Assembly: GCA_943736015.1 (NCBI GenBank)
Contig: OX031065.1
Location: 36,904,427-36,968,426, forward strand
Origin: Tridacna crocea
Lineage: Eukaryota > Mollusca > Bivalvia > Cardiida > Cardiidae
Direction: 5' to 3'
DNA: 64,000 nucleotides
The notes below the pieces were generated by a model. It ran no database searches. It saw nothing but the letters and a program-made list of their open reading frames with translations, and had not been told where the DNA came from. Made by a program: the position numbers and the translations under genes. Shown here in pieces: positions 1 through 64,000 of the stretch. Numbering within the stretch: the first letter of the stretch is position 1; each line of letters starts with the position of its first letter.

Positions 1-67
1 CAGTCTGATCTTGATCTTCACTGTCCTCAAAAAGTCGGTGAGTCGCGCTTAGCAGCCTAAAGGTTAA
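1..67 (+). mobile_element. Family C element, right end at the window edge
   Basis: CAGTCTGATCTTGATC arm, then GAGTCGCGCTTAGCAGCC and AAAGG-TTAA. The rest lies outside the window. An isolated family-C arm recurs at 318-355. Confidence 0.7.
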
Positions 68-381
68 CTATTTCTTTCATCGATTGACTCTTTTCCATTT
101 TAACGACATTTTCAACTTTTATATAGACCTATAACGACGGCCAAACAACCTATCCATGCGCTTCTAGTAGGCTTACTTTGTACATCACTATTTTCCAGCC
201 ACTGGCTGGTTTCCTTCATAAATATAGTTGAAGAATTTCACCGGTGAGAGATTTGTGAGTCCTGACGCTATAACTTTCGCCATGACTCGAAACGAGCTGG
301 AACCTGAACGTACCGTGCAGTCTGATCTTGGATATACATTGTCCGCAAAAACTCACACAAAAAAGAGCACTGCAGCCTTGC

Positions 382-968
382 TGTTAACCAAAGCGTTCAA
401 AACGCTGGAGTGGTATTGTATTTGTCATTGTGTGGAATTGATAATTTGAAAAGAGAAATATTATTCAAATTCCAGTATTTACTTGAAGCTCAACCCCAGG
501 TTGAAAGGAGAGTAGTCATGACAAAGTTAGGATTGTCTATACATTGTGGTCTCCTTTTGATCATTAGGATAGTCATAAGTAACGTCCCTTGACAGTAGAA
601 TGCATTATGGGTAAAAAAAAAAAGAAACCATGTAAAAACATGTATATACGAGTAGAATAAAATCAAGATTTTACATGAAAACTATAAATCTTTTGTATGT
701 CAATTCGCCAACAGAAGACTATGAGCGTTTTCAATAAAAAAAAATGTATTTCTATGGTCGATGGCCTCACCCAGTGTATTTAAACTTTCCATTTCAAAAT
801 ACATATTAGATTGCTACCGAAAAACTCATTTGTACAAGAAACCTTGAGTTAAATCGGGATTATTTCCTTCGGCTTTGCACAAAATGACGATACATGGTCT
901 TCAAAATTCAATATTGAACCCACAACGATAAACTGTCTTCGACAAATACCACAAAAACTGTTTATGTC
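382..968. repeat. Family P dispersed repeat
   Basis: About 590 bp shared with 20474-21080: the GTAACGTCCCTTGACAGTAG and CGACAAATACCACAAAAA stretches occur in both, in the same order. There is no open frame and no superfamily was recognised. Confidence 0.6.
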
Positions 969-1202
969 ATGAATGTTTCAATATATACCTTTTAGTAAGG
1001 CGAATCGTGGTCACTGAAACCTCGATGAAGCGATGGTCGGACAAGATGTACTTAAGACCGGAACCTTAGACATCAAACCACCACCCAATGCATTTCTACG
1101 TGGACTGCGTTTCCAAGTAAGTTCATAATTACACTGAGTCCCATTCTGTCATGAGCTGATACCTCATTTCTGTTACAGATAATAGCCACGCTGTCCGAAA
1201 TG

Positions 1203-1607
1203 CATCTTCGCAAGCCAAGGCCAATGATTCACTACGTTACTCTACCCTTGGCGGATCGAGCTTGATTTTTACGTTCACCCGATACGCTTTTCCATTGGAT
1301 GCAGCCAGCTCTAGCTGCAACGAATGAAATCGCTCGTAGCATTTCATCTTTGATAAAAATAGAACAAGGTCTCTACCTTTCGAATAAAAGGTAAACCATG
1401 GAAACCCACGTGGATGTCTGCTTATCGCTTTATGTGTTTTCGTAAGCGGTTTGTAAAACGATAGTTCATTTGCTTTTAGAAACATGATGTAAAGGGGTGT
1501 AATAACCAGCATCCAATAGAGGGCGCATCGCAGGAATCTCGAAATCGCGCTCAATCAGCCAAGGTATAAGATCCACGTAGTGATCGTAAACTTGGCTCGC
1601 GAAGATG
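1203..1607. mobile_element. Family F element, internally deleted
   Basis: TIRs are CATCTTCGCAAGCCAAGG and its complement. Flanks TCCGAAATG (1194-1202) and TCTGAAATG (1608-1616) are a 9-bp target duplication with one mismatch. At 405 bp it lacks the zinc-binding coding segment found in longer copies. Confidence 0.8.
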
Positions 1608-1654
1608 TCTGAAATGGGGCTTTACTTTATTTCCTTTATGCGTTATACCGAACA

Positions 1655-1945
1655 GGTCATCACATAATTATGGATCTTTAAAATGAAAAAAGGGGCTTGA
1701 CGAATCTGCAAAATGTTTCAGCCCAGGTCAGCCTGCGCAGTCTGCGCAGGCTGACCTGGGCCGAAACGTTTTGCCATTGGTCAATTTTCTGCATGCCCAA
1801 GGACCGGTTTATCTCATGATTCGGTTGGTTGTTTAAAAAAATGTTTATGATGGATCCATAAGTATAATAATTATGATGGCTTGCTTGGTACCATAGATTA
1901 CGGCGATAGATTAAGTCCCCTATTCACAGAGCATGGCTCTAATAC
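1655..1945. mobile_element. Family D hairpin element
   Basis: Central palindrome of GGTCAGCCTGCGCAG against CTGCGCAGGCTGACC, GC-rich in an AT-rich window. Flanks contain CACATAATTATGGATC as in other D copies. Confidence 0.6.
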
Positions 1946-2112
1946 ATTTTTATCTAATAAAAAGCAACTGAATTTTGTGGTAGGATCGTCCTTTGGCATT
2001 GAAATATTGAACTAAAAGCATAAAGTTTCTACACAAGTTCAGCCTACGTGGCTGACCTAAGTAAAATTTTCTATATTTGCATTAAACCCGTTTTAACACA
2101 GCGTGGCTCACA

Positions 2113-2386
2113 AATATGTGACGCATCACGCAAAAGAAAGGAACATCTTTGAGCTCTGTATATCAATAAGATGAAAACAGATCAACTATAGTGCAAGTCA
2201 ATTTAAGTTGATAATTCAAAGATTAATGTATAACAAGGTACAATAGCCACTTTTCATGCAGAAAATGACATTTAAACGAAAAGTTTAAACCCTGGTCAGC
2301 CTGCGCAATTCGCGCAGTCTGACCAGGGCTGAAACATTTCGCAGTTCCCACAAGGTCCCTTTTTGCATGATGGGTCACATAATTAT
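2113..2386. mobile_element. Family D2 hairpin element
   Basis: Terminal inverted repeats around GTGACGCATCACGCAAAA and TTTTGCATGATGGGTCAC surround a palindrome CCTGGTCAGCCTGCGCAA. Same family as 60869-61122. Confidence 0.65.
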
Positions 2387-2666
2387 TATGTAAAACCTTA
2401 TGTAGGTCTATGTAGTTTTACGATGAAAATCAATTAAATTCTATGTTGGTTTAGAAATGAAATTAGCCAAGTGAAAAATCATTTAAACGTTTGAAAGAGG
2501 GGGTTTAATTCATCTACACTTCTATCGATCCAAGTTAGCCTACTCAAGCCAAAGTCTTTACTATTTGTAAACTTTCTGTATCTCCAAGGAGCAATTTACG
2601 TCACGTTTCCATCGGTTGTTAGAAAAAATGGACTTTGAAGATCCATAATTATGTGATCAGAGCTTC

Positions 2667-2848
2667 AGATAAGAGGGAATGATGGTGTTCTAAATCCATT
2701 AATTTTCTTCCAAACCCTATGTTGTGGATACTCATTAGAATCGTCTCGATGAGACGATTCTAATGAGTATCCACAACATAGGGTTCAGTTGAGAATGATT
2801 AATATTTTCAATTTTGAAATGGAAATCAGTCCCTCTATCCGGAGCTCT
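2667..2848. mobile_element. Family E palindromic element
   Basis: A near-perfect palindrome at 2712-2785 (arms start AACCCTATGTTGTGG) sits between AGAGGGAATGATGG and CAGTCCCTCTATCCGGAGC. The 11998-12185 copy has the same plan. Confidence 0.7.
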
Positions 2849-2972
2849 GTGTCATCACTTGTATGGTGTCATGCATAACGGGGATACATAAAGCCCCTCC
2901 CCCCCTTTTGCCAGAGCACAGCTCAGTTATCAAGTCCTCCCTTTGCACCTTGAGCGCGCTTTTACTACTTAC

Positions 2973-3116
2973 GGAATGAAGAGAATTTTTTTTTTCATGG
3001 AGGTATGAAAAAAAAAAACCTAATCACACTGTATGAAACCGCCAAGCGATTTCATACAAAAGTGTGATTAGGTTTTTTTTTCATACCTCCATGAAAAATA
3101 AAATTCTCTTCATTCC
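2973..3116. repeat. Family J long palindrome
   Basis: Arms of over 50 bp, GGAATGAAGAGAATTTT..CCTAATCACAC and complement, around a short inner palindrome TGTATGAAA..TTTCATACA. Confidence 0.75.
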
Positions 3117-3793
3117 TTATAATTTAATATTACAAACAACATACACCCTAGGAAATAACTCAAACTGCATTCATTTTCTTTAGTTTTAAATCTAATGTTG
3201 GAGTTTCCTAAGCCCCTTTCACTCATATTTTCATGGCGCAAGAATCCAATAGGGAAGCAGTTTTCAGATCCCCAATACAGAAAATTGACCAATAGAACAA
3301 ACGTAAATGAGCAAAGCAGCGTGTAGGACGCGCAAAAGTAACTTTCAGCAAAAGTAGCTCCGGCACAAGGTGAATTTTTTTTCATGGAGCTATGAAAAAA
3401 AAATCAGCCAATCAGAACTCCCCAATGTTCATGAAAACAACTGTTATTAAATTATATATATATTATGAAAAAGAGCAGGGGCTTTTGTAATTTCATCTTC
3501 ATATTGATTATTATCATTAGAGGTGTCGTCAGCAGCAATCACTTCGTTATTGATGTCATTATCTCTGTTACGAGTATGTGTTGATCTTTGAACCATATTG
3601 TTCCGTGTACAAGTCTAAGACCCTGTGGAAGAAGATTTTAAAACATTTTAGGAAAAGAGTCCCAAATTAATTGTAGTCAGCAAATTCTTTCTTAAAGACA
3701 AGTCTTAAACTTGTCTTCAAGCCAGTTTATTATTGATGTAGTATATCGTACTATCTATAAAACACGTACACTCTTAATGCGTACATATCATTT

Positions 3794-4325
3794 CATCTTC
3801 GCGAGCCAAGGTTACGATCACTACATGGATCTTACCTTGGCGGATCGAGCCTGATTTCAAGATTCCCGCGATACGCCCCCTATCGGATACCTTTACATCA
3901 TATTTCTGATAGCCAATGAAATATCGTTTTACAAAACGCTTACGAGTACAATAATTCAACATGAAGCAATAACAACAAAAGTACTTTGACATTCCATCGT
4001 CAAGTGCTGGAAAATTCCCTAAAACCTCCGACAATTGATTGGTCACACTGAAACTTTCTGTACATATTTTTCGTCTATCTTTATTCGGTAATAAATCATT
4101 ACAGATCCTGCACACATCCACGGAGGTATCCCTGTATGTCTTCTATTTTTATTCGAAAGGTTGCGACCTTGTTTTATCTTTATCAAAAATGAAATGCTAC
4201 GAGTGATTTGATTCGTGCAGTTCGAGCTAGCTGCAACCAATGAAAATGCGTACAGAGGGAATGTCGAAATCAAGCCCGATCCACTTGAGTAGCATAGTGG
4301 ATCGTCACCCTTGGCTTGCGAAGAT
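3794..4325. mobile_element. Family F element, long copy
   Basis: TIRs CATCTTCGCGAGCCAAGG and complement, about 530 bp, with ATCATTT at both borders. It carries the best-preserved ZAD-like segment on the minus strand and lies in the intron or upstream region just before the PH exon at 4490. Confidence 0.8.
3880..4121 (-). pseudogene. ZAD-like zinc-binding coding segment inside a family-F element
   Basis: The minus frame reads VDVCRICNDLLP, then VTNQLSEVLGNFPALDDGMS, then KYFCCYCFML. The two CxxC pairs about 50 residues apart, with an LSEVLG-type helix between, fit the zinc-finger-associated domain (ZAD-like) fold. Sister copies at 8090-8270 and 42700-42910 keep the same pattern with stops, so this is a captured exon or a transposon remnant, not a working gene. 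Confidence 0.5.
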
Positions 4326-4489
4326 ATCATTTATACAATGCATAATATTTTACAAAATTATATTTTATTTGTCTTAGATTCAGGATGTCATCATATCCAT
4401 TATGTTATATATAAAACCATTGCACATGAGTTTAATTAGTTTCAGCATCTGAAAGCCGTTTGAATTTTTCGGGTTTCATTTTGTTGCAG

Positions 4490-4772
4490 CCTTGGAAATT
4501 AAGCACAGTCGAACTCGTGGTGACCGATGATGGACCACCGGAACTACGCATATACAATCAGAAAGACCAAAGTCTTAGAGATGTATACCCTTTGGAAGAT
4601 ATTAATGACGTAACTTTGTGCGGTTCCAAGACGCATGCTCATGCGTTCGAAATTATTTCCGGCAACAAACCATTAATTATCATGTCCGGAAGTACTGAAC
4701 TAGAAAGTCGAGATTGGATATGGACTCTTCGAAAACTGTTTTGGCCGGATGTTCTTGTAGAACCTGAGGAAG
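4490..4772 (+). CDS. Tailless Dok paralogue, PH-domain exon
   Basis: The acceptor is TTTTGTTGCAG before CCTTGG and the donor is GAGGAAG/GTATAT. The exon is 283 nt, entering in phase 0 and leaving in phase 1, exactly like 46624-46924. It starts PWKLSTVELVV, parallel to SWKKKWVVLH of the second gene. A family-F element ends about 165 bp upstream. Confidence 0.88.
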
Positions 4773-7700
4773 GTATATCTACTCCTGTCGTTTCGTGAAA
4801 TTTCTTTTTTAAACTACATGCATACATTTTAGATTGCATTCTAGTTCAAAATTTAGAAAGAAGCACGCTTTCTTAAAAGCTTAACCGTCTGGTTTGGCCA
4901 ATCAAAAAATGAGTTCCTTTGGAATTCAGGAAATTTTTGCGAATCATACTTTGGAGGGATAAAAGAGAAAAATATATGTTTCTTTTTTTAATCAAAACGC
5001 TCAGATATTGTACATACCTAGGTTTGTGTAATACCAATATGTTCTCCAATTTGAAAATGAGTTGAATGACGAAAGGTTAGAAACATGATTTAGCAAATTA
5101 TGTGCTATATAATCATCTCGGTCATTGTTTTTGTTCATGTTATTTAGTTGATGAAGCAATGTGTTGACAAAGGGTTTGTTGAAGGGCAAAACCTAATGTT
5201 TATTGGAGTCTATGTATTGCACGATCCTTGATTTTAGAATGGAAATGTTTCTGGTAATGTTCTTCTAAAGAGCTACCTCATGTAAAGGCAAATTAACTAC
5301 CGGAAGCATGTTCTTCACCTGCGTATACTCCGGCCATGAAATATTCCCTAAGATAGGAGGACACTTTGACACATAGAGTATGGTTGTACACATGCTTTTG
5401 GAACATTAACAGTGGGTATTATCGCAGCAAAATATTCACTCGAAACTTGTCTAAATGAAGACGTCCAAGGCACATGTTTATGCTATTTTTGTATGTGAAT
5501 ATAAATTGTCTTCTTTAGCAAACAGCTTAACAGCAGTTATTGCACCCTATGTTGTCCGATAGCATGCCAGTTTGTTTATGGCAATATCTCTAATGTATCG
5601 ACCCATTTTAACATCTACATGTCTGATAAAATTGGACCGTGCTGTGTCCGAAAATGTTTCTCAATTTGTTTGTATTTCCTTTTTTTTCTGATCCAAAAGG
5701 CTCGAACAAGCTGCAGCTACTACCTAGCGAGGACTCTGACAAGTTGAAATTGTCGGGTGGTGTTTACGACATGCGAGTATCTGTTGTTGGCATAAGTTTA
5801 AGCCTTCTATACAAGTGCAGCACAGAAGACAGTAGAATAACGCCCGTCGAGCCCTTCTCTGGCCAAGATGGCAGGGAATCGATGTCGATACCACTCACTA
5901 CAATCGGACAGTTCAGAATAGAAATGGAGAGGAAAACGACCTGTCTTGTTCTAGAAACAACGGCGTAAGCTTGTTAAATCATTACACTACTTGTTGGCCT
6001 ATACACTAATGTGAAAACATATTAAAAAAAAAAACCTTAGAACATGCCAGAACAGAATACATACAGGATATTTTTTTTTCGGTGAAAGATCGAAATTTAT
6101 TTCATCTCGTGAACACCATCGTTAATATTTTCACGAGTGGGGCAAAGATCGAAATTTATTTCATCTCGTGAACACCATCGGTAATATTTTCACGAGTGGC
6201 GCTGGCTGCGCCACTCGTGAAAATATTAACGATGGCGTTCACGAGATGAAATAAATTTCGATCTTTCACCGAAAATAACAAATATTCTATTTATTTCATG
6301 CTTTCAACCCTTTCTGGGAGAAGCTTTATCAAAATCCAGTACAGTTCTTTTCTGTTATTCCCCGTGGCGTACCCCTCCCGAATACAATATTACGTCAAGC
6401 GCGAGAAATGTAAGGTATCAATATGACGTCATATTTCCCATCTGGTTGTGAGGCACGAGCAATTTACTTAGGCAACAAGAACGTGAAAATCGGTATTTTC
6501 ACTGGTAGTACCAGTGTAAGATCGAAAAATATTTTCACTGCTGTTTCTCGATATCATACCGGAAAGCATGAAATAAATAATGCTACGGGAAATTACTTTT
6601 TCTTAAGAACAATTATAGAGTTATTTATTGTCACACCTACAATATAACGTCCAATGAAATCGTTTTAATACTACTACGTGAGTACAGAATATATTATTCC
6701 ATATTGAGCGCTGTAGAGTCCAATTTGGATTTTTCAGACCGAGGCAGTGTCCATTGTGGATTTTTCAAACGAGGCTAGAGTCCATAATATCGATATTATA
6801 CCGGAAGAGTAATTTACCAAAGTCCGTTGTCAAATAAAAAAACAATTTCAAAACCCTCTTTGCTATGTTTTGATTCTTTATTAACAATCATTATTACTTG
6901 AATCGAAGTGATTCTCTATACGTCTTGTTTACATTAAATTCAATACGGAAATGTGAAATAAAGGGATCATTCAAAATGTACAATTGGGTATGAATTGAAC
7001 TGGATTTATACAATACATAACAAGTCTATATTTTGCACTCGGCTATCGCCTTGTCCAAAATATGGACAAGTTCTGCAGTGTACTCGTCCAATAGAATTCA
7101 GCATTGTACCCAAGCATGTTAACCTTTTCCAAACAATCCCTGGTTTTTACGGGTCAGGAATAGAAGCCTTTTGAAAACATAGTGGGAAAAGGAGAAAATG
7201 CTGGTAACCAGCATTTTCTCCTTTTTCCACAATGTTTTCTACCCTAACATGTAGAAAAATAATCTTTTAAGCAACTGTTAATTTTCATCTGCAAAATGCT
7301 TTCAATTTGGTCTGGTCCAAAATTTGCCGTTTGGGAAAGGGTTAAATAACCTCTAAGTATTGTACCCAGATAAGTTAAATAACCTCATACTATTTCCCAC
7401 ATGTATAACCTGAACTGCATGCTTTTTGTCCTTTTTAGTCTCTTTCTTGTTGTCACACAAACAAACGATCTTGATAGAGTTTTCATGTGAACCAACTTAA
7501 AAGTTTCCAATATATATATTTCAAAAGTTAAACCAGGTTACTCCAGCATTATGAATTCTGATATTCACTCTGACGTTTTTTGTGCTAAATAACTTAAAAG
7601 AGGCTTTATATCCGATAGTAAAACGCCCGAACAGCGTTATTTCAAACCTTTTTTTTGTTCAAAAAAATATCTCCATATCGGATAGTGTAGATTCCAGATC

Positions 7701-8646
7701 AGACTGCACGTTCTGTGCAGTCTGATCTTGATTTACACTTTCCGCAATAGATCAGAGAGTCGCGCTTAGCAGCTCACGGATAAAGTCCACTTTTTCAACA
7801 AAAAAATAAAAGTATGGTCAACTCATAATTATACTCATAATAGTGACCTTGGCTTCATATACCTTCCACTCTAGTTTTAGCATCTTCGCAAGTCAAGGGT
7901 GACGATCCACTACGCTTCTCTACCCTTGGCGGATCGAGCTTGATTTTTAAATTCCCTCGATACGCATTTTCGATACGCAGCTAGCTCTAACTGCAACGAA
8001 TCAAATTGCTCGTAGCATTTCATTTTGGATAAAAAATAGAACACGGTCGCAACCTTTCGAATAAAAATAGAAGGTAAACACGGATACCTCCGTGGATGTT
8101 GGCAAGATCTGTAATGATTTATATCCGAAAAATTATTGACGAACTAAAATTAAAGAAAATTTCAATGTGACGAATCAATTATCGGAGGTTTTATGCTCTA
8201 TTCCAGCACCTGACGTTGGAATGTCGAAGTACGTTTGTGGTTACTGTTTCACGTTGACTTAATGTATTCGTAAGCGTTTTGTAAAACGATATTTCATTGG
8301 CTATCAGAAATATGATTTAAAGGGGGATAATAAGCAGCATCCAACTGAGGGCGTATCGGAGGAATCTCGAAATCGGGCTCGATCAGCCAAGGTAAGATCC
8401 ACGTAGTGATCGTAACCTTGGCTCGCGAAGATGAGTTTTAGAAGGTCTTCTTAGTTGTAGTTTAAGAATATCCATATTTTTAATTGCAGGCAAAATGAGC
8501 ACGGTCACATTACACTACAGTTTAAGAAGGCGGGTGAGGATAGCTGTGATATCGAGGCTGTGATGGATATTCTAAAAAGTGCCATATTTCGAGCAACAAA
8601 CAATTTACATGACTGCATTTCTAGTACAAAATGGCGATTAGCATAA
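4490..8646 (+). CDS. Dok-like PH-PTB protein, tailless paralogue (3 exons, 5' end missing)
   Basis: Join 4490-4772, 5700-5964, 8490-8646 gives 234 residues and a TAA stop. The first exon encodes the later PH domain, ending in the invariant-Trp helix (DWIWTLRKLFWPD). The next two encode a PTB/IRS-type domain, ending in the long C-terminal helix (IEAVMDILKSAIFRATNN). It aligns along its whole length with the Dok gene at 39889-51825, and the introns have the same phases (0, 1, 2). The protein stops about 10 residues after the PTB, so the tyrosine tail is absent. Where the family has two basic residues for phosphotyrosine (KR in the downstream gene), this copy reads TIGQF. The first coding exon (about 26 residues) is not found between 1 and 4489 and probably lies outside the window. 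Dok members are membrane-proximal adaptors of tyrosine kinases; a decoy or scaffold role here is inference. Confidence 0.85.
5700..5964 (+). CDS. Tailless Dok paralogue, PTB exon 1
   Basis: The acceptor is a T-rich tract ending CCAAAAG and the donor is GGC/GTAAGC. The exon is 265 nt, phase 1 in and phase 2 out. It encodes the first PTB strands (LSGGVYDMRVSVVGISL) and the region where the phosphotyrosine-binding basic pair should be, here PLTTIGQF. Confidence 0.87.
6074..6286. repeat. Family I hairpin with one arm duplicated
   Basis: The segment AAGATCGAAATTTATTTCAT..CACGAGTGG occurs twice in direct order (about 6088 and 6145), then once inverted (to about 6280) around GCGCTGGCTGCGC. It lies in intron 2 of the tailless Dok paralogue. 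Confidence 0.75.
7119..7345 (+). mobile_element. Family A TTAA MITE (reference copy)
   Basis: TTAA flanks, termini CCTTTTCCAAAC and TTTGGGAAAGGG, and a central hairpin with arms GAAAATGCTGG / CCAGCATTTTC extended by GGGAAAAGG. A TTAA target and CCC-starting termini are the marks of piggyBac-type transposons; with no coding capacity it is a MITE. It lies in intron 2 of the tailless Dok paralogue. Confidence 0.85.
7600..7790 (+). mobile_element. Family C element
   Basis: Palindrome GATCAGACTGCACGTTC / GTGCAGTCTGATC followed by GAGTCGCGCTTAGCAGC; no clear TTAA. Confidence 0.65.
7881..8433. mobile_element. Family F element in intron 2 of the tailless Dok paralogue
   Basis: Flanked by an 8-bp duplication AGTTTTAG at 7873-7880 and 8434-8441. 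The internal + strand (8090-8270) still reads NVTNQLSEVL and GMSKYVCGYCFTL, homologous to the segment in the 3794 copy but with stop codons. Confidence 0.82.
8490..8646 (+). CDS. Tailless Dok paralogue, terminal exon
   Basis: The acceptor is TTTTTAATTGCAG and the entering phase is 2. It encodes HGHITLQFKKAG, then the PTB C-terminal helix, then ISSTKWRLA and TAA at 8644-8646. In the second gene the equivalent exon runs on for some 750 more codons; here it stops at once. The exon starts only 56 bp after a family-F transposon (7881-8433). Confidence 0.88.
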
Positions 8647-8801
8647 GTTAGTTTTTTTTTTCCCTGGCTTTAGTCTCGTAGGTCTACTTATTTTGTAACT
8701 TAGGTATAGATCTAATTTTTATCTACTTTGTCTTATTAATTTTAGTATGCATACTGTTGTTTCATTCTCTATCAAATGAATGAAATCATGTTGATTTCAT
8801 T

Positions 8802-9014
8802 TTAACCCTTCTCCTGCTGAATAATTCAAATTAAACTTTTCAGGCCAATAGTAAAAATCCAAACGATGCTATTTCAAGTATATCTTTTAAAGAAAAATAT
8901 CTCTTTATCGGACAGTGTAGATCCAAGATCAGACTGCACGTTCTGTGCAGTCTGATCTTGATCTACGCTGTCCGCAAACGGTCAGCAAGTCGCGACCGGC
9001 AGCTTAAGGGTTAA
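8802..9014 (+). mobile_element. Family C element, complete (3' flank of tailless Dok)
   Basis: TTAACCCTTCTCCTGCTGAA start and CAGCTTAAGGG-TTAA end, with the palindrome ATCAGACTGCACGTTC / GTGCAGTCTGATC near the right end. It shares the TTAA-CCCTT..AAGGG-TTAA plan with families A and B. Confidence 0.8.
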
Positions 9015-9046
9015 TTTTGTTTCGATGTGCTTTTTGATTAAAGTGG

Positions 9047-9052
9047 AATAAA
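9047..9052 (+). promoter_or_regulatory. Candidate poly(A) signal of the tailless Dok paralogue
   Basis: AATAAA lies about 400 bp after the stop codon. A family-C TTAA element (8802-9014) lies between, so it would form part of the 3' UTR. It is the first canonical hexamer I noticed downstream. Confidence 0.35.
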
Positions 9053-9065
9053 ACACGTTGTAGGT

Positions 9066-9417
9066 AGTGGACCCGTACTACTTCTAGTGCAGCGGGGCAT
9101 AAAATTTCTTGAAAGTTGATAAAGACAGATTTATACAGATATAATACTTGTGAACATTTTTAACCGACCAGAAATTCCTTTGATGTCTATCTTGAAATTA
9201 TTTGTTGACACTTTTGTTAGTTTCCAGAAAAGGGAGGTAATTATCAAATCCATTTGTAATGAGAATATAGTGGTTTTAGATTTATAAATGATAATTTTAG
9301 GAATGACAACAAGGAAAAAGTGGCTCTGTGAAAGTAGTACAATAATACTCATTTTTAATCTTAGCAAATTTTGTAGGATAATATTATAGTGAAAATGGCT
9401 GTTTTCTATTACGGGTC
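9066..9417. mobile_element. Family G element
   Basis: TIR GTAGTGGACCCGTA at both ends. Internal sequence matches 19877-20241 (opposite orientation) and 36250-36615. Confidence 0.7.
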
Positions 9418-9776
9418 CACTACGTTAACACACAAGAATGTCTCTAGGAACAAATAAATTGGGTATCCCTTCGTGTAATGTACATGTATATGTATGTATT
9501 TGATTCGGTCCGTAATCTATCATCGGCCTCATGTGTGGTCGTCAATCCCCAAGGTCCTTTACGGAACATGCCAAGATGCCAAGACAAGACGCTTAGGGGA
9601 TTACTTACGGAATATGCCAAACACATGTCGTAATTGACGCAGAATTTGCAGAAGGAAGGTTAGAATTTGGAATCACACCAATGTGGAAAAGCCTGATTAT
9701 TCTTGAAACAAAGGGTAACAAAGTTGGTTTTGAAGAGTTAATGCAATATGTATATAATACCCTTGATTTATGCTTA

Positions 9777-10010
9777 TCCTTTTGCCTAACAATCCCTGGT
9801 TTTTACGACCCTGAGATAGAAGCCTTTTGAAAACATTGTGGGAAAAGGAGAAAATGCTGGTAACCAGCATTTTCTCCTTTTCCCACAATGCTTTCAATCC
9901 TGCTTGAATCAAATTTCAATTATTGATTTACGTTTATTTTGTCGTCTATAAGTGCTTTGAAAGTTTCAATTCGGACCAGTCTGAAATTTCGTTGTTCGGT
10001 AAAGAGTTAA
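9777..10010 (+). mobile_element. Family A MITE, worn left end
   Basis: The left terminus is degenerate (CTTTTGCCTAACAATCCCTG); the right ends GGTAAAGAG-TTAA. The hairpin is intact. Confidence 0.75.
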
Positions 10011-10548
10011 TTGGGCGAAATGTAACTTTTAAACCAATCGTAAAACCCAAGATTTTGCTATTTCAAAAGTGGTTTTGGTGGGAAAATAAGCCCCTATCGG
10101 AAAGTATAGATCCAAGATCAGAATGCATATTTTGTGCAGTCTGATCCTAATCTACACTGTCCGGAAAACTTTCTATTTTTACTGTTGGCCGGAAATTCGG
10201 CAGGATGCTCCGAAGGGAAGTAACTATGGTAAGTACCCGTATGAGTCGCTGTACTTACCTCCCTTTGAAGATGTAAATGTTTACTTCAAATAATTATCCA
10301 TTTTTGTTTCGGACAGAGTAGTAGCAAACAGTGCAGATCCAGCACCAAACTAGAGATGGAGAGAGAGAGAGACAGACAGACAGAGAAATTTGTATTATTT
10401 CTCATTTTTAGTAACTTGTAAACTACATGTATATTATCTAAAATATGTTTAGATAATTTAGTTAATTACTTGTTATACGAGTATATACTGTATAGTGATT
10501 AAAAGGATCGTACCTGTAACATTAGATTTTGTCAGTGAATTTGGTTTT

Positions 10549-10686
10549 TCATGCGACCAGCATTTTCTCCTTTTCCCATAATGATTACAACCCATCAAAA
10601 ACCATCATTTGAGTAAAATCTGAAATGTCTGCAAATGCATCCAAATTGGGCAAGACTAAAACTTTACCGTATGGTAAAGAGTTAAG
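10549..10686 (+). mobile_element. Family A MITE, right half only
   Basis: It begins inside the right hairpin arm (CCAGCATTTTCTCC) and ends TATGGTAAAGAG-TTAA. Confidence 0.65.
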
Positions 10687-10796
10687 TGTTTAAAAGGATG
10701 CCACGTTTCCGTCGCACGGTAAATTTATTCGACATTTTTTCTTCGGTGATTTTAAAAGTAAATAAACCCAGCAGGTAAAATTTCTTGATCATGGTT

Positions 10797-11022
10797 ATAA
10801 ACAATCCCTTGGTTTTACGACCCTGAGATACATGTAGAAGCCTTTTGAAAACATCCTGGGAAAAGGAGAAAATGCTAGTGACTAGCATTTTCTCCTTTTC
10901 CTACAATGTTTCTACCCTGCTCGAAACAATGTTCAATCTTCTGAGTTACGTTGATTTTGTCATTCGTGCAAGTGCTTTCAATTTGGGCTTGTCTAAATTT
11001 TTGTCGTTTGGTAATGGGTTAA
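10797..11022 (+). mobile_element. Family A MITE
   Basis: Hairpin centre GCTAGTGACTAGC, a paired change from the usual GCTGGTNACCAGC. The right end is GGTAATGGG-TTAA. Confidence 0.78.
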
Positions 11023-11023
11023 C

Positions 11024-11990
11024 GCCTCTTTCAACCTTAATTTCGTTACATTGCGCTGGCCAGTGCAACTATCATGCCACATGCTTTCCCAGATGCTCCA
11101 TCAAAAGTAGGCCTAATTGGCACAATATTGTCCAAAAATCCGAAGCTGTTTTCCATGTAACCACCTTCAAAACAAGTAGTGAGAAAAGAAGTGACTTTAA
11201 CCGACTGAATGTACCACCCATTCACATACCGACCCACCTATCCACCGACCCATAGACCGACCAACCTTACGACCATCTCACAAACCATCCCTCCGGCCAA
11301 CCAACCCACCGACTGGCTGACTAGCCTTGCAGACTGGGACTAGCTGGCTGACGGACCGACTGACTTCTTGATCGAATGAATGAATGCTGTTTTAGCTCGC
11401 TTTCTACATTGTGGCAGTCATGTCACGGAACCAGTTAACTTATTCATGTCTGACTTGGATTTCACAAGCACTAGCCAACGTCCCTGGAGTTTTAGGTCTA
11501 AGGACATAGATAATTAAGACTAGTAAGTATAACACTGATAAGCCGAGGATTTCCAGTGAGGCTCGAGCCAGGGGTCAAGTTTCGACTGCTGCACCTTCAC
11601 CACGAAGCACTAAGCCAGGCAGAGCCCAGCGTAAATTCGAAGATGCGGGCGTTTTAAGTTGCTACGATGAAAGGGTCGAAAACATCGTGAAAAAGGGAAA
11701 ACATTATGGCTCATATGATATTTCTAATGCTGTTCTAAACAGGGGATTGTTTGGTAATTGTTTTTTCACAAATAATCCGCCCACATCCGGATTAATCTTT
11801 ATTCTTAACTGAAAGCCCGACCTTCACAAACCCGATTATCAATAGTTTCATCTTTTCACACAATGATTTCTCCTCTTTCAAATAGAAAAGCAAAAAAGGA
11901 AGTATTAAACAAAAAACAGCACGTTTAACAACATTTCATATTTTTATCCAAAATATGATTTTTTTTTTTTAAATAGAAAGGCAGTCATAC
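11024..11990. other. No gene seen
   Basis: Apart from the simple repeat at 11215 and a trace of a worn family A hairpin near 11660-11750, nothing is recognisable. The 136-codon frame at 10845-11255 crosses a MITE and is not credible. Confidence 0.5.
11215..11345. repeat. Degenerate CCGAC/CCAAC-rich simple repeat
   Basis: Loose 4-bp periodicity of CCGA, CCAA and CCCA, with no fixed unit. Confidence 0.5.
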
Positions 11991-11997
11991 ATCAGAG

Positions 11998-12185
11998 TCC
12001 CACATAGAGGGAGTGATTTCGATTTCAGGATTAAAAATATTCATCATTCTCAACTAAACCCTATGTTGTGGGTACTCATTAGAATCGTCTCGGAGAGACG
12101 ATTCTAATGAGTACCCACAACATAGTGTTTGGAAGAGAATTCATGAATTTAGAATACTAGTACCATCACTCCCTCTTATCTGGAG
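11998..12185. mobile_element. Family E palindromic element
   Basis: Palindrome at 12057-12129 around CGTCTCGGAGAGACG, flanked by AGAGGGAGTGAT and ATCACTCCCTCT inverted repeats. Confidence 0.75.
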
Positions 12186-12639
12186 CTCGGATACAAGTAT
12201 AAGCCATGTTAAACTTTTCACGGTCTACAAACCGCTCTCTGGCAAAAGGAATTCAATCCATCTCTTTGATGCATTTTAACCAAGCAAGTCATTACATAAT
12301 TATGGTTTAGATAAAATCCATTTTCTCAAACAAATGACTGAGTCATGAGGTAGACTGGTCTTTGAACCCATCTTAAGTTACGCATGGTTCTCGGTGTATA
12401 GCACTGTCACACTAGACCTCGATTAAATGTCTCACCCGAGAGACAACATAGACATAGACATAGACATACTTTATTACGGATACATATACATGTATCTTGT
12501 AATATTATATATGATTTTACCATACCTGTGGTCATGTGATGTGTACAATAACAACCCCATAGAATATAACAAAAGCCAATTTCTACCGTTTTACAAAAAT
12601 ATTGAGAAAAAAAGGAGATAGTACTTATACGATAATTAA

Positions 12640-12800
12640 TGAGTAACCCAAACTTGTATAGTACATAGAGAGCACACCTTGAGGGGGTGGTCGCTGAGCG
12701 TGAAATGGACAACCAGTGACTTCAGATGGCCAGCTTTATGGGCTCGAACCCACACCTTCATGTGACCAAGGACTTGATGTATACAAGTCCTATGCTCTCG
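12640..12800 (-). mobile_element. tRNA-derived SINE fragment
   Basis: The minus strand reads GTGTGGGTTCGAGCCC (box B) after GAGCATAGGACTTG, then CCATTTCACGCTCAGCGACC as body. Confidence 0.5.
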
Positions 12801-13755
12801 ATACCTGTTGAGATGTGGGGACTGAATTCTTGCTCTGGGTCGTAAAAAATACGAAAAATAAGCCTTTTCAGGTGCACAACATTTCGCCAACAAAATTTTT
12901 GCACAGCAAGTAAATGGGGGAAATAGTTTGCATTACATAGCATTACTTGGACTTTAAAGTGGCCCTTCAGATATTGGGACAAAAATTTTACGAAAATACA
13001 AAAGAATAATCTTTATACTCCCAAAGCCTTATAATTTTCATACTTAAAGCCCCAGAAGTCGAAACCATCCGACAACAAGAGAAATTAGAGATTTATTACA
13101 GCCCAGGTCGACTCCGACGGGAAACAGGGTCTATTTTTACATGAGCAACTTGCTCATATACATACTGGAAATATACAGACGAAGCTTCAAACACAGCGCC
13201 CGAAGAGGACATTATGGAAAAAAGTTACATGTTTGTTATGTTATAAAATTTAAGCGTCATTAGTCACGTGCCAGTCACTTAACATTCCCACAATGTTTTT
13301 TCTTTATTTTTGGCTCGAAATCTAATCATAGCTTAAGGAGCTACGTAGCCTTTAAAGGGAATACCAACCCTTTTTTTTTTTTTGTAGTATTATCATTCTT
13401 AATTATTGATGATTTACATCGGGTTTTTCATATAAATTTCAGTGATACAGTATATATATTTTTTCAAAATTTGGTGTGATGTGAAAAACCTAAGTACCCA
13501 CCTTTAAAAGTAAGGAGAACTCATGGTATAAAACCACACATTTTCTTTCTAGTCTCATTAATTACAAGAAGCTGAAATAAGATAACGTTATTTGAACAAG
13601 TCATCTATTTGTTTGTTATTCTTTTTATCAACACGTGTAAAGTACTTGATTTGTAAAAATACACAAACAAATTAAAAAACCCTGAAGCGTAATAAGATTA
13701 ATGACAAAAACATGTTTACCTGTTGCATGTCATTGCCCTCGGGAAGCTAAATAAT
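12800..13755. other. No gene seen
   Basis: AT-rich sequence with homopolymer runs and no domain, TIR or palindrome. Confidence 0.5.
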
Positions 13756-13905
13756 TTAACCTTTTAACAAACAGTCCGTGGTTTTTACGACCCTGAGATA
13801 GAAGCCTTTTGAAAACATTGTGGGAAAAGGAGAAAATGCTGGTAACCAGCATTTTCTCCTTTTCCCACAATGTTTTCTACCCCACTGGAAACAAATTTCA
13901 ATACC
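13756..13905 (+). mobile_element. Family A MITE, right end lost
   Basis: TTAA-CCTTTTAACAAAC start and intact hairpin, breaking off soon after the TTTCAAT stretch. Confidence 0.7.
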
Positions 13906-14019
13906 CCCAGTTAGCTAAATAATTCAACTCTTTTCCAGATCATCCTCTGATACTCATCCTATCTGAAACTGCACGTGTTATACTCCTTGAAAAGGATGTT
14001 AAATGCATCTGTAAAGAGT

Positions 14020-14055
14020 ATCGGTCCATGTCAGACCGCGCAGGCTGACATGGGT
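14020..14055. repeat. Family D palindrome core, isolated
   Basis: TCGGTCCATGTCAGACCGCG followed by its approximate complement; no flanking element. Confidence 0.4.
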
Positions 14056-14847
14056 CGATACTGTATGCTACAAGTAAATTTTAATGCACAGAACATGCAG
14101 TCTGATCTTGGATCCATGAGGGGTGATCAGAAGAACGTGAACCAGGGACGGTATCGGAATATGGTTATAAAAAGCAACTTGAAGTATTTTTTATTTTTTA
14201 AAGTAACCTCCTCTTAGTGCTATGCACTTACTCGTTCTTGATTTCCATAAGCGAAGCAGGTCTAGGAGCGGGTCACGTGACGTTACCATCAAGGACCAGG
14301 TCATAGTGAGGGTTAGCTCCTCTCTGCTCTCGTAATGCATGTCACATAGAAAATCTTTCAAAACAGAAAGTGGTCAGAGGACACATGGAGTCAGGACTGA
14401 ATTATACGGAGCGTTGGCAGGTGTTTCCATTTTTAGTTTGTGCAGTTTCCAGTACAAATGAGGCTCTGTGAGCTAGGGCGTTATTTTGGTGTAAAGTGAC
14501 GTCACTCTGCAGGATTTCTGGCTAAGTTTTTCGTACCATGGATGTGAAATTTATTTTAATAAGGTGGGTATAAAACTCAGTATTGACTGTAGTATGTATA
14601 GATACAATATGATTTAGAAGAAAAACATGGGAACAGAAATAATTGATTATTCCCCAAAACATAACTTAGAAACTGCAATATTTGGGTCATTAATATCGAA
14701 TTGTAAATTTAATTTCAGTCATTTAGCAGGATAAGAGTTAATAAAAAGGCAGATTTTCAGACTTGTTCAAAGTCAAAACATTTGCAGACGACTTCTTGAC
14801 TTAACTCTTTACTAAACGACACAATTTTAGACTGGTCCAAATTGAAA

Positions 14848-16348
14848 ACAAAATGTATACTAATTGGACCAAAACATAAATTAAATTCTATTAATCTAGT
14901 ACTAAAAATTAATGACGTTTGCATTGAACTTGTTGAGTCTCATAAGATATTAGGTGTACACATTGACAAGCATTTGTCGTGGTATGTACACATTGGTAAA
15001 ACTTGCACTGCGATCAACAATAAAATTAATTTGTTTAAAAGGATTTCGACGTACCTAACAATGCAAATGAAACAATTATTTTACAAGAGAAAAAGAAGAC
15101 GCAAGGGCGTCAAGGTCGCCCGAAAATGATTTTTTTCCCCCATTATTAAACTGAGAAATATGTAGACAACAGAATTAATCTGACTCAATTTTAATCAATT
15201 TTTTCAGTTATTTTTCATTTGTGATAAAAATAGCTAGATCTGTTGTTTTCCAATGAAATTGACATGACAATAGTGACCTACAATGTCATAAATTTGCCAT
15301 ATGACCAACTGTCAAAATAAAGTATGGGCTTTCGCACTGCAAAACGTTCAAATGCCCGATTTACATATTATTCTACTTTTATGCTAGTATTCAATTTCGC
15401 CATCTGAGAATAACTGCATAATTAAAAAAAATGCTACAAATACATTTTTTTCAGCCATGAGTACAAAAATATTGTATTTCGTTTATAATTGGAGATACAT
15501 GTATACCTTATAATTGGTCAATGATTACAAAATATACACGTGGTTACTAAATAGTTTATTTTTCAACTTACATTTAAGTTGTATTTCCCTTGTGAAGTTT
15601 GTTTTTCCATTGCGCCGGTCCCGCGCAGTGGTAATTTAGAAGAAGTTTAATGATCTGGGTACTCAATAGGTATGGGGAAAAATTCAGCTTATTTAACTTA
15701 TAACTTATCAAGTAATATCATCTTTATTATATATACGAGTATTATCAACCATAAACTCATTCTTTTTTTCAAAATGGTCAATGGTCTAGTTCCAAACTAC
15801 CTATGCTCTCTTGTCCCGCCCACTATTGGAAGTAACACGACGTATAATCTTCGTAATTCTAATGACTTGGCAAACATAGTTTGTAGAACTAGCGTTTTTA
15901 TGAATTCCTTTCTGCAATCAGGTGTAAACGCATGGAACTCTTTGCCACAAGCTACAAGAGAAACTGACTCTCTCTCGTCGTTTAAACGTTTGCTGAACAT
16001 AGACAAACCCACTCCTTGTAAACTGTATTTTTTTGGGAAAGAAAAATGAAATTATTCATACTCGACTTAGAAATACATGTAAATGTAGCGATCTAAAACA
16101 ACATCTCTTCTGGAAAAATATTGTGGCTTCTCCTCTTTGTCGTTGCGGGGAAGTTGAATCTAATACACACTACTTCTTTTAATGCAGATTTTATCATTCG
16201 AACAACACTCGGACAACATATTAGTGCAAAATCTGCTTTTAATATTGATACAGTTCTTTTTGGAGACAATGAACTCTCCCTTGTCGAAAACAAACAGATC
16301 TTCAATGCAGTTCATGAATACATTGATAAAAGCAAGAGATTCTCTTAG
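14848..16348 (+). pseudogene. Broken non-LTR retrotransposon (LINE) 3' part
   Basis: The first piece (14848-15086) reads KTKCILIGPK..HKILGVHIDKHLSWYVHI, the end of a reverse transcriptase. About 560 bp of other sequence, including a family-Q repeat, follows. It resumes from about 15730 as FFKMVNGLVPNYL..WNSLPQATRETDSLSSFKR, then in another frame CRCGEVESNTHYFF and IDTVLFGDNELSLVENKQIF, the usual LINE C-terminus. Frameshifts and a missing stretch make it dead. Its 5' end joins a family-A right-end fragment. Confidence 0.75.
15300..15650. repeat. Family Q repeat inside the LINE
   Basis: Shares TTTCGCCATCTGAGAATA, GCTACAAATACATTTTTTTC and the CCATTGCGCCGGTCCCGC end with copies at 17690 and 18258. 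No terminal repeats were recognised. Confidence 0.55.
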
Positions 16349-16379
16349 TTTTAATCCAATACATTAAAAGTCCTCTTTT

Positions 16380-17200
16380 TTGACAATGTAACACGTTACT
16401 GTCGAGAACATATAAATCATATACATGTACAATTATAATTTTGTATCTTTTGTTGCCACTCTGCTCAATCACTCAATCACCAATCACCTTCCTTTTTTCT
16501 TTTTCAGATAATGAAGCCTTTTTGTTCTTTACATTCATTACTTTCTGTTTTTTTATGATAATCTTTTCTCTTCTTGATATTATTTGATAGTATTGGCGTA
16601 TCATGTGATTTAGCTTGGGGAGGGGAACTATATAAGCAATATGCTTTCGTCCCGATCCTTTTCACATTTATTTCTTGTATTATCTATGTATAGTCAATAC
16701 AAAATACAGTTTAACAAGATATGCAAGACATGAGAACTGAGACAAAAATGCATGTATATCAGTATAATTTGGAAAAATAAGTGTGTGTCGGCATTACATG
16801 AAATACTTCATGTTTTCCGAAGGAATAATGGAAAAGATAATTACAAATTACGTTGTTTACGTTGAAAAACCAAAAACCGTTGACATACAAGAATTCAAAC
16901 ATCACCAATACTATCTGCTGCTGAGCGGGCCTAAAATGGTATTGCAAATGTTGTGCATCAGGACCAGACAGCACGCAATGTGCATTCTGATCGCTAATCC
17001 ACAAACTCTGAAAATTAACGATTCGAACTACTCAATCTTCAGCTTTTCTTTCCTGAAAAATTTCCAATTACATTCATAAATTCGAGGAAAGTCTGATAAC
17101 ATTTCGAATATCTGAAATTAAAAAAGAAAGATTTCATGTACAATGTACATTTATACAAATAATCAACTGCAAATGATAAAACATATACATGTATACTGAT
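16380..17200. other. No gene seen
   Basis: Follows the LINE 3' end. Overlapping frames on both strands (16783-17079) lack any recognisable domain. Confidence 0.45.
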
Positions 17201-17209
17201 AATTGCAAC

Positions 17210-17640
17210 CAAATTCTGTAGGTGAAGTTTCTGAGGACAGTGTAGATTAAGATCAGTCTTACAAGAAATGCTCTCTGATCCTAGATCTACACCGTCCAAT
17301 ACACTGATCAACACGCTGAACTACGTACATGTATATGAATTTATATATAACCTGACAAAATAAGTAATAATTATGGATATTGCTAAACATGTAAGCTGGC
17401 ATGTAAACTGATTAATATAACCAAAGCCAGTCAGTGAAATATCTGAGGACGGTGTAGATCAAGATCAGACTTACCAAAATTACAATCTGATCCTAGATTC
17501 ACGCAATCTAATGTAAATAAGATGATACATGTAACCAAAACCGATCAGTGAAATATCTGAAGAGGGTGTAGATCAAGATCAGACTTACCAAAATTGAAGT
17601 CTGATCATAGATTCACGCAGTCTAATGCATGTAAGCTGAT
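17210..17640. repeat. Family C-type hairpin in three tandem units
   Basis: Units at about 17220, 17436 and 17545 each contain GTGTAGATCAAGATCAGACT and a matching right arm. The last two are closely similar and about 107 bp apart. Confidence 0.65.
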
Positions 17641-17689
17641 ATATTTAAATCAAGTTATTATCCATTTTAAAATTCAATCTGAACTTTAA

Positions 17690-17968
17690 GACCTGTGTTG
17701 GGTGCATTATATTGTACTTGATCGACCTTGGTAATTTTTCTATTTCCCTTCTGAGATTACCTGCTTAAAGAAGGAAATATTGCTACAAATGTATTTTTTT
17801 AACAGTAAAAACTTTATTTTTCAATATTCCTGTAGATATACCCTAGGAAAGATATATGAGTACAAATACACACGTTTGAAATCATACATATTTACTTTAT
17901 ATAGTAACAAATGTATAATGTTTATTGCGTACTTTCTATTCCATTGCACCAGTCCCGCACAAAGGAAA
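17690..17968. repeat. Family Q repeat
   Basis: Second copy, ending CCATTGCACCAGTCCCGC directly before the family A element at 17970. Confidence 0.55.
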
Positions 17969-17969
17969 T

Positions 17970-18191
17970 TTAACCCTTTCCCAAACAATCCCTGGTTTTT
18001 ACGGATCTAGAATAGTAGCCCTTTGAAAACATTGTGGGAAAAGAAGAAAATTCTGGTAACCAGCATTTTCTACTTTTCCCACAATGTTTTCTACCCTATC
18101 ATAGACAGAAATCATCTTTTCAGCAAGAGTTGAAAATTCGTCTGCTATCAATTTGGTCTAGTCCAAAGGTTTGTCGTTTGGAAAGGGTTAA
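17970..18191 (+). mobile_element. Family A MITE
   Basis: TTAACCCTTTCCCAAACAAT start, TTTGGAAAGGG-TTAA end; abuts a family-Q repeat on its left. Confidence 0.82.
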
Positions 18192-18257
18192 AAGGTTTTA
18201 GCATTTGTACTTATAAGCATAAAGAAATTCTAATCATTTTCTTCAATTAACTACCCA

Positions 18258-18545
18258 TAAGAAAATACATTAAAGACCTGTAACACTTTAGGTACAATAT
18301 ACTGTTGGTAAATTTTTCATTTCGCCATCTAGGAATACGTGCATAAAGGAAAAATATCACTACAAGTATATTTTTTTCAGCGGTACAAAAACATAATTTT
18401 TGGTTTTTACTTGTAAATTACCTTTAATGGGTAGAAAAAAAAAATGTTTCAAATCATTATTGTGATTCTATTTAATAAACAGGCATGATATATTTCCATG
18501 CGTATTTTCTTTTCAATTCCGTCCATTGCTCTAAAATATTTCCAT
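18258..18545. repeat. Family Q repeat
   Basis: Third copy, with TTTCGCCATCTAGGAATA and ATATTTTTTTCAGCGG. Confidence 0.5.
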
Positions 18546-18975
18546 TCCGCACTTTAGGCCTACCGGGAAAGAGTCATTATCTCCCGCTAGATGACATTCT
18601 ATAAATAGTCGAATCATCGCAGTAAAGAGTAGGAGCAGTTCTGCATTTCCATTGGTTCCTAAGATCATGTGACTGGACGAGTTCATTTGCGTTAAAAATA
18701 GATGCATTCTGCACAAGAACATTAATTGTTTCACAAAATGTTGCGCAGCAGACCGTTAATAATTCTTTCACGATTCTTTATCGGTTTAAAAACAAGTAAA
18801 CAACCTCAAAAAAGGTGAAGAAAACCCCACACAACAATTTCACAAACATTCACACCTATTTTACCAAAATAAACCTGGCGAATATGATGAAAGATTTCAA
18901 CCGGAAGTACCTACACTCTCCATGAACATCTCTTCTGAACTATATTAAATATAAGGTCGCCGGCTTCTGCCGGGC

Positions 18976-19483
18976 GACCAACAACTCGTACATACTGCCT
19001 CTCTTCGACTATTGTTGTACAGTTTGGTGGAAGAGCGCTAAATATAGGACCTCTAAACTATCTGTACTTCAAAAAAGAGCAGCCCGCATCACATTAGGAG
19101 CTCCATCTAGAACACCGTCAATTGAACTTTTCGCAGAACTAAACTGGTTGACCTTTGACAATAGATGTGATTATCACGCTGGTGTTTTAATCTTTAAGTG
19201 TCATAATAACCTTTCACCACCATATATAAGGGACATTATTTCGTTTTCTAGAAACACCAAGTATACTTTACGATCATCTGCTCATTATGATATCATTAAC
19301 TCAAGATTTAACACTTTGTATAAGAAAAAAGCATTCTCGTATTACAGCATGAACATATGGAATGAAATTCCTATTTCAATCAGAGCAGCAACTTCCTTAT
19401 CTAACTTTAAACATCAGTTTAAACAGTATTTGTTCAGAAAGCAATCTATCACCTCACCAAATAACACAAACAAATTACCGTAA
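18976..19483 (+). pseudogene. LINE reverse transcriptase C-terminal fragment
   Basis: Open frame reading YILPLFDYCCTVWW, SVLQKRAARITLGAPSRT, LNWLTFDNRCDYHAGVLIFK, MNIWNEIPISIRAATSLSNF and a stop. This is the end of a non-LTR retrotransposon ORF2. It is 5'-truncated but keeps one uninterrupted frame, so it is younger than the 14848 copy. A (GT)n/(GA)n tract follows at 19585-19638. Confidence 0.8.
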
Positions 19484-19584
19484 ATTGTGTATCTGTCCAC
19501 TGACTTATAGACTCATTTTCATGTTATTTTCTTTCCTCATCCACTTATTTATTATCGCATCTGTTTGTGTGTGGGTGTAGGGGT

Positions 19585-19638
19585 AAGTGTGTGGAGGGGT
19601 GTGTGTGTGTGAGAAAGAGAGAGAGAGAGAGAGAGAAG
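19585..19638. repeat. (GT)n-(GA)n microsatellite
   Basis: GTGTGTGTGTG followed by GAGAGAGAGAGAGAG, just after the LINE fragment. Confidence 0.8.
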
Positions 19639-19749
19639 GCAACATAGTAAAAAAGACTCTATTTTCAGGTCATTTTTCTTGAAATTCTGTCTTAATGTTT
19701 TAACCTTCAAGAAATAAGGATTTTATTATTATTTATTATTATTTATAAA

Positions 19750-19876
19750 GCATTTGCAGACGACAAAATGAACGTCACTAAAGAATTGATTCTTTTTTTA
19801 AGAAAGGAATTTTCTCCTTTTCAAAAGGCTTCTTTCAAAAGGGTGTTAAAAGTCGGGATTGTGTGGTAAAGGCTTA
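19750..19876 (-). mobile_element. Family A MITE fragment
   Basis: AGCATTTGCAGACGACAAAA at left and GATTGTGTGGTAAAGGC-TTAA at right; the hairpin is mostly lost. Confidence 0.55.
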
Positions 19877-20241
19877 ACGTAGTGGACCCGTAATAGAACA
19901 CAGCTATTTCCACTATAATGTTACCCTAGAAAATTTGCTAAGATTAAAATTGAGCACTATTGTACTACTTTCACCGAGCCACTTTTTCTTTTTTGTCCTT
20001 CCTAGAATTATCATTTATAAATCTATAACTACTATAATTTCATTACAAATGGATATGATAATTACCTCCCTTTTCTGGAAACTAACAAAATTATCAACAA
20101 ATAATTTCAAGACGGACCCCGAAGGAATTTCTGTTCGGTCAAAAATGTGCAACAGTATCATATCTGTACAAAATATGTCTTATCAACTGTCCAGAAATTT
20201 TATGCCATGCTGCACTATGCTTATTACGGGTCCACTACCTT
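19877..20241. mobile_element. Family G element between TTAA sites
   Basis: CTTAACGTAGTGGACCCG at left and GGGTCCACTACCTTAAGG at right, so TTAA flanks an element with TIR GTAGTGGACCCGTAATA. Confidence 0.72.
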
Positions 20242-20473
20242 AAGGGATTTGTAGAGGTCTAGTAGATTTGAAAACATTGTGGAATTCAGGAGCTCTTCCC
20301 TAGGGTCGATTTAGCTGGAGATTATGGGATAAATTGTAATCTAATTATAAATATACTACATTTATTAGATTATGTAGACATGCATACCGATCAAACTATA
20401 AAGAACGCGTAAGTATTAACGTTTTTATAGCTCTCCGGGCAAAATGTTTTTTCCTCTTCATTACATTACATAT

Positions 20474-21080
20474 CAAAGCGTTGAGAACGCTGAAGTTGTA
20501 TTTGTCAGGGAGGTCATTGTGTGGAATCAATAATTGAAAGAAATATAGAAATAGTATTCGATAATTGGCTTAAAAGTCAACCTACTAATCAAATGAATAC
20601 CCATTTTGGTTGAAGGGAGAGTACTCTTGACAAAGTTAGCATTATTTGTGTATTGGTGGTCTCCCCTTGATCATAGGGAGGAGCCAGGAGTAACGTCCCT
20701 TGACAGTAGGATGCATGATTAAGGTTGTACCTGAAAACTATGATTTTAAATATTTTTGGCTGCTCACATTAGATTTGCAACATTACAATCAATTATTTCG
20801 GCCTATAGATATTCATGCCAAATCAAATGGAGTAGTGCGCAGTTGTTATATCAACAAGCCATGGGACGAACTGGGTTTGGAACGAAAAAGCCAAGGACCA
20901 TGTGTTCGTTAGAAGAATTTCGTATCTCTGTGCTATGAGCGAGTGAAGCTATTTTCAACCAAAAATGAGTATTTCTATGATTGATGGCCTCACCAATTTT
21001 ATTTTAACATGCCATTTAATGTTCAAGTAACTGTGGTATTGTCTTCGACAAATACCACAAAAATGGTATTTCAAGCAAAG
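20474..21080. repeat. Family P dispersed repeat
   Basis: Second copy of the repeat at 382-968. Confidence 0.6.
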
Positions 21081-21186
21081 CAGGGGGTGATAAAGCGTTT
21101 AGCGAAAAGGAGGCCCTGACTTTATAAGCCTACAAGATTCAATGGCATTCCTATCTGCCCTCTACTGTAACAACTTAGCAAACACT

Positions 21187-21417
21187 CATTACAAGCAACA
21201 AAATTCCAGACTTAACAAAACTGAACGCCTTTGCAGACGGCAAATTACATGAGGATTAAAATACATGTATGTCTTTGAAATTGTAGAAACTTTTGTGGAA
21301 AAAGGAGAAAACACTGGTTATCAGCATTTCCTCCTTTTTTTTTTCTCCTCCAGAATGTTTGTAAAGGGCTTCTTCCTCAAGGTCATTAAGACACGGGATT
21401 GTTTGGCCTACTGTTAA
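21187..21417 (-). mobile_element. Family A MITE, degenerate
   Basis: Hairpin with a T-rich insertion in the right arm; ends worn. Confidence 0.5.
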
Positions 21418-21571
21418 AGAATACTGCATCTTATTAAAGAAAAAACTCTGGTAATACTGTCTAGTCGGACACCGTGATATAATTCCTGACGTTGTGATCC
21501 TCCGACTTTTCTTTTGAAGTTAGGTCAAATGATTTTTATGGGCTATGTGTCTCTAACATATAGACCTGTAA

Positions 21572-22427
21572 ACGAAATTTCTGACACACAAAATTTTGAT
21601 ATAGCAAAACTTCCATTAGTTAACAAGAAAGATCGTTAGTTACAAAGTTAAAATGCCCCCCACCCCGTACGAAATGTCTGTTGGACACAAACAGTCATAT
21701 TGTATAAGGTAGTACCACTTCTAGTGCAGCATGGAATAAAATTTCTTGATAGTTGTTTAAATACGGATTTATACATCGATTGAGAAACAAGTTCTTAAGT
21801 CTTCTGAGTAATAAATTCCTCTGGAATTATAAGGTCAGGTTGTAAGTTAATTTTTATGGTCCTTACATATTATTATAAGGTCAGGTTGTAAGTTATTTTT
21901 ATGGTCCTTACATATCGAATATTAGTAAACAATTTTACCAGTATATAACTCCACATCCATCTTTTCAATCATCTTTTCTTCTTTTTACCTCTCGTGTCTT
22001 TTTCTATTCTTTTTTCTTCACTTTTGTTTTTTGTGACTTCTTTATACATACTGCTAAACCGGAGCTTGGAGAGAAACTAAGCTTAGCTTTCGTTTCGATC
22101 CATTTTATAGAATTATTCTTGTTAATCCGATTGATATATATTTCTATGTAATACTATGTAATTCTATGAATAAAATATGTTTAAACTAAACTAAACGAAA
22201 TTTCTGACACACAAAATTTTGATATAGCAAAACTTCCATTAGTTAACAAGAAAGATCGTTAGTTAAAAAGTTCAAAAATACCCCCCCCCCCTCCCCGTAC
22301 GAAATGTCTGTTGGACACAAACAGTCATATTGTATAAGGTAGTACCACTTCTAGTGCAGCATGGAATAAAATTTCTTGATAGTTGTTTAAATACGGATTT
22401 ATACATCGATTGAGAAACAAGTTCTTA
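21572..22427. repeat. Direct repeat pair flanking a LINE-like tail
   Basis: 21572-21795 and 22195-22427 are almost identical (both hold CGTACGAAATGTCTGTTGGA). Between them lie a 60-bp tandem duplication (GGTCAGGTTGTAAGTTA twice) and a segment ending TTAAACTAAACTAAACG, which resembles a LINE 3' terminus. Confidence 0.75.
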
Positions 22428-22464
22428 CAACTTATACTAATCTCTCTCCATTCTGCTTCCTGGG

Positions 22465-22575
22465 AACTACACCAGTACTCGTGCCGAACATGTAGCCAAT
22501 GAAAAATCCCAAAGTTGAGACCCGCTCCTGGGTATCGAAGTAGGGACCTAATGCTTACGAGGCCGACGCTCTACC
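22465..22575 (-). mobile_element. tRNA-like SINE head
   Basis: The minus strand reads GGTAGAGCGTCGGCCTCG (box A-like) and CTACTTCGATACC (degenerate box B). Confidence 0.45.
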
Positions 22576-22726
22576 TCACAACCAAGAACACCACGCATCT
22601 TCTTAAAATTGTAGAAGAAACTGTAGAAAAATGTGACTGGCATTTTACATTTTTCCGCAACGTTTTCAAAAAAGCTTAAATTTCTCTTCAATGTCCCTTA
22701 TACATGGGATTGTTTGGTCAAGAGTA

Positions 22727-22956
22727 AATCCTTTCCGAAATAATTAGCGAGTTTTTAACGACCCTGAGAAAAGATGCCTTTGAAAACATTATTTGAAAAG
22801 GGAAAAAATGCTGTAAACTAGAAAATGTTTCCTTTCCGACAATGTTTCTATCAATTTCAAGACAAATCTGATCATTTGAGTCACATTTATTTTTTTTTTC
22901 TGAAAATGCTGTAAATTCGAACACGTAAGATTTTTACTTTTTTGGTATAGAGTTAA
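22727..22956 (+). mobile_element. Family A MITE, shares its right TTAA with the next copy
   Basis: Diverged copy ending GGTATAGAG-TTAA. The four bases 22953-22956 are also the left TTAA of the element that follows. Confidence 0.75.
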
Positions 22957-23178
22957 CCCTTTCCCAAACGACAAATTTTGTAATCTCTCAAATTCAAAAC
23001 ATCTGCAGACGACAAATTCTGCGTTGGTACAAATGAGCTTAACCTCTCTTACAGGTTAGAAAACATTGTGGGAAAAGGAGAAAATGCTGGTTACCAGCAT
23101 TTTCTCCTTTTCCCATAATGTTTTCAAAGGCCTTCTTTCACAGGGTCTTCAAATCATGGGATTGTTTGGTAAAAGGAT
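22953..23178 (-). mobile_element. Family A MITE, second of a head-on pair
   Basis: TTAACCCTTTCCCAAACGAC start and GATTGTTTGGTAAAAGG end, opposite orientation to its left neighbour. Confidence 0.8.
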
Positions 23179-23430
23179 GAAGTGTCATGTTAAAATCACT
23201 AGTAACCATATTGTCTGGTCGGACACCGTGAAATAAAGAGTGTAATCAAATTTATTATAGTATTTCATCGAAAAAATCAATGCACTTAACGACTTCTTTT
23301 AATGATTGATTTAATCATACCTGTTGAAACCTGGCGTTTAACCCGAGGGCCCGGGAATTTTGAAAGGGATTGACAACCCTTGAAACCCCTTGACTCTTTG
23401 CTCTACTTTCATTTTTATTCAAGCTTTTAA

Positions 23431-23656
23431 TTAACACACAATCCTTACTTTTATTTAACACCCCTCTGAAAGAAGCCTTTAGAAAACATTATGGGGGAAA
23501 AAAAGAATAAAAAATCTGGTAACCAGCACTTTCTCCTTTTCCTATAATGTTTTCTAAACTTCCTGAAACAAATTTCATTTCTTTAGTCATTTTGTCGTTT
23601 GCAAAATGCTTTCACTTTGGACCGGTCTAAAATTTTGTCGTTTGGTAAAGAGTTGA
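23431..23656 (+). mobile_element. Family A MITE
   Basis: Starts TTAACACACAATCC and ends TTTGGTAAAGAG-TTGA; the right TTAA has mutated. Confidence 0.75.
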
Positions 23657-23788
23657 TGATTTTGGAGGAGAAAAATGTCTCTTTACCCCTTACTATGTAC
23701 TGTAATTATTGCCATTGAAATAAACAAACGCTATGACACACAACAACATTTTGGACTGGATGAATTTGAAAGCATTTGCAGACAGGAA

Positions 23789-23912
23789 CTCTACCAAACA
23801 ATCCCTGTTTTTTTTTTTCGACCTATGGAAAGGAGCCTTCTGAAAACAATGTGGGAACAGGCAGCATTTTCTATAATATTTTCTAACTTCTTAAGTCCTA
23901 CTTTTTACGACC

Positions 23913-23948
<36 letters not shown>

Positions 23949-24122
23949 TTTTGAAAAAATTGTGGGAAATGGAGAAAATACTGGTAACCAGCATTTTCTC
24001 CTTTTTCCACAATATTTTCTAGCTTTTCCAAATCAAATTTCACATTTCGAATCGCCTTTATTTTGTCCTCTGCAAATGCTTTCAATCTGGACCTGTGTAA
24101 AATTTTGTCGTTTGGTAAAGTG
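23789..24122 (+). mobile_element. Family A MITE with internal rearrangement and (GA)n
   Basis: Two left-end-like segments flank a (GA)n run at 23918-23944, followed by one complete right half. It looks like one element inserted in or recombined with another. Confidence 0.6.
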
Positions 24123-24186
24123 CAAGCAATAAAATGAAATAAGGGAATTTTGCGTTGAAAGGACCTTTTGCCAAGTAATGTATTGG

Positions 24187-24415
24187 TTAACCCTTTACTC
24201 CATAGATACTTATTTCTACACATTGCTTGTATTAGCCTTTGGAAAACATAGTGGCAAAAGGTGAAATTGCTCGTGATGAGCAATTTCACCTTGTGTCACA
24301 ATGTTTTCTATGCTATCAAAAGTTGTCATATACACATAGGAAACGGCTTCATCCTTGCCGTTATCTAGGGTCAATAAGAGATTACATAGAAATGCCTTAT
24401 GGGGTAAAGGGTTAA
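24187..24415 (-). mobile_element. Family B TTAA MITE
   Basis: TTAACCCTTTACTCCATAG start and ATGGGGTAAAGGG-TTAA end. Central hairpin GAAATTGCTCG / GAGCAATTTC. The termini match family A only in CCCTTTAC, but the hairpin flank TTGTG/CACAATGTTTTC is shared. Confidence 0.82.
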
Positions 24416-25050
24416 CATGTTAACTGATAAGCACTGTGCATCCTCGGTAAGACTAGAAGCTACTATTCAGCCCTGACAAGCAACGTTTCAGAAAATTCTG
24501 CTTTTTACCTGATAAATTGCATAATTTATCGAGAACAATGCACCACGTGTCTATTTTATTTTCGCGGCTGCAATAAACACGAAGCGGAAACGTATTGGGT
24601 CGATCACGTGACATGTTGTCTTACAGAAAATCAAAATAGTGTACAATGCGGAAAACACGTGTTGCTTATTTCTAAACGTTTATACAGGTTTTCGTGTTGC
24701 GGGGAGAAAAAATGTTTTCTTCTCGGCCAGGCGTGAAATATGTTATTAATGAGAAAGATTGAAAATTCAAGTGGTTGTGGATCCAAAAATTGGGATTGTG
24801 CAAGGAGTTTACCAAGTTTTCGATGAGAGTAAATAAACATGTGCTGTTATAGAGATTTGTGAAGTATTATTTCTGGGATGGATAAGAGACGATCGTGCGG
24901 CAGGCAGGCTTTGTAGGAATACAGGAATAAATCTATGTGACGAGAAGGAAACATTTTATTAAAATGTTTTTATTCGAATATGATTGGAGGCCTTATTTGG
25001 ATGTATCGTATATTGAGGACAGCTATGGTAAATCATTACTATTATTGGTT

Positions 25051-25102
25051 TTTATTATTACTATTATTATTATTATTATTATTATTATAATTATTATTAT
25101 TG
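25051..25102. repeat. (ATT)n microsatellite
   Basis: Near-pure ATT repeat with a few interruptions, directly before a family A element. Confidence 0.85.
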
Positions 25103-25138
25103 CTAATGTTGATCTTGTTTTAGTGCTTGTGAGAGGCA

Positions 25139-25368
25139 TTAACTCTTTACCAAACGACAATATTTTAGGCTTGCCCAAATTGAAAGCATTTGCAGACGAC
25201 AAAATAAAAACGACTGAAAATTTGAAATTTTGTTTTGTGAAGGGTAGAAAACATTGTGGGAAAAGGAGAAAATGCTGGTTACCAGCATTTTCTCCTTTTC
25301 CCAAAATGTTTTCTAAAGGCTCCTTTCTCAGGGGTGTCAAAAGTAGGGACTGTGTAGTAATGGGTTAA
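25139..25368 (-). mobile_element. Family A MITE
   Basis: Full length, TTAA on both sides, directly after an (ATT)n tract. Confidence 0.82.
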
Positions 25369-25585
25369 TATAGTTAGAGAGAGAGAATATCTTACAGTTT
25401 TTTAGTGTTTGCCCTCCACGAGCAGTTTTTGTATTGCAACATTTTCCTTTCAAAACGTTTCTCAATTCGTTTGTTTTACATAAAAATATATTTCATATTG
25501 ATGTTAATTCTTCCCTCCGCTACAGTTATGTTAAGTGCCTTTACAGGAAAAGAAAGGGACAGATAGACAGACAGACCCATAACAC

Positions 25586-25665
25586 TTAACCCATCGGCAT
25601 AAAATCCCTACCTTTGACGACCCGGAGAAAGAAGCCTTTAGAAAACATTGTGGGCAAAGGAGTAC
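25586..25665 (+). mobile_element. Family A MITE left part, cut by a SINE
   Basis: TTAACCCATCGGCAT start; the homology stops inside the first hairpin arm (GGGCAAAGGAG), where a SINE begins. Confidence 0.65.
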
Positions 25666-25666
25666 A

Positions 25667-25950
25667 GTGGCCAGGAAAACAATATCATTGGTTGTGTTGG
25701 AGTTTAACGCCACTTTAACAGCTAAGGTCATATCATGGCGGTCGGTGACGCACGTGTGTTTCCTGGCTTTCTCACACCAGTACTAACACTACTTTCTTTC
25801 CAAAGCCACCGACTACTTTTCTCACATGCTTCAGCAGATGTGAAAGGCGAAAATACGCCGGAAAGAAAGTTTGCCTTAACAGGGTATCGAACTCACAACC
25901 ACCAGGTCATGAGTCCAACACGCTCAACACTGAGCCACCCGGGCGGGCGA
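25667..25950 (-). mobile_element. tRNA-derived SINE
   Basis: On the minus strand the head reads GTGGCTCAGTGTTGAGCG (box A) and GTGAGTTCGATACC (box B), the split pol III promoter of tRNA-derived SINEs. The body continues towards 25667. Confidence 0.65.
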
Positions 25951-26180
25951 AAACTGTATTAGCTGAAATGATCAAACATTATGTAACAAACACCTTCACC
26001 GCCCATTGTATAGCGATGTGTGAAACAGAATGAAAGAAAGGTGATTAAAAAGGAAGGAAATCCCACGGCGGTAGAGAAAAACAGATGAATGGTGCACCGT
26101 GTTTTCGAAAGCCATACCCCACTGTGACTGCCAAATTACACGTCCTTCTGTTAACGCGTTAAGCTAATATTTCGTAAAGT

Positions 26181-26405
26181 TTAACTCGTTACCAAACGAC
26201 AAAATTTTAGACTAGTCCAAATTCAAAGCATTTGCAGATGACAAAAGTAACATGAGTCAAAAATTAGAATTACAAGGAGGCCAGAAAACATTGTTGGAAA
26301 AGGAGAAAATGCTGATTACCAGCATTTTCTCCTTTTCCCACAATGTTTTTGGAAGACTTACTTTTCAGGATCGTGAAAACCAGAGATTTTTCGGAAAAGG
26401 GTTAA
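26181..26405 (-). mobile_element. Family A MITE
   Basis: TTAACTCGTTACCAAACGAC start, GGAAAAGGG-TTAA end. Confidence 0.82.
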
Positions 26406-26572
26406 GCTTCTCTTTTCTGTATTTCACATACTTATTTCGTCTAGCTACATAACACCGATTGAAAATACTGTGACAAAAGCAGTGAGAGATTGCATTCCAT
26501 TTATCAAAATCGTCATCTGCAAGCTTGACCCAGACCGTAGAAGGACAAACAATTAATGTTAACATGACTTCT

Positions 26573-26801
26573 TTAACCCGTTACCACACAATCCCTACTT
26601 TTGACACCCCTGAGAAAGAAGCCTTTTAAAAACACTGTAGGAAAAGGAGAAAATGCTGGTAACCAGCATTTTCTCCTTTTCCCACAGTGTTTTCTATCCT
26701 TCCCAGAACAAATTTCAATTTTTGAGTCACCTTTATTTTGTCGTCTGCAAATGCTTTCAATTTGAACCAGTCTAAAATTTTGTTGTGTGGTAAAGAGTTA
26801 A
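26573..26801 (+). mobile_element. Family A MITE, shares TTAA 26798-26801
   Basis: The outer stem carries paired changes (CACTGT on one side, ACAGTG on the other). The right TTAA doubles as the left TTAA of the following copy. Confidence 0.82.
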
Positions 26802-27056
26802 CTCATTACCAAACGATAAAAGTTTAGGTTTTTTATGGCAAAATTTTAGACTGTTTCAAATTGATAGCATTAGCAGACGACGAAATTAAAGTGACTCTCA
26901 TAATGAGATGAAATTTGTTTTTGGAAGGGTAGAAAACATTGTTGGAAACGGAGTAAATGCTGATTACCAGTATTTTCTATCTTTTCGCACAATGTTTTTT
27001 AAAACGTTTCTTTCACAGAGTTGTGAAAAACCAGGGATTGTTTGGTGAAGAATTAA
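26798..27056 (-). mobile_element. Family A MITE, second of a head-on pair
   Basis: Carries an internal duplication of about 25 bp near its left end (the AAATTTTAGACTG stretch twice). Ends GGTGAAGAA-TTAA. Confidence 0.78.
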
Positions 27057-27453
27057 TCTACCAAAGATAAAATCCTTTTGTAAGACAGAAAGCCACGCCG
27101 ACCTTTATAATCATATCAACTTAATCAAACTTGGAATTGTTTTTAACTGTAAAAGCACAACCATAAACGGAAAGAATGTGGAGAAAAATCGTCAAAACTT
27201 TTAACAACTGATCTTACTCTCAATCCATGACAACCAAACTTTCTAATCTCCTCTGATTTTGTTGATAAAAAGTTACTGATAGCCGCTGATCTTATCGCAG
27301 ACTGGCTGACGGTCCGACATCTTAATACAGAATTATTCGCCAATCTGGCCCAAGATATTGTTTGATAATCTTAACAATGGCAAACCCTTTGTTCGGTCCA
27401 TTATGACTGTTACAGTGTACCCTATACTTCACGACCAAATTGTAAACCGTTCT

Positions 27454-27909
27454 AAACCCTTTACTAAACAATCCCTGGTTTTTACGGTCTTTAGGAAGAA
27501 GCCTGCTTAACCCTTGCCCAAATGACAAACTTTTGAACTAGACCAAATTGAAAGCATTTGCAGACGACAATTCAACTCTTGCTGAAAAGATGATTTCTGT
27601 CTATGATTGGGTAGAAAACATTGTGGGAAAAGGAGAAAATGCTGGTTACCAGCATTTTCTCCTTTTCCCACTATGTTTTCAAAAGGCTTCTATTCCAGAC
27701 CCGTAAAAACCAGGAATTGTTTGAGAAAGGGTTAAAACATTTTGGGACAACGAGAAAATGCTGGTACCAGCATTTTCTCGTTTTCCCACAGCATTTTCTA
27801 CTCTTCCCAATTTAAGTTTGAATTTTTGAGAGTCACATTTATTTTGACGTCTACATTTTTTTTTTTAATTTGGACAAGTCTGAACTTTTGTCGTTTGGTA
27901 AATAATTAA
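27454..27909 (+). mobile_element. Family A MITE (outer), split by another family A MITE
   Basis: The left piece (to 27506) ends GAAGCCTGC; the right piece resumes at 27732 as TTAAAACATTTTGGG. Removing the inner element and one TTAA restores the normal order GAAGCC..TTAAAACATT of the family. Confidence 0.8.
27507..27735 (-). mobile_element. Family A MITE (inner, nested)
   Basis: Complete copy with TTAA at both ends, inserted into a TTAA of the outer copy in opposite orientation. Confidence 0.83.
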
Positions 27910-28094
27910 CTGAGAGTTATAGCTGACATCATATAAAATATGATTCAAATTGATGGATTTATTATTGTATGCGTCGAAATTATAGTAGAACAAAGGGAAT
28001 ATGCTGCATTTTACCCTTACCAACGTTTTTTCGTCAAAAGTTGTCTTGTCTGGGTTCGTTAAAATACACCTACGAGGTTAGGCTCGTAATTATT

Positions 28095-28160
28095 TGGATA
28101 TAATAATAATCTTTATTAGAGTCTCATTCATGTACAACAATATTTACAACTGATATAAAA
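28095..28160 (-). mobile_element. Possible LINE 3' tail, minus strand
   Basis: ATAATAATCTTTATTAGAG reads on the minus strand as a poly(A) signal-like end with a short simple repeat. No coding part is attached. Confidence 0.3.
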
Positions 28161-28659
28161 GACATGGAAGTACATGTACATGACCGTTCTATATAGAAGA
28201 GACTATCATAAAAACAATGCATAAAATATTCTACAAAAGTGGTAAAATTCAGTTGCGGATTTTACCACAAAACACATAATTTTTAAAACGTATTTCAAAA
28301 TTACAGTTTATAGCTAGTTTCGTGGTGTAGTATATGATTTGTATGCGTCACAGTGCATATGCAGTTTCGTACGCCTCTGTTATTGACACCTATAGCAAAA
28401 CGTTTAATTTTATGATATTCTGAATGTCAAACACATGCCCGAGAAATTGCGAAATGAAAATCTTACCGCTTATTGCCTCCAGTTATAATCTGCACCAGAC
28501 GGTTTTAACAATTATCGTCGAAAAAAAGCGACCATTAACATAATTTATTGTTGAATGAATAAACGCATGCACTGTGCACAGGAAAAAAGGCGGTTAAATA
28601 CATCTGAGTGATCCACTTTCCCGGGCAAGTCATCACAGGATCATGGGTCCAGAAAACCA

Positions 28660-28887
28660 TTAACCCTTTAACCATTTAGCATTTCTATGGCATCTCTAAT
28701 TGACCCTAAATGGCAGCAAGGATGAAGCCGTTTCTTATGTGTAAATGACACCTTTTGACAGCATAGAAAACATTGTGACAAAAGGTGAAATTGCTCGTCA
28801 CGAGCAATTTTACCTTTTGCCACAATGTTTTCCAAAGGCTCCTACAAGCAATGTGTAGATATGAGTATCTATGGAGTAAATGGTTAA
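28660..28887 (+). mobile_element. Family B MITE, first of a three-element chain
   Basis: TTAACCCTTTAACCATTTAG start; right TTAA 28884-28887 is shared with the next element. Confidence 0.8.
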
Positions 28888-29112
28888 GCCTTTACCGAAC
28901 AATCCCTGGTTTTCACGACCCCGAGATAGAAGCCTTTTGAAAACATGGTGGGAAAAGGAGAAAAAGCTGGTAACTATCATTTTCTCCTTTTCCCACAATG
29001 TTTTCTACCCTTCACAAAACAATTTTCAAATTTTCAGTCAATTTTATTTCGTCGTCTGCAAATGCTTTCGATTTGGACAAGCCTAGAATATTGTCGTTTG
29101 TTAATGAGTTAA
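28884..29112 (+). mobile_element. Family A MITE, middle of the chain
   Basis: Shares TTAA with a family B element on the left and a family A element on the right (29109-29112). Confidence 0.82.
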
Positions 29113-29343
29113 CCCTTTACCAAACAATCCCTGGTTTTCACGACCCGAGATAGAAGCCTTTTGAAAATATGTCGGGAAAAGGAGAAAAATGCTGGTAACC
29201 AGCATTTTCTCCTTTTCCCAAAATGTTTTCTCCCCTGCTGGAAACAAATTTCATTTAATTTTTTTTCAGTTACGTTTGTTTTGTCGTCTGCAAAAGCTTT
29301 CAATTTCGACCAGTCTAAAATTTTGTCGTTTGGTAAAAGAGTT
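29109..29343 (+). mobile_element. Family A MITE, last of the chain
   Basis: TTAACCCTTTACCAAACAAT start; the right end reads GGTAAAAGAG-TTGC, so its right TTAA is lost. Confidence 0.8.
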
Positions 29344-29587
29344 GCGGCTAAACCATTTAACCTTACAATGATCCTGATCTTGTGGTAAAATTTATTGCTT
29401 TAAAAAGTGATGTAATTTCCTTTTTTTTCTTTGTCAAGCTGGTTTTAAAACGTGATCATGGCGAATTTTGTAAAACAGTCGTCTGCAGAGGTAAATAGAT
29501 TATTAAAGGTCGTTTGCGCCAATCTGCAATTTTGTATCACTTAATAAAAGTTATCACTAAGGTTGTCAAGCTAGATCCATTGAACCA

Positions 29588-29965
29588 GCCGATATAGCTC
29601 AGTAAAAAGAGCGTAGGATTCGTGAACGCAATATTTCGGGTCACTACAGGTTGTGGGTTCGAATCCCTGGCTGGCCGACTAAAGATTACTATGCATACAT
29701 TTTATTCAGCAAACGCCAAAACATGGGTTTGGCTAGCCGCTATATACAACAAATTCAACTATTTACTAAGAGTCTTTCGGATGAGACATTAAACCGAATT
29801 TCCGTTTGACGGTGCTATACGCTGAGCGCGTTAAAGAACCCGGCGAAGCTCTCACTAGTTTCGTCCTGTATCCGTGCACTATCCCCCGTAACAACTAACC
29901 GTCTTTTGGGACCGTCGCTCAGATGGGCAACCGGTAACGACGATAAATAAACGGAAATAACCAAC
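29588..29965 (+). mobile_element. tRNA-derived SINE with conserved core
   Basis: Box A-like TATAGCTCAGTAAAAAGAGC and box B GGTTCGAATCC (29656-29666) form a tRNA-like head. The body contains GATGAGACATTAAACCG, a stretch I associate with SINE cores of marine invertebrates (recollection, not checked). It ends in an AAC-rich tail. Confidence 0.7.
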
Positions 29966-30189
29966 CAACGACCCACTGACCGTCTGCGGACAGTGACTGT
30001 AACGAACGTGCAGTGTGTTCTCGGATCCGCACTGTCTAATCAGGTTTTTTTTAAATAGGCTGGTTCATTAAGCTTATAAAGCAATTTAATGGTTACAACA
30101 AATAGATTTTTAGTAGGAATAAAATGAAACCTGGATAGTTCTTGGTAATGATAAACTACAAGCCTATATACATGTATATGTCGTAGGCC

Positions 30190-30822
30190 AGATTGGAATC
30201 TAGGCAGATCCGGAATCTGCCTAGACCAGATTAGAATTCAAATTTTGTGTAGACCAAAATGCATTGTTTTCTAGTATTTTTTTTTTTTTAATATATTGAT
30301 TTAATTATGTTTACAATTGATAGGTATTTTAATTTAAAGCATTTTATATGATTTTTCCACAATATTGCTCTTTTTTCCACCTTTTTTATTAGTACAAGAC
30401 ATTCAAAATTTATATTTACTCTGAATTTCTGACTAAAACTTCCTTTATTTTGTGGTTTACGTTTAAAAGTAAGATGATTTATATGTAGACGCCCTATATT
30501 CAACGAGAAATTATTAAAATTTGGTTTAGGCAGATTGTAGAGCTGCAAAGATAAACTGGAATCCTGATTTGTTATAGACAAATTCCAGTTTGGTCTAGGC
30601 AGATTCCGGATCTGCCTGGATTCCACGACATTCTATGTCTTAGTCCAAACTGGAATCTAGGCAGATACAGAATCCGCCTAGACCAAACTGGAATTCTGTC
30701 TATAAACCAAACTGGAATTCTGTCTAGGCTAAATTAGAATTCCATTTTGGCTTGGCAGTTCCACAACCTGCCTACACCAAATTAATATTATATTCTCGTT
30801 GAATATAGTGCGACTACATATA
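30190..30822. repeat. Family R inverted repeats
   Basis: Repeated palindromes of GGTCTAGGCAGATTCCGG and TCTGCCTAGACCAAACTGG. An outer inverted pair at about 30478-30515 and 30792-30822 (TATATTCAACGAGAA / TTCTCGTTGAATATA) suggests one element of about 345 bp. Loose copies occur at 31235-31285 and 35715-36015. Confidence 0.65.
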
Positions 30823-30832
30823 AACAATCTTC

Positions 30833-31054
30833 TTAACCCTTTACCCCATAAGGCATTTCTATGGCATCTCTAATTGACTCTAACAAACAGCAAGGATGAA
30901 GCCGTTTCTTATGTGTAAATGACACCTTTTGATAGCATAGAAAACATTGTGACAAAAGGTGAAATTGGTCGTCACGAGCAATTTCACCTTTTGCCACAAT
31001 GTTTTCCAAAGGCCCCTACAAGCAATGTGTTGAAATGAGTATCTATGGAGTATT
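30833..31054 (+). mobile_element. Family B MITE
   Basis: TTAACCCTTTACCCCATAAG start; the right end runs into TATTCTATAG instead of AAAGGGTTAA. Confidence 0.78.
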
Positions 31055-31751
31055 CTATAGAATATTTTGTGCTTTAGGTTAAAAAAAATGTGGAAAACGG
31101 ACTAATTGTGGGAAAATACAAATAAAATGCATTAATAAAAAATACCTCTGAGCTGTAAACATAATTATTATGCAGATAAAAACAAATAGAAAACAATCTA
31201 TTTTGGTCTACATAGATTTACACAAAATTATAATTCTAATCTGGTCTAGGCAGATTCCGGACCTGTCTGGATTCCAATCTGGACATAAACCATACATAGA
31301 AAATTTACGTTCTGTTTCTGTTTTCGATTGTTTATGTTTATATATACAAGTGACCTAACATCGCATTTTAAGTACACATGCACACAATATGGCAGCCAGT
31401 AGTATCAGTTTGACATGCATGATTACTGAATGATTTTAATACGTAACCTTGTTTAATAGATATGATGATAAATACACAGTGATGTCAGATGTAAATAAAC
31501 GTCTGAATAGTTAACATAATAATAATCCAACATTTTAAGGACAATTTTGTAAATACATGTATACAAATGGCAATCCTTATTTTAAAAAAAAAGCTGAAAG
31601 AAAAGCAATTCTTTTCTTGTTTTTTTTTTGTTTTGTTTTTGTGTTTTTGTGTGTTTTTTTTTTCTTCCAAGACATTTCCTGGGGGATCTGAAAATCGTAA
31701 ATAATTTTTCTTTTAATGAATGTATTGTTAATTATTATTTTGCGCTACAAA

Positions 31752-31940
31752 GTTCACCCTTCACCAGAACCAGGGGATGATGTTTTGGATTTAGTTACAT
31801 TGAAATCCTTTGCAGACGATTTATAACTTGTCATGCATTATGGAATTTGTCTTTTGAAAGGTAAAAGGAAAACATTGTGGAAAAAGGAGAAAATGCTGGT
31901 TACCAGCATTTTCTCCTTTTTTCCACAATGTTTTAAATAG
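31752..31940 (-). mobile_element. Family A MITE, partial
   Basis: Hairpin is intact with GGAAAAAGG/CCTTTTTTCC arms; both ends are eroded. Confidence 0.6.
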
Positions 31941-31968
31941 CCGTGTAGTAGAAATGTAGAAGGGGTAC

Positions 31969-32190
31969 TCATTACCACACAATCCCGACTTTTAACGACC
32001 CTGTAAAATATGTCATATAAAAACATTGTGGGACAGGAGAAAATGCTGGTAAGTGGCATTTTCTCCTTTTCCCACAATGTCTTTTGCCCTTCCCATATCA
32101 AATTTTATTTGTTGATTCACATTTATATTGTCGTTTGCAAATGCTTTCAATTTGGATTAGTCCAACATTTTGTCGTTTGCTAATGGGTTA
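31969..32190 (+). mobile_element. Family A MITE
   Basis: Left end CTCATTACCACACAATCCC, right end TGCTAATGGG-TTAA; the hairpin arms carry small deletions. Confidence 0.75.
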
Positions 32191-33020
32191 AAGCCGTCAT
32201 TTGTTCGGGCGCACCTTGTGAAAAACTTCTCCTAATTAATGACCTTAACGTACCCAGATACCTGTAATTATCCTCGTGTTTGATTAATAAAGGACAGACA
32301 ATACGAAGACATCAAGTGATACTATTAATTACAGATAGTATAGCTATCTATTTTTAAAGTATTCTTCAGCTTACTAAAGATATATAGAAGTCTTGAAAAT
32401 TGGTACTATGTTACAATATCACCTTTGAGTCACTTATATAATATCGAATCATACAGTATTTGTAACAACACTACAAAGACGCCAAAGAAAATTTATTACT
32501 ATTTTATTACCGACAGCAAATAGCATTGTGTTTTTTGAAGAGAAAATGAGCGATCCAGGTAATTTCCAGCATTTTTTTTATTTTATTTTTTTATGACAGA
32601 AAGAAACCCTGAGACAAACGTACCTACAGACAGACTCATAGACTGCATTTGTTTGTCTGAGTGAGCTAGAAAAGCAATGGTCAGTGGTCTGTCACAGGAT
32701 ACCCATCTCCCAATTTCATTATAAAAATGAGAACATGTACAATTCTAGACGCCAAAGTCTTAAAAAATCAACCGGCAAACGTATGTTCACACTTTACACG
32801 ACATTTAACGAAGAATAAGGGTCATGTTTGAATGTTTTCTTTCACGTAAGAGTCTTAAAATTGTAAATGAATGAAATGCTTACATCAATGAAATTTTGGG
32901 AAAAAATTAAAGCCGATTTGGCTAGAATATCCAATAAAATATGGGATAGTTTACATTCAAATTCGAATTCATTATCATTACAATCTGATATTGGTCTTTT
33001 GGGAAAGTACTTAGAACTTC
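32190..33020. other. No gene seen
   Basis: AT-rich, no repeat family recognised. The same holds for 31060-31750 (apart from a family R trace), 33255-33845, 34310-34945 and 39350-39850. Confidence 0.45.
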
Positions 33021-33022
33021 TT

Positions 33023-33251
33023 TTAATCCTTTACCAAACAATCCCTGGTTTTCACGACCCTGAGAAAGAAGACTTCTGAAAATATTGGGGGAAAGGGAGA
33101 AAATGCTGATAACCAGCATTTTCTCCTTTTCCCCCAATATTTTCTACACTTCCCAAAACAAATTTTAATTTTTTAGTTTCATTCATTTTGTTGTCTGCAA
33201 ATGCTTCCAATTTGGACCAGTCTAAAATTTTGTCATTTGGTAAAGAGTTAA
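33023..33251 (+). mobile_element. Family A MITE with compensated stem changes
   Basis: The outer stem reads AATATTGGGGG on one side and CCCCCAATATT on the other, where most copies have AACATTGTGGG and its complement. Both arms changed together. Confidence 0.83.
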
Positions 33252-33849
33252 TAAGTACAGTATTTTGGGGATTAACCATTTTGACAACTTATACTTGTAG
33301 CTGACTTTGCAGACAGTGTAGATATCGACCAGACATGCAGTCAGGCCCTCAGTCAATACTGGCTGCCTTGCCAAAAATTTATTTTGACTGAAGCAGTCTT
33401 GGGATTTGTGGGGTTTTTTTTTGGTCTTATCTTTCAGACATGAAATGTTTCTTGAATTTGTGCGATTCTCTGAGGGTGAACATTTAAATCAGCGACTTAT
33501 CTTGTTTGTGTTTTCGAAGAGTGATTTTATCGATGCCCTTTACAAAACAATGCTAATCTGCAGTCTGTAATGGGGTCTTTTCATCGCAGTCTTATTAAGT
33601 TAGACAGATTACAGATGTTTATTTCCGCCTTCAAGTCAGTGAACTTTGATCTGAAATAAACACTTGCTTATTGCCAGCGAAACTTGCAGTGCAAGATTTG
33701 GAAACTAAAGAAAAAGCAAATGTCTTGTTAAGTAGGGATGATTAATATGAATATGAATCAATACACCGTGAAACCTGGTGACAAAAGTAGAAACTGCTCC
33801 TAACAATTGATATTTCCCCTTGCCGCAATGCTTTGAAAGAGGACCTGCT

Positions 33850-34085
33850 TTAACCCTTTTCCTCGTAAGGCATTTCTATGGTATCTCTAATTGGCCCAAA
33901 ATACATGTAAGAGCAAGGATGAAGCCGTTTCTTATGTGTATATGACACCTGTTGATAGCATAGAAAACATTGTGGCAAAAGGTGAAATTGCTTGTCACGA
34001 GCAATTTCACCTTCTGCCACAATGTTTTCCAAAGGCTCCTATCAGGAGTGCGTAGAAATGAGTATCTATGGAGTTAAGGGTGAAC
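33850..34085 (+). mobile_element. Family B MITE
   Basis: TTAACCCTTTTCCTCG start, stem GAAATTGCTTG/GAGCAATTTC with one G-T mismatch; right end GGAGTTAAGGG. Confidence 0.75.
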
Positions 34086-34309
34086 ACTTCACCGAGCGAC
34101 AAAATTTTAAACTTGTCCAAATTGAAAGCATTTGCAGACGACAAATAAAACATGAATCAAAAATTAAAGTTTGTTATAGGAAGGATAGAAAGCATTGTGG
34201 GAAAAGGATAAAATGCTGGTTACCAGCATTTTCTCCTTTTCCCGCTATGTTTTCTATAGGCTTCTTTCTCAGGTTCGTCAAAAGTAGGTACTTTGTGGTA
34301 ATGGGTTGA
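34085..34309 (-). mobile_element. Family A MITE abutting a family B element
   Basis: Left end CTTCACCGAGCGACAAAATT, right end GTGGTAATGGG-TTGA. It follows the family B copy without a gap. Confidence 0.7.
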
Positions 34310-34949
34310 AATGAAGCAAGGTGTCTGTTGGTAGTACGAGTTACAAGGCCGAAAAAGGAGTGCAACTTTTTTTAGAATTAAGTATCATGCGTATGAGTTT
34401 TTTTTTTTCCCGGAAAGTAACTAACCAATGACAATGACAGCAAATTGATTACATCAAATTATACAATATGGCGGACGTAACAAAACGATGATGTCATGGT
34501 GTTACTCGGTTTACGATATACAATTTACGTCATACACACTTACATTTCAAGTTACACTCGACACGTGCCAGATAAATATATACAGAAACTGTTATTTATC
34601 ATATTTTTTGTGTATATTGTCAAAATGCAATCATCAGTTCACATCACCAGGAAGCGCTTGTGCCATCTTAAGATGAAACTTGCGCAGAACTTTACCACAA
34701 CAATTCGGTAACGTCGAGAATGTGTCAATCAGTTTTCATGCCGCTTCTGACGGAAATGTCAGATTAGACTTAGATTTTGGAAAGCAATATCTCTGCATTG
34801 ATTCTTGTACTTTTGCATTGGATAGAAATGCACAAACTTGAGTTGTTGAGGATCACGGATGAAAAAAATTCTGGGTAAGCATTTCAGATAAATAAGTAAT
34901 TTTGCGTGACGCTTTAACCGGTTTGGCGCCATAGGCGATACTAGGGTTT

Positions 34950-35025
34950 TTTGTGGACGGCATAGATCAAGATCAGACTACACAGAACGTGCAGCCTGAT
35001 CTTGTCAAAATGCCATCCGCTAGTG
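34950..35025. mobile_element. Family C palindrome, partial
   Basis: GATCAAGATCAGACTACACAG and its complement; flanks worn. Confidence 0.5.
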
Positions 35026-35247
35026 TAAATCTTTCTGAGACGCATAGGGATGTATTTTTAGCCGCCAAAATGGGTCCTTGGGACTCAACTTCTATGATTA
35101 TGGAAATCTTGGCTTAAAAATTGGAAGTCCCTTGGCTGCACAAAAATTTGAATACCGATATCAATTAAATGGGTCGACTTTACGTATTTGTCGATAGAAG
35201 AGCTATTATGCAAAGTGTATTATTTACATGTCGGACATGTCGGTGCT

Positions 35248-35476
35248 TTAACTCCTTATCAAAGGACAACATTTTAGACTGGTCCATATTGAAAGCACTT
35301 GCAGACGACAAAATAAACGCAACTCAAAAAATGAAATTTGTTCCAAGGAGTGTAGAAAACATTGTGGAAAAAGGAGAAAATGCTGGTTACCAGCATTTTC
35401 TCCTTTTCCCACAATGTTTTCAAAAGCCTTCTATTTGACGGTCGTAAAAACCAGGGATTATTTGGTAATGGATTAA
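35248..35476 (-). mobile_element. Family A MITE
   Basis: TTAACTCCTTATCAAAGGAC start and TTTGGTAATGGA-TTAA end. Confidence 0.8.
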
Positions 35477-35777
35477 AGTACCTTGTAGACTAAGGGTGCA
35501 CACAGGCATATCAGGAATCTACTTTCTCCGATATGCTTAGCTTTGCATAAAAGAATAACATTGACATTCAAGACTTGAGTTAATTCCTTTATCGCCATAG
35601 ACGAAACGGAGACTTTTATTGGTGGCAAATTAGATCAGACTGCAGTTAAACATACAGTTGGGTCTTGATTTTTACATAGTCAGTCTAGATTTTATGTAAA
35701 TAGTCTTTATAAAAAGGGTTCCAGTTTGACTAGGCAGCTCCACAATCTGCCTCGACCAAACTGGAATATTTTCTCGT

Positions 35778-35991
35778 TTAACCCTTAGCCTGCTAAGTGC
35801 GACACTCTGACCTTTTGCGGACAGTGTAGATCAAGATCAGACTGCACAGAACGTGCAGTCTGATCTTGGATCTACACTGTCCGATAATGAGATATCATTC
35901 TCCAAAACATATATCTTTAAAATATCAATGCTTAGGGTTGCATTATCGAATTAAAAATTCCCTATTAGTTATTTAGTAGGATAAGGGTTAA
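35778..35991 (-). mobile_element. Family C element, complete, nested in a family R repeat
   Basis: TTAACCCTTAGCCTGCTAAG start and TAGGATAAGGG-TTAA end. It splits a family R end: TTCTCGT on the left and TATCGTGCAACTACATAT on the right rejoin across a single TTAA. Confidence 0.83.
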
Positions 35992-36249
35992 TATCGTGCA
36001 ACTACATATAAATTATCATATTTCATAATTTGATTATAACTCCAAAATAAAAGAAGTGGATTATATAGACATGTACGCTGATCGAGAAAGGCCTAGTGTA
36101 TATGCAAGGATCGATTACTTGTTTGTAACAAGCAATCGTTCATTTTTCCCTGAACATTTTACAAGAAAATACAATATCAGACCCACCCTGATTGAAAGCT
36201 GCTGCAGAGAACATTTTGAATACTGCTGAATTGACGAAAATGTCGTTTA

Positions 36250-36615
36250 AGGTAAGACCTGTGTAATGCACTTCCGGTGAAAATTCTAATTGGTCGATAA
36301 ATAAGGATAAATAAGGATTTATGCAGAAATAATATTTTTGCACATTTCTATCAGATCAGAAATTCCGTTTATGTCTATCTTGAAATTATGTTTTGATACT
36401 TTTGTTAGTTTTCTGAAAAGGGAGGTAATTATTATCTCTTTTTGAATTGAGAATATAGTGGTTTTAGATTTATAAATGATAATTCAAAGAAGGAAAAAAT
36501 AGAAAAAATGAAATTGTGAAAGTAGTTCAATAATACTCATTTTTCATTATAGTTAATTTTGCAGGATGATATTTTAGTGGAAATAGCTGTTTTCCATTAC
36601 ACAGGTCTTACCTTA
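36250..36615. mobile_element. Family G-related element, different ends
   Basis: Termini TTTAAGGTAAGACCTGTGTA and TACACAGGTCTTACCTTAAA. The interior matches the 9066 copy (GAAAAGGGAGGTAATTAT, TAGATTTATAAATGATAATT) although the TIR differs. Confidence 0.7.
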
Positions 36616-36917
36616 AAATATTAAAAAATATTGTGGGAAATAGAAGTAAAATGCTGGTTACCAGCATTTCGTACGGTGAACAGACTATTTGCATTCACCT
36701 TTGCACAATTAGCCATCGCAAAAACAAACAACTAAACAAAAAAACACGAATAGTTACTTTCGCACAAAAAGGCATAGCGTATAAACGCAGCTTTATTTAC
36801 CCAAACAGTAACAATGCAAATTAAACCTGTGTAAACTCGCACTAGACATACCCATCTAATCAACTGACCGATATAGTAACATGTACGAGCAGCGATGTCT
36901 CCGCGAGTCTCTATTTC

Positions 36918-37141
36918 ACCCCTTACCAAGAGATCAAATGTTTTAATTTCAATGACGATGAAAGCTTATGAAAACATTGCGGAAAAAGGAGAAAATGCTG
37001 GTTACCAGCATTTTCTCCTTTTCCCACAATGTTTTCCACCCTATTAGGGCCAAACCTATTTAAGCTGCATTTAATTTGTCGTTTGGAAATGCATTCAATT
37101 TAGACAAGTCTAAAAATTTTATCATTTCGGTACAGAGTGAA
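36918..37141 (+). mobile_element. Family A MITE, eroded ends
   Basis: Intact hairpin; neither flank is a clean TTAA. Confidence 0.65.
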
Positions 37142-37476
37142 AACCGTATCAAGCTAACAGTGAATGGTCTCTTATCAAATATAGAAGTTGCTGAAGATGG
37201 TACGAAAATTGTCTGTTTACATTCTGTTTTAATTATCAATGGATAATTTGATTTATACAGGGAAATAAACAAATTTGGAATTTGTTGTTTTAGCACGAAC
37301 TAGGCTATTCCGGAAGAGCGTGGTTTTATTTTTCATTCTGCATTTTGTGCTGAAAAGAGATTTAATATGATTTATAGCAGGTTTGAGTTCGCATTTTTAT
37401 TTTTTTATTTTTCTAATATTGAATGAAATATTAAAGATAACGTATAATTTTATTTTTTTATTGGATACTAATGTTT

Positions 37477-37616
37477 ATTCTTTACCAGATGACAAAATTG
37501 TAGACTGGTCTATATGCAAAGCACTTGCACTCAAAAAAAAAATAAGACTCAAATCGTTCGAATTTTTCTTTGGACGGGCAGAAAACATTTCGGCGAAATC
37601 ATGTCCTCCCCCCTTT
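37477..37616 (-). mobile_element. Family A MITE left part
   Basis: TTTACCAGATGACAAAATTG start, breaking off after GAAAACATTTCGG just before the next copy. Confidence 0.6.
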
Positions 37617-38043
37617 TAACTCTTTACCAAACGACAAAATTTTAAAGTGGTCCAAATTGAAAGCATTTGCAGACAACAAAATAAGTGTAACTTAACACTT
37701 GAAATTTGCTTGTTTCCAGCAGGGTCAAAACTTTGTAGGAAAAAAGGAAAATGCTGGTTACCAGCATTTTCTCCTTTTCCCACAAGGTTTTCAAAAGACC
37801 TCTATCTCAGGGTGGTAAGAAACAGGGATTGTTTGGGAAAGGGTTACATAACTAAAATGAAAATTTCAACTCGACAACAAAATAACTGCAACTTAAAAAC
37901 AAATTTGTTTCTAGCAGAGTTGAAAACATTGTTGGGAAAAGGAGAAAATGCTGGTTACCAGCATTTTCTCCTTTTCCCACAAGGTTCTCAAAAGGCCTCT
38001 TTTTCTGGGTGGTAAGAACCGGGGATTGTTTGGGAAAGGGTTG
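37616..38043 (-). mobile_element. Family A MITE followed by a tandem partial copy
   Basis: The first copy (37616-37847) is full length. A second copy from about 37880 repeats the hairpin and right end, and both are followed by AACTAAARTGAAA, so the pair probably arose by local duplication. Confidence 0.75.
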
Positions 38044-38139
38044 AATAACTAAAGTGAAACTTTCAACTCGATATTAAGAAAAACAAAACAAAAAAACGTT
38101 ATTGCTAGTAGAACGTATTGTTTTTGGGAATATTATCTC

Positions 38140-38250
38140 CTTCTCGGACATTGTACATCAAAGATCAGACTGCACGTTCTGTGCAGTCTGATCTTGATCT
38201 ACACTGTTTGCAAAAGGTCAGTGAGTTGGGCTTCATAGCAGCCCATGGGT
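38140..38250. mobile_element. Family C element, partial
   Basis: Palindrome GATCAGACTGCACGTTC / GTGCAGTCTGATC, then GTCAGTGAGTTGGGCTT. Confidence 0.6.
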
Positions 38251-38520
38251 TTATACAGTTATTATGAAGATATCAAACTCAGAAACGACAGTATATTATC
38301 GATCCTAAATGTGATTTAAAAGGCTTTTGAAAACAGTGTGAAAAGGGGAAAAATGTTAACCAGCATTTCCTCATTTTCCCGCAATGTTGTCTAAATGCAC
38401 AAAACAAACAAAATACACACTCACGCAGAATTTCAGAACTTAACTTCGTTGGTTTTTTATCGTCTTTACAGAAATCCTTTCAGAATGTATGAGTCAGAGC
38501 GTCTGAGGTCTGCTAAACAG

Positions 38521-38733
38521 TTTACCCCTTTACCAAACAATCCATGGTTTTTACGACCCTGAGATAGAAGCCTTTTGAAAACATTGTGGGAAAAGGAGAA
38601 AATGCTGGTAACCAGCATTTTCTCCTTTTCCCACAATGTTTTCTACCGTAATTGCTGGAAACAAATTTCAATTCTTCTGCAAGTGCCGTCAAATTGGACT
38701 GGTTCAAAGTTTTGTCGTTTTGGAAAGGGTTAA
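38521..38733 (+). mobile_element. Family A MITE
   Basis: Left terminus TTACCCCTTTACCAAAC (TTAA mutated), right GGAAAGGG-TTAA. Confidence 0.78.
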
Positions 38734-38748
38734 TGTAGTAAACTATAA

Positions 38749-39022
38749 TGAGCCGCGCTCTTGCAAAAGAGGGCTTCGTGCATTTCCATCATACCCCAAG
38801 CAAGCCATTACATAGTTATTGATCCATGATGGCTTCTTTCTTTAACAACCGACCTAATCATAAGGTAGACTGATCCTTTGACATACAGAAAACTGACCAA
38901 CAGCGAAAAGTTTCGGCCCAGGTCAGCCTGCGCGGATTGCGCAGGCTGACCTGGGCCGATATTTTTCGTAGATGCATGATGCATTAAGCTCCTTTTATCA
39001 CATTTTAACAAAGCATAGCTCA
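38749..39022. mobile_element. Family D element
   Basis: Ends TGAGCCGCGCTCTTGCAAAA and AAAGCATAGCTCA; central palindrome of CCCAGGTCAGCCTGCGCG arms. Confidence 0.7.
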
Positions 39023-39164
39023 TATGAATGTATATTCTCATGAGTTGAGGAGAATGTATAATACACGAAATTGTTACTGCATATAAAAAGAAAAAAATCA
39101 AAGGACTGAAAATACCGAAAAGCGCATTTGTGGTATAGTATAGAAGTGTCTTTGTAAATGCATT

Positions 39165-39345
39165 CTATCAAAGTTCCATATTACCCAATCATTCTTTTTC
39201 TTAATTCTAAACATACGCCCAGATTAAAAAAAAAAAAAAAAAAGTAGTAATTGATTGGCTAAGTGATTTGGTTTAGCCAATAAATATTTGCGTTACTTTT
39301 TAGAGCAGAATCTTCTTAGAGTAAGAATTAAGAATGTCTTGGAAA
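39165..39345. repeat. Family K inverted repeat, diverged
   Basis: GATTGGCTAAGTGATTTGG and TTTAGCCAATAAATATT form the core; ATTCTTTTTCTTAATTCT and AGAATTAAGAATG the ends. An A20 tract lies inside. Confidence 0.5.
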
Positions 39346-39856
39346 TTGAAATGGTTGGTGTTTACGGACCAAGAGAGTCTGATGCGAGGGATGCTTGCTA
39401 GAAAATGACCTGCGTCCACTTCACTCACCATTCTAAATATAGATCTTTTCTTAGCATAATTCTTAAATTGATAAAGTGACACAATTTATAAGTGATCGAT
39501 AAACAATTTAGTTAAGACATTCAGAATTTTGATTCTTTCTAGATTTCTAAAAAAAAAAAAAAAAATGTGAATTGAAATTAGGGTCCAAAAATCCACTTGT
39601 CCGCTCGTCCTTACTAGTAAACTTCTGGTGAGGGCAAGTGGGTTATCTTTCTTTGTGTAACTATAGGGCGAGTGCAAAATGGCAGGAGGACAAGTAAGAA
39701 TTCTGAAATTGTTTGGAACCTATGCCATTCAAAAATATTGTATGACCAATCACAATTACGTTCCTTTGTTGCTTTTCCAACATTTAGAACATAGAGCCAT
39801 GTGAATAAAGACTAAGCTGATCTAAACTGTTATTTGATATCTTTTTTCTTTTTCAG

Positions 39857-39966
39857 ACTACAGAGATTGTTTTAACCGGACCGCCAGAATGACGGAAGGC
39901 GGGATAGAACAGTACGGCTATATAGACATAAAGCAGCCACCAAAGGTCAAAGGTCGGAAATTAAAG
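39857..39966 (+). CDS. Dok gene, first coding exon with 5' UTR
   Basis: The exon starts at 39857 after a pyrimidine tract ending TTTTTCAG, so at least one non-coding exon lies upstream. ATG is at 39889-39891 with A at -3 (AGAATGA). It encodes MTEGGIEQYGYIDIKQPPKV and six more residues, ending at the donor TTAAAG/GTACGT. The exit phase is 0. The next intron is 6.7 kb and full of MITEs. Confidence 0.87.
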
Positions 39967-42900
39967 GTACGTTTATTGAGCCCTTTCTCTTTGTACCTGA
40001 CTACAAGATGTTAGACTAGTCCATTTATTTTGAAAGACTAGATATGTTGACGACGGCGTTGCTTAACCCTTCCCCAAACGGCAAATTTTGGACCAGATCA
40101 AATTAAAAGCATTTTGCAGATGACAAATTAACAGTTGCTAAAAAGATTATTTTTCCATATGATAAAGTAGAAAACATTGTGGGAAAAGGAGAAAATGCTG
40201 GTTACCAGCATTTTCTCCTTTTCCCACAATGTTTTCAAAAGGCTTCTATTCCTGACCCTTAAAAACCAGGGATTGTTTGGGAAAAGGTTAAATGATTTGG
40301 ATCCGTCTATGGATGAAATACTTTTCCACGATAGCCTAAAAATTCTTCCAAGGTCCAAACTTTTGTCATGATTTCTATCTTACCCTTTCTTATCTTATCC
40401 CCAATTTCAACATCATACGGATGATATTACTACGACATGATATTAATATCATCTTTAGGATTTACGGCTTTCTAGGGTTTAATCAGTGCTACTTGGCAGA
40501 GGCAAAGGATTGTCTTTCTTACTCAACATTTCGGATAAAGGAGGGCTAGTTCAGCAGGTGGCAGTAACGCTTAAATCGCGAGATAATTTATATAATGAAC
40601 TCTCTTGATCAGGAAAACAGACCAAAGCCTAAGTTTCATTTTTATCAAAAAGCGGCTTATGATGGGTTCAAGAACAGACTGCAAAGAACCTGCAGTCTGA
40701 TCTTGATCTATTACTTTCGGAAACTAGACGACTGATACTGATCTGAAAATGTCAAAAACAAGAGCTTACGTGTACACCAAGAGTTAAATTTTTCATCGTT
40801 GAATGTTATAAACTCGACCTGTGTGGACGACTTGGGGTACAATCTGCTATACAGTTTACGCTAAAAGGGTTGAAGGAAAAAGCTGACGATATGGATCTAA
40901 GATCAGACTGCACGCTCTGTGCAGTCTGAACTTGATCTATACCGTCCCCAAAAGACTTTGTTTTCGCTAATGAGGCTGAAAGGGTAAACACGAAATACAT
41001 CTGGACAAACATTCCCAGACAAAATATTATTGCAGGTTTGTGAAACCCGACACCGATACGATTCTAGGAATATTAGGGTTTGCGGTGGAAGGGGGTTCCA
41101 CTTTCAAAGACTTAACCCTTTACCCCATAAGGCATTTCTAAGGTATCTCTAATTGACACTAAATAACAGCAAGGATGAAGCCGTTTCTTATGTGTATATG
41201 ACACCTTTTGATAGCATAGAAAATATTGCGGCAAAAGGTGAAATTGCTCGTGACGAGCAATTTCACCTTTTGCCACAATGCTTTTCAAAGGCTCCTACAA
41301 GCAATGCGTAGAAATGAGTATCTATGGAGTAAAGAGTTTTAAATTGTTCAGCAAGCCTCGATGGGCATGTTCGGACAGAGAAGATCAAAGATCAGACTGC
41401 AAAGAATGTGGTGTCTGATTTTGGATCTACACTATCTGATACAAAAATTCTTACAACATAAAGAACTTTTGAAATAAATCGCAATTAATTTATGTTGGGT
41501 TTTAGTATCAATTATGAATTTTTTGTATTATATGCGGCAGGTAAAGGGAAAAATTTTTACTATGTCGCGCGTAAAAGGGTATTTTCGAAAGAAAAGAGGA
41601 TGGAAAAATTATTACATGTAATACATGTAGGGATTGGGGCTGAGACTTTCAAAATTTTTGCATTCCCTCAAAAATTACTGGGGACTCCAGTACTTTCTGT
41701 CCCTCTATATACAAACTTGTCTTCCTCACTCCGATTTGTTAACGCGTTGCACATAGAGTCACTTCTTTGATCTAACTTTTTTTCGCATACCTTTGGCTAA
41801 AGCAGGGATCATATACATGTATTGTCGTTTTACTTCAAAAACCTCGTAACTACAGCTTGTTTCAAGCTGTAGTTACGAGGTTTTTGAAGTAAACCGACGA
41901 TATGTGTACAATAACAATCCGAATTTATTGGCGTAAATCTACATATACTTAGTTTATTGAAACGCGGCCGGGTTTTCGTAATACATTCTGACAAAGATAG
42001 GTATTTTCTTGGCCTAGTATACTCCTTTGTCCAACTTCACGAATTATGCAACATCGACAGGATTTCCCATTTACTCTCTGTCTCGGCGATAAATTCCGTG
42101 TCTAATCTTTCCGATGTCAAAAGTGATTTAAGCTTTATTACGAGATATTACGATTTGTTTTCTTGTCTTGACCATCTGTAGCCCATTTCCTGGATTAGTT
42201 ATTTAACGATTTGCTTCATTGACAATAAACATTTACAATATTTACTGGGACACGTTTCACATGAAGTTAAAGAGAGTGGTTTCTTAAAGATTTGGAGTAA
42301 TAGTAGAAAAGGAGTAATTCTTAGTTCCAAGTATTTCCCCCTTTAATTAACCCATTATCACACAATCCCTACTTTTGATGCCCATGAGAAAGAAGTTTTT
42401 AGAAAACATTGTGGAAAAAGGAGAAAATGCTGGTAACCAGCATTTTCTCCTTTTCCAACAATGTTTTCTACCCTTCACAAAACAAATTTCAAAATTTCAG
42501 TCACTTTTATTTTGTCGTCTGCAAATGCTTTCAATTGGGACCAATCTAAAGTACTGTCGTTTGCATCTTCGCAAACCAAGGATACTAACTCCACTTTGTT
42601 CGTTACGTACCTTGGCCGCTCGCCTCTTTAAAAATCGAAACACCCTGTCGAATATCACGAGTTGCGTAACCTTTGCTGATGTTATTTCTGACAAATCAAA
42701 ATGCTCGTAATAAGATTTGTAGGTTATGCATCAAATATGGCTGCGCTTTCGGATTCATCACACCGAAACAAGACGAACAGACGCAATCATTTGGCTAAGG
42801 AACCCGTCCTAATACTTCACATAATTGATCGTAAACGAAAAAAAACCTCACTAAATATCGATCGTCTACTCTTTTTTGGCAAATTTCGTCACAAACACGA

Positions 42901-45900
42901 CAACTTTCGTTTTTGATGGGCGCCGCCATTATTGTTTTCTGTTTTGCGAAAGATTTCTTGTTACGGATGGTTTGATTGGACGCGATGGGTTTTGATCGCA
43001 TCCAATGAAAATGCGCAGCGGGAGCTTCGATTTTTAAAGAGGCGAGCGGCCAAGGGTACTACCCTAGTATCCTTGGCTTGCGAAGATGTGTCGTTTGGTA
43101 ATGGGTTAATTTTTTTCTCTGTCATGCATTCAGAAGCGTTATTCCGTAGGGACGACAAAACTGTATCTAATTGGACCAACTTTAGTTCCCTGGATAGACA
43201 CGTACAAAAACGGATTTACTTCATAAATCAGCAAAAATTGTGAAACCTCGAATACTGTTAATCACAGTCAAACTATTTTAATTATATACTTGAAAGTATA
43301 AGTCTAGGATCAGGCTGCACGTTCTGTGAAGTACGATTTTAGATTCATACTTTTAGATATCCAATAGCAAATAAAGTTACTGTATAGCGTGCTATAGTTT
43401 CAGGCATCAAATTGAAAGCAATAAACTGTTGGAATTTACGAGGGTTTAATAACGCTTGCGTGAATTTCGTTAAGTGTTCGGGCTATTATGGACAGCTGCG
43501 GTAGCCAGCCTTATAACTTTTGGAGGTTTGGGCTTTAGATACGGGGGTCAGGAAGTGTGTGGGCTTACGCTTAAGTGCCCAGTAAAGCAAGCAGACGTTT
43601 CACTCTTGTCAGAAATGAAGGCCAAAATATTTGCAATTTCGTGTGTCGTTTAGTAAAATGGATGGGGTATACTTAACGTTGGAAACCAGCATTTAAATCT
43701 CCCCCCCCCCCCATTGTTTTTGAAAACCGTCTCCCTTCTGGTAGAAATTTAATAAATTTAATAACCATTGGTTAATTGCTGTTGTCAAAGTTGTTACAAA
43801 GATTTACAAGGGTCAAGCCAGGCTCAGTAAAGGTATGAGGTTCGTAACGTGGAGGACCAGGGTGTCTACTCACCAACCATTCTTAAGACCATTCTTTGTC
43901 TTGTTCTTCAAGATTTTATAAATGTGAAAGTAACCGAACTTCAAATTGGCTAAACCAAATGGTTTAGCCAATCAGAAGTTCGGTTACTTTCACGTTGACA
44001 AAATTCCAGACACTGTAACTGTATGATTCTCATCTTACTGGCGTGCCTAAAAAGTGGACGATGTACGGTAATTCCAAGATCAGACTGCACGTTCTGTGCA
44101 GTCTGATCTTGAATTTACATCGCCCGCAGAAGCCGCTGCTATGGCACGTAGCAATGAGAGGTTTAATTAATCGTTTACTTAAAGAAATACTCGTTCTGTT
44201 CGATTCTGATCGGGATTAAGATAGGTCAGACCTCGAAATTGATTCTCCGTCAAACAAAGAAATGGTGTCAGATAACTTAATCAGAATCACGATTGAGGTT
44301 AGCTTTCCCTTAAACATTTTACCCCATACAGATTGGTGCTTATCAGCTAATGCAGGTGGAAAACCCTACGAAAAAACATTATGATAGAGAGACATGCATG
44401 ACACTGTATGGTACTAGAAACGAGCATGTTCTGCATATGTTAGAAGTGTTTTACGTAGAAGTCTTTATTTTCACAAGGTTATTTATTCTTCACTTCTATG
44501 GGAAGATTTGAAAATGGTCCCTCCCGAAAGAAACCACTACACCTTTGCTTAAATCTTTTAAAGACGATGAAAACGAGTGCCTTTGAAAAAGAAAGTGGAA
44601 AATAAGACAAAAAATCCTCAACTTGTGTGTGTGTGTGGTTTTTTTACCATTTTATGGATAAATTCCAAACGATATGGTTAAAAAAAAACCCCTAAAATTT
44701 GGTATTTCCACCAAATGCTTTAAGTATGGACAAGTCTAGAGCTCTTTTTTGTCCGTTTGGTAAATAGTTAACCCTTTCCCAAACAAGCCCTTGTTTTTAC
44801 GTGTCTGCAGTACAAGTCTTTTAAAAACGCTATGGGAAAAGGAGAAATTGCTCGTAACGAGCAATTTCTCCTTTTCCCACAGTGTTTTTAGCCTTTTTAA
44901 GAACTTTCTGCCTTGTTCTCAAAGTCTAAATTATCGTCTGCAAACTCTTTCAGTTTGGAAGAGTCCAAAATTTGCCGTTTGGGAAAGGGTTAACCGGGAA
45001 TTGTTTGGTGTTTTCAGAAGATTTCTTCATACGGGTCGTGAAATCGAGGGATTGTTTGGTAAGGGTTAATTATTTATCCGACTACAGACAAAATGTAGAC
45101 TTGCACGAAGTGAAACATTAACACATGAAAAGTTCAGTATGCCTGAATTAATGGAATGAATTTGCGAAAGAGTAAAAAACATCGTGAAGAAAGGAGAATA
45201 GTCAGGTTTCCAGCATTTTGTCCTATTCTAACAAGGTTTTCGAGGCTTTTTTCCCCCCTCAATGTTCGTTAAAACTTAGGATAATTTAGTACAGGAGCCG
45301 AAATGGGGAGAGTGGGAAATAATCGCATGATTATTTAGTACAGTTAGATAAACTTTGCTCGCTATATAATCAAAGCAGGTACATGTGAGCCATGATCTAT
45401 AAAAAGGGGGCTTAATGCATCTTCGAAAAGTATCGACCCAGGTCAGCCTGCGCAATCCGCGCAGGCTGACCTGGGCCGAAACTTTTCGCTCTTGGTGAAT
45501 TTTCTGTATATCAAAGGACCAGTTTGCCTCCTGATTAAGTCACTTATTTAAAAAAAGTGGCCATTTCCATGATTACGTGATGACTTGCCCGGCATCATGT
45601 ATCATGGAGCCGCATTAAGCCTCCTTTTGCCAGAGCATGGCTCATAAATGTGATGCATGCATAACCTCACAGCCTGATTAAAATGTGATTCGTACCCGGT
45701 GCTAATTTATTCATCCAAAATTGTTATTATTCTTATTTCGCTATTTATTTTCCGTTCTGTCAGTTCCAGGGCCCATCTCCGATAAATCGTTAAAAAAGTC
45801 TAGTTCATAAAATAGACACAGTATTTAGGTCGATGCACAAATGTTGTTTTTCTTTCTTCTAAAATTTAAGTGCGCAAAAATATAAGACAAGCAACATTTA

Positions 45901-48900
45901 TTTGTTTACCCAAGTTACCCAAGTATGAAGATTGATTGAAATAGTTACAATGAAAAACTGTGCTCACGCAGAGGAATTGGTCTTGCAAGTTTAATGCAGT
46001 ATCAAACGCAATGAGAATTGCCGCAAGCGCAGTTTTGTTTTCTTCTTATGCCAAGGGAAATAACTCAGAATCAGTTTCTAAGTTTTGTAGCGAGTTATCT
46101 CTCCGATTATGTATTTCTATAGCGCATTTAATTTGTACTTGTATTGTCTTTTTAGCTCACGTATTGTTTAAGAAATACTCTTCTTTCTATCGTGGTTTAT
46201 CGTTCAATAAAACACAGTTGTGAGTTATGAGGCACAATAAATAATCCACGAGGGCGATAGCCTGAGTGGTTTATTCATTACGCCTCATTACTCACAACGT
46301 GGTTTATTGAATTACAAACCACGATAGACAGAAGATTATTTCGATTCTAACATGAGCAACTCTTAATCAAAGGAAAATAAGTTCATACTTAGAGGGAAAA
46401 CACGGATGTAGATTATTTTCCATTGAATAACTTATTTACTTTATACAGAATGGCGTCACTCTATTAAGGATAAAGTAGATTTTACCACGCTTTCGTTGCA
46501 CTGTGTTTATAGTGCTGAATTCACGTGTCAATTTAGGATAAGGTTTAACATATAACTGCTGATGATAAGGATGATGATGATGATGGTATTGATGAACTAT
46601 TTTCTATTTCTTTTATTTTACAGTCTTGGAAGAAGAAATGGGTTGTTCTGCACGAGATGTCTATTCGGTCAGCCGGCAGAACAGCGGCTAAAGTCGATGT
46701 CTACACGGATGAGAGCACTGCCATCAGGTCTCCAGCTGATAAGGTCACTTTCATCTTGGAATATGTGACTGCAGTTCGAGCCGCGAAGTCCAAGAAGCAT
46801 GACAATGCGTTTGAAGTGGTTGAAAACGAGCCAGTGCTCCTTCTGGCAGGAGAGACTGAGTTTGAGACCCAGACTTGGTTGACGGCATTTAAAAAGATTT
46901 TTTGGCCAGATCAAGTTGAAAATGGTACGTACAGCAGAGGCGTAATCAGTTATTTTGATTGGTGCGGCGAAATTGGGCTCCGAAGGCGCGAAGCTATGCA
47001 AGGGGGTGCGGCATCATATAATTGGTGCGGCATCAGCTAATTTTATTGGGGCGGGATGCAGTATCAATCGAAAGTATTGGTGCGGCGAATGCTGCACCTG
47101 CGGCACCCGTGTCTACGCCCATGTACAGGGTACTACTCGCCCCTATTTCTTAATTAACCCTTACCACACAATGACGACTTCTGAAGACGCTGAGGTAGAA
47201 ACCTTATGAAAACATTATGGGAAAAGGAGAAAATGCTGGTTACCAGCATTTTCTCCTTTTCCCACAGAGTTTTCTGTCCTATCAAAGAAAAATCATTTCA
47301 TATGAGCCACAATGAAACTGTCATCAGCAAATGCTTTCAATTAGGACCAGTCTATGAATTTGTCGTTTGGTAAAGAGTTAAATGTGCCAAACGCTGACCA
47401 AAAAAGAGTAGAAAACATCACCGCGGTAAATGATACCATGCAAGTCGTCACATAGTTAGAAGTCCAGAAAGGCCAAGGTCCGTATTCTCCAACTAGTTTT
47501 AAGAACATTCTTAGTCTTCTTTTTCTTCACAATTTCGTCAGTGTGAAAGTAACAGAACTTCAGGTTGGGTAAACCATATGGTTTAGCCAATCAGAAGTTC
47601 TATTACTTTCACTGTCAGAAAATCTTGAAGAATAAGACAAAAGAACGTTCTTAAGAATGATTGATGAATATGGATCCATTTTGCCTATTATCATACAGAA
47701 TCAGGTGATACGCTGGTCCTTGGATTTGCAAATAATTTCCCAATGGCGAAAAGTTCTGTCAGCCTACGCAGACAGACAGAACGATAGGTTTTGCAGACGC
47801 ATTTAACTACTTTTCAATGTAGGTGACTAGCGTTATCTGTAAAGGTCCATGGTTTAAATTCTAGGATTTACCTGCCTGCAAAATAGTCATTGCCTGTACT
47901 TAGTATTTGCTTAGTTTAAAGACTTTACGTATACATGTATTGACGTTAGCAGACAACCTTTGTGGGTTTTGCAGCAAGCTTATTTAAAAAAAAACGCAAA
48001 AAAAGAGAGAAATTGTAAACAGGGCTGTACATATTTTTTCATATGTTTAGCCTTAGTTCATTATGGTCATTTTATATGTTACAGAAATGTCTTTAATGTT
48101 TTCTGCTAAGCAATTATTCAATTATGCAATTAGGTAACATAAGCGTGATTGACTAATCTCTCAAGTTAAAACTTTCTAACATTTTATTTGTTGCAGATGC
48201 GTTTTCGACTACCATTATCCAGAACGACCACACCAAACGATTAATGCTAGAAGGCACTTACACGATGACCATATCGCCGGAAGTCATATCAATCCAAAGC
48301 GCCACCTGTAATTCGTATGAATGGTCACTGCGCACGCTCAAACGCTTCAACCTCGACACGCACGAAGACTTTCCTGCGGAACAAGTTTTGAAAATCGAAT
48401 GTGGACCGTAAGTAAAGTACATTTTGTGTTTTTAGACCACAAAATCTTGAAACTGTTCATACTAAAAGCTTTTGCAGACGACAAATGTAACGTGGCCTGT
48501 AGTATACTTTTCTTCCAAAGAATAGAAATCATTACAGGAGAAGGAAAGGGCTCATAGTAAATTTTTTGGTTAATGGTTTTCAATCGATCAACATCCCAAG
48601 GAAGACCAATCTTGCATAAGTGTGACAGCAGCAGCAATTGTTTGCACGGAGCAGTTTCTCCTCTGCCACAATGTAATTTCATAGTGATAACCGTTATTTT
48701 ACTTAGGCGGTTTTAGTCATTTGCAGACTTTGTTTAGCCGATGGCTTCAGCATACAAGAACACTGCGAGTTAGTGTCTATATGTGCACTTATATCTTTAC
48801 CTTAGTATTTTCTTACTTTTACTTGAAGTACCGTATGCATGTATCATAAAAAATAAGACGATATGTATCTTACTTTTTCAGACATATGGTTTGTTACCTT

Positions 48901-51825
48901 TCTACCAAACGAGAAAAAATGTAGACTTGTCCAAATTGAAAGCATTTGCAGACAGATGAATGTGTGACTAAAAAATTAAAACTGGACTTTAGAAGAGAAG
49001 AAAACATTGTGGGAAAACGAGAAAATGCTGGTTACCAGCATTTTCTCCTTTTCTCACAATGTTTTCAAAGGCTTATACATCAGGATCATCAAAAGTCGTC
49101 ATTGTGTGGTAAAGGGTTAACAGAAATCTCATTATAAAACAGGACATACTTGACTTAATACCATTAACCCCCTCAACTCGAAAGAGGTAAATTAAAATGC
49201 ATGAGCATGCACGTATTGTGGCCAGTCGATAACATCTGTAATTCGCCCTTTTTTTTAATAGCAAAAAATAAACTAGATTGTCTAGGCCGAGGATCAGTTA
49301 AAAAAGTCTAAGAGACATTATAACGGTTTTTGAAGGTTTTGGTTCCTAGAAGTTTACCAATATTATTTTTCCAAATACCAAATCTGGGCCATTGCTATAT
49401 AAATCTATGTAATTTATATAAATAAATAAACAAATTAAAAACCGAAATCGAGACTGTAGCAAAAAAGTGCACAACATTTATATGTTACAGGAAATCTGAA
49501 TGCGGAGAAGCGTCGTTCCAGTTTCAGGCGGAAAATGTTGCTGAAATACTAGAAGCCATCAAAAGAAATATTTTCAAAGCGGTGAACATGAAAAAGTCTG
49601 AAAGCAGTCCAACAACTACAAACAAAGTGCAAACAGATAAACAGTGGCGTACTTCAGTGACAAGTACGACCAGTAACGATAGTGACAGATGTCGGAGTGG
49701 TACAGTCGATTCTGAACAACGATATAGAGACCTGCTCGAAAGTCCCGTGCAGGACAGTAAACGTAAACGACTGAACAGTGAAAGTTCCGATATGTCACGG
49801 AGAAGCAGCGACGATGCTTCATCGTTTCCGACCAAGAAAACTCTGAGTGTAACCTTTGAAAATGTCGAGGAGAAACCCAAGACTGTAGATGATATTCTGA
49901 AAGTCGATGACAGTATTACAAATGAAGAAGATGAGTATAATAGAGTTGATTTTAAAGGTAGAAGGTCATCAGGTTCTGGTAGTAATATTATCACAACATT
50001 TACAGTAGCGAAACCTGGATATCAAACTAAAGTCCTTTTGGATGATAAAGGTTACAGTCATGTAGGTATTGCAGTGAACGGACCCGTTATAGAAGACGAT
50101 AAGTCAAGATCTTTATCTAATATCTCGTCGCATTCATCTGTATCATGTCAGTCAGATTCGACAAATTCAGGCGATTCAGGCTGCCTTCACCAAGGATTCG
50201 ATAAGAACCAACCCAAAAATCGTTCGCATAGATCAACAAATTCATTTGACAGTGCCGTTTCAACCTCGTCAACAGTTGATCAAAATGATACATCAGCTGA
50301 GAAACTAAAGTATCAAAGTCCAATAACAGTTGAAATTCAGGAATTAGAAATGACCGCAGAAGAACTTGTGAATGCTAAGAACCGAACGCACGACATGAAA
50401 CATACAGAGACAAGTATATACCAGGACGTTGTTATCGAAGATTGTGACTCAAGTTCTAAAGTGAAGGAAGACAAAGAAGCAACGCCTTTGGTTAAGTCTA
50501 GGTCTTTTGGAGATTTTAATGCTGCTGAAAACCATTATGAGGAATTGGAAAACTATAGGAAGGGAAAGAAAAACCTTGTCAAACATTTAGGAATGGATCC
50601 CAAAGTGGACCCTAAATCTATCCCTCCTGCCTTGCCAGCAAGACCTCTTTCTTATAAAATGAAGAGAAAATTTAAGCATAACGATAAGAAGCTATTCACA
50701 CTACCATTTGTAAAAAGTAAGAACAGGAAAGAAAAGGAACGACAAAGAAATAGTTCCACATCAAGCGAGTCGGATACCGAAGAGGGAAAGTCACGTGAGG
50801 AACTCTCAATTAGTGCATGGCCACTTGGTAACAAATCTGTTACCATTGGCAACAATGAGATCTATCAACCAGTTGCGATTCAAAGATATTTAGATGACGA
50901 GGGTGATAACTTAACACCGACAAAACGTGAAAGAAGCAGTTCTCTAAATCTTAATACCTCGTCACAAATGAGGAGACCTAGTCAGTTGATAGGGAAAGAG
51001 AATGCAATGTGGAAACACAACAGAAATGTGTCGATGAATGTTGATTTATTGCAGAGAATGAAAGATGGTGGGAAGACAAATTTAAACACCGCTTTTAGAG
51101 ATGGACTTGACAACGTAACGTTTCTACAAACACTTGACAGTTCAGAAACTCTTTGTGATAAATCAAACATGTCAGACAGAACGTTTGACGATGGAGATGA
51201 ACCTATTTATGCAGAAGTTCAACCACTTTGTAAAGATAATAAAGAGGCTGTTGATGAACCTTTTCCGAACATTGATTCCTGGGCACCCCATTCTCCACAA
51301 GTTACTAACAAATGTTTGGACGAAACTTTTTATGAAAATGACTCTCTCAACACAAGTACAGATGTAGATATTTTTAATCAAGGTTTTGTGACCACACACA
51401 ACATGAACAATAGCAATAGTACAACCGCCAATTTAATAGATCTATCTGTTGATGAAACCATAGAGACCAGTGGAAACAGGACTTCTAAAATAGCTGCAGA
51501 AATCTTTACATTAGCTAAAGACACAACTTTACCACTGAATACCAATCAATCAGATTTACCAAGAGATAGGTCTGCAGAGTTATTGGATTTGTTCACACTT
51601 GGTGTAATGACACCTCTGCCAGAAAGCAAGTCCAATTTAATAAATAATACAGTGAGTGAGACAAATTTAACTGTCAACCTGACAACTAATTCTTTACCTA
51701 TGAATTTGATATCTAAAGAACTGAATCAACCCACACCAAATGAAAGTGTTTATATGGACATGAGTTCGTGTAAAAATGAAAGTATATATGTTATGCCATC
51801 TTTACTTAAAACGGATAAGAAGTAG
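39889..51825 (+). CDS. Docking protein (Dok) family adaptor: PH + PTB + long tyrosine tail
   Basis: Join 39889-39966, 46624-46924, 48197-48407, 49491-51825 is 2925 nt, in frame, 974 residues. The PH domain is residues 9-119 (YGYIDIK, SWKKKWVVLH, closing Trp in TWLTAFKKIFWP). The PTB is about 128-226 (LEGTYTMTIS, basic pair in LRTLKRFN, final helix VAEILEAIKRNIF). The tail (227-974) is Ser/Thr-rich and looks disordered. It carries a class II SH3 ligand PALPAR (576-581) and tyrosines in SH2-type contexts: Y507 QDV, Y546 EEL, Y655 QPV, Y770 AEV, Y811 END (Grb2-like YxN), Y951 MDM (YxxM, PI3K-like), Y963 VMP (YxxP, Crk/RasGAP-like). Dok proteins bind membranes and activated tyrosine kinases and recruit SH2 effectors. 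IRS is the main alternative, but the short PH-PTB linker and the PTB pattern favour Dok. Confidence 0.92.
40063..40291 (-). mobile_element. Family A MITE in Dok intron 1
   Basis: Full length with TTAA flanks, about 100 bp after the donor at 39966; a perfect hairpin this close to a splice site may fold in the pre-mRNA. Confidence 0.83.
40640..40720. repeat. Family C palindrome
   Basis: CAGACTGCAAAGAACCTGCAG..TCTGATCTTGATC in Dok intron 1; a second one lies at 40885-40945. Confidence 0.5.
41112..41338 (+). mobile_element. Family B MITE in Dok intron 1
   Basis: TTAACCCTTTACCCCATAAG start, ATGGAGTAAAGAG end; stem GAAATTGCTCGTGACGAGC. Confidence 0.8.
41822..41905. repeat. Family L palindrome
   Basis: Arms of about 35 bp (TTTACTTCAAAAACCTCGTA, ACTACAGCTTG and complement) with almost no loop. 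Its twin is at 61345-61425. Confidence 0.75.
42347..43109 (+). mobile_element. Family A MITE interrupted by a family F element (Dok intron 1)
   Basis: TTAACCCATTATCACACAAT start and TGGTAATGGG-TTAA end, split at TGTCGTTTG by the 525-bp family F element at 42564-43088. Confidence 0.87.
42564..43088. mobile_element. Family F element nested in a family A MITE
   Basis: TIRs CATCTTCGCAAACCAAGG and complement. The exact 9-bp duplication TGTCGTTTG is at 42555-42563 and 43089-43097. The minus strand encodes SCRVCDEICQ, YDQLCEVLG and, after one stop, CVCSSCF, a diverged version of the ZAD-like segment. Confidence 0.85.
43876..44000. repeat. Family K inverted repeat
   Basis: Arms GTGAAAGTAACCGAACTTC and GAAGTTCGGTTACTTTCAC around TGGCTAAACCAAATGG; Dok intron 1. 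Confidence 0.7.
44040..44165. mobile_element. Family C element, partial
   Basis: Palindrome CAAGATCAGACTGCACG / CGTGCAG-type arms, symmetrical flanks TGGACGATGTACGG and TTTACATCGCCCGC. Confidence 0.6.
44768..44993 (+). mobile_element. Family A MITE, CTCG-loop subfamily
   Basis: The stem centre is GAAATTGCTCGTAACGAGC, like family B, but the ends are family A (TTAACCCTTTCCCAAACAAG). The closest relative in the window is 60152-60379. Both TTAAs are shared with partial neighbours (about 44690-44771 and 44990-45069). Confidence 0.82.
45385..45644. mobile_element. Family D element, complete
   Basis: Ends TGAGCCATGATCTATAAAAA and AGAGCATGGCTCA. Palindrome CCCAGGTCAGCCTGCGCAA. In Dok intron 1. Confidence 0.72.
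46180..46333. repeat. Family M inverted repeat
   Basis: CTTTCTATCGTGGTTTATCG at left against AAACCACGATAGACAGAAG at right, with a second inner pair GTGAGTTATGAGGC / GCCTCATTACTCAC; about 290 bp before the PH exon. Confidence 0.65.
46624..46924 (+). CDS. Dok gene, PH-domain exon
   Basis: The acceptor is TTTTATTTTACAG and the donor AATG/GTACGT. It is 301 nt, phase 0 in and phase 1 out. It encodes SWKKKWVVLH through TWLTAFKKIFWPDQVEN, the bulk of the PH domain with the conserved Trp of the last helix. Confidence 0.92.
47154..47381 (+). mobile_element. Family A MITE in Dok intron 2
   Basis: TTAACCCTTACCACACAATG start, GGTAAAGAG-TTAA end. Confidence 0.8.
47498..47660. repeat. Family K inverted repeat in Dok intron 2
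   Basis: Outer arms TTTTAAGAACATTCTTAGTC and AGAACGTTCTTAAGAATG; core GTTTAGCCAATCAGAAGTTC. Confidence 0.65.
47755..47800. repeat. Family D palindrome core, degenerate
   Basis: TTCTGTCAGCCTACGCAGAC with a shortened right arm. Confidence 0.35.
48197..48407 (+). CDS. Dok gene, PTB exon 1
   Basis: The acceptor is ATTTGTTGCAG and the donor GGACC/GTAAGT. It is 211 nt, phase 1 in and phase 2 out. It carries the start of the PTB and the phosphotyrosine-contacting segment LRTLKRFN. Confidence 0.92.
48894..49120 (-). mobile_element. Family A MITE in Dok intron 3
   Basis: Left end TTACCTTTCTACCAAACG, right GGTAAAGGG-TTAA. Confidence 0.78.
49121..49490. other. Dok intron 3 remainder, nothing recognised
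   Basis: AT-rich intron ending in the acceptor TATATGTTACAG. Similar unremarkable intron sequence lies at 41450-41820, 41905-42345, 43370-43875, 45650-46180 and 47660-48196. Confidence 0.5.
49491..51825 (+). CDS. Dok gene, PTB end and C-terminal tail exon
   Basis: The acceptor is TATATGTTACAG and the stop TAG is at 51823-51825. One 2335-nt exon holds the last PTB strands and helix plus the whole tail. All SH2 and SH3 docking motifs are here, so the tail is a single unit that a duplicate could lose in one step. There is a basic stretch at about residues 586-625 (KMKRK, KKLF, KNRKEKERQR) next to the PALPAR motif. Confidence 0.95.
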
Positions 51826-52367
51826 ATTTTTTTAAATTAAGTTATTGTATAATAATTTTGTTACTTTAATAGATGATTGTTGAAAGGTCGTTTAGGATGC
51901 TTAAGAAATCAGTAGTATTTTGAAATTTTGAAAGCACAGACTCAGTTTAAAGTGATATCTACATGCAAATGCAGAAGTCTTTCCTTACGTATGATAAACT
52001 CTGTTTTAAGTAAAAATGAAGCAGCATTCTGATTGCTGGTGTGAGTAATCAGAACTTCTGCTACATTATTTTTCAGGGGTATATATGTTACAGCAAATTT
52101 TTAGACACGTTGCATTTTCGAATTTTGTTTATCATATACATGCACTACACTATAATACCCATCGAACTGTAAATTTGCGCATCAGCAAGTTGAGTGAGGT
52201 CTTCGATTTTACGTGGTCACAGTCAAAGTTAAGACCTGTTCTGAAACTTGGAGTGATACTGATCTATTTATTATTGTAATGTAATGTAAATTGTAAATTA
52301 CACTGTAACAAGTGCCATATCAGTTTACGATTGTTAATGACGTTTACATTATGTTACAAAAATCATG

Positions 52368-52373
52368 ATTAAA
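52368..52373 (+). promoter_or_regulatory. Possible variant poly(A) signal of the Dok gene
   Basis: ATTAAA lies about 545 bp after the stop. I saw no AATAAA between 51826 and the family-A element at 52454, so this variant is the best candidate, but weak. The interval otherwise holds AT-rich 3' UTR-like sequence. Confidence 0.25.
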
Positions 52374-52453
52374 AATTACAATTACATTTGTGTGTTATGT
52401 GCATAGATTTAATTTACTGCTTCATGATTTAAACGCAGTTTCCGTCTACTGTA

Positions 52454-52650
52454 ATTAATCCATTACCACACAATCCCTACTTTTGACACCACTAGGAAAG
52501 AAGCCTTTTTAAAACATTGTGGGAAAAGGAGAAAATGCTGGTAACCAGCATTTTCTCCTTTTACCACAATGCTTTCTCCCCTGCCAAAGAAAAAATGAAC
52601 CAATTGAACCACACAGAAATTATCGTCTGCAATTGCTCCCAATATGAACA
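52454..52650 (+). mobile_element. Family A MITE truncated at the satellite array
   Basis: Normal left end and hairpin; the right end breaks off and the 140-bp tandem array begins at once. Confidence 0.75.
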
Positions 52651-52654
52651 TGTG

Positions 52655-54115
52655 CGTGAAGTTAACTGCCAGTTGACAGTTGACAGTAAATAATTCGATA
52701 ACGATTTGGCAACTGTCAGCCAACTTCACACTTCAGCTGCCAATACGTTTTTAGTCTTTAAACCGAATTGTTAACTGTCAACTGTCACCTGGCTGCCAAT
52801 TCGAATTTGATGTGCTACAAAAGCGAATGGGCAACTGTCAACCGTCAACCAACTTCACACTTCAGCTGCCAATTCGTTTTTAACAAAACCACTGTCTTTG
52901 GATCGAATTGTCAACTGTCGAATTTATTGTGTTAATAAAGCGAATTGTCAACTGTCAACTGTCAGCCAATTTCACACTTCAGCTGACTATTCTTTTTTAG
53001 TAGAAATACTGTGTTTGAAGCGAAAAATCAACCGTCAACTGTCAGCTTGCTGCCAATTCGAATTTAATGTGCTGTAAAAGCGAATCGTCAACTATCAATT
53101 GTCAGCCAACTTCACACTTCAGCTGCCAATTCGTTTTAAGTGAAATTACTGTATCTGAAGCGAATTGTCAATTGTCAACTGTCAACTGGCTGCCAATTCG
53201 AATTTAATGTCCTATAACAGCGAATTGTCAACTGTCAACCCTCAGCCAACTTCACACTTCAGTTCAATTCGAATTTAATATGATAAAACAGCGAACCGTC
53301 AACTGTTAATTGTCAGCCAACTTCACACTTCAGCTGCCAATTCGTTTTTAACAAAACCACCGTCTTTGGATTGAATTGCCAACTGTCAACCGTCAGCTGG
53401 CTGCCAATTCGAATTTAATAACCTATAATAGCGAATTGTCAACTGTCAACCCTCAGCCAATTTCACACTTCAGCTGCCAATTCGTTTTTAACAAAACCAC
53501 CATCTTTGGATCGAATTGTCAACTGTCAACTGTCAGCTGGCTGCCAATTCGATTTTATTGTGTTAATAAAGCGAATTGTCAACTGTCATTCAATTTCACA
53601 CTTCAGCTGACGATTCGTTATAAGTGAAAATACGGTGTCTGAAGCAAATTGTCGACTGTCAGCTGGCTGCCAATTCGAATTTAATATGATAAAACAGCGA
53701 ATCGTCAACTGTCAACCGTCAGCCAACTTCACGCTTCAGCTGCCAATTGGTTTTAAGTGAAATTAATGTATCTGAAGCGAATTGTCAATTGTCAACTGAC
53801 AACTGGCTGCCAATTCGAATTTAATGTCCTATAACAACGAATTGTCAACAGTCAACCGTCAGCCAACTTCACACTTCAGCTGCCAATTCGTTTATAGTAA
53901 AAAACCGCCTTTGAACCGAATTGTCAACTGTCAAATGTCAGCTGGCTGCCAATTTGAATTTAATAACCTATAACAGCGAATCGTCAACTGTCAACCGTCA
54001 GTCAACTTCACACTTCAGCTGCCGATTCGTTTTAAGTAAAAATACTGTGTCTGAAGCGAAAGGTCAAGAGTCAACTGTCAGCTGGCTGCCAATTCAAATT
54101 TAATATGCTGTAAAA
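52655..54115. repeat. Dimeric tandem array, about 140-bp unit, roughly 10 copies
   Basis: Anchor TTCACACTTCAGCTGCCAAT recurs at about 52720, 52850, 52966, 53110, 53248, 53318, 53458, 53590, 53725, 53863 and 54003, mostly 130-142 bp apart with one 70-bp step. Each unit is two half-units, both starting CGAATTGTCAACTGTCAA and ending CTGCCAATTCG, so each half is bounded by a CGAATTG / CAATTCG inverted pair. One half carries CAACTTCACACTTCAG, the other GCTGGCTGCC. No coding frame spans it. Confidence 0.85.
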
Positions 54116-54297
54116 GCCAAAGAAATTCGGCCAATTTGAAATATACACTCTGAACTCCTAGTTCATGAGAGCCTTACCTTTTCTAAAGCGCTTCGTGGTG
54201 GTGGGTGGGTGGGAGGGGGAGGGGGACTACATGAAAAGCAACAACTTGACATATTAACCCTTAGACTTAAGGGCGCAACTCAAGAGGTAGTTTTATC

Positions 54298-54405
54298 TCA
54301 TTACCAAAACGACAGTATTTTAGGTTTGTCCAATTCGAAAGCATTTGCAGACGACAAAAAATAAGTGACTTATAATTTGAAATTTGTTTTGTGAAAAAGA
54401 GGGGG
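54298..54405 (-). mobile_element. Family A MITE left half before a G-tract
   Basis: CATTACCAAAACGACAGTAT to TTTGTTTTGTGAAAAAGAG, then (G)12; hairpin absent. Confidence 0.5.
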
Positions 54406-54653
54406 GGGGGGGGCGACATAAAATGCACCCACCTGAAAGTAACCCTTAAAGGGCAAATCCTAAGATTTTTTGACCATACTGTTTTTTTGCTCCAATCAGC
54501 TGCAAACGATGTTAGTAAACACGTGTCCATCAGTTTTCATAAATACCACTCTGGAACATGCCATAAATCACGCTCGAATTGTCACGCTGATATACGGCCC
54601 CAAAAATGGTGCATGGCTTACTTCCCCTGATTCGCTTATCTTCCGTACCTGTG

Positions 54654-54661
54654 TGACGTCA
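54654..54661. promoter_or_regulatory. CRE-like palindrome upstream of the THAP exon
   Basis: TGACGTCA lies 100 bp before the THAP start codon. This is the CREB/ATF consensus and is commonly promoter-proximal. It also occurs elsewhere in the window (6424-6431 and near 14500), so it may be chance. Confidence 0.3.
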
Positions 54662-54760
54662 TAGTCGCGTAAGCTTGTGTTTACAGTCAGTAGAAATAAG
54701 TAGGAACGCTGATGATTATACGCAGATATCTGAGTATTAACATAGAATTCAGCCGAAAAA

Positions 54761-55119
54761 ATGGTAAATTGTGCAGCCTATGGCTTCAACGTCGAATCTG
54801 GAACACATAAAATTAGTATGTTCAAATTTCCGAAGGAATTAAAAAGGAGGAAACTATGGATTCAACGTTTAAACCGTGGCCGGACAGTAACGGAGGATTT
54901 TGTGCCATCTGTTCATTCCAAATTGTGTTTGAAACACTTCGAGGACAGTCAGTTCTTAATAAGTCCAAAACTCGTAAAAGAAGTTGGTTATAGGAATATT
55001 AGGCTGCGATTAAAACCTGATACTGTGCCGACATTGTTCGAAACTCCGAGTCGAAATAAGATAGGCCATAAGACAGACATTCCGCAATGGCAATCTCCAA
55101 AAAGAAAAACAAACATAAG
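54761..55119 (+). CDS. THAP-domain protein, first exon (one zinc ligand replaced)
   Basis: The frame starts MVNCAAYGFN and ends at a possible donor ATAAG/GTCGGT. THAP hallmarks in order: C4, FKFP (21-24), W33, C56-x2-H59, F60 and a VPTLF box near residue 92. THAP domains are C2CH zinc fingers that bind DNA in the minor and major grooves, found in transcription factors and P-element-type transposases. The second zinc cysteine, expected right after AAYG, is Phe (TTC), one base from TGC. Either this copy is decaying or coordination is altered. No downstream exon was recognised, so the rest of the protein is unknown; without splicing the frame runs to 55189 and stops. Confidence 0.7.
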
Positions 55120-55236
55120 GTCGGTAATTCCTTTAATTGTTTTTCGTAATATTTTATCCTTTTCTAGATCTACATTCTGGACAAAGTAGAAATTGGTGCC
55201 GTTTTCTCCCTTTTTTCCCCCAAATGTTTTCAACAT

Positions 55237-55462
55237 TTAAACCTTTACCAAGAGACAAAATTTTAGAATGGTTCAAATATAAAGCACTTGCAAACAAAGT
55301 AAACCTAAGTGAAGTATTGAAATTTGTTTCCACCAGGATAGAAAACATTGTAGGATAAGAAGAAAATGTTGGTTACCAGCATTCTCTCCTTTTCCCACAA
55401 TGTTTTAAAAAGGCTTCCATCTCAGGGTTGTAAAAACCAGGGATTGTTTAGTAAAGGGTTAA
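55237..55462 (-). mobile_element. Family A MITE downstream of the THAP exon
   Basis: TTAAACCTTTACCAAGAGAC start, TAGTAAAGGG-TTAA end; its right TTAA starts another worn partial copy (to about 55600). Confidence 0.78.
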
Positions 55463-55734
55463 TTTGCACATGACAAAAAATGGTAATCAAAAAGTTGAAA
55501 TGAAATTTGATTTGGAAAGGATGGAAAACATTATGGGAAAAGGAGAAAATCTTAGCATTTTCTCTTTTCCTCCCAATGTTTTCAAAGGCAACAACATAAC
55601 ATATTCATCCAAATTCATAACATAGATTTTGCAAGTACCAAAGTCTGGATTGTTCAAATGATGTTAACTTTCAAGTGTTTCAGCTCTTTCTTCCTTTTCC
55701 ACAATGTTTTCAAAAGGCTTCTGTCTCAGGGTCA

Positions 55735-55972
55735 AGTGACCATTCACCAAACACAAAAATTTTAGATTGGTTCAAATTGAAAGCATTTGCAGACAACAAA
55801 AGAATTGTGAACCAAAAATATTTGCAGCTGATTGGAGTAAAAAACAGTATGGTCAAAATATATTAGGATTTGCCCTTAAACAGTAAACATCTTTTTCTTC
55901 CCACACTGTTTTTCAAACACTCTTTCTATGGGTATTGGAAACTAGACCTAGGGTTTGCATGGTAAAGGGTGA
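55735..55972 (-). mobile_element. Family A MITE, badly worn
   Basis: Ends resemble CATTCACCAAACAC and CATGGTAAAGGG; the hairpin has decayed. Confidence 0.55.
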
Positions 55973-56281
55973 AGTCAGTATCTGGCTACCCCTAGTCATG
56001 GTCATAAATGTTAATCCATCACCGGCCAGTTGAAACAATACAGGAAATGGTTACATAACATTTGCATATCTCTCCCCTTTACTCTGTAATGTTTGTTTGT
56101 GACAGTAAACCCATGTTACAGCTTTTATCCCGTACACTTCTTCTTTTAGACATTTCACTCTTAAAAATGATTTGACAACTTACTATCATTTTGAACAAAT
56201 TTTGAATTGTATCTTTACATTTCTGATTTGTGGATATTTCCCTGTTCCTCTCCATACTCTGTCTTCTAGACAGGCTACTGA

Positions 56282-56545
56282 GAGAAATCTTTTGTTTTTA
56301 CGACCCTTGTAAAGATAGAAAAAACTTTCGAAAACATTATAGGTAAAAGAGAAATGTTGCTGACCAGCATTTTCTCCTTTTTCTACAATGATTTTTACCC
56401 ATCAAAAACAAGTCCAAACATGCAAGTTAAATTTATTTGTTGTCTCTAATTGCTTTCAATTCGATTGAGTCAATGAATTTGATGTTTGGTAACAATTTAA
56501 CCCTTTTCCAGACGGCAAATTTTGGACCAGACCAAATTCAAAGCA
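56282..56545. mobile_element. Two abutting family A fragments
   Basis: A plus-oriented worn copy ends at TTAA 56497-56500, from which a minus-oriented left end (CCCTTTTCCAGACGGC) begins and soon stops. Confidence 0.55.
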
Positions 56546-56618
56546 AAATTCAAATTCGGATACTGCTCCCTGTGATCTTAACCAGAACTTGTGCCCAATG
56601 TGTGGGATTTATATTTGA

Positions 56619-56862
56619 CCCTTTACCAATCAATCCATAATTTTTACGACCCCGAAGACAGCAGACTTTTAAAAACATTGTAAGAAAGTAACCAGCTACC
56701 TAGTAGAAAGTAACCTAGTAACCAGCATATTCTCCTGTTAACACAGTGTTTTACTCTGCTGGAAAAAAAATTCAATTTTTGAAATATATAACTTTATTTT
56801 GTCGCATGCAAGCTATTTCAGTTTGGACCTGTTTAATATTTTGTCGTATGGTAAAGGGTTAA
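56619..56862 (+). mobile_element. Family A MITE, decayed hairpin
   Basis: Ends CCCTTTACCAATCAATCC and ATGGTAAAGGG-TTAA. The hairpin region holds a small GTAACC duplication. Confidence 0.65.
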
Positions 56863-57860
56863 AAGTAGAAAATATTGTGGACAAAGGATAAATTTATACA
56901 AACGTGGTTACCCAGAATATAAAATAATGTTGATGCTTGTCTTAACGATCTCGGAACATATTATTTTCTCAAATTTCACGCTCGTTAACAGCATTTCAAA
57001 CTATTCTTATTCTCACGAAAATCGCGATTTATTGTGTAACCCTTCACCCATGAGAGAACAAATTTTGTACCTGTCAATGTTTACAGAATTCTTTACAAGG
57101 TACAAATATAGAATCCATCAACAAATAGTTAGAACTAACATCTCACGATTATCAATCGTAAAAGTCAAGAAATCGGTTATTTGACATGAAACTAAAGTGT
57201 AGGAGAAATGTCTTTAAAAGTGTCGGGAAACTGTGTAGTCGTGGAACTGTCTTGAAACCGTCTTTTTTATTATTATTATTATTAATGCCACCCGTAAATC
57301 TACTGAAAATACTTCAAGTGAAACAAAGCTTATGCCGTACACTTAATTTTATCATGTATCGAATAATATTTCTGTAAGCGACGTTCGACCCGTAGCCTCA
57401 TACATAGGCGTGATACTCATCACGCTGTTCAAAAGTCCAGCTTAACATCGTTACTTTCGTCATTGGTGGGCGAATTTTTACTTTTATCCTCATCATCAGA
57501 AACTATTAAGTTTCATTAAAAACTTGGTGGTACATGTACGGCCTTACCGGCCTAGAATCGTTTATTCCTTCGTCTTAAATATCGCTCATTTCACTATCTG
57601 AAACAAGGCCCATATTGAAACAAACGCTCCTATGACGTCACAGATCAAGGTGCGCTACAATAAGTAAGGGAGGTAAGCGATGCAAGAAAAACTAATAAGC
57701 AAAAATATAAATTGAAAAAAAGTACTTTTAATAATTTTTTTTTTCAAATTACAATATTACCAGGTTGCCATTTGATAGATGTAGATTTCAAAATTAATCA
57801 TATCAGAAACTTGTTGATTTGCCCTTTAAACTTATGAGTGCAACTCAAGGGATAGTATTA
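56863..57860. other. No gene seen
   Basis: A few frames of 60-85 codons without domains. A TGACGTCA-like site lies near 57632. Confidence 0.45.
57262..57284. repeat. (TAT)n microsatellite
   Basis: Short TTATTATTATTATTATTA run. Confidence 0.7.
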
Positions 57861-57861
57861 T

Positions 57862-58072
57862 CTCATTATTTTAAGCTTGTCCAAATCGAAAGCATTTGCA
57901 GACGACAAAAAATGAAAGTGACTTAAAATTTGAAATTTGTTTTGTGAAGGATAGAAAACATTGTGGGAAAAGGAGAAATTGCTTGTTACCAGCATTTTCT
58001 CCTTTTCCCACAGTGTTTTCAAAAGGCTTCTTTCTCAGGTTCGTCGAAAGTAGGGATTGTGTGGCAATGGGT
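57862..58072 (-). mobile_element. Family A MITE
   Basis: Hairpin with one mismatched step (GAAATTGCTTG against CCAGCATTTTC), one of few copies whose arms differ. Confidence 0.7.
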
Positions 58073-58446
58073 TATACAAAATAAAATACTCTGACTGAAA
58101 ACCTTACATTTACCTACCGGAAATAGTACGATACTGAGAATGTTGCACTGCAACTAATCAAGGGATTCTTTATCAAGAATAGCAAGAGTTATCTCCCTTA
58201 GACAAGCAATATTTCTTAAAACCGTTTCCAAAAAAGAAAAAGAAAAAATAAGATTTTACCAAATTGAAAACTTTTGCGGATGATGAAATAGATTTGAACC
58301 CAAACTAAAATTTGTCATTGTGCAGGTAGAAAACATTGGGGAAGGTGGGGGTTGGAGGGGAGAACGGGGGAGGGGGGGAGGGGAAATAGCTGATTACCAG
58401 CATTTCGTCTGCAGAAGCTTCCCATTTGGACCAATATAAAATGATA

Positions 58447-58897
58447 TTAACCCTTTCCGAAACAACAAAATTTTGGACGAAACCAAATTGAAAATGTCAG
58501 CAGAACAGAAAATAAATGTACAAATCAGGATTATTTCTATTTTTGATAGGGTAGAAAACATGCAAACATGGTGAGAAAAGGAGAAATTGCTGGTTACCAG
58601 CATTTTCTCCTTTTTCCACCATGTTTTCAAAAGGACTCCTCTCTTGGATCGTAAAATCCAGGGATTGTTTGGAAAAGGCTTAAGGAAGATAGGTTTCCAA
58701 AACATTGTAGGAAAAGGACAAAAATGCCGTTAACCAGCATTTTTTTTTTTACTTTTCCAACTATGTTTTCAACCCTTCCAACGGTTTTTTTTTTTTTTCA
58801 GTTTTTCAGCCATTTTTTATCTGTTGTCTGGGAATGCTTTCAATACGAACCGGTGTAAAGTTTGTTTGTTTGTTTTTTTCGTTTGGAAAAAGAGTTA
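58447..58897. mobile_element. Family A MITE plus abutting right-half copy
   Basis: A full minus copy (58447-58683) shares TTAA 58680-58683 with a plus-oriented partial that ends GGAAAAAGAG-TTAA at 58897. Confidence 0.72.
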
Positions 58898-59381
58898 AAG
58901 CCCCAGATTAATACTGGTAAGACCCAGAAAACAGAAACCCAGTGAAATCGCCATCATATACATGTAACTGAAATAAGGTGAAAAGTGGCGAAAAAACAGC
59001 ATTCAATGAATTTGTCTTTTCACCACATTCGATCTCGAGCTTTGGTATGGAAATGATCTCACAATTGACACGGAAAGCATATTTATACTCTTTTTATTAT
59101 TAAACATCCATATTAAGACACTTTGAAATCAAATTATACATTCTGAAATTACATAATTATTTACCATATTATTTGACATCTGTGATAGCGAAATGAATAA
59201 AATTTATACAACGCACTAAATCTTACAAGTGTAATAAGTAACATAGTCTTTCGTTGACTGTGGGTGTATCACATTTTATTTTGTGATTCTGGTTGCTGAT
59301 TTTCAAGTATATATAGATCTACACTATATTTTATAACGATTCGACATCTTTCAAGATTTTAGAGTAGATTTCCACTGCTAC

Positions 59382-59613
59382 TTAACCCTTTCCCAGATAA
59401 GCCCTGATTTTTACGGGCCTGAGGTTGAAGACTTTTGAAAACACTGTAGAAAAAGAAGAAAATGCTCGTACCGAGCATTTTCTCCTTTTTCCACAGTGTT
59501 TTCTTACCTTACAGATAAAAATATCACCTTTTTAGCCACTGAAAAAAAATTCTTATTTGCGAATTCTTTCAATTTCAGCAGACCAAAGATTACCTCATCT
59601 GGTAAAGAGTTAA
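59382..59613 (+). mobile_element. Family A MITE, intermediate stem
   Basis: Stem centre GAAAATGCTCGTACCGAGC combines the ATGC of most copies with the CTCG loop of the other subfamily; outer stem CACTGT/ACAGTG. Confidence 0.8.
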
Positions 59614-59639
59614 GAATTGGATCAATATAAGCATTAGGT

Positions 59640-59712
59640 ACTGGATGTTGTAGATCCAAGATCAGAGTACACCTTCAACGCAGTCTGATCTTGATCTACG
59701 TCATCCGCAAAA
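59640..59712. repeat. Family C palindrome
   Basis: TAGATCCAAGATCAGAGTAC and GTCTGATCTTGATCTACG, immediately before the family A element at 59718. Confidence 0.55.
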
Positions 59713-59717
59713 GCGAC

Positions 59718-59948
59718 TTAACCCATTACCAAAACAATCCATACTTTTGACGACCCTGAGAAAGAAGCCTTTAGAAAACATTGTAGGAAAAGGAGAAAAT
59801 ACTGGTGACCAGTATTTTCTCCTTTTCCCACAATGTTTTCTTCCATTTACAAAACAAATTTTCAACTTTTCAATCACTTTTATTTTGTCGTCTGCAAATG
59901 CTTTCGATCTGGACAAGCCAAAACTTTTGTCGTTTGGTAACGAGTTAA
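59718..59948 (+). mobile_element. Family A MITE with paired stem change
   Basis: Stem centre AAAATACTGGTGACCAGTATTT: ATAC on the left is matched by GTAT on the right, where the consensus has ATGC/GCAT. Confidence 0.8.
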
Positions 59949-60043
59949 GTCGTCATTGATAGTGATAGAGTTTTGCACCTACATTGTACGCACTGACATT
60001 TGGCCAAGCTTTAATACTTCTTTTCCCAAGACATGGCTGGCTG

Positions 60044-60140
60044 TTCAGGCCACCGGATAGTGAGTCTGTGTGGCTTAGGGGCATAGTGGTGATATTCCAA
60101 ACATTGAGATCTCGGTTCGATCCTCACTTGAAGCCACGGT
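60044..60140 (+). mobile_element. tRNA-like SINE head fragment
   Basis: TGGCTTAGGGGCATAGTGG (box A-like) and CGGTTCGATCC (box B). No acceptor-stem pairing was found, so it is not a working tRNA gene. Confidence 0.45.
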
Positions 60141-60151
60141 GGCGTTTTCTT

Positions 60152-60379
60152 TTAACCCTTTCCCAAACAAGCCCTGGATTTTACGTGTCTGCAGTAAAAG
60201 TCTATTGAAAACACAGTGGGAAAAGGAGAAATTGCTCGTAACGAGCAATTTCTCCTTTTCCCACAGTGTTTTCTACCCTCTTTGAGAACGCTTTGACATT
60301 TTCTCCAAATCCAAAATTGTCGTCTGCAAACTCTTTTGGTTTGGAAGAGTCCAAAATTTGTCGTTTGGGAACGGGTTTA
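60152..60379 (+). mobile_element. Family A MITE, CTCG-loop subfamily
   Basis: TTAACCCTTTCCCAAACAAG start; matches 44768-44993 including the TTTACGTGTCTGCAGTA segment. Confidence 0.82.
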
Positions 60380-60556
60380 GTGGCAAATTCAGAAGCAAAT
60401 AAAGAAAGCATTTCAGATCCCCAGCCGTGTAATGGTGCAACTCAGGACAGTATGTACTGCTACAAGAGCAAGAGAACTGTTGCCGTTATAAGACTGAATT
60501 AATGTTAAAAGCTGTGTAAAATGCATCTTATCATTAATCAATCAATCATCTGGTCA

Positions 60557-60582
60557 ATCGATCGATCGATCGATTGATCGAC
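60557..60582. repeat. (ATCG)n microsatellite
   Basis: Self-complementary ATCGATCGATCGATCG tract. Confidence 0.75.
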
Positions 60583-60868
60583 CTGCCGACAAATTCATCC
60601 ACTAACCAAATGGTAAAACCAATCTGAAAATGGGTTAGTTTCAAAGGAGTATCAGAATAATACTTGGATTGTTCTTATGAATTGCTGAAAATATGCATAA
60701 TGGTTGTATCAAAATATGGCAAAGACGATCTATCCAAGCCAATATACAATCCAATCTTAAGCTAAATGACAAACGTAGTCAACGTACAAAACAAAACATA
60801 CACATGTAATATCAAAACAACAGACACAAAACAGAGTTGAATCATGCATTGCATACTATCAAAGATAT

Positions 60869-61122
60869 GCGACCCGTCATGCAAAAAGGACCATCTGGGA
60901 ATTCATGCATCAATTAGATGAAAACAGATCAACGATAGTGCAGGTCACTTTGAGTTGATAGGTCAAAAATAACTGCATAACAAAGTAGAATGACCACTTT
61001 TCATACATAAAGATATCAAAAAGGCGAAAATTGTCAACCCTGGTCAGACTGTGCAATCCGCACTGTCATCTAATTGATGTACAAAATTCCGAGATGGCCC
61101 CTTGTTGCGTGATGGGTCACAT
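60869..61122. mobile_element. Family D2 element
   Basis: Ends ATGCGACCCGTCATGCAAAA and TTGCGTGATGGGTCACAT; internal palindrome worn. Matches 2113-2386 (AGATGAAAACAGATCAAC in both). Confidence 0.7.
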
Positions 61123-61344
61123 ATGTGTAATAGTGCAAAAAGACACAAAACATGGGTTTACTTTACCTGGTTCAACCAGAGTAACATACGTGTAATATTG
61201 CAAAAGAGAAGCAAAACAGAACACTGTTTGGTAAATTGCATTGCATAGAATCATAAATACGATAAAAGTGTAGCATGTTTGGTAATAGAGACGCAAAACA
61301 TCGATGTACTTTACCTATAGTGTCAAGGACATTACTATATCATC

Positions 61345-61425
61345 GGTTTACTTAAAAAAAAAAACTCGTAACTACAGCTTTCAAGCTGTAGTTACGATGC
61401 TTTTGAAGTAAACCGACGATTTATG
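61345..61425. repeat. Family L palindrome
   Basis: Same arms as 41822-41905 (TCGTAACTACAGCTT / AAGCTGTAGTTACGA). Confidence 0.72.
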
Positions 61426-61429
61426 TAAT

Positions 61430-62514
61430 ACGGCAAACCAGATGGAAAACAAACCACTGCTTGGCCTTGGATTACAAAGTACTACAGGTAGTAATTAAAC
61501 TCCGTATGCATGACATTGAAATCGCAAAACTGACATATAAACCGTAACTTGCATACCACAGAATATGTCGATGTAAAAATATAAACAAGGGCTTTATCTG
61601 TAATTTCAGGTAAATGAAGAAGTATTTAGTCAGAGTTCTTAACAATTAAGGCACGATGCAGCTGCAAGGTCGGCTGCATGCCCAAGCGAAGTTATACTTT
61701 GTAATGTCTACTAAGGCTAAATATTTCGCCTATAACAGTGTAAGGCTTATTTCTCCACTAAATAACGAAATTTTCGGCTGGTCCACATTGAAAGCATCTT
61801 CAGATAACAAGTTAAATGTAACTTAAGTGATGGAATATAGATCAGCAGGGTGCCAGATAGAAGGAGTGATATTAACTTCAAAATTGGAGAAAAAAAAATT
61901 AATATTTCCACTACACCCTATGTTGTCGTATCATTATCCATCATTTGTTTTTCTTCTATGTCATTCAGAAAACAATTAAATACCAACTATAGTAAGCCTA
62001 TACGAGAAACAACACACAGTTTAAGCACAGCTTGTCTACAATTATAGCTATCACAACAAATGAAAACTCATTTTTTTTTATATAAAAATACATGTATTTG
62101 ACAAAATGATTAAACACACACTACTTGTTTTTCGATGTTGAAAATATTTTGGCAGTGTTTCCATCCCTGGACTATGATGAAGAAAAAAAAGGCACTTTTT
62201 CATGCTTGTATTCGATTATAACCGAAAGCCATAATGTATAAAATTATGTCAGTGCATATACAGTTTTAAAGTAATGTCGCAATCATGTGTATGTATATAT
62301 TATTAGAATATCTAAGCGAAGATGATTTTCAATGAGAAAGATAAATGCTCTGGTGGAAAATAATTTTAATCTAGTGATGAACTGCTCCTAAGATAATTCA
62401 GAATAGCCACTGGTCTTATTTTCTCCAAGATCACCAAGGCTAATTCTCTATTCTAATAATGCTTATACTCATATTTCGAACACGCGCTGAAGTTTTGAAT
62501 GAATATTGGATAAT
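61430..62514. other. No gene seen
   Basis: Contains a family A trace (61752-61850) and a family E-like trace (ACACCCTATGTTGT near 61913); otherwise AT-rich. 62744-63287 is likewise empty. Confidence 0.45.
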
Positions 62515-62743
62515 TTAACCCTTTCCCAAACGACAAACCTTTGGACTAGACTAAATGGAAAGCATTTGCAGACGACAATTCAACTCTTGCTGAAAAGATG
62601 AATTCTGTCTATGATAGGGTAGAAAACATTGTGGGAAAAGGAGAAAATGCTGGTTACCAGCATTTTCTCCTTTTCCCACAATGTTTTCAAAAGGCTTCTA
62701 TTCCAGACCCGTAAAAACCAGGGATTGTTTGGGAAAGGGTTAA
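62515..62743 (-). mobile_element. Family A MITE, best preserved
   Basis: TTAACCCTTTCCCAAACGAC start and TTTGGGAAAGGG-TTAA end; nearly identical to the inner copy at 27507-27735, so both are young. Confidence 0.87.
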
Positions 62744-63287
62744 GAGCATTACACTCCTTCTTTGGTCTTCATCGGCTTCGAAGTATGGAGACTATCTCAT
62801 CGTCTTGACTGCTTATGAGCAGCCCACATTTCTAGAAGTGTCCACTAGGGCACGTTTGTTCATGTATCATTTCTATCTGTGGCACAATCATTTCATGTGA
62901 AGTATGACTGTTCATAAGTCTCAACAACACATTTTTAAGAAAACTCAATGCCTGATAAATCACTGGATAAGCATTCACATTTATTGTTTCTGTTGGTTAT
63001 TGTGAACCACCAGGAATATTGCCTCGAAGCACAACAAAGTCGCTTTCAGCAAACCGTGCCATGTAAACAGTATCCAAAACTATTTACATTCCATCCGGGG
63101 ATTCTCTACGTAGTCTAACACCTCTTTCCTTACACTTGCCTATTCCTGTTACCCACTACACATACATGTATATACATACAAGTTGAAACACATAAAAAAA
63201 TGGCACCATTCTCAATAAAGTTAAATTTCCCTGCGACTACAAGTTCTATTTGTACGAATGAGATGATTATTGATCCCAAAATCGTTC

Positions 63288-63516
63288 TTAACACTTTACC
63301 CCATAAGGCATTTCTACGGTATCTCTAATTGACCCTAAATAACAGCAAGGATGAAGCCATTTCATATGTGTATATGACACCTTATGATAGCATAGAAAAC
63401 ATTGTGACAAAAGGTGAAATTGCTCGTCACGAGCAATTTCACCTTTTGCCACAATGTTTTCCAAAGGCTTCTACAAGCAATGCGTAGAAATGAGTATCTA
63501 TGGAATAAAGGGTTAA
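63288..63516 (+). mobile_element. Family B MITE
   Basis: TTAACACTTTACCCCATAAG start, GGAATAAAGGG-TTAA end; lies in the likely 3' flank of the minus-strand exon at 63766. Confidence 0.82.
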
Positions 63517-63765
63517 GGTCCATGCCTTTGTCTGAAAAGGTCCTTGCTTTTCCCTGAAAAGTCCAAAGGCGTACACTTTTGTCAGGTACTATAGTGAGAA
63601 AGATTTATACTGGGACGGCAGCTGAATTCGTAAGAGACGATATCACTAAAAGAACACTTATCATAATCATTCCTGACCAGAAAAATTGTTTAGTTCAAAA
63701 CAAGCACCACCATTTTGAACATCAAAACACATTTGCATAGAAAACCACTAAAAACCTGCATTGTT

Positions 63766-64000
63766 TCATGTTGTCTCGATTTCTCTTGTGAGATCGGGCG
63801 CCACTTCAGCATCCTGGTTTTTAAATGTCAAAGACTTTCCACTTCCCACACTTCCACCACCGCCCATCCTATTTGCATCCATATTCCACCCATATTTGGT
63901 ATCAGGTGACTTTATGCGGAATTTTGTGGCTGGATATACTGGAGTGGTTGGGTCGTATTTAAACTCCATGGTCATTCCAGAGTTTACAGGGTCGACCAAG
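63766..64000 (-). CDS. C-terminal exon of an unrecognised protein (runs off the window)
   Basis: The minus-strand frame is open from the window edge to TGA at 63768-63766 (78 codons visible). It contains FKYDPTTPVYPATKFRIKSP, YGWNMDANRMGGGGSVGSGK and ends DLTREIETT. Residue use is balanced, with no repeats or stops and codon-like third positions, unlike the AT-rich noise frames nearby. I see no signal peptide, membrane segment or known motif and do not recognise the family. The 3' UTR would run towards the family-B element at 63288-63516. Confidence 0.5.
   Translation of the reverse strand, partial: LVDPVNSGMTMEFKYDPTTPVYPATKFRIKSPDTKYGWNMDANRMGGGGSVGSGKSLTFKNQDAEVAPDLTREIETT

Follow-up and report, generated by a model that had tools for sequence, protein, structure and literature searches.

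Genes of the window

The stretch of Tridacna crocea DNA analysed here (the window) comprises 64,000 nucleotides, C10:36904427-36968426 of the assembly. Two genes related to the Dok adaptors lie in tandem on its forward strand, 31 kb apart (Table 1). The upstream, short gene has four exons and encodes a protein of 262 amino acids (29 kDa, pI 5.1). The downstream paralogue is a Dok-type gene with a PH domain, an IRS-type PTB domain and a tail. In a Pfam search its PH domain scored 31.5 bits and its IRS PTB domain 22.1 bits against a cut-off of 22, and the PTB domain aligned with Dok2 (E 0.0078). Its tail contains 15 tyrosines, including those of EPIYAEV, ETFYEND, ESVYMDM and ESIYVMP (motifs YAEV, YEND, YMDM and YVMP).

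Table 1. Features of the window (positions in the window)
Feature	Position	Strand	Description
Short gene, upstream stop	1015-1017	+	TGA in frame ahead of the exon 1 ATG
Short gene, exon 1	1033-1116	+	start codon and start of PH domain, 28 aa; then GTAAGT donor
Short gene, exon 2	4490-4772	+	remainder of PH domain; then phase-1 intron
Short gene, exon 3	5700-5964	+	first part of PTB-like domain with presumed pocket segment PLTTIGQF; then phase-2 intron
Short gene, exon 4	8490-8646	+	end of PTB-like domain with C-terminal helix, 14 more residues, stop
Short gene, internal donor	8533-8534	+	CGG/GTGAGG (CGGGTGAGG) inside exon 4; last exon base 8533
Short gene, stop	8644-8646	+	TAA in frame
Open frames	14800-16049, 18926-19483		resemble reverse-transcriptase remnants by eye; second frame without Pfam match at E ≤0.1
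Paralogue	39889-51825	+	exons 39889-39966, 46624-46924, 48197-48407 and 49491-51825; 974 aa
Repeat run	52700-54000		just downstream of the paralogue; long, resembling CAACTGTCAACCGTCAGCCAACTTCACACTTCAGCTGCC
Open frame	54746-55189		THAP domain, 51.3 bits (cut-off 23.9)

The short protein was aligned with the paralogue by BLASTP over 249 columns (E 1e-18) with 24% identity. The three introns occur at corresponding places in both genes and have the phases 0, 1 and 2 in each. These matches and a tree split (see below) argue for common descent, and the short gene is a tandem paralogue of the Dok-type gene. At 29% protein identity between the two, synonymous sites were taken as saturated.

The exons were also compared one by one. 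Exon 1 matched exon 1 of the paralogue with a score of 36 and exon 2 its counterpart with a score of 129; in neither case did any of 2000 shuffles score as high. The ATG and the phase-0 intron after exon 1 correspond in both genes, and the donor of this exon scored 9.3 on a donor matrix. For exon 4 the score was reached by 4 of 2000 shuffles. The similarity of exon 3 was not significant by itself (226 of 2000 shuffles), but this exon is collinear with that of the paralogue, with both flanking intron phases equal, and exceeds it by 54 nt (18 residues). The homology of the PH exon and the two PTB-like exons with the downstream gene, as proposed in the first-pass annotation, was thus borne out by the BLASTP match and the introns. 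The interval given there, 4490-8646, contains three of the exons but starts too late because of exon 1.

Coding character of the short gene

Of 5000 stretches, each 262 codons long and taken from window positions 12000-35000, none was free of stops; the mean was 14.9 stops per stretch (2000 stretches). The true frame ranked best of six by codon usage in all four exons, and the whole coding sequence scored 0.133, compared with a maximum of 0.076 for 2000 stretches from the same region. The training set for codon usage consisted of the paralogue plus two further genes from this genome (1904 codons), and since half of it is the homologous paralogue, the result for the short gene is somewhat favoured. 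Frameshifts or splice damage, which would have pointed to a pseudogene, were not found; the 262-codon frame and all splice dinucleotides are intact. The frame looks coding, beyond chance. It was presumably kept under selection through most of its history, possibly followed by a later, recent loss of function.

PH domain

The PH domain of the short protein scored 22.1 bits (E 2.2e-4) in Pfam, below the cut-off of 25.1, but the homology of exons 1 and 2 with the PH exons of the paralogue still identifies it as an N-terminal PH domain. The segment between beta1 and beta2 binds phosphoinositides in many PH domains. Over 27 residues in each protein, its net charge was +2 in the short protein versus +8 in the paralogue. 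Most of the basic surface of this segment therefore appears to have been lost, and the earlier suggestion that the protein keeps membrane contacts was left unsupported by this charge.

Phosphotyrosine pocket of the PTB-like domain

According to the accessible text of PMC4479986, the phosphate is bound by Arg54, Arg69 and Arg70 of a Dok1 PTB construct in a docked model with a phosphoserine peptide, and the same residues are stated to recognise phosphotyrosine as well. They correspond to R207, R222 and R223 when the numbering is matched to the Dok1 letters and to the domain limits 154-252 given in the accessible part of PMC3938774. In a multiple alignment with eight other PTB domains, five from loci of the same genome and those of DOK1, DOK2 and DOK5, the R207 and R222 sites were arginine in all eight and the R223 site in five. 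In the favoured register the three sites are occupied by G, A and Q in the short protein and by K, P and K in the paralogue.

The R222 and R223 sites adjoin the phase-2 intron common to both genes, and there the same pairing was obtained with BLASTP, MAFFT, hhalign and local alignment. For the R207 site the aligners differed. BLASTP and local alignment set KRF of the paralogue opposite EPF of the short protein, whereas MAFFT and hhalign with known PTB domains set it opposite GQF. The alternative register puts E at the R207 site and A at the R222 site, and the short protein has no basic pair in either. The pairing of TIGQF with TLKRF, from which the first-pass annotation had started, is thus plausible and right in the direction of the contrast, but it is insecure, given the shuffle result for exon 3 and the uncertain R207 register, which counts against our best reading.

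The paralogue is itself non-canonical, and the loss of R222 is common to both genes. The claim that phosphotyrosine binding was lost is therefore plausible from the G, A and Q at the three sites but weakened by a reference gene that already lacks R222 and by the register at R207. On this evidence the basic phosphotyrosine-holding residues have probably been lost from the PTB-like domain of the short protein.

Recognition and models of the PTB-like domain

The PTB domain of the short protein was not readily recognised. With a profile that left out the paralogue, it scored 14.4 against known PTB domains in hhalign, compared with 20.0 for the best of 100 shuffles, and 0.5 bits in hmmsearch. Pfam did not report a PTB domain in the short protein at E ≤10, nor was one recognised in sequence searches of the PDB.

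Two predicted models of the short protein were of low confidence (mean pLDDT 49.6 and 44.7). In both, SMSIP-LTT-IGQFRIEM forms two strands separated by three helical residues. In secondary structure only, this is taken to fit the Dok alignment with the GQF register. Foldseek matched the full-length model with Dok7 (PDB 3ml4, E 4.1e-5). Its matches also include the tandem PH domains of Rtt106, and in a fold comparison FERM F3 and other PH-like domains equalled Dok-5 in Z. With the PTB-only model, no PTB domain was among the 50 matches listed in each of two fold comparisons. The unrecognised PTB domain, the low model confidence and the matches to FERM F3 and Rtt106 count against our best reading.

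Loss of the tail

Alignment with the PTB domain of the paralogue extends as far as N248 of the short protein, and the stop follows 14 residues later, close to the "about 10" of the first-pass annotation. The short protein has no tyrosine beyond residue 160 and no Tyr/Pro docking tail. In the paralogue the last exon carries the end of the PTB domain together with the whole tail, with no intron between them. The TAA of the short gene therefore truncates the homologous exon, and no tail exon need be missing. All three frames past the stop close within 17 codons. When the paralogue was searched against window positions 8647-39888 at E ≤10, the only match was one of 17 residues at 26275 (E 5.4). 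The loss of the tail in this frame, also claimed earlier, is well supported.

One anatomical hint of alternative splicing was noticed in the short gene. The donor after position 8533 is strong, with a score of 9.2 on the donor matrix; only 11 of the 3431 GT sites of the window score at least 9. Its use would remove the C-terminal helix of the PTB domain.

Relatives in the genome

The whole assembly (1.05 Gb) was searched. At E ≤10 the short protein had no relative but the paralogue among the best candidates, which were scored. The PH-PTB part of the paralogue found, besides the pair itself, just two matches, one on C17 and one on C5, both weak and interrupted (E 1.27). In a tree of the PTB domains (LG+G4, 140 columns, three inner nodes below 50) the short and the long gene group against the eight other PTB domains with an ultrafast-bootstrap value of 94. 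The branch of the short gene has a length of 2.23 and that of the long gene 0.46, and the short gene is best read as an old, fast-diverging duplicate. At five other loci of the genome (L002, L003, L004, L008 and L010) the PTB domain lies in a single open exon, so the intron inside the PTB domain ties the two genes together, although it is not unique to them: the IRS-like matches L005 and L006 also begin inside the domain.

Four IRS-type PTB exons with the RR and GR sites kept were found at G000:C4:10505000-10561000 (L009-L012), each running into a stop no more than about 10 residues past the PTB domain. L012 is preceded on its own strand, at a distance of about 1 kb, by an open segment that matches a B-box (ANCHR-like, 27.9 bits against a cut-off of 27). 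The cluster is possibly a family of B-box and PTB genes without tails. Like the short gene, its members stop directly past the PTB domain. Unlike it, they have kept RR and GR, have the PTB domain in one exon and, in one copy, are preceded by the B-box-like segment; the copies placed in the tree (L008 and L010) fall apart from the pair of the window.

Eight of the 19 Pfam IRS matches of the genome lie at G000:C13:1.80-5.01 Mb (L013-L020). The six of them that were examined have LQDILANHPFTKISNWSSG.TYFHMTIGNLLRG in common, or nearly so. As these six resemble pieces of MyTH4-FERM proteins, the C13 matches were set aside as not relevant. They are probably a MyTH4-FERM expansion.

Discussion

The short gene is likely a variation on the known Dok design, with a putative function. 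It shares four exons, intron phases and collinear homology with the neighbouring gene but differs in its lack of a 15-tyrosine tail, of the lysine at the R207 site and of the strongly basic PH loop. With Dok1, Dok2 and Dok3, which combine a PH domain, an IRS-type PTB domain and a tyrosine-rich tail, it has the order of PH and PTB in common and is linked to them by homology through its neighbour; unlike them it has no tail, no phosphotyrosine-contacting arginines in the favoured alignment and no PTB domain detectable by Pfam. In the literature, mostly open-access, no title among the matches listed dealt with a tailless or phosphotyrosine-blind Dok in a mollusc.

Our best reading, to which we give a probability of about 0.38, is that the product is a tailless PH-PTB pseudo-adaptor, the analogue of a pseudokinase. 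Such a protein would no longer read phosphotyrosine or recruit SH2 effectors. Its folded PH-PTB body would be preserved, as would the hydrophobic groove next to the C-terminal helix, and it would work via contacts that need no phosphate. Most likely it would form a pair with the PH-PTB part of another Dok, the neighbour first, and thereby tune that Dok. A heterodimer with the neighbour is a guess. Dok7 acts as a receptor-binding PH-PTB dimer and was matched by Foldseek to the full-length model; unlike the short protein it carries a long C-terminal region. In the accessible text of PMC10117378, Dok7 is a precedent for PH-PTB dimerisation; without its C-terminal region its function is largely compromised, yet PH-PTB alone is partly functional in the mouse, and R158Q in its PTB domain is one of several myasthenia alleles with which MuSK phosphorylation is reduced to varying degrees.

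Decay of the short gene is nearly as likely as the pseudo-adaptor. The gene would have been long under selection after the duplication and then released, with no important function now. Its long branch, the lost Pfam recognition, the missing tail and the weak donors past exons 2 and 3 (5.7 and 3.9 on the donor matrix) agree with this, but two donors of the paralogue are just somewhat stronger (6.9 and 5.9 on the same matrix), every splice dinucleotide is intact, and 262 codons with coding-like usage run without a frame break.

An unlikely alternative to the pseudo-adaptor is that the ligand was changed and not lost, with R195, R200 and K201 of FRIEMERK in the beta5-beta6 region holding phosphate or another acidic ligand. 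These basic residues are close by, the 18 additional residues of exon 3 alter the loop ahead of this strand, and the pocket of Dok1 can accept a phosphoserine peptide according to the accessible text of PMC4479986. However, the domain has a net charge of -7, its canonical sites are empty in the favoured alignment, and the low-confidence models cannot place the three side chains. We regard as rather improbable that the protein is a maintained "pseudo-Dok" which, with both ligand pockets and the tail lost, survives solely as a partner that pairs with the adjacent full-length Dok and restrains it, as a putative regulatory subunit that arose by tandem duplication.

PH-PTB without a tail is a classical form of a dominant-negative inhibitor, and a pseudo-adaptor that competes as a decoy by blocking receptors or membranes would have this form. 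The decoy is one of two putative roles named in the first-pass annotation, the other being a new scaffold. A literature search for a tailless PH-PTB protein of this kind found no paper. Competition for phosphotyrosine sites or phosphoinositides is unlikely because both targeting surfaces look weakened. Given a pocket that looks empty, dominant-negative competition for phosphotyrosine was rated low; a PTB domain blind to phosphotyrosine cannot compete for such sites, and a decoy would therefore have to rely on a different contact, for instance PH-PTB dimerisation. The decoy is thus a remote prospect. Least probable of all is a short protein that is only sometimes tailless, with the donor after 8533, for all its rare strength, joining an unseen downstream exon: the PTB helix would be cut off though the sequence past 8533 matches the paralogue (K..IF.A.N), the downstream search gave only the 17-residue match, and the paralogue has no intron between PTB domain and tail.

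If the short protein is made, it would be a natural experiment that parts the folding and dimer role of PH-PTB from phosphotyrosine reading and effector docking, and a counterpart of the pseudokinases among signalling adaptors. If it is not made, the short gene would merely be a duplicate far advanced on the way to being lost.
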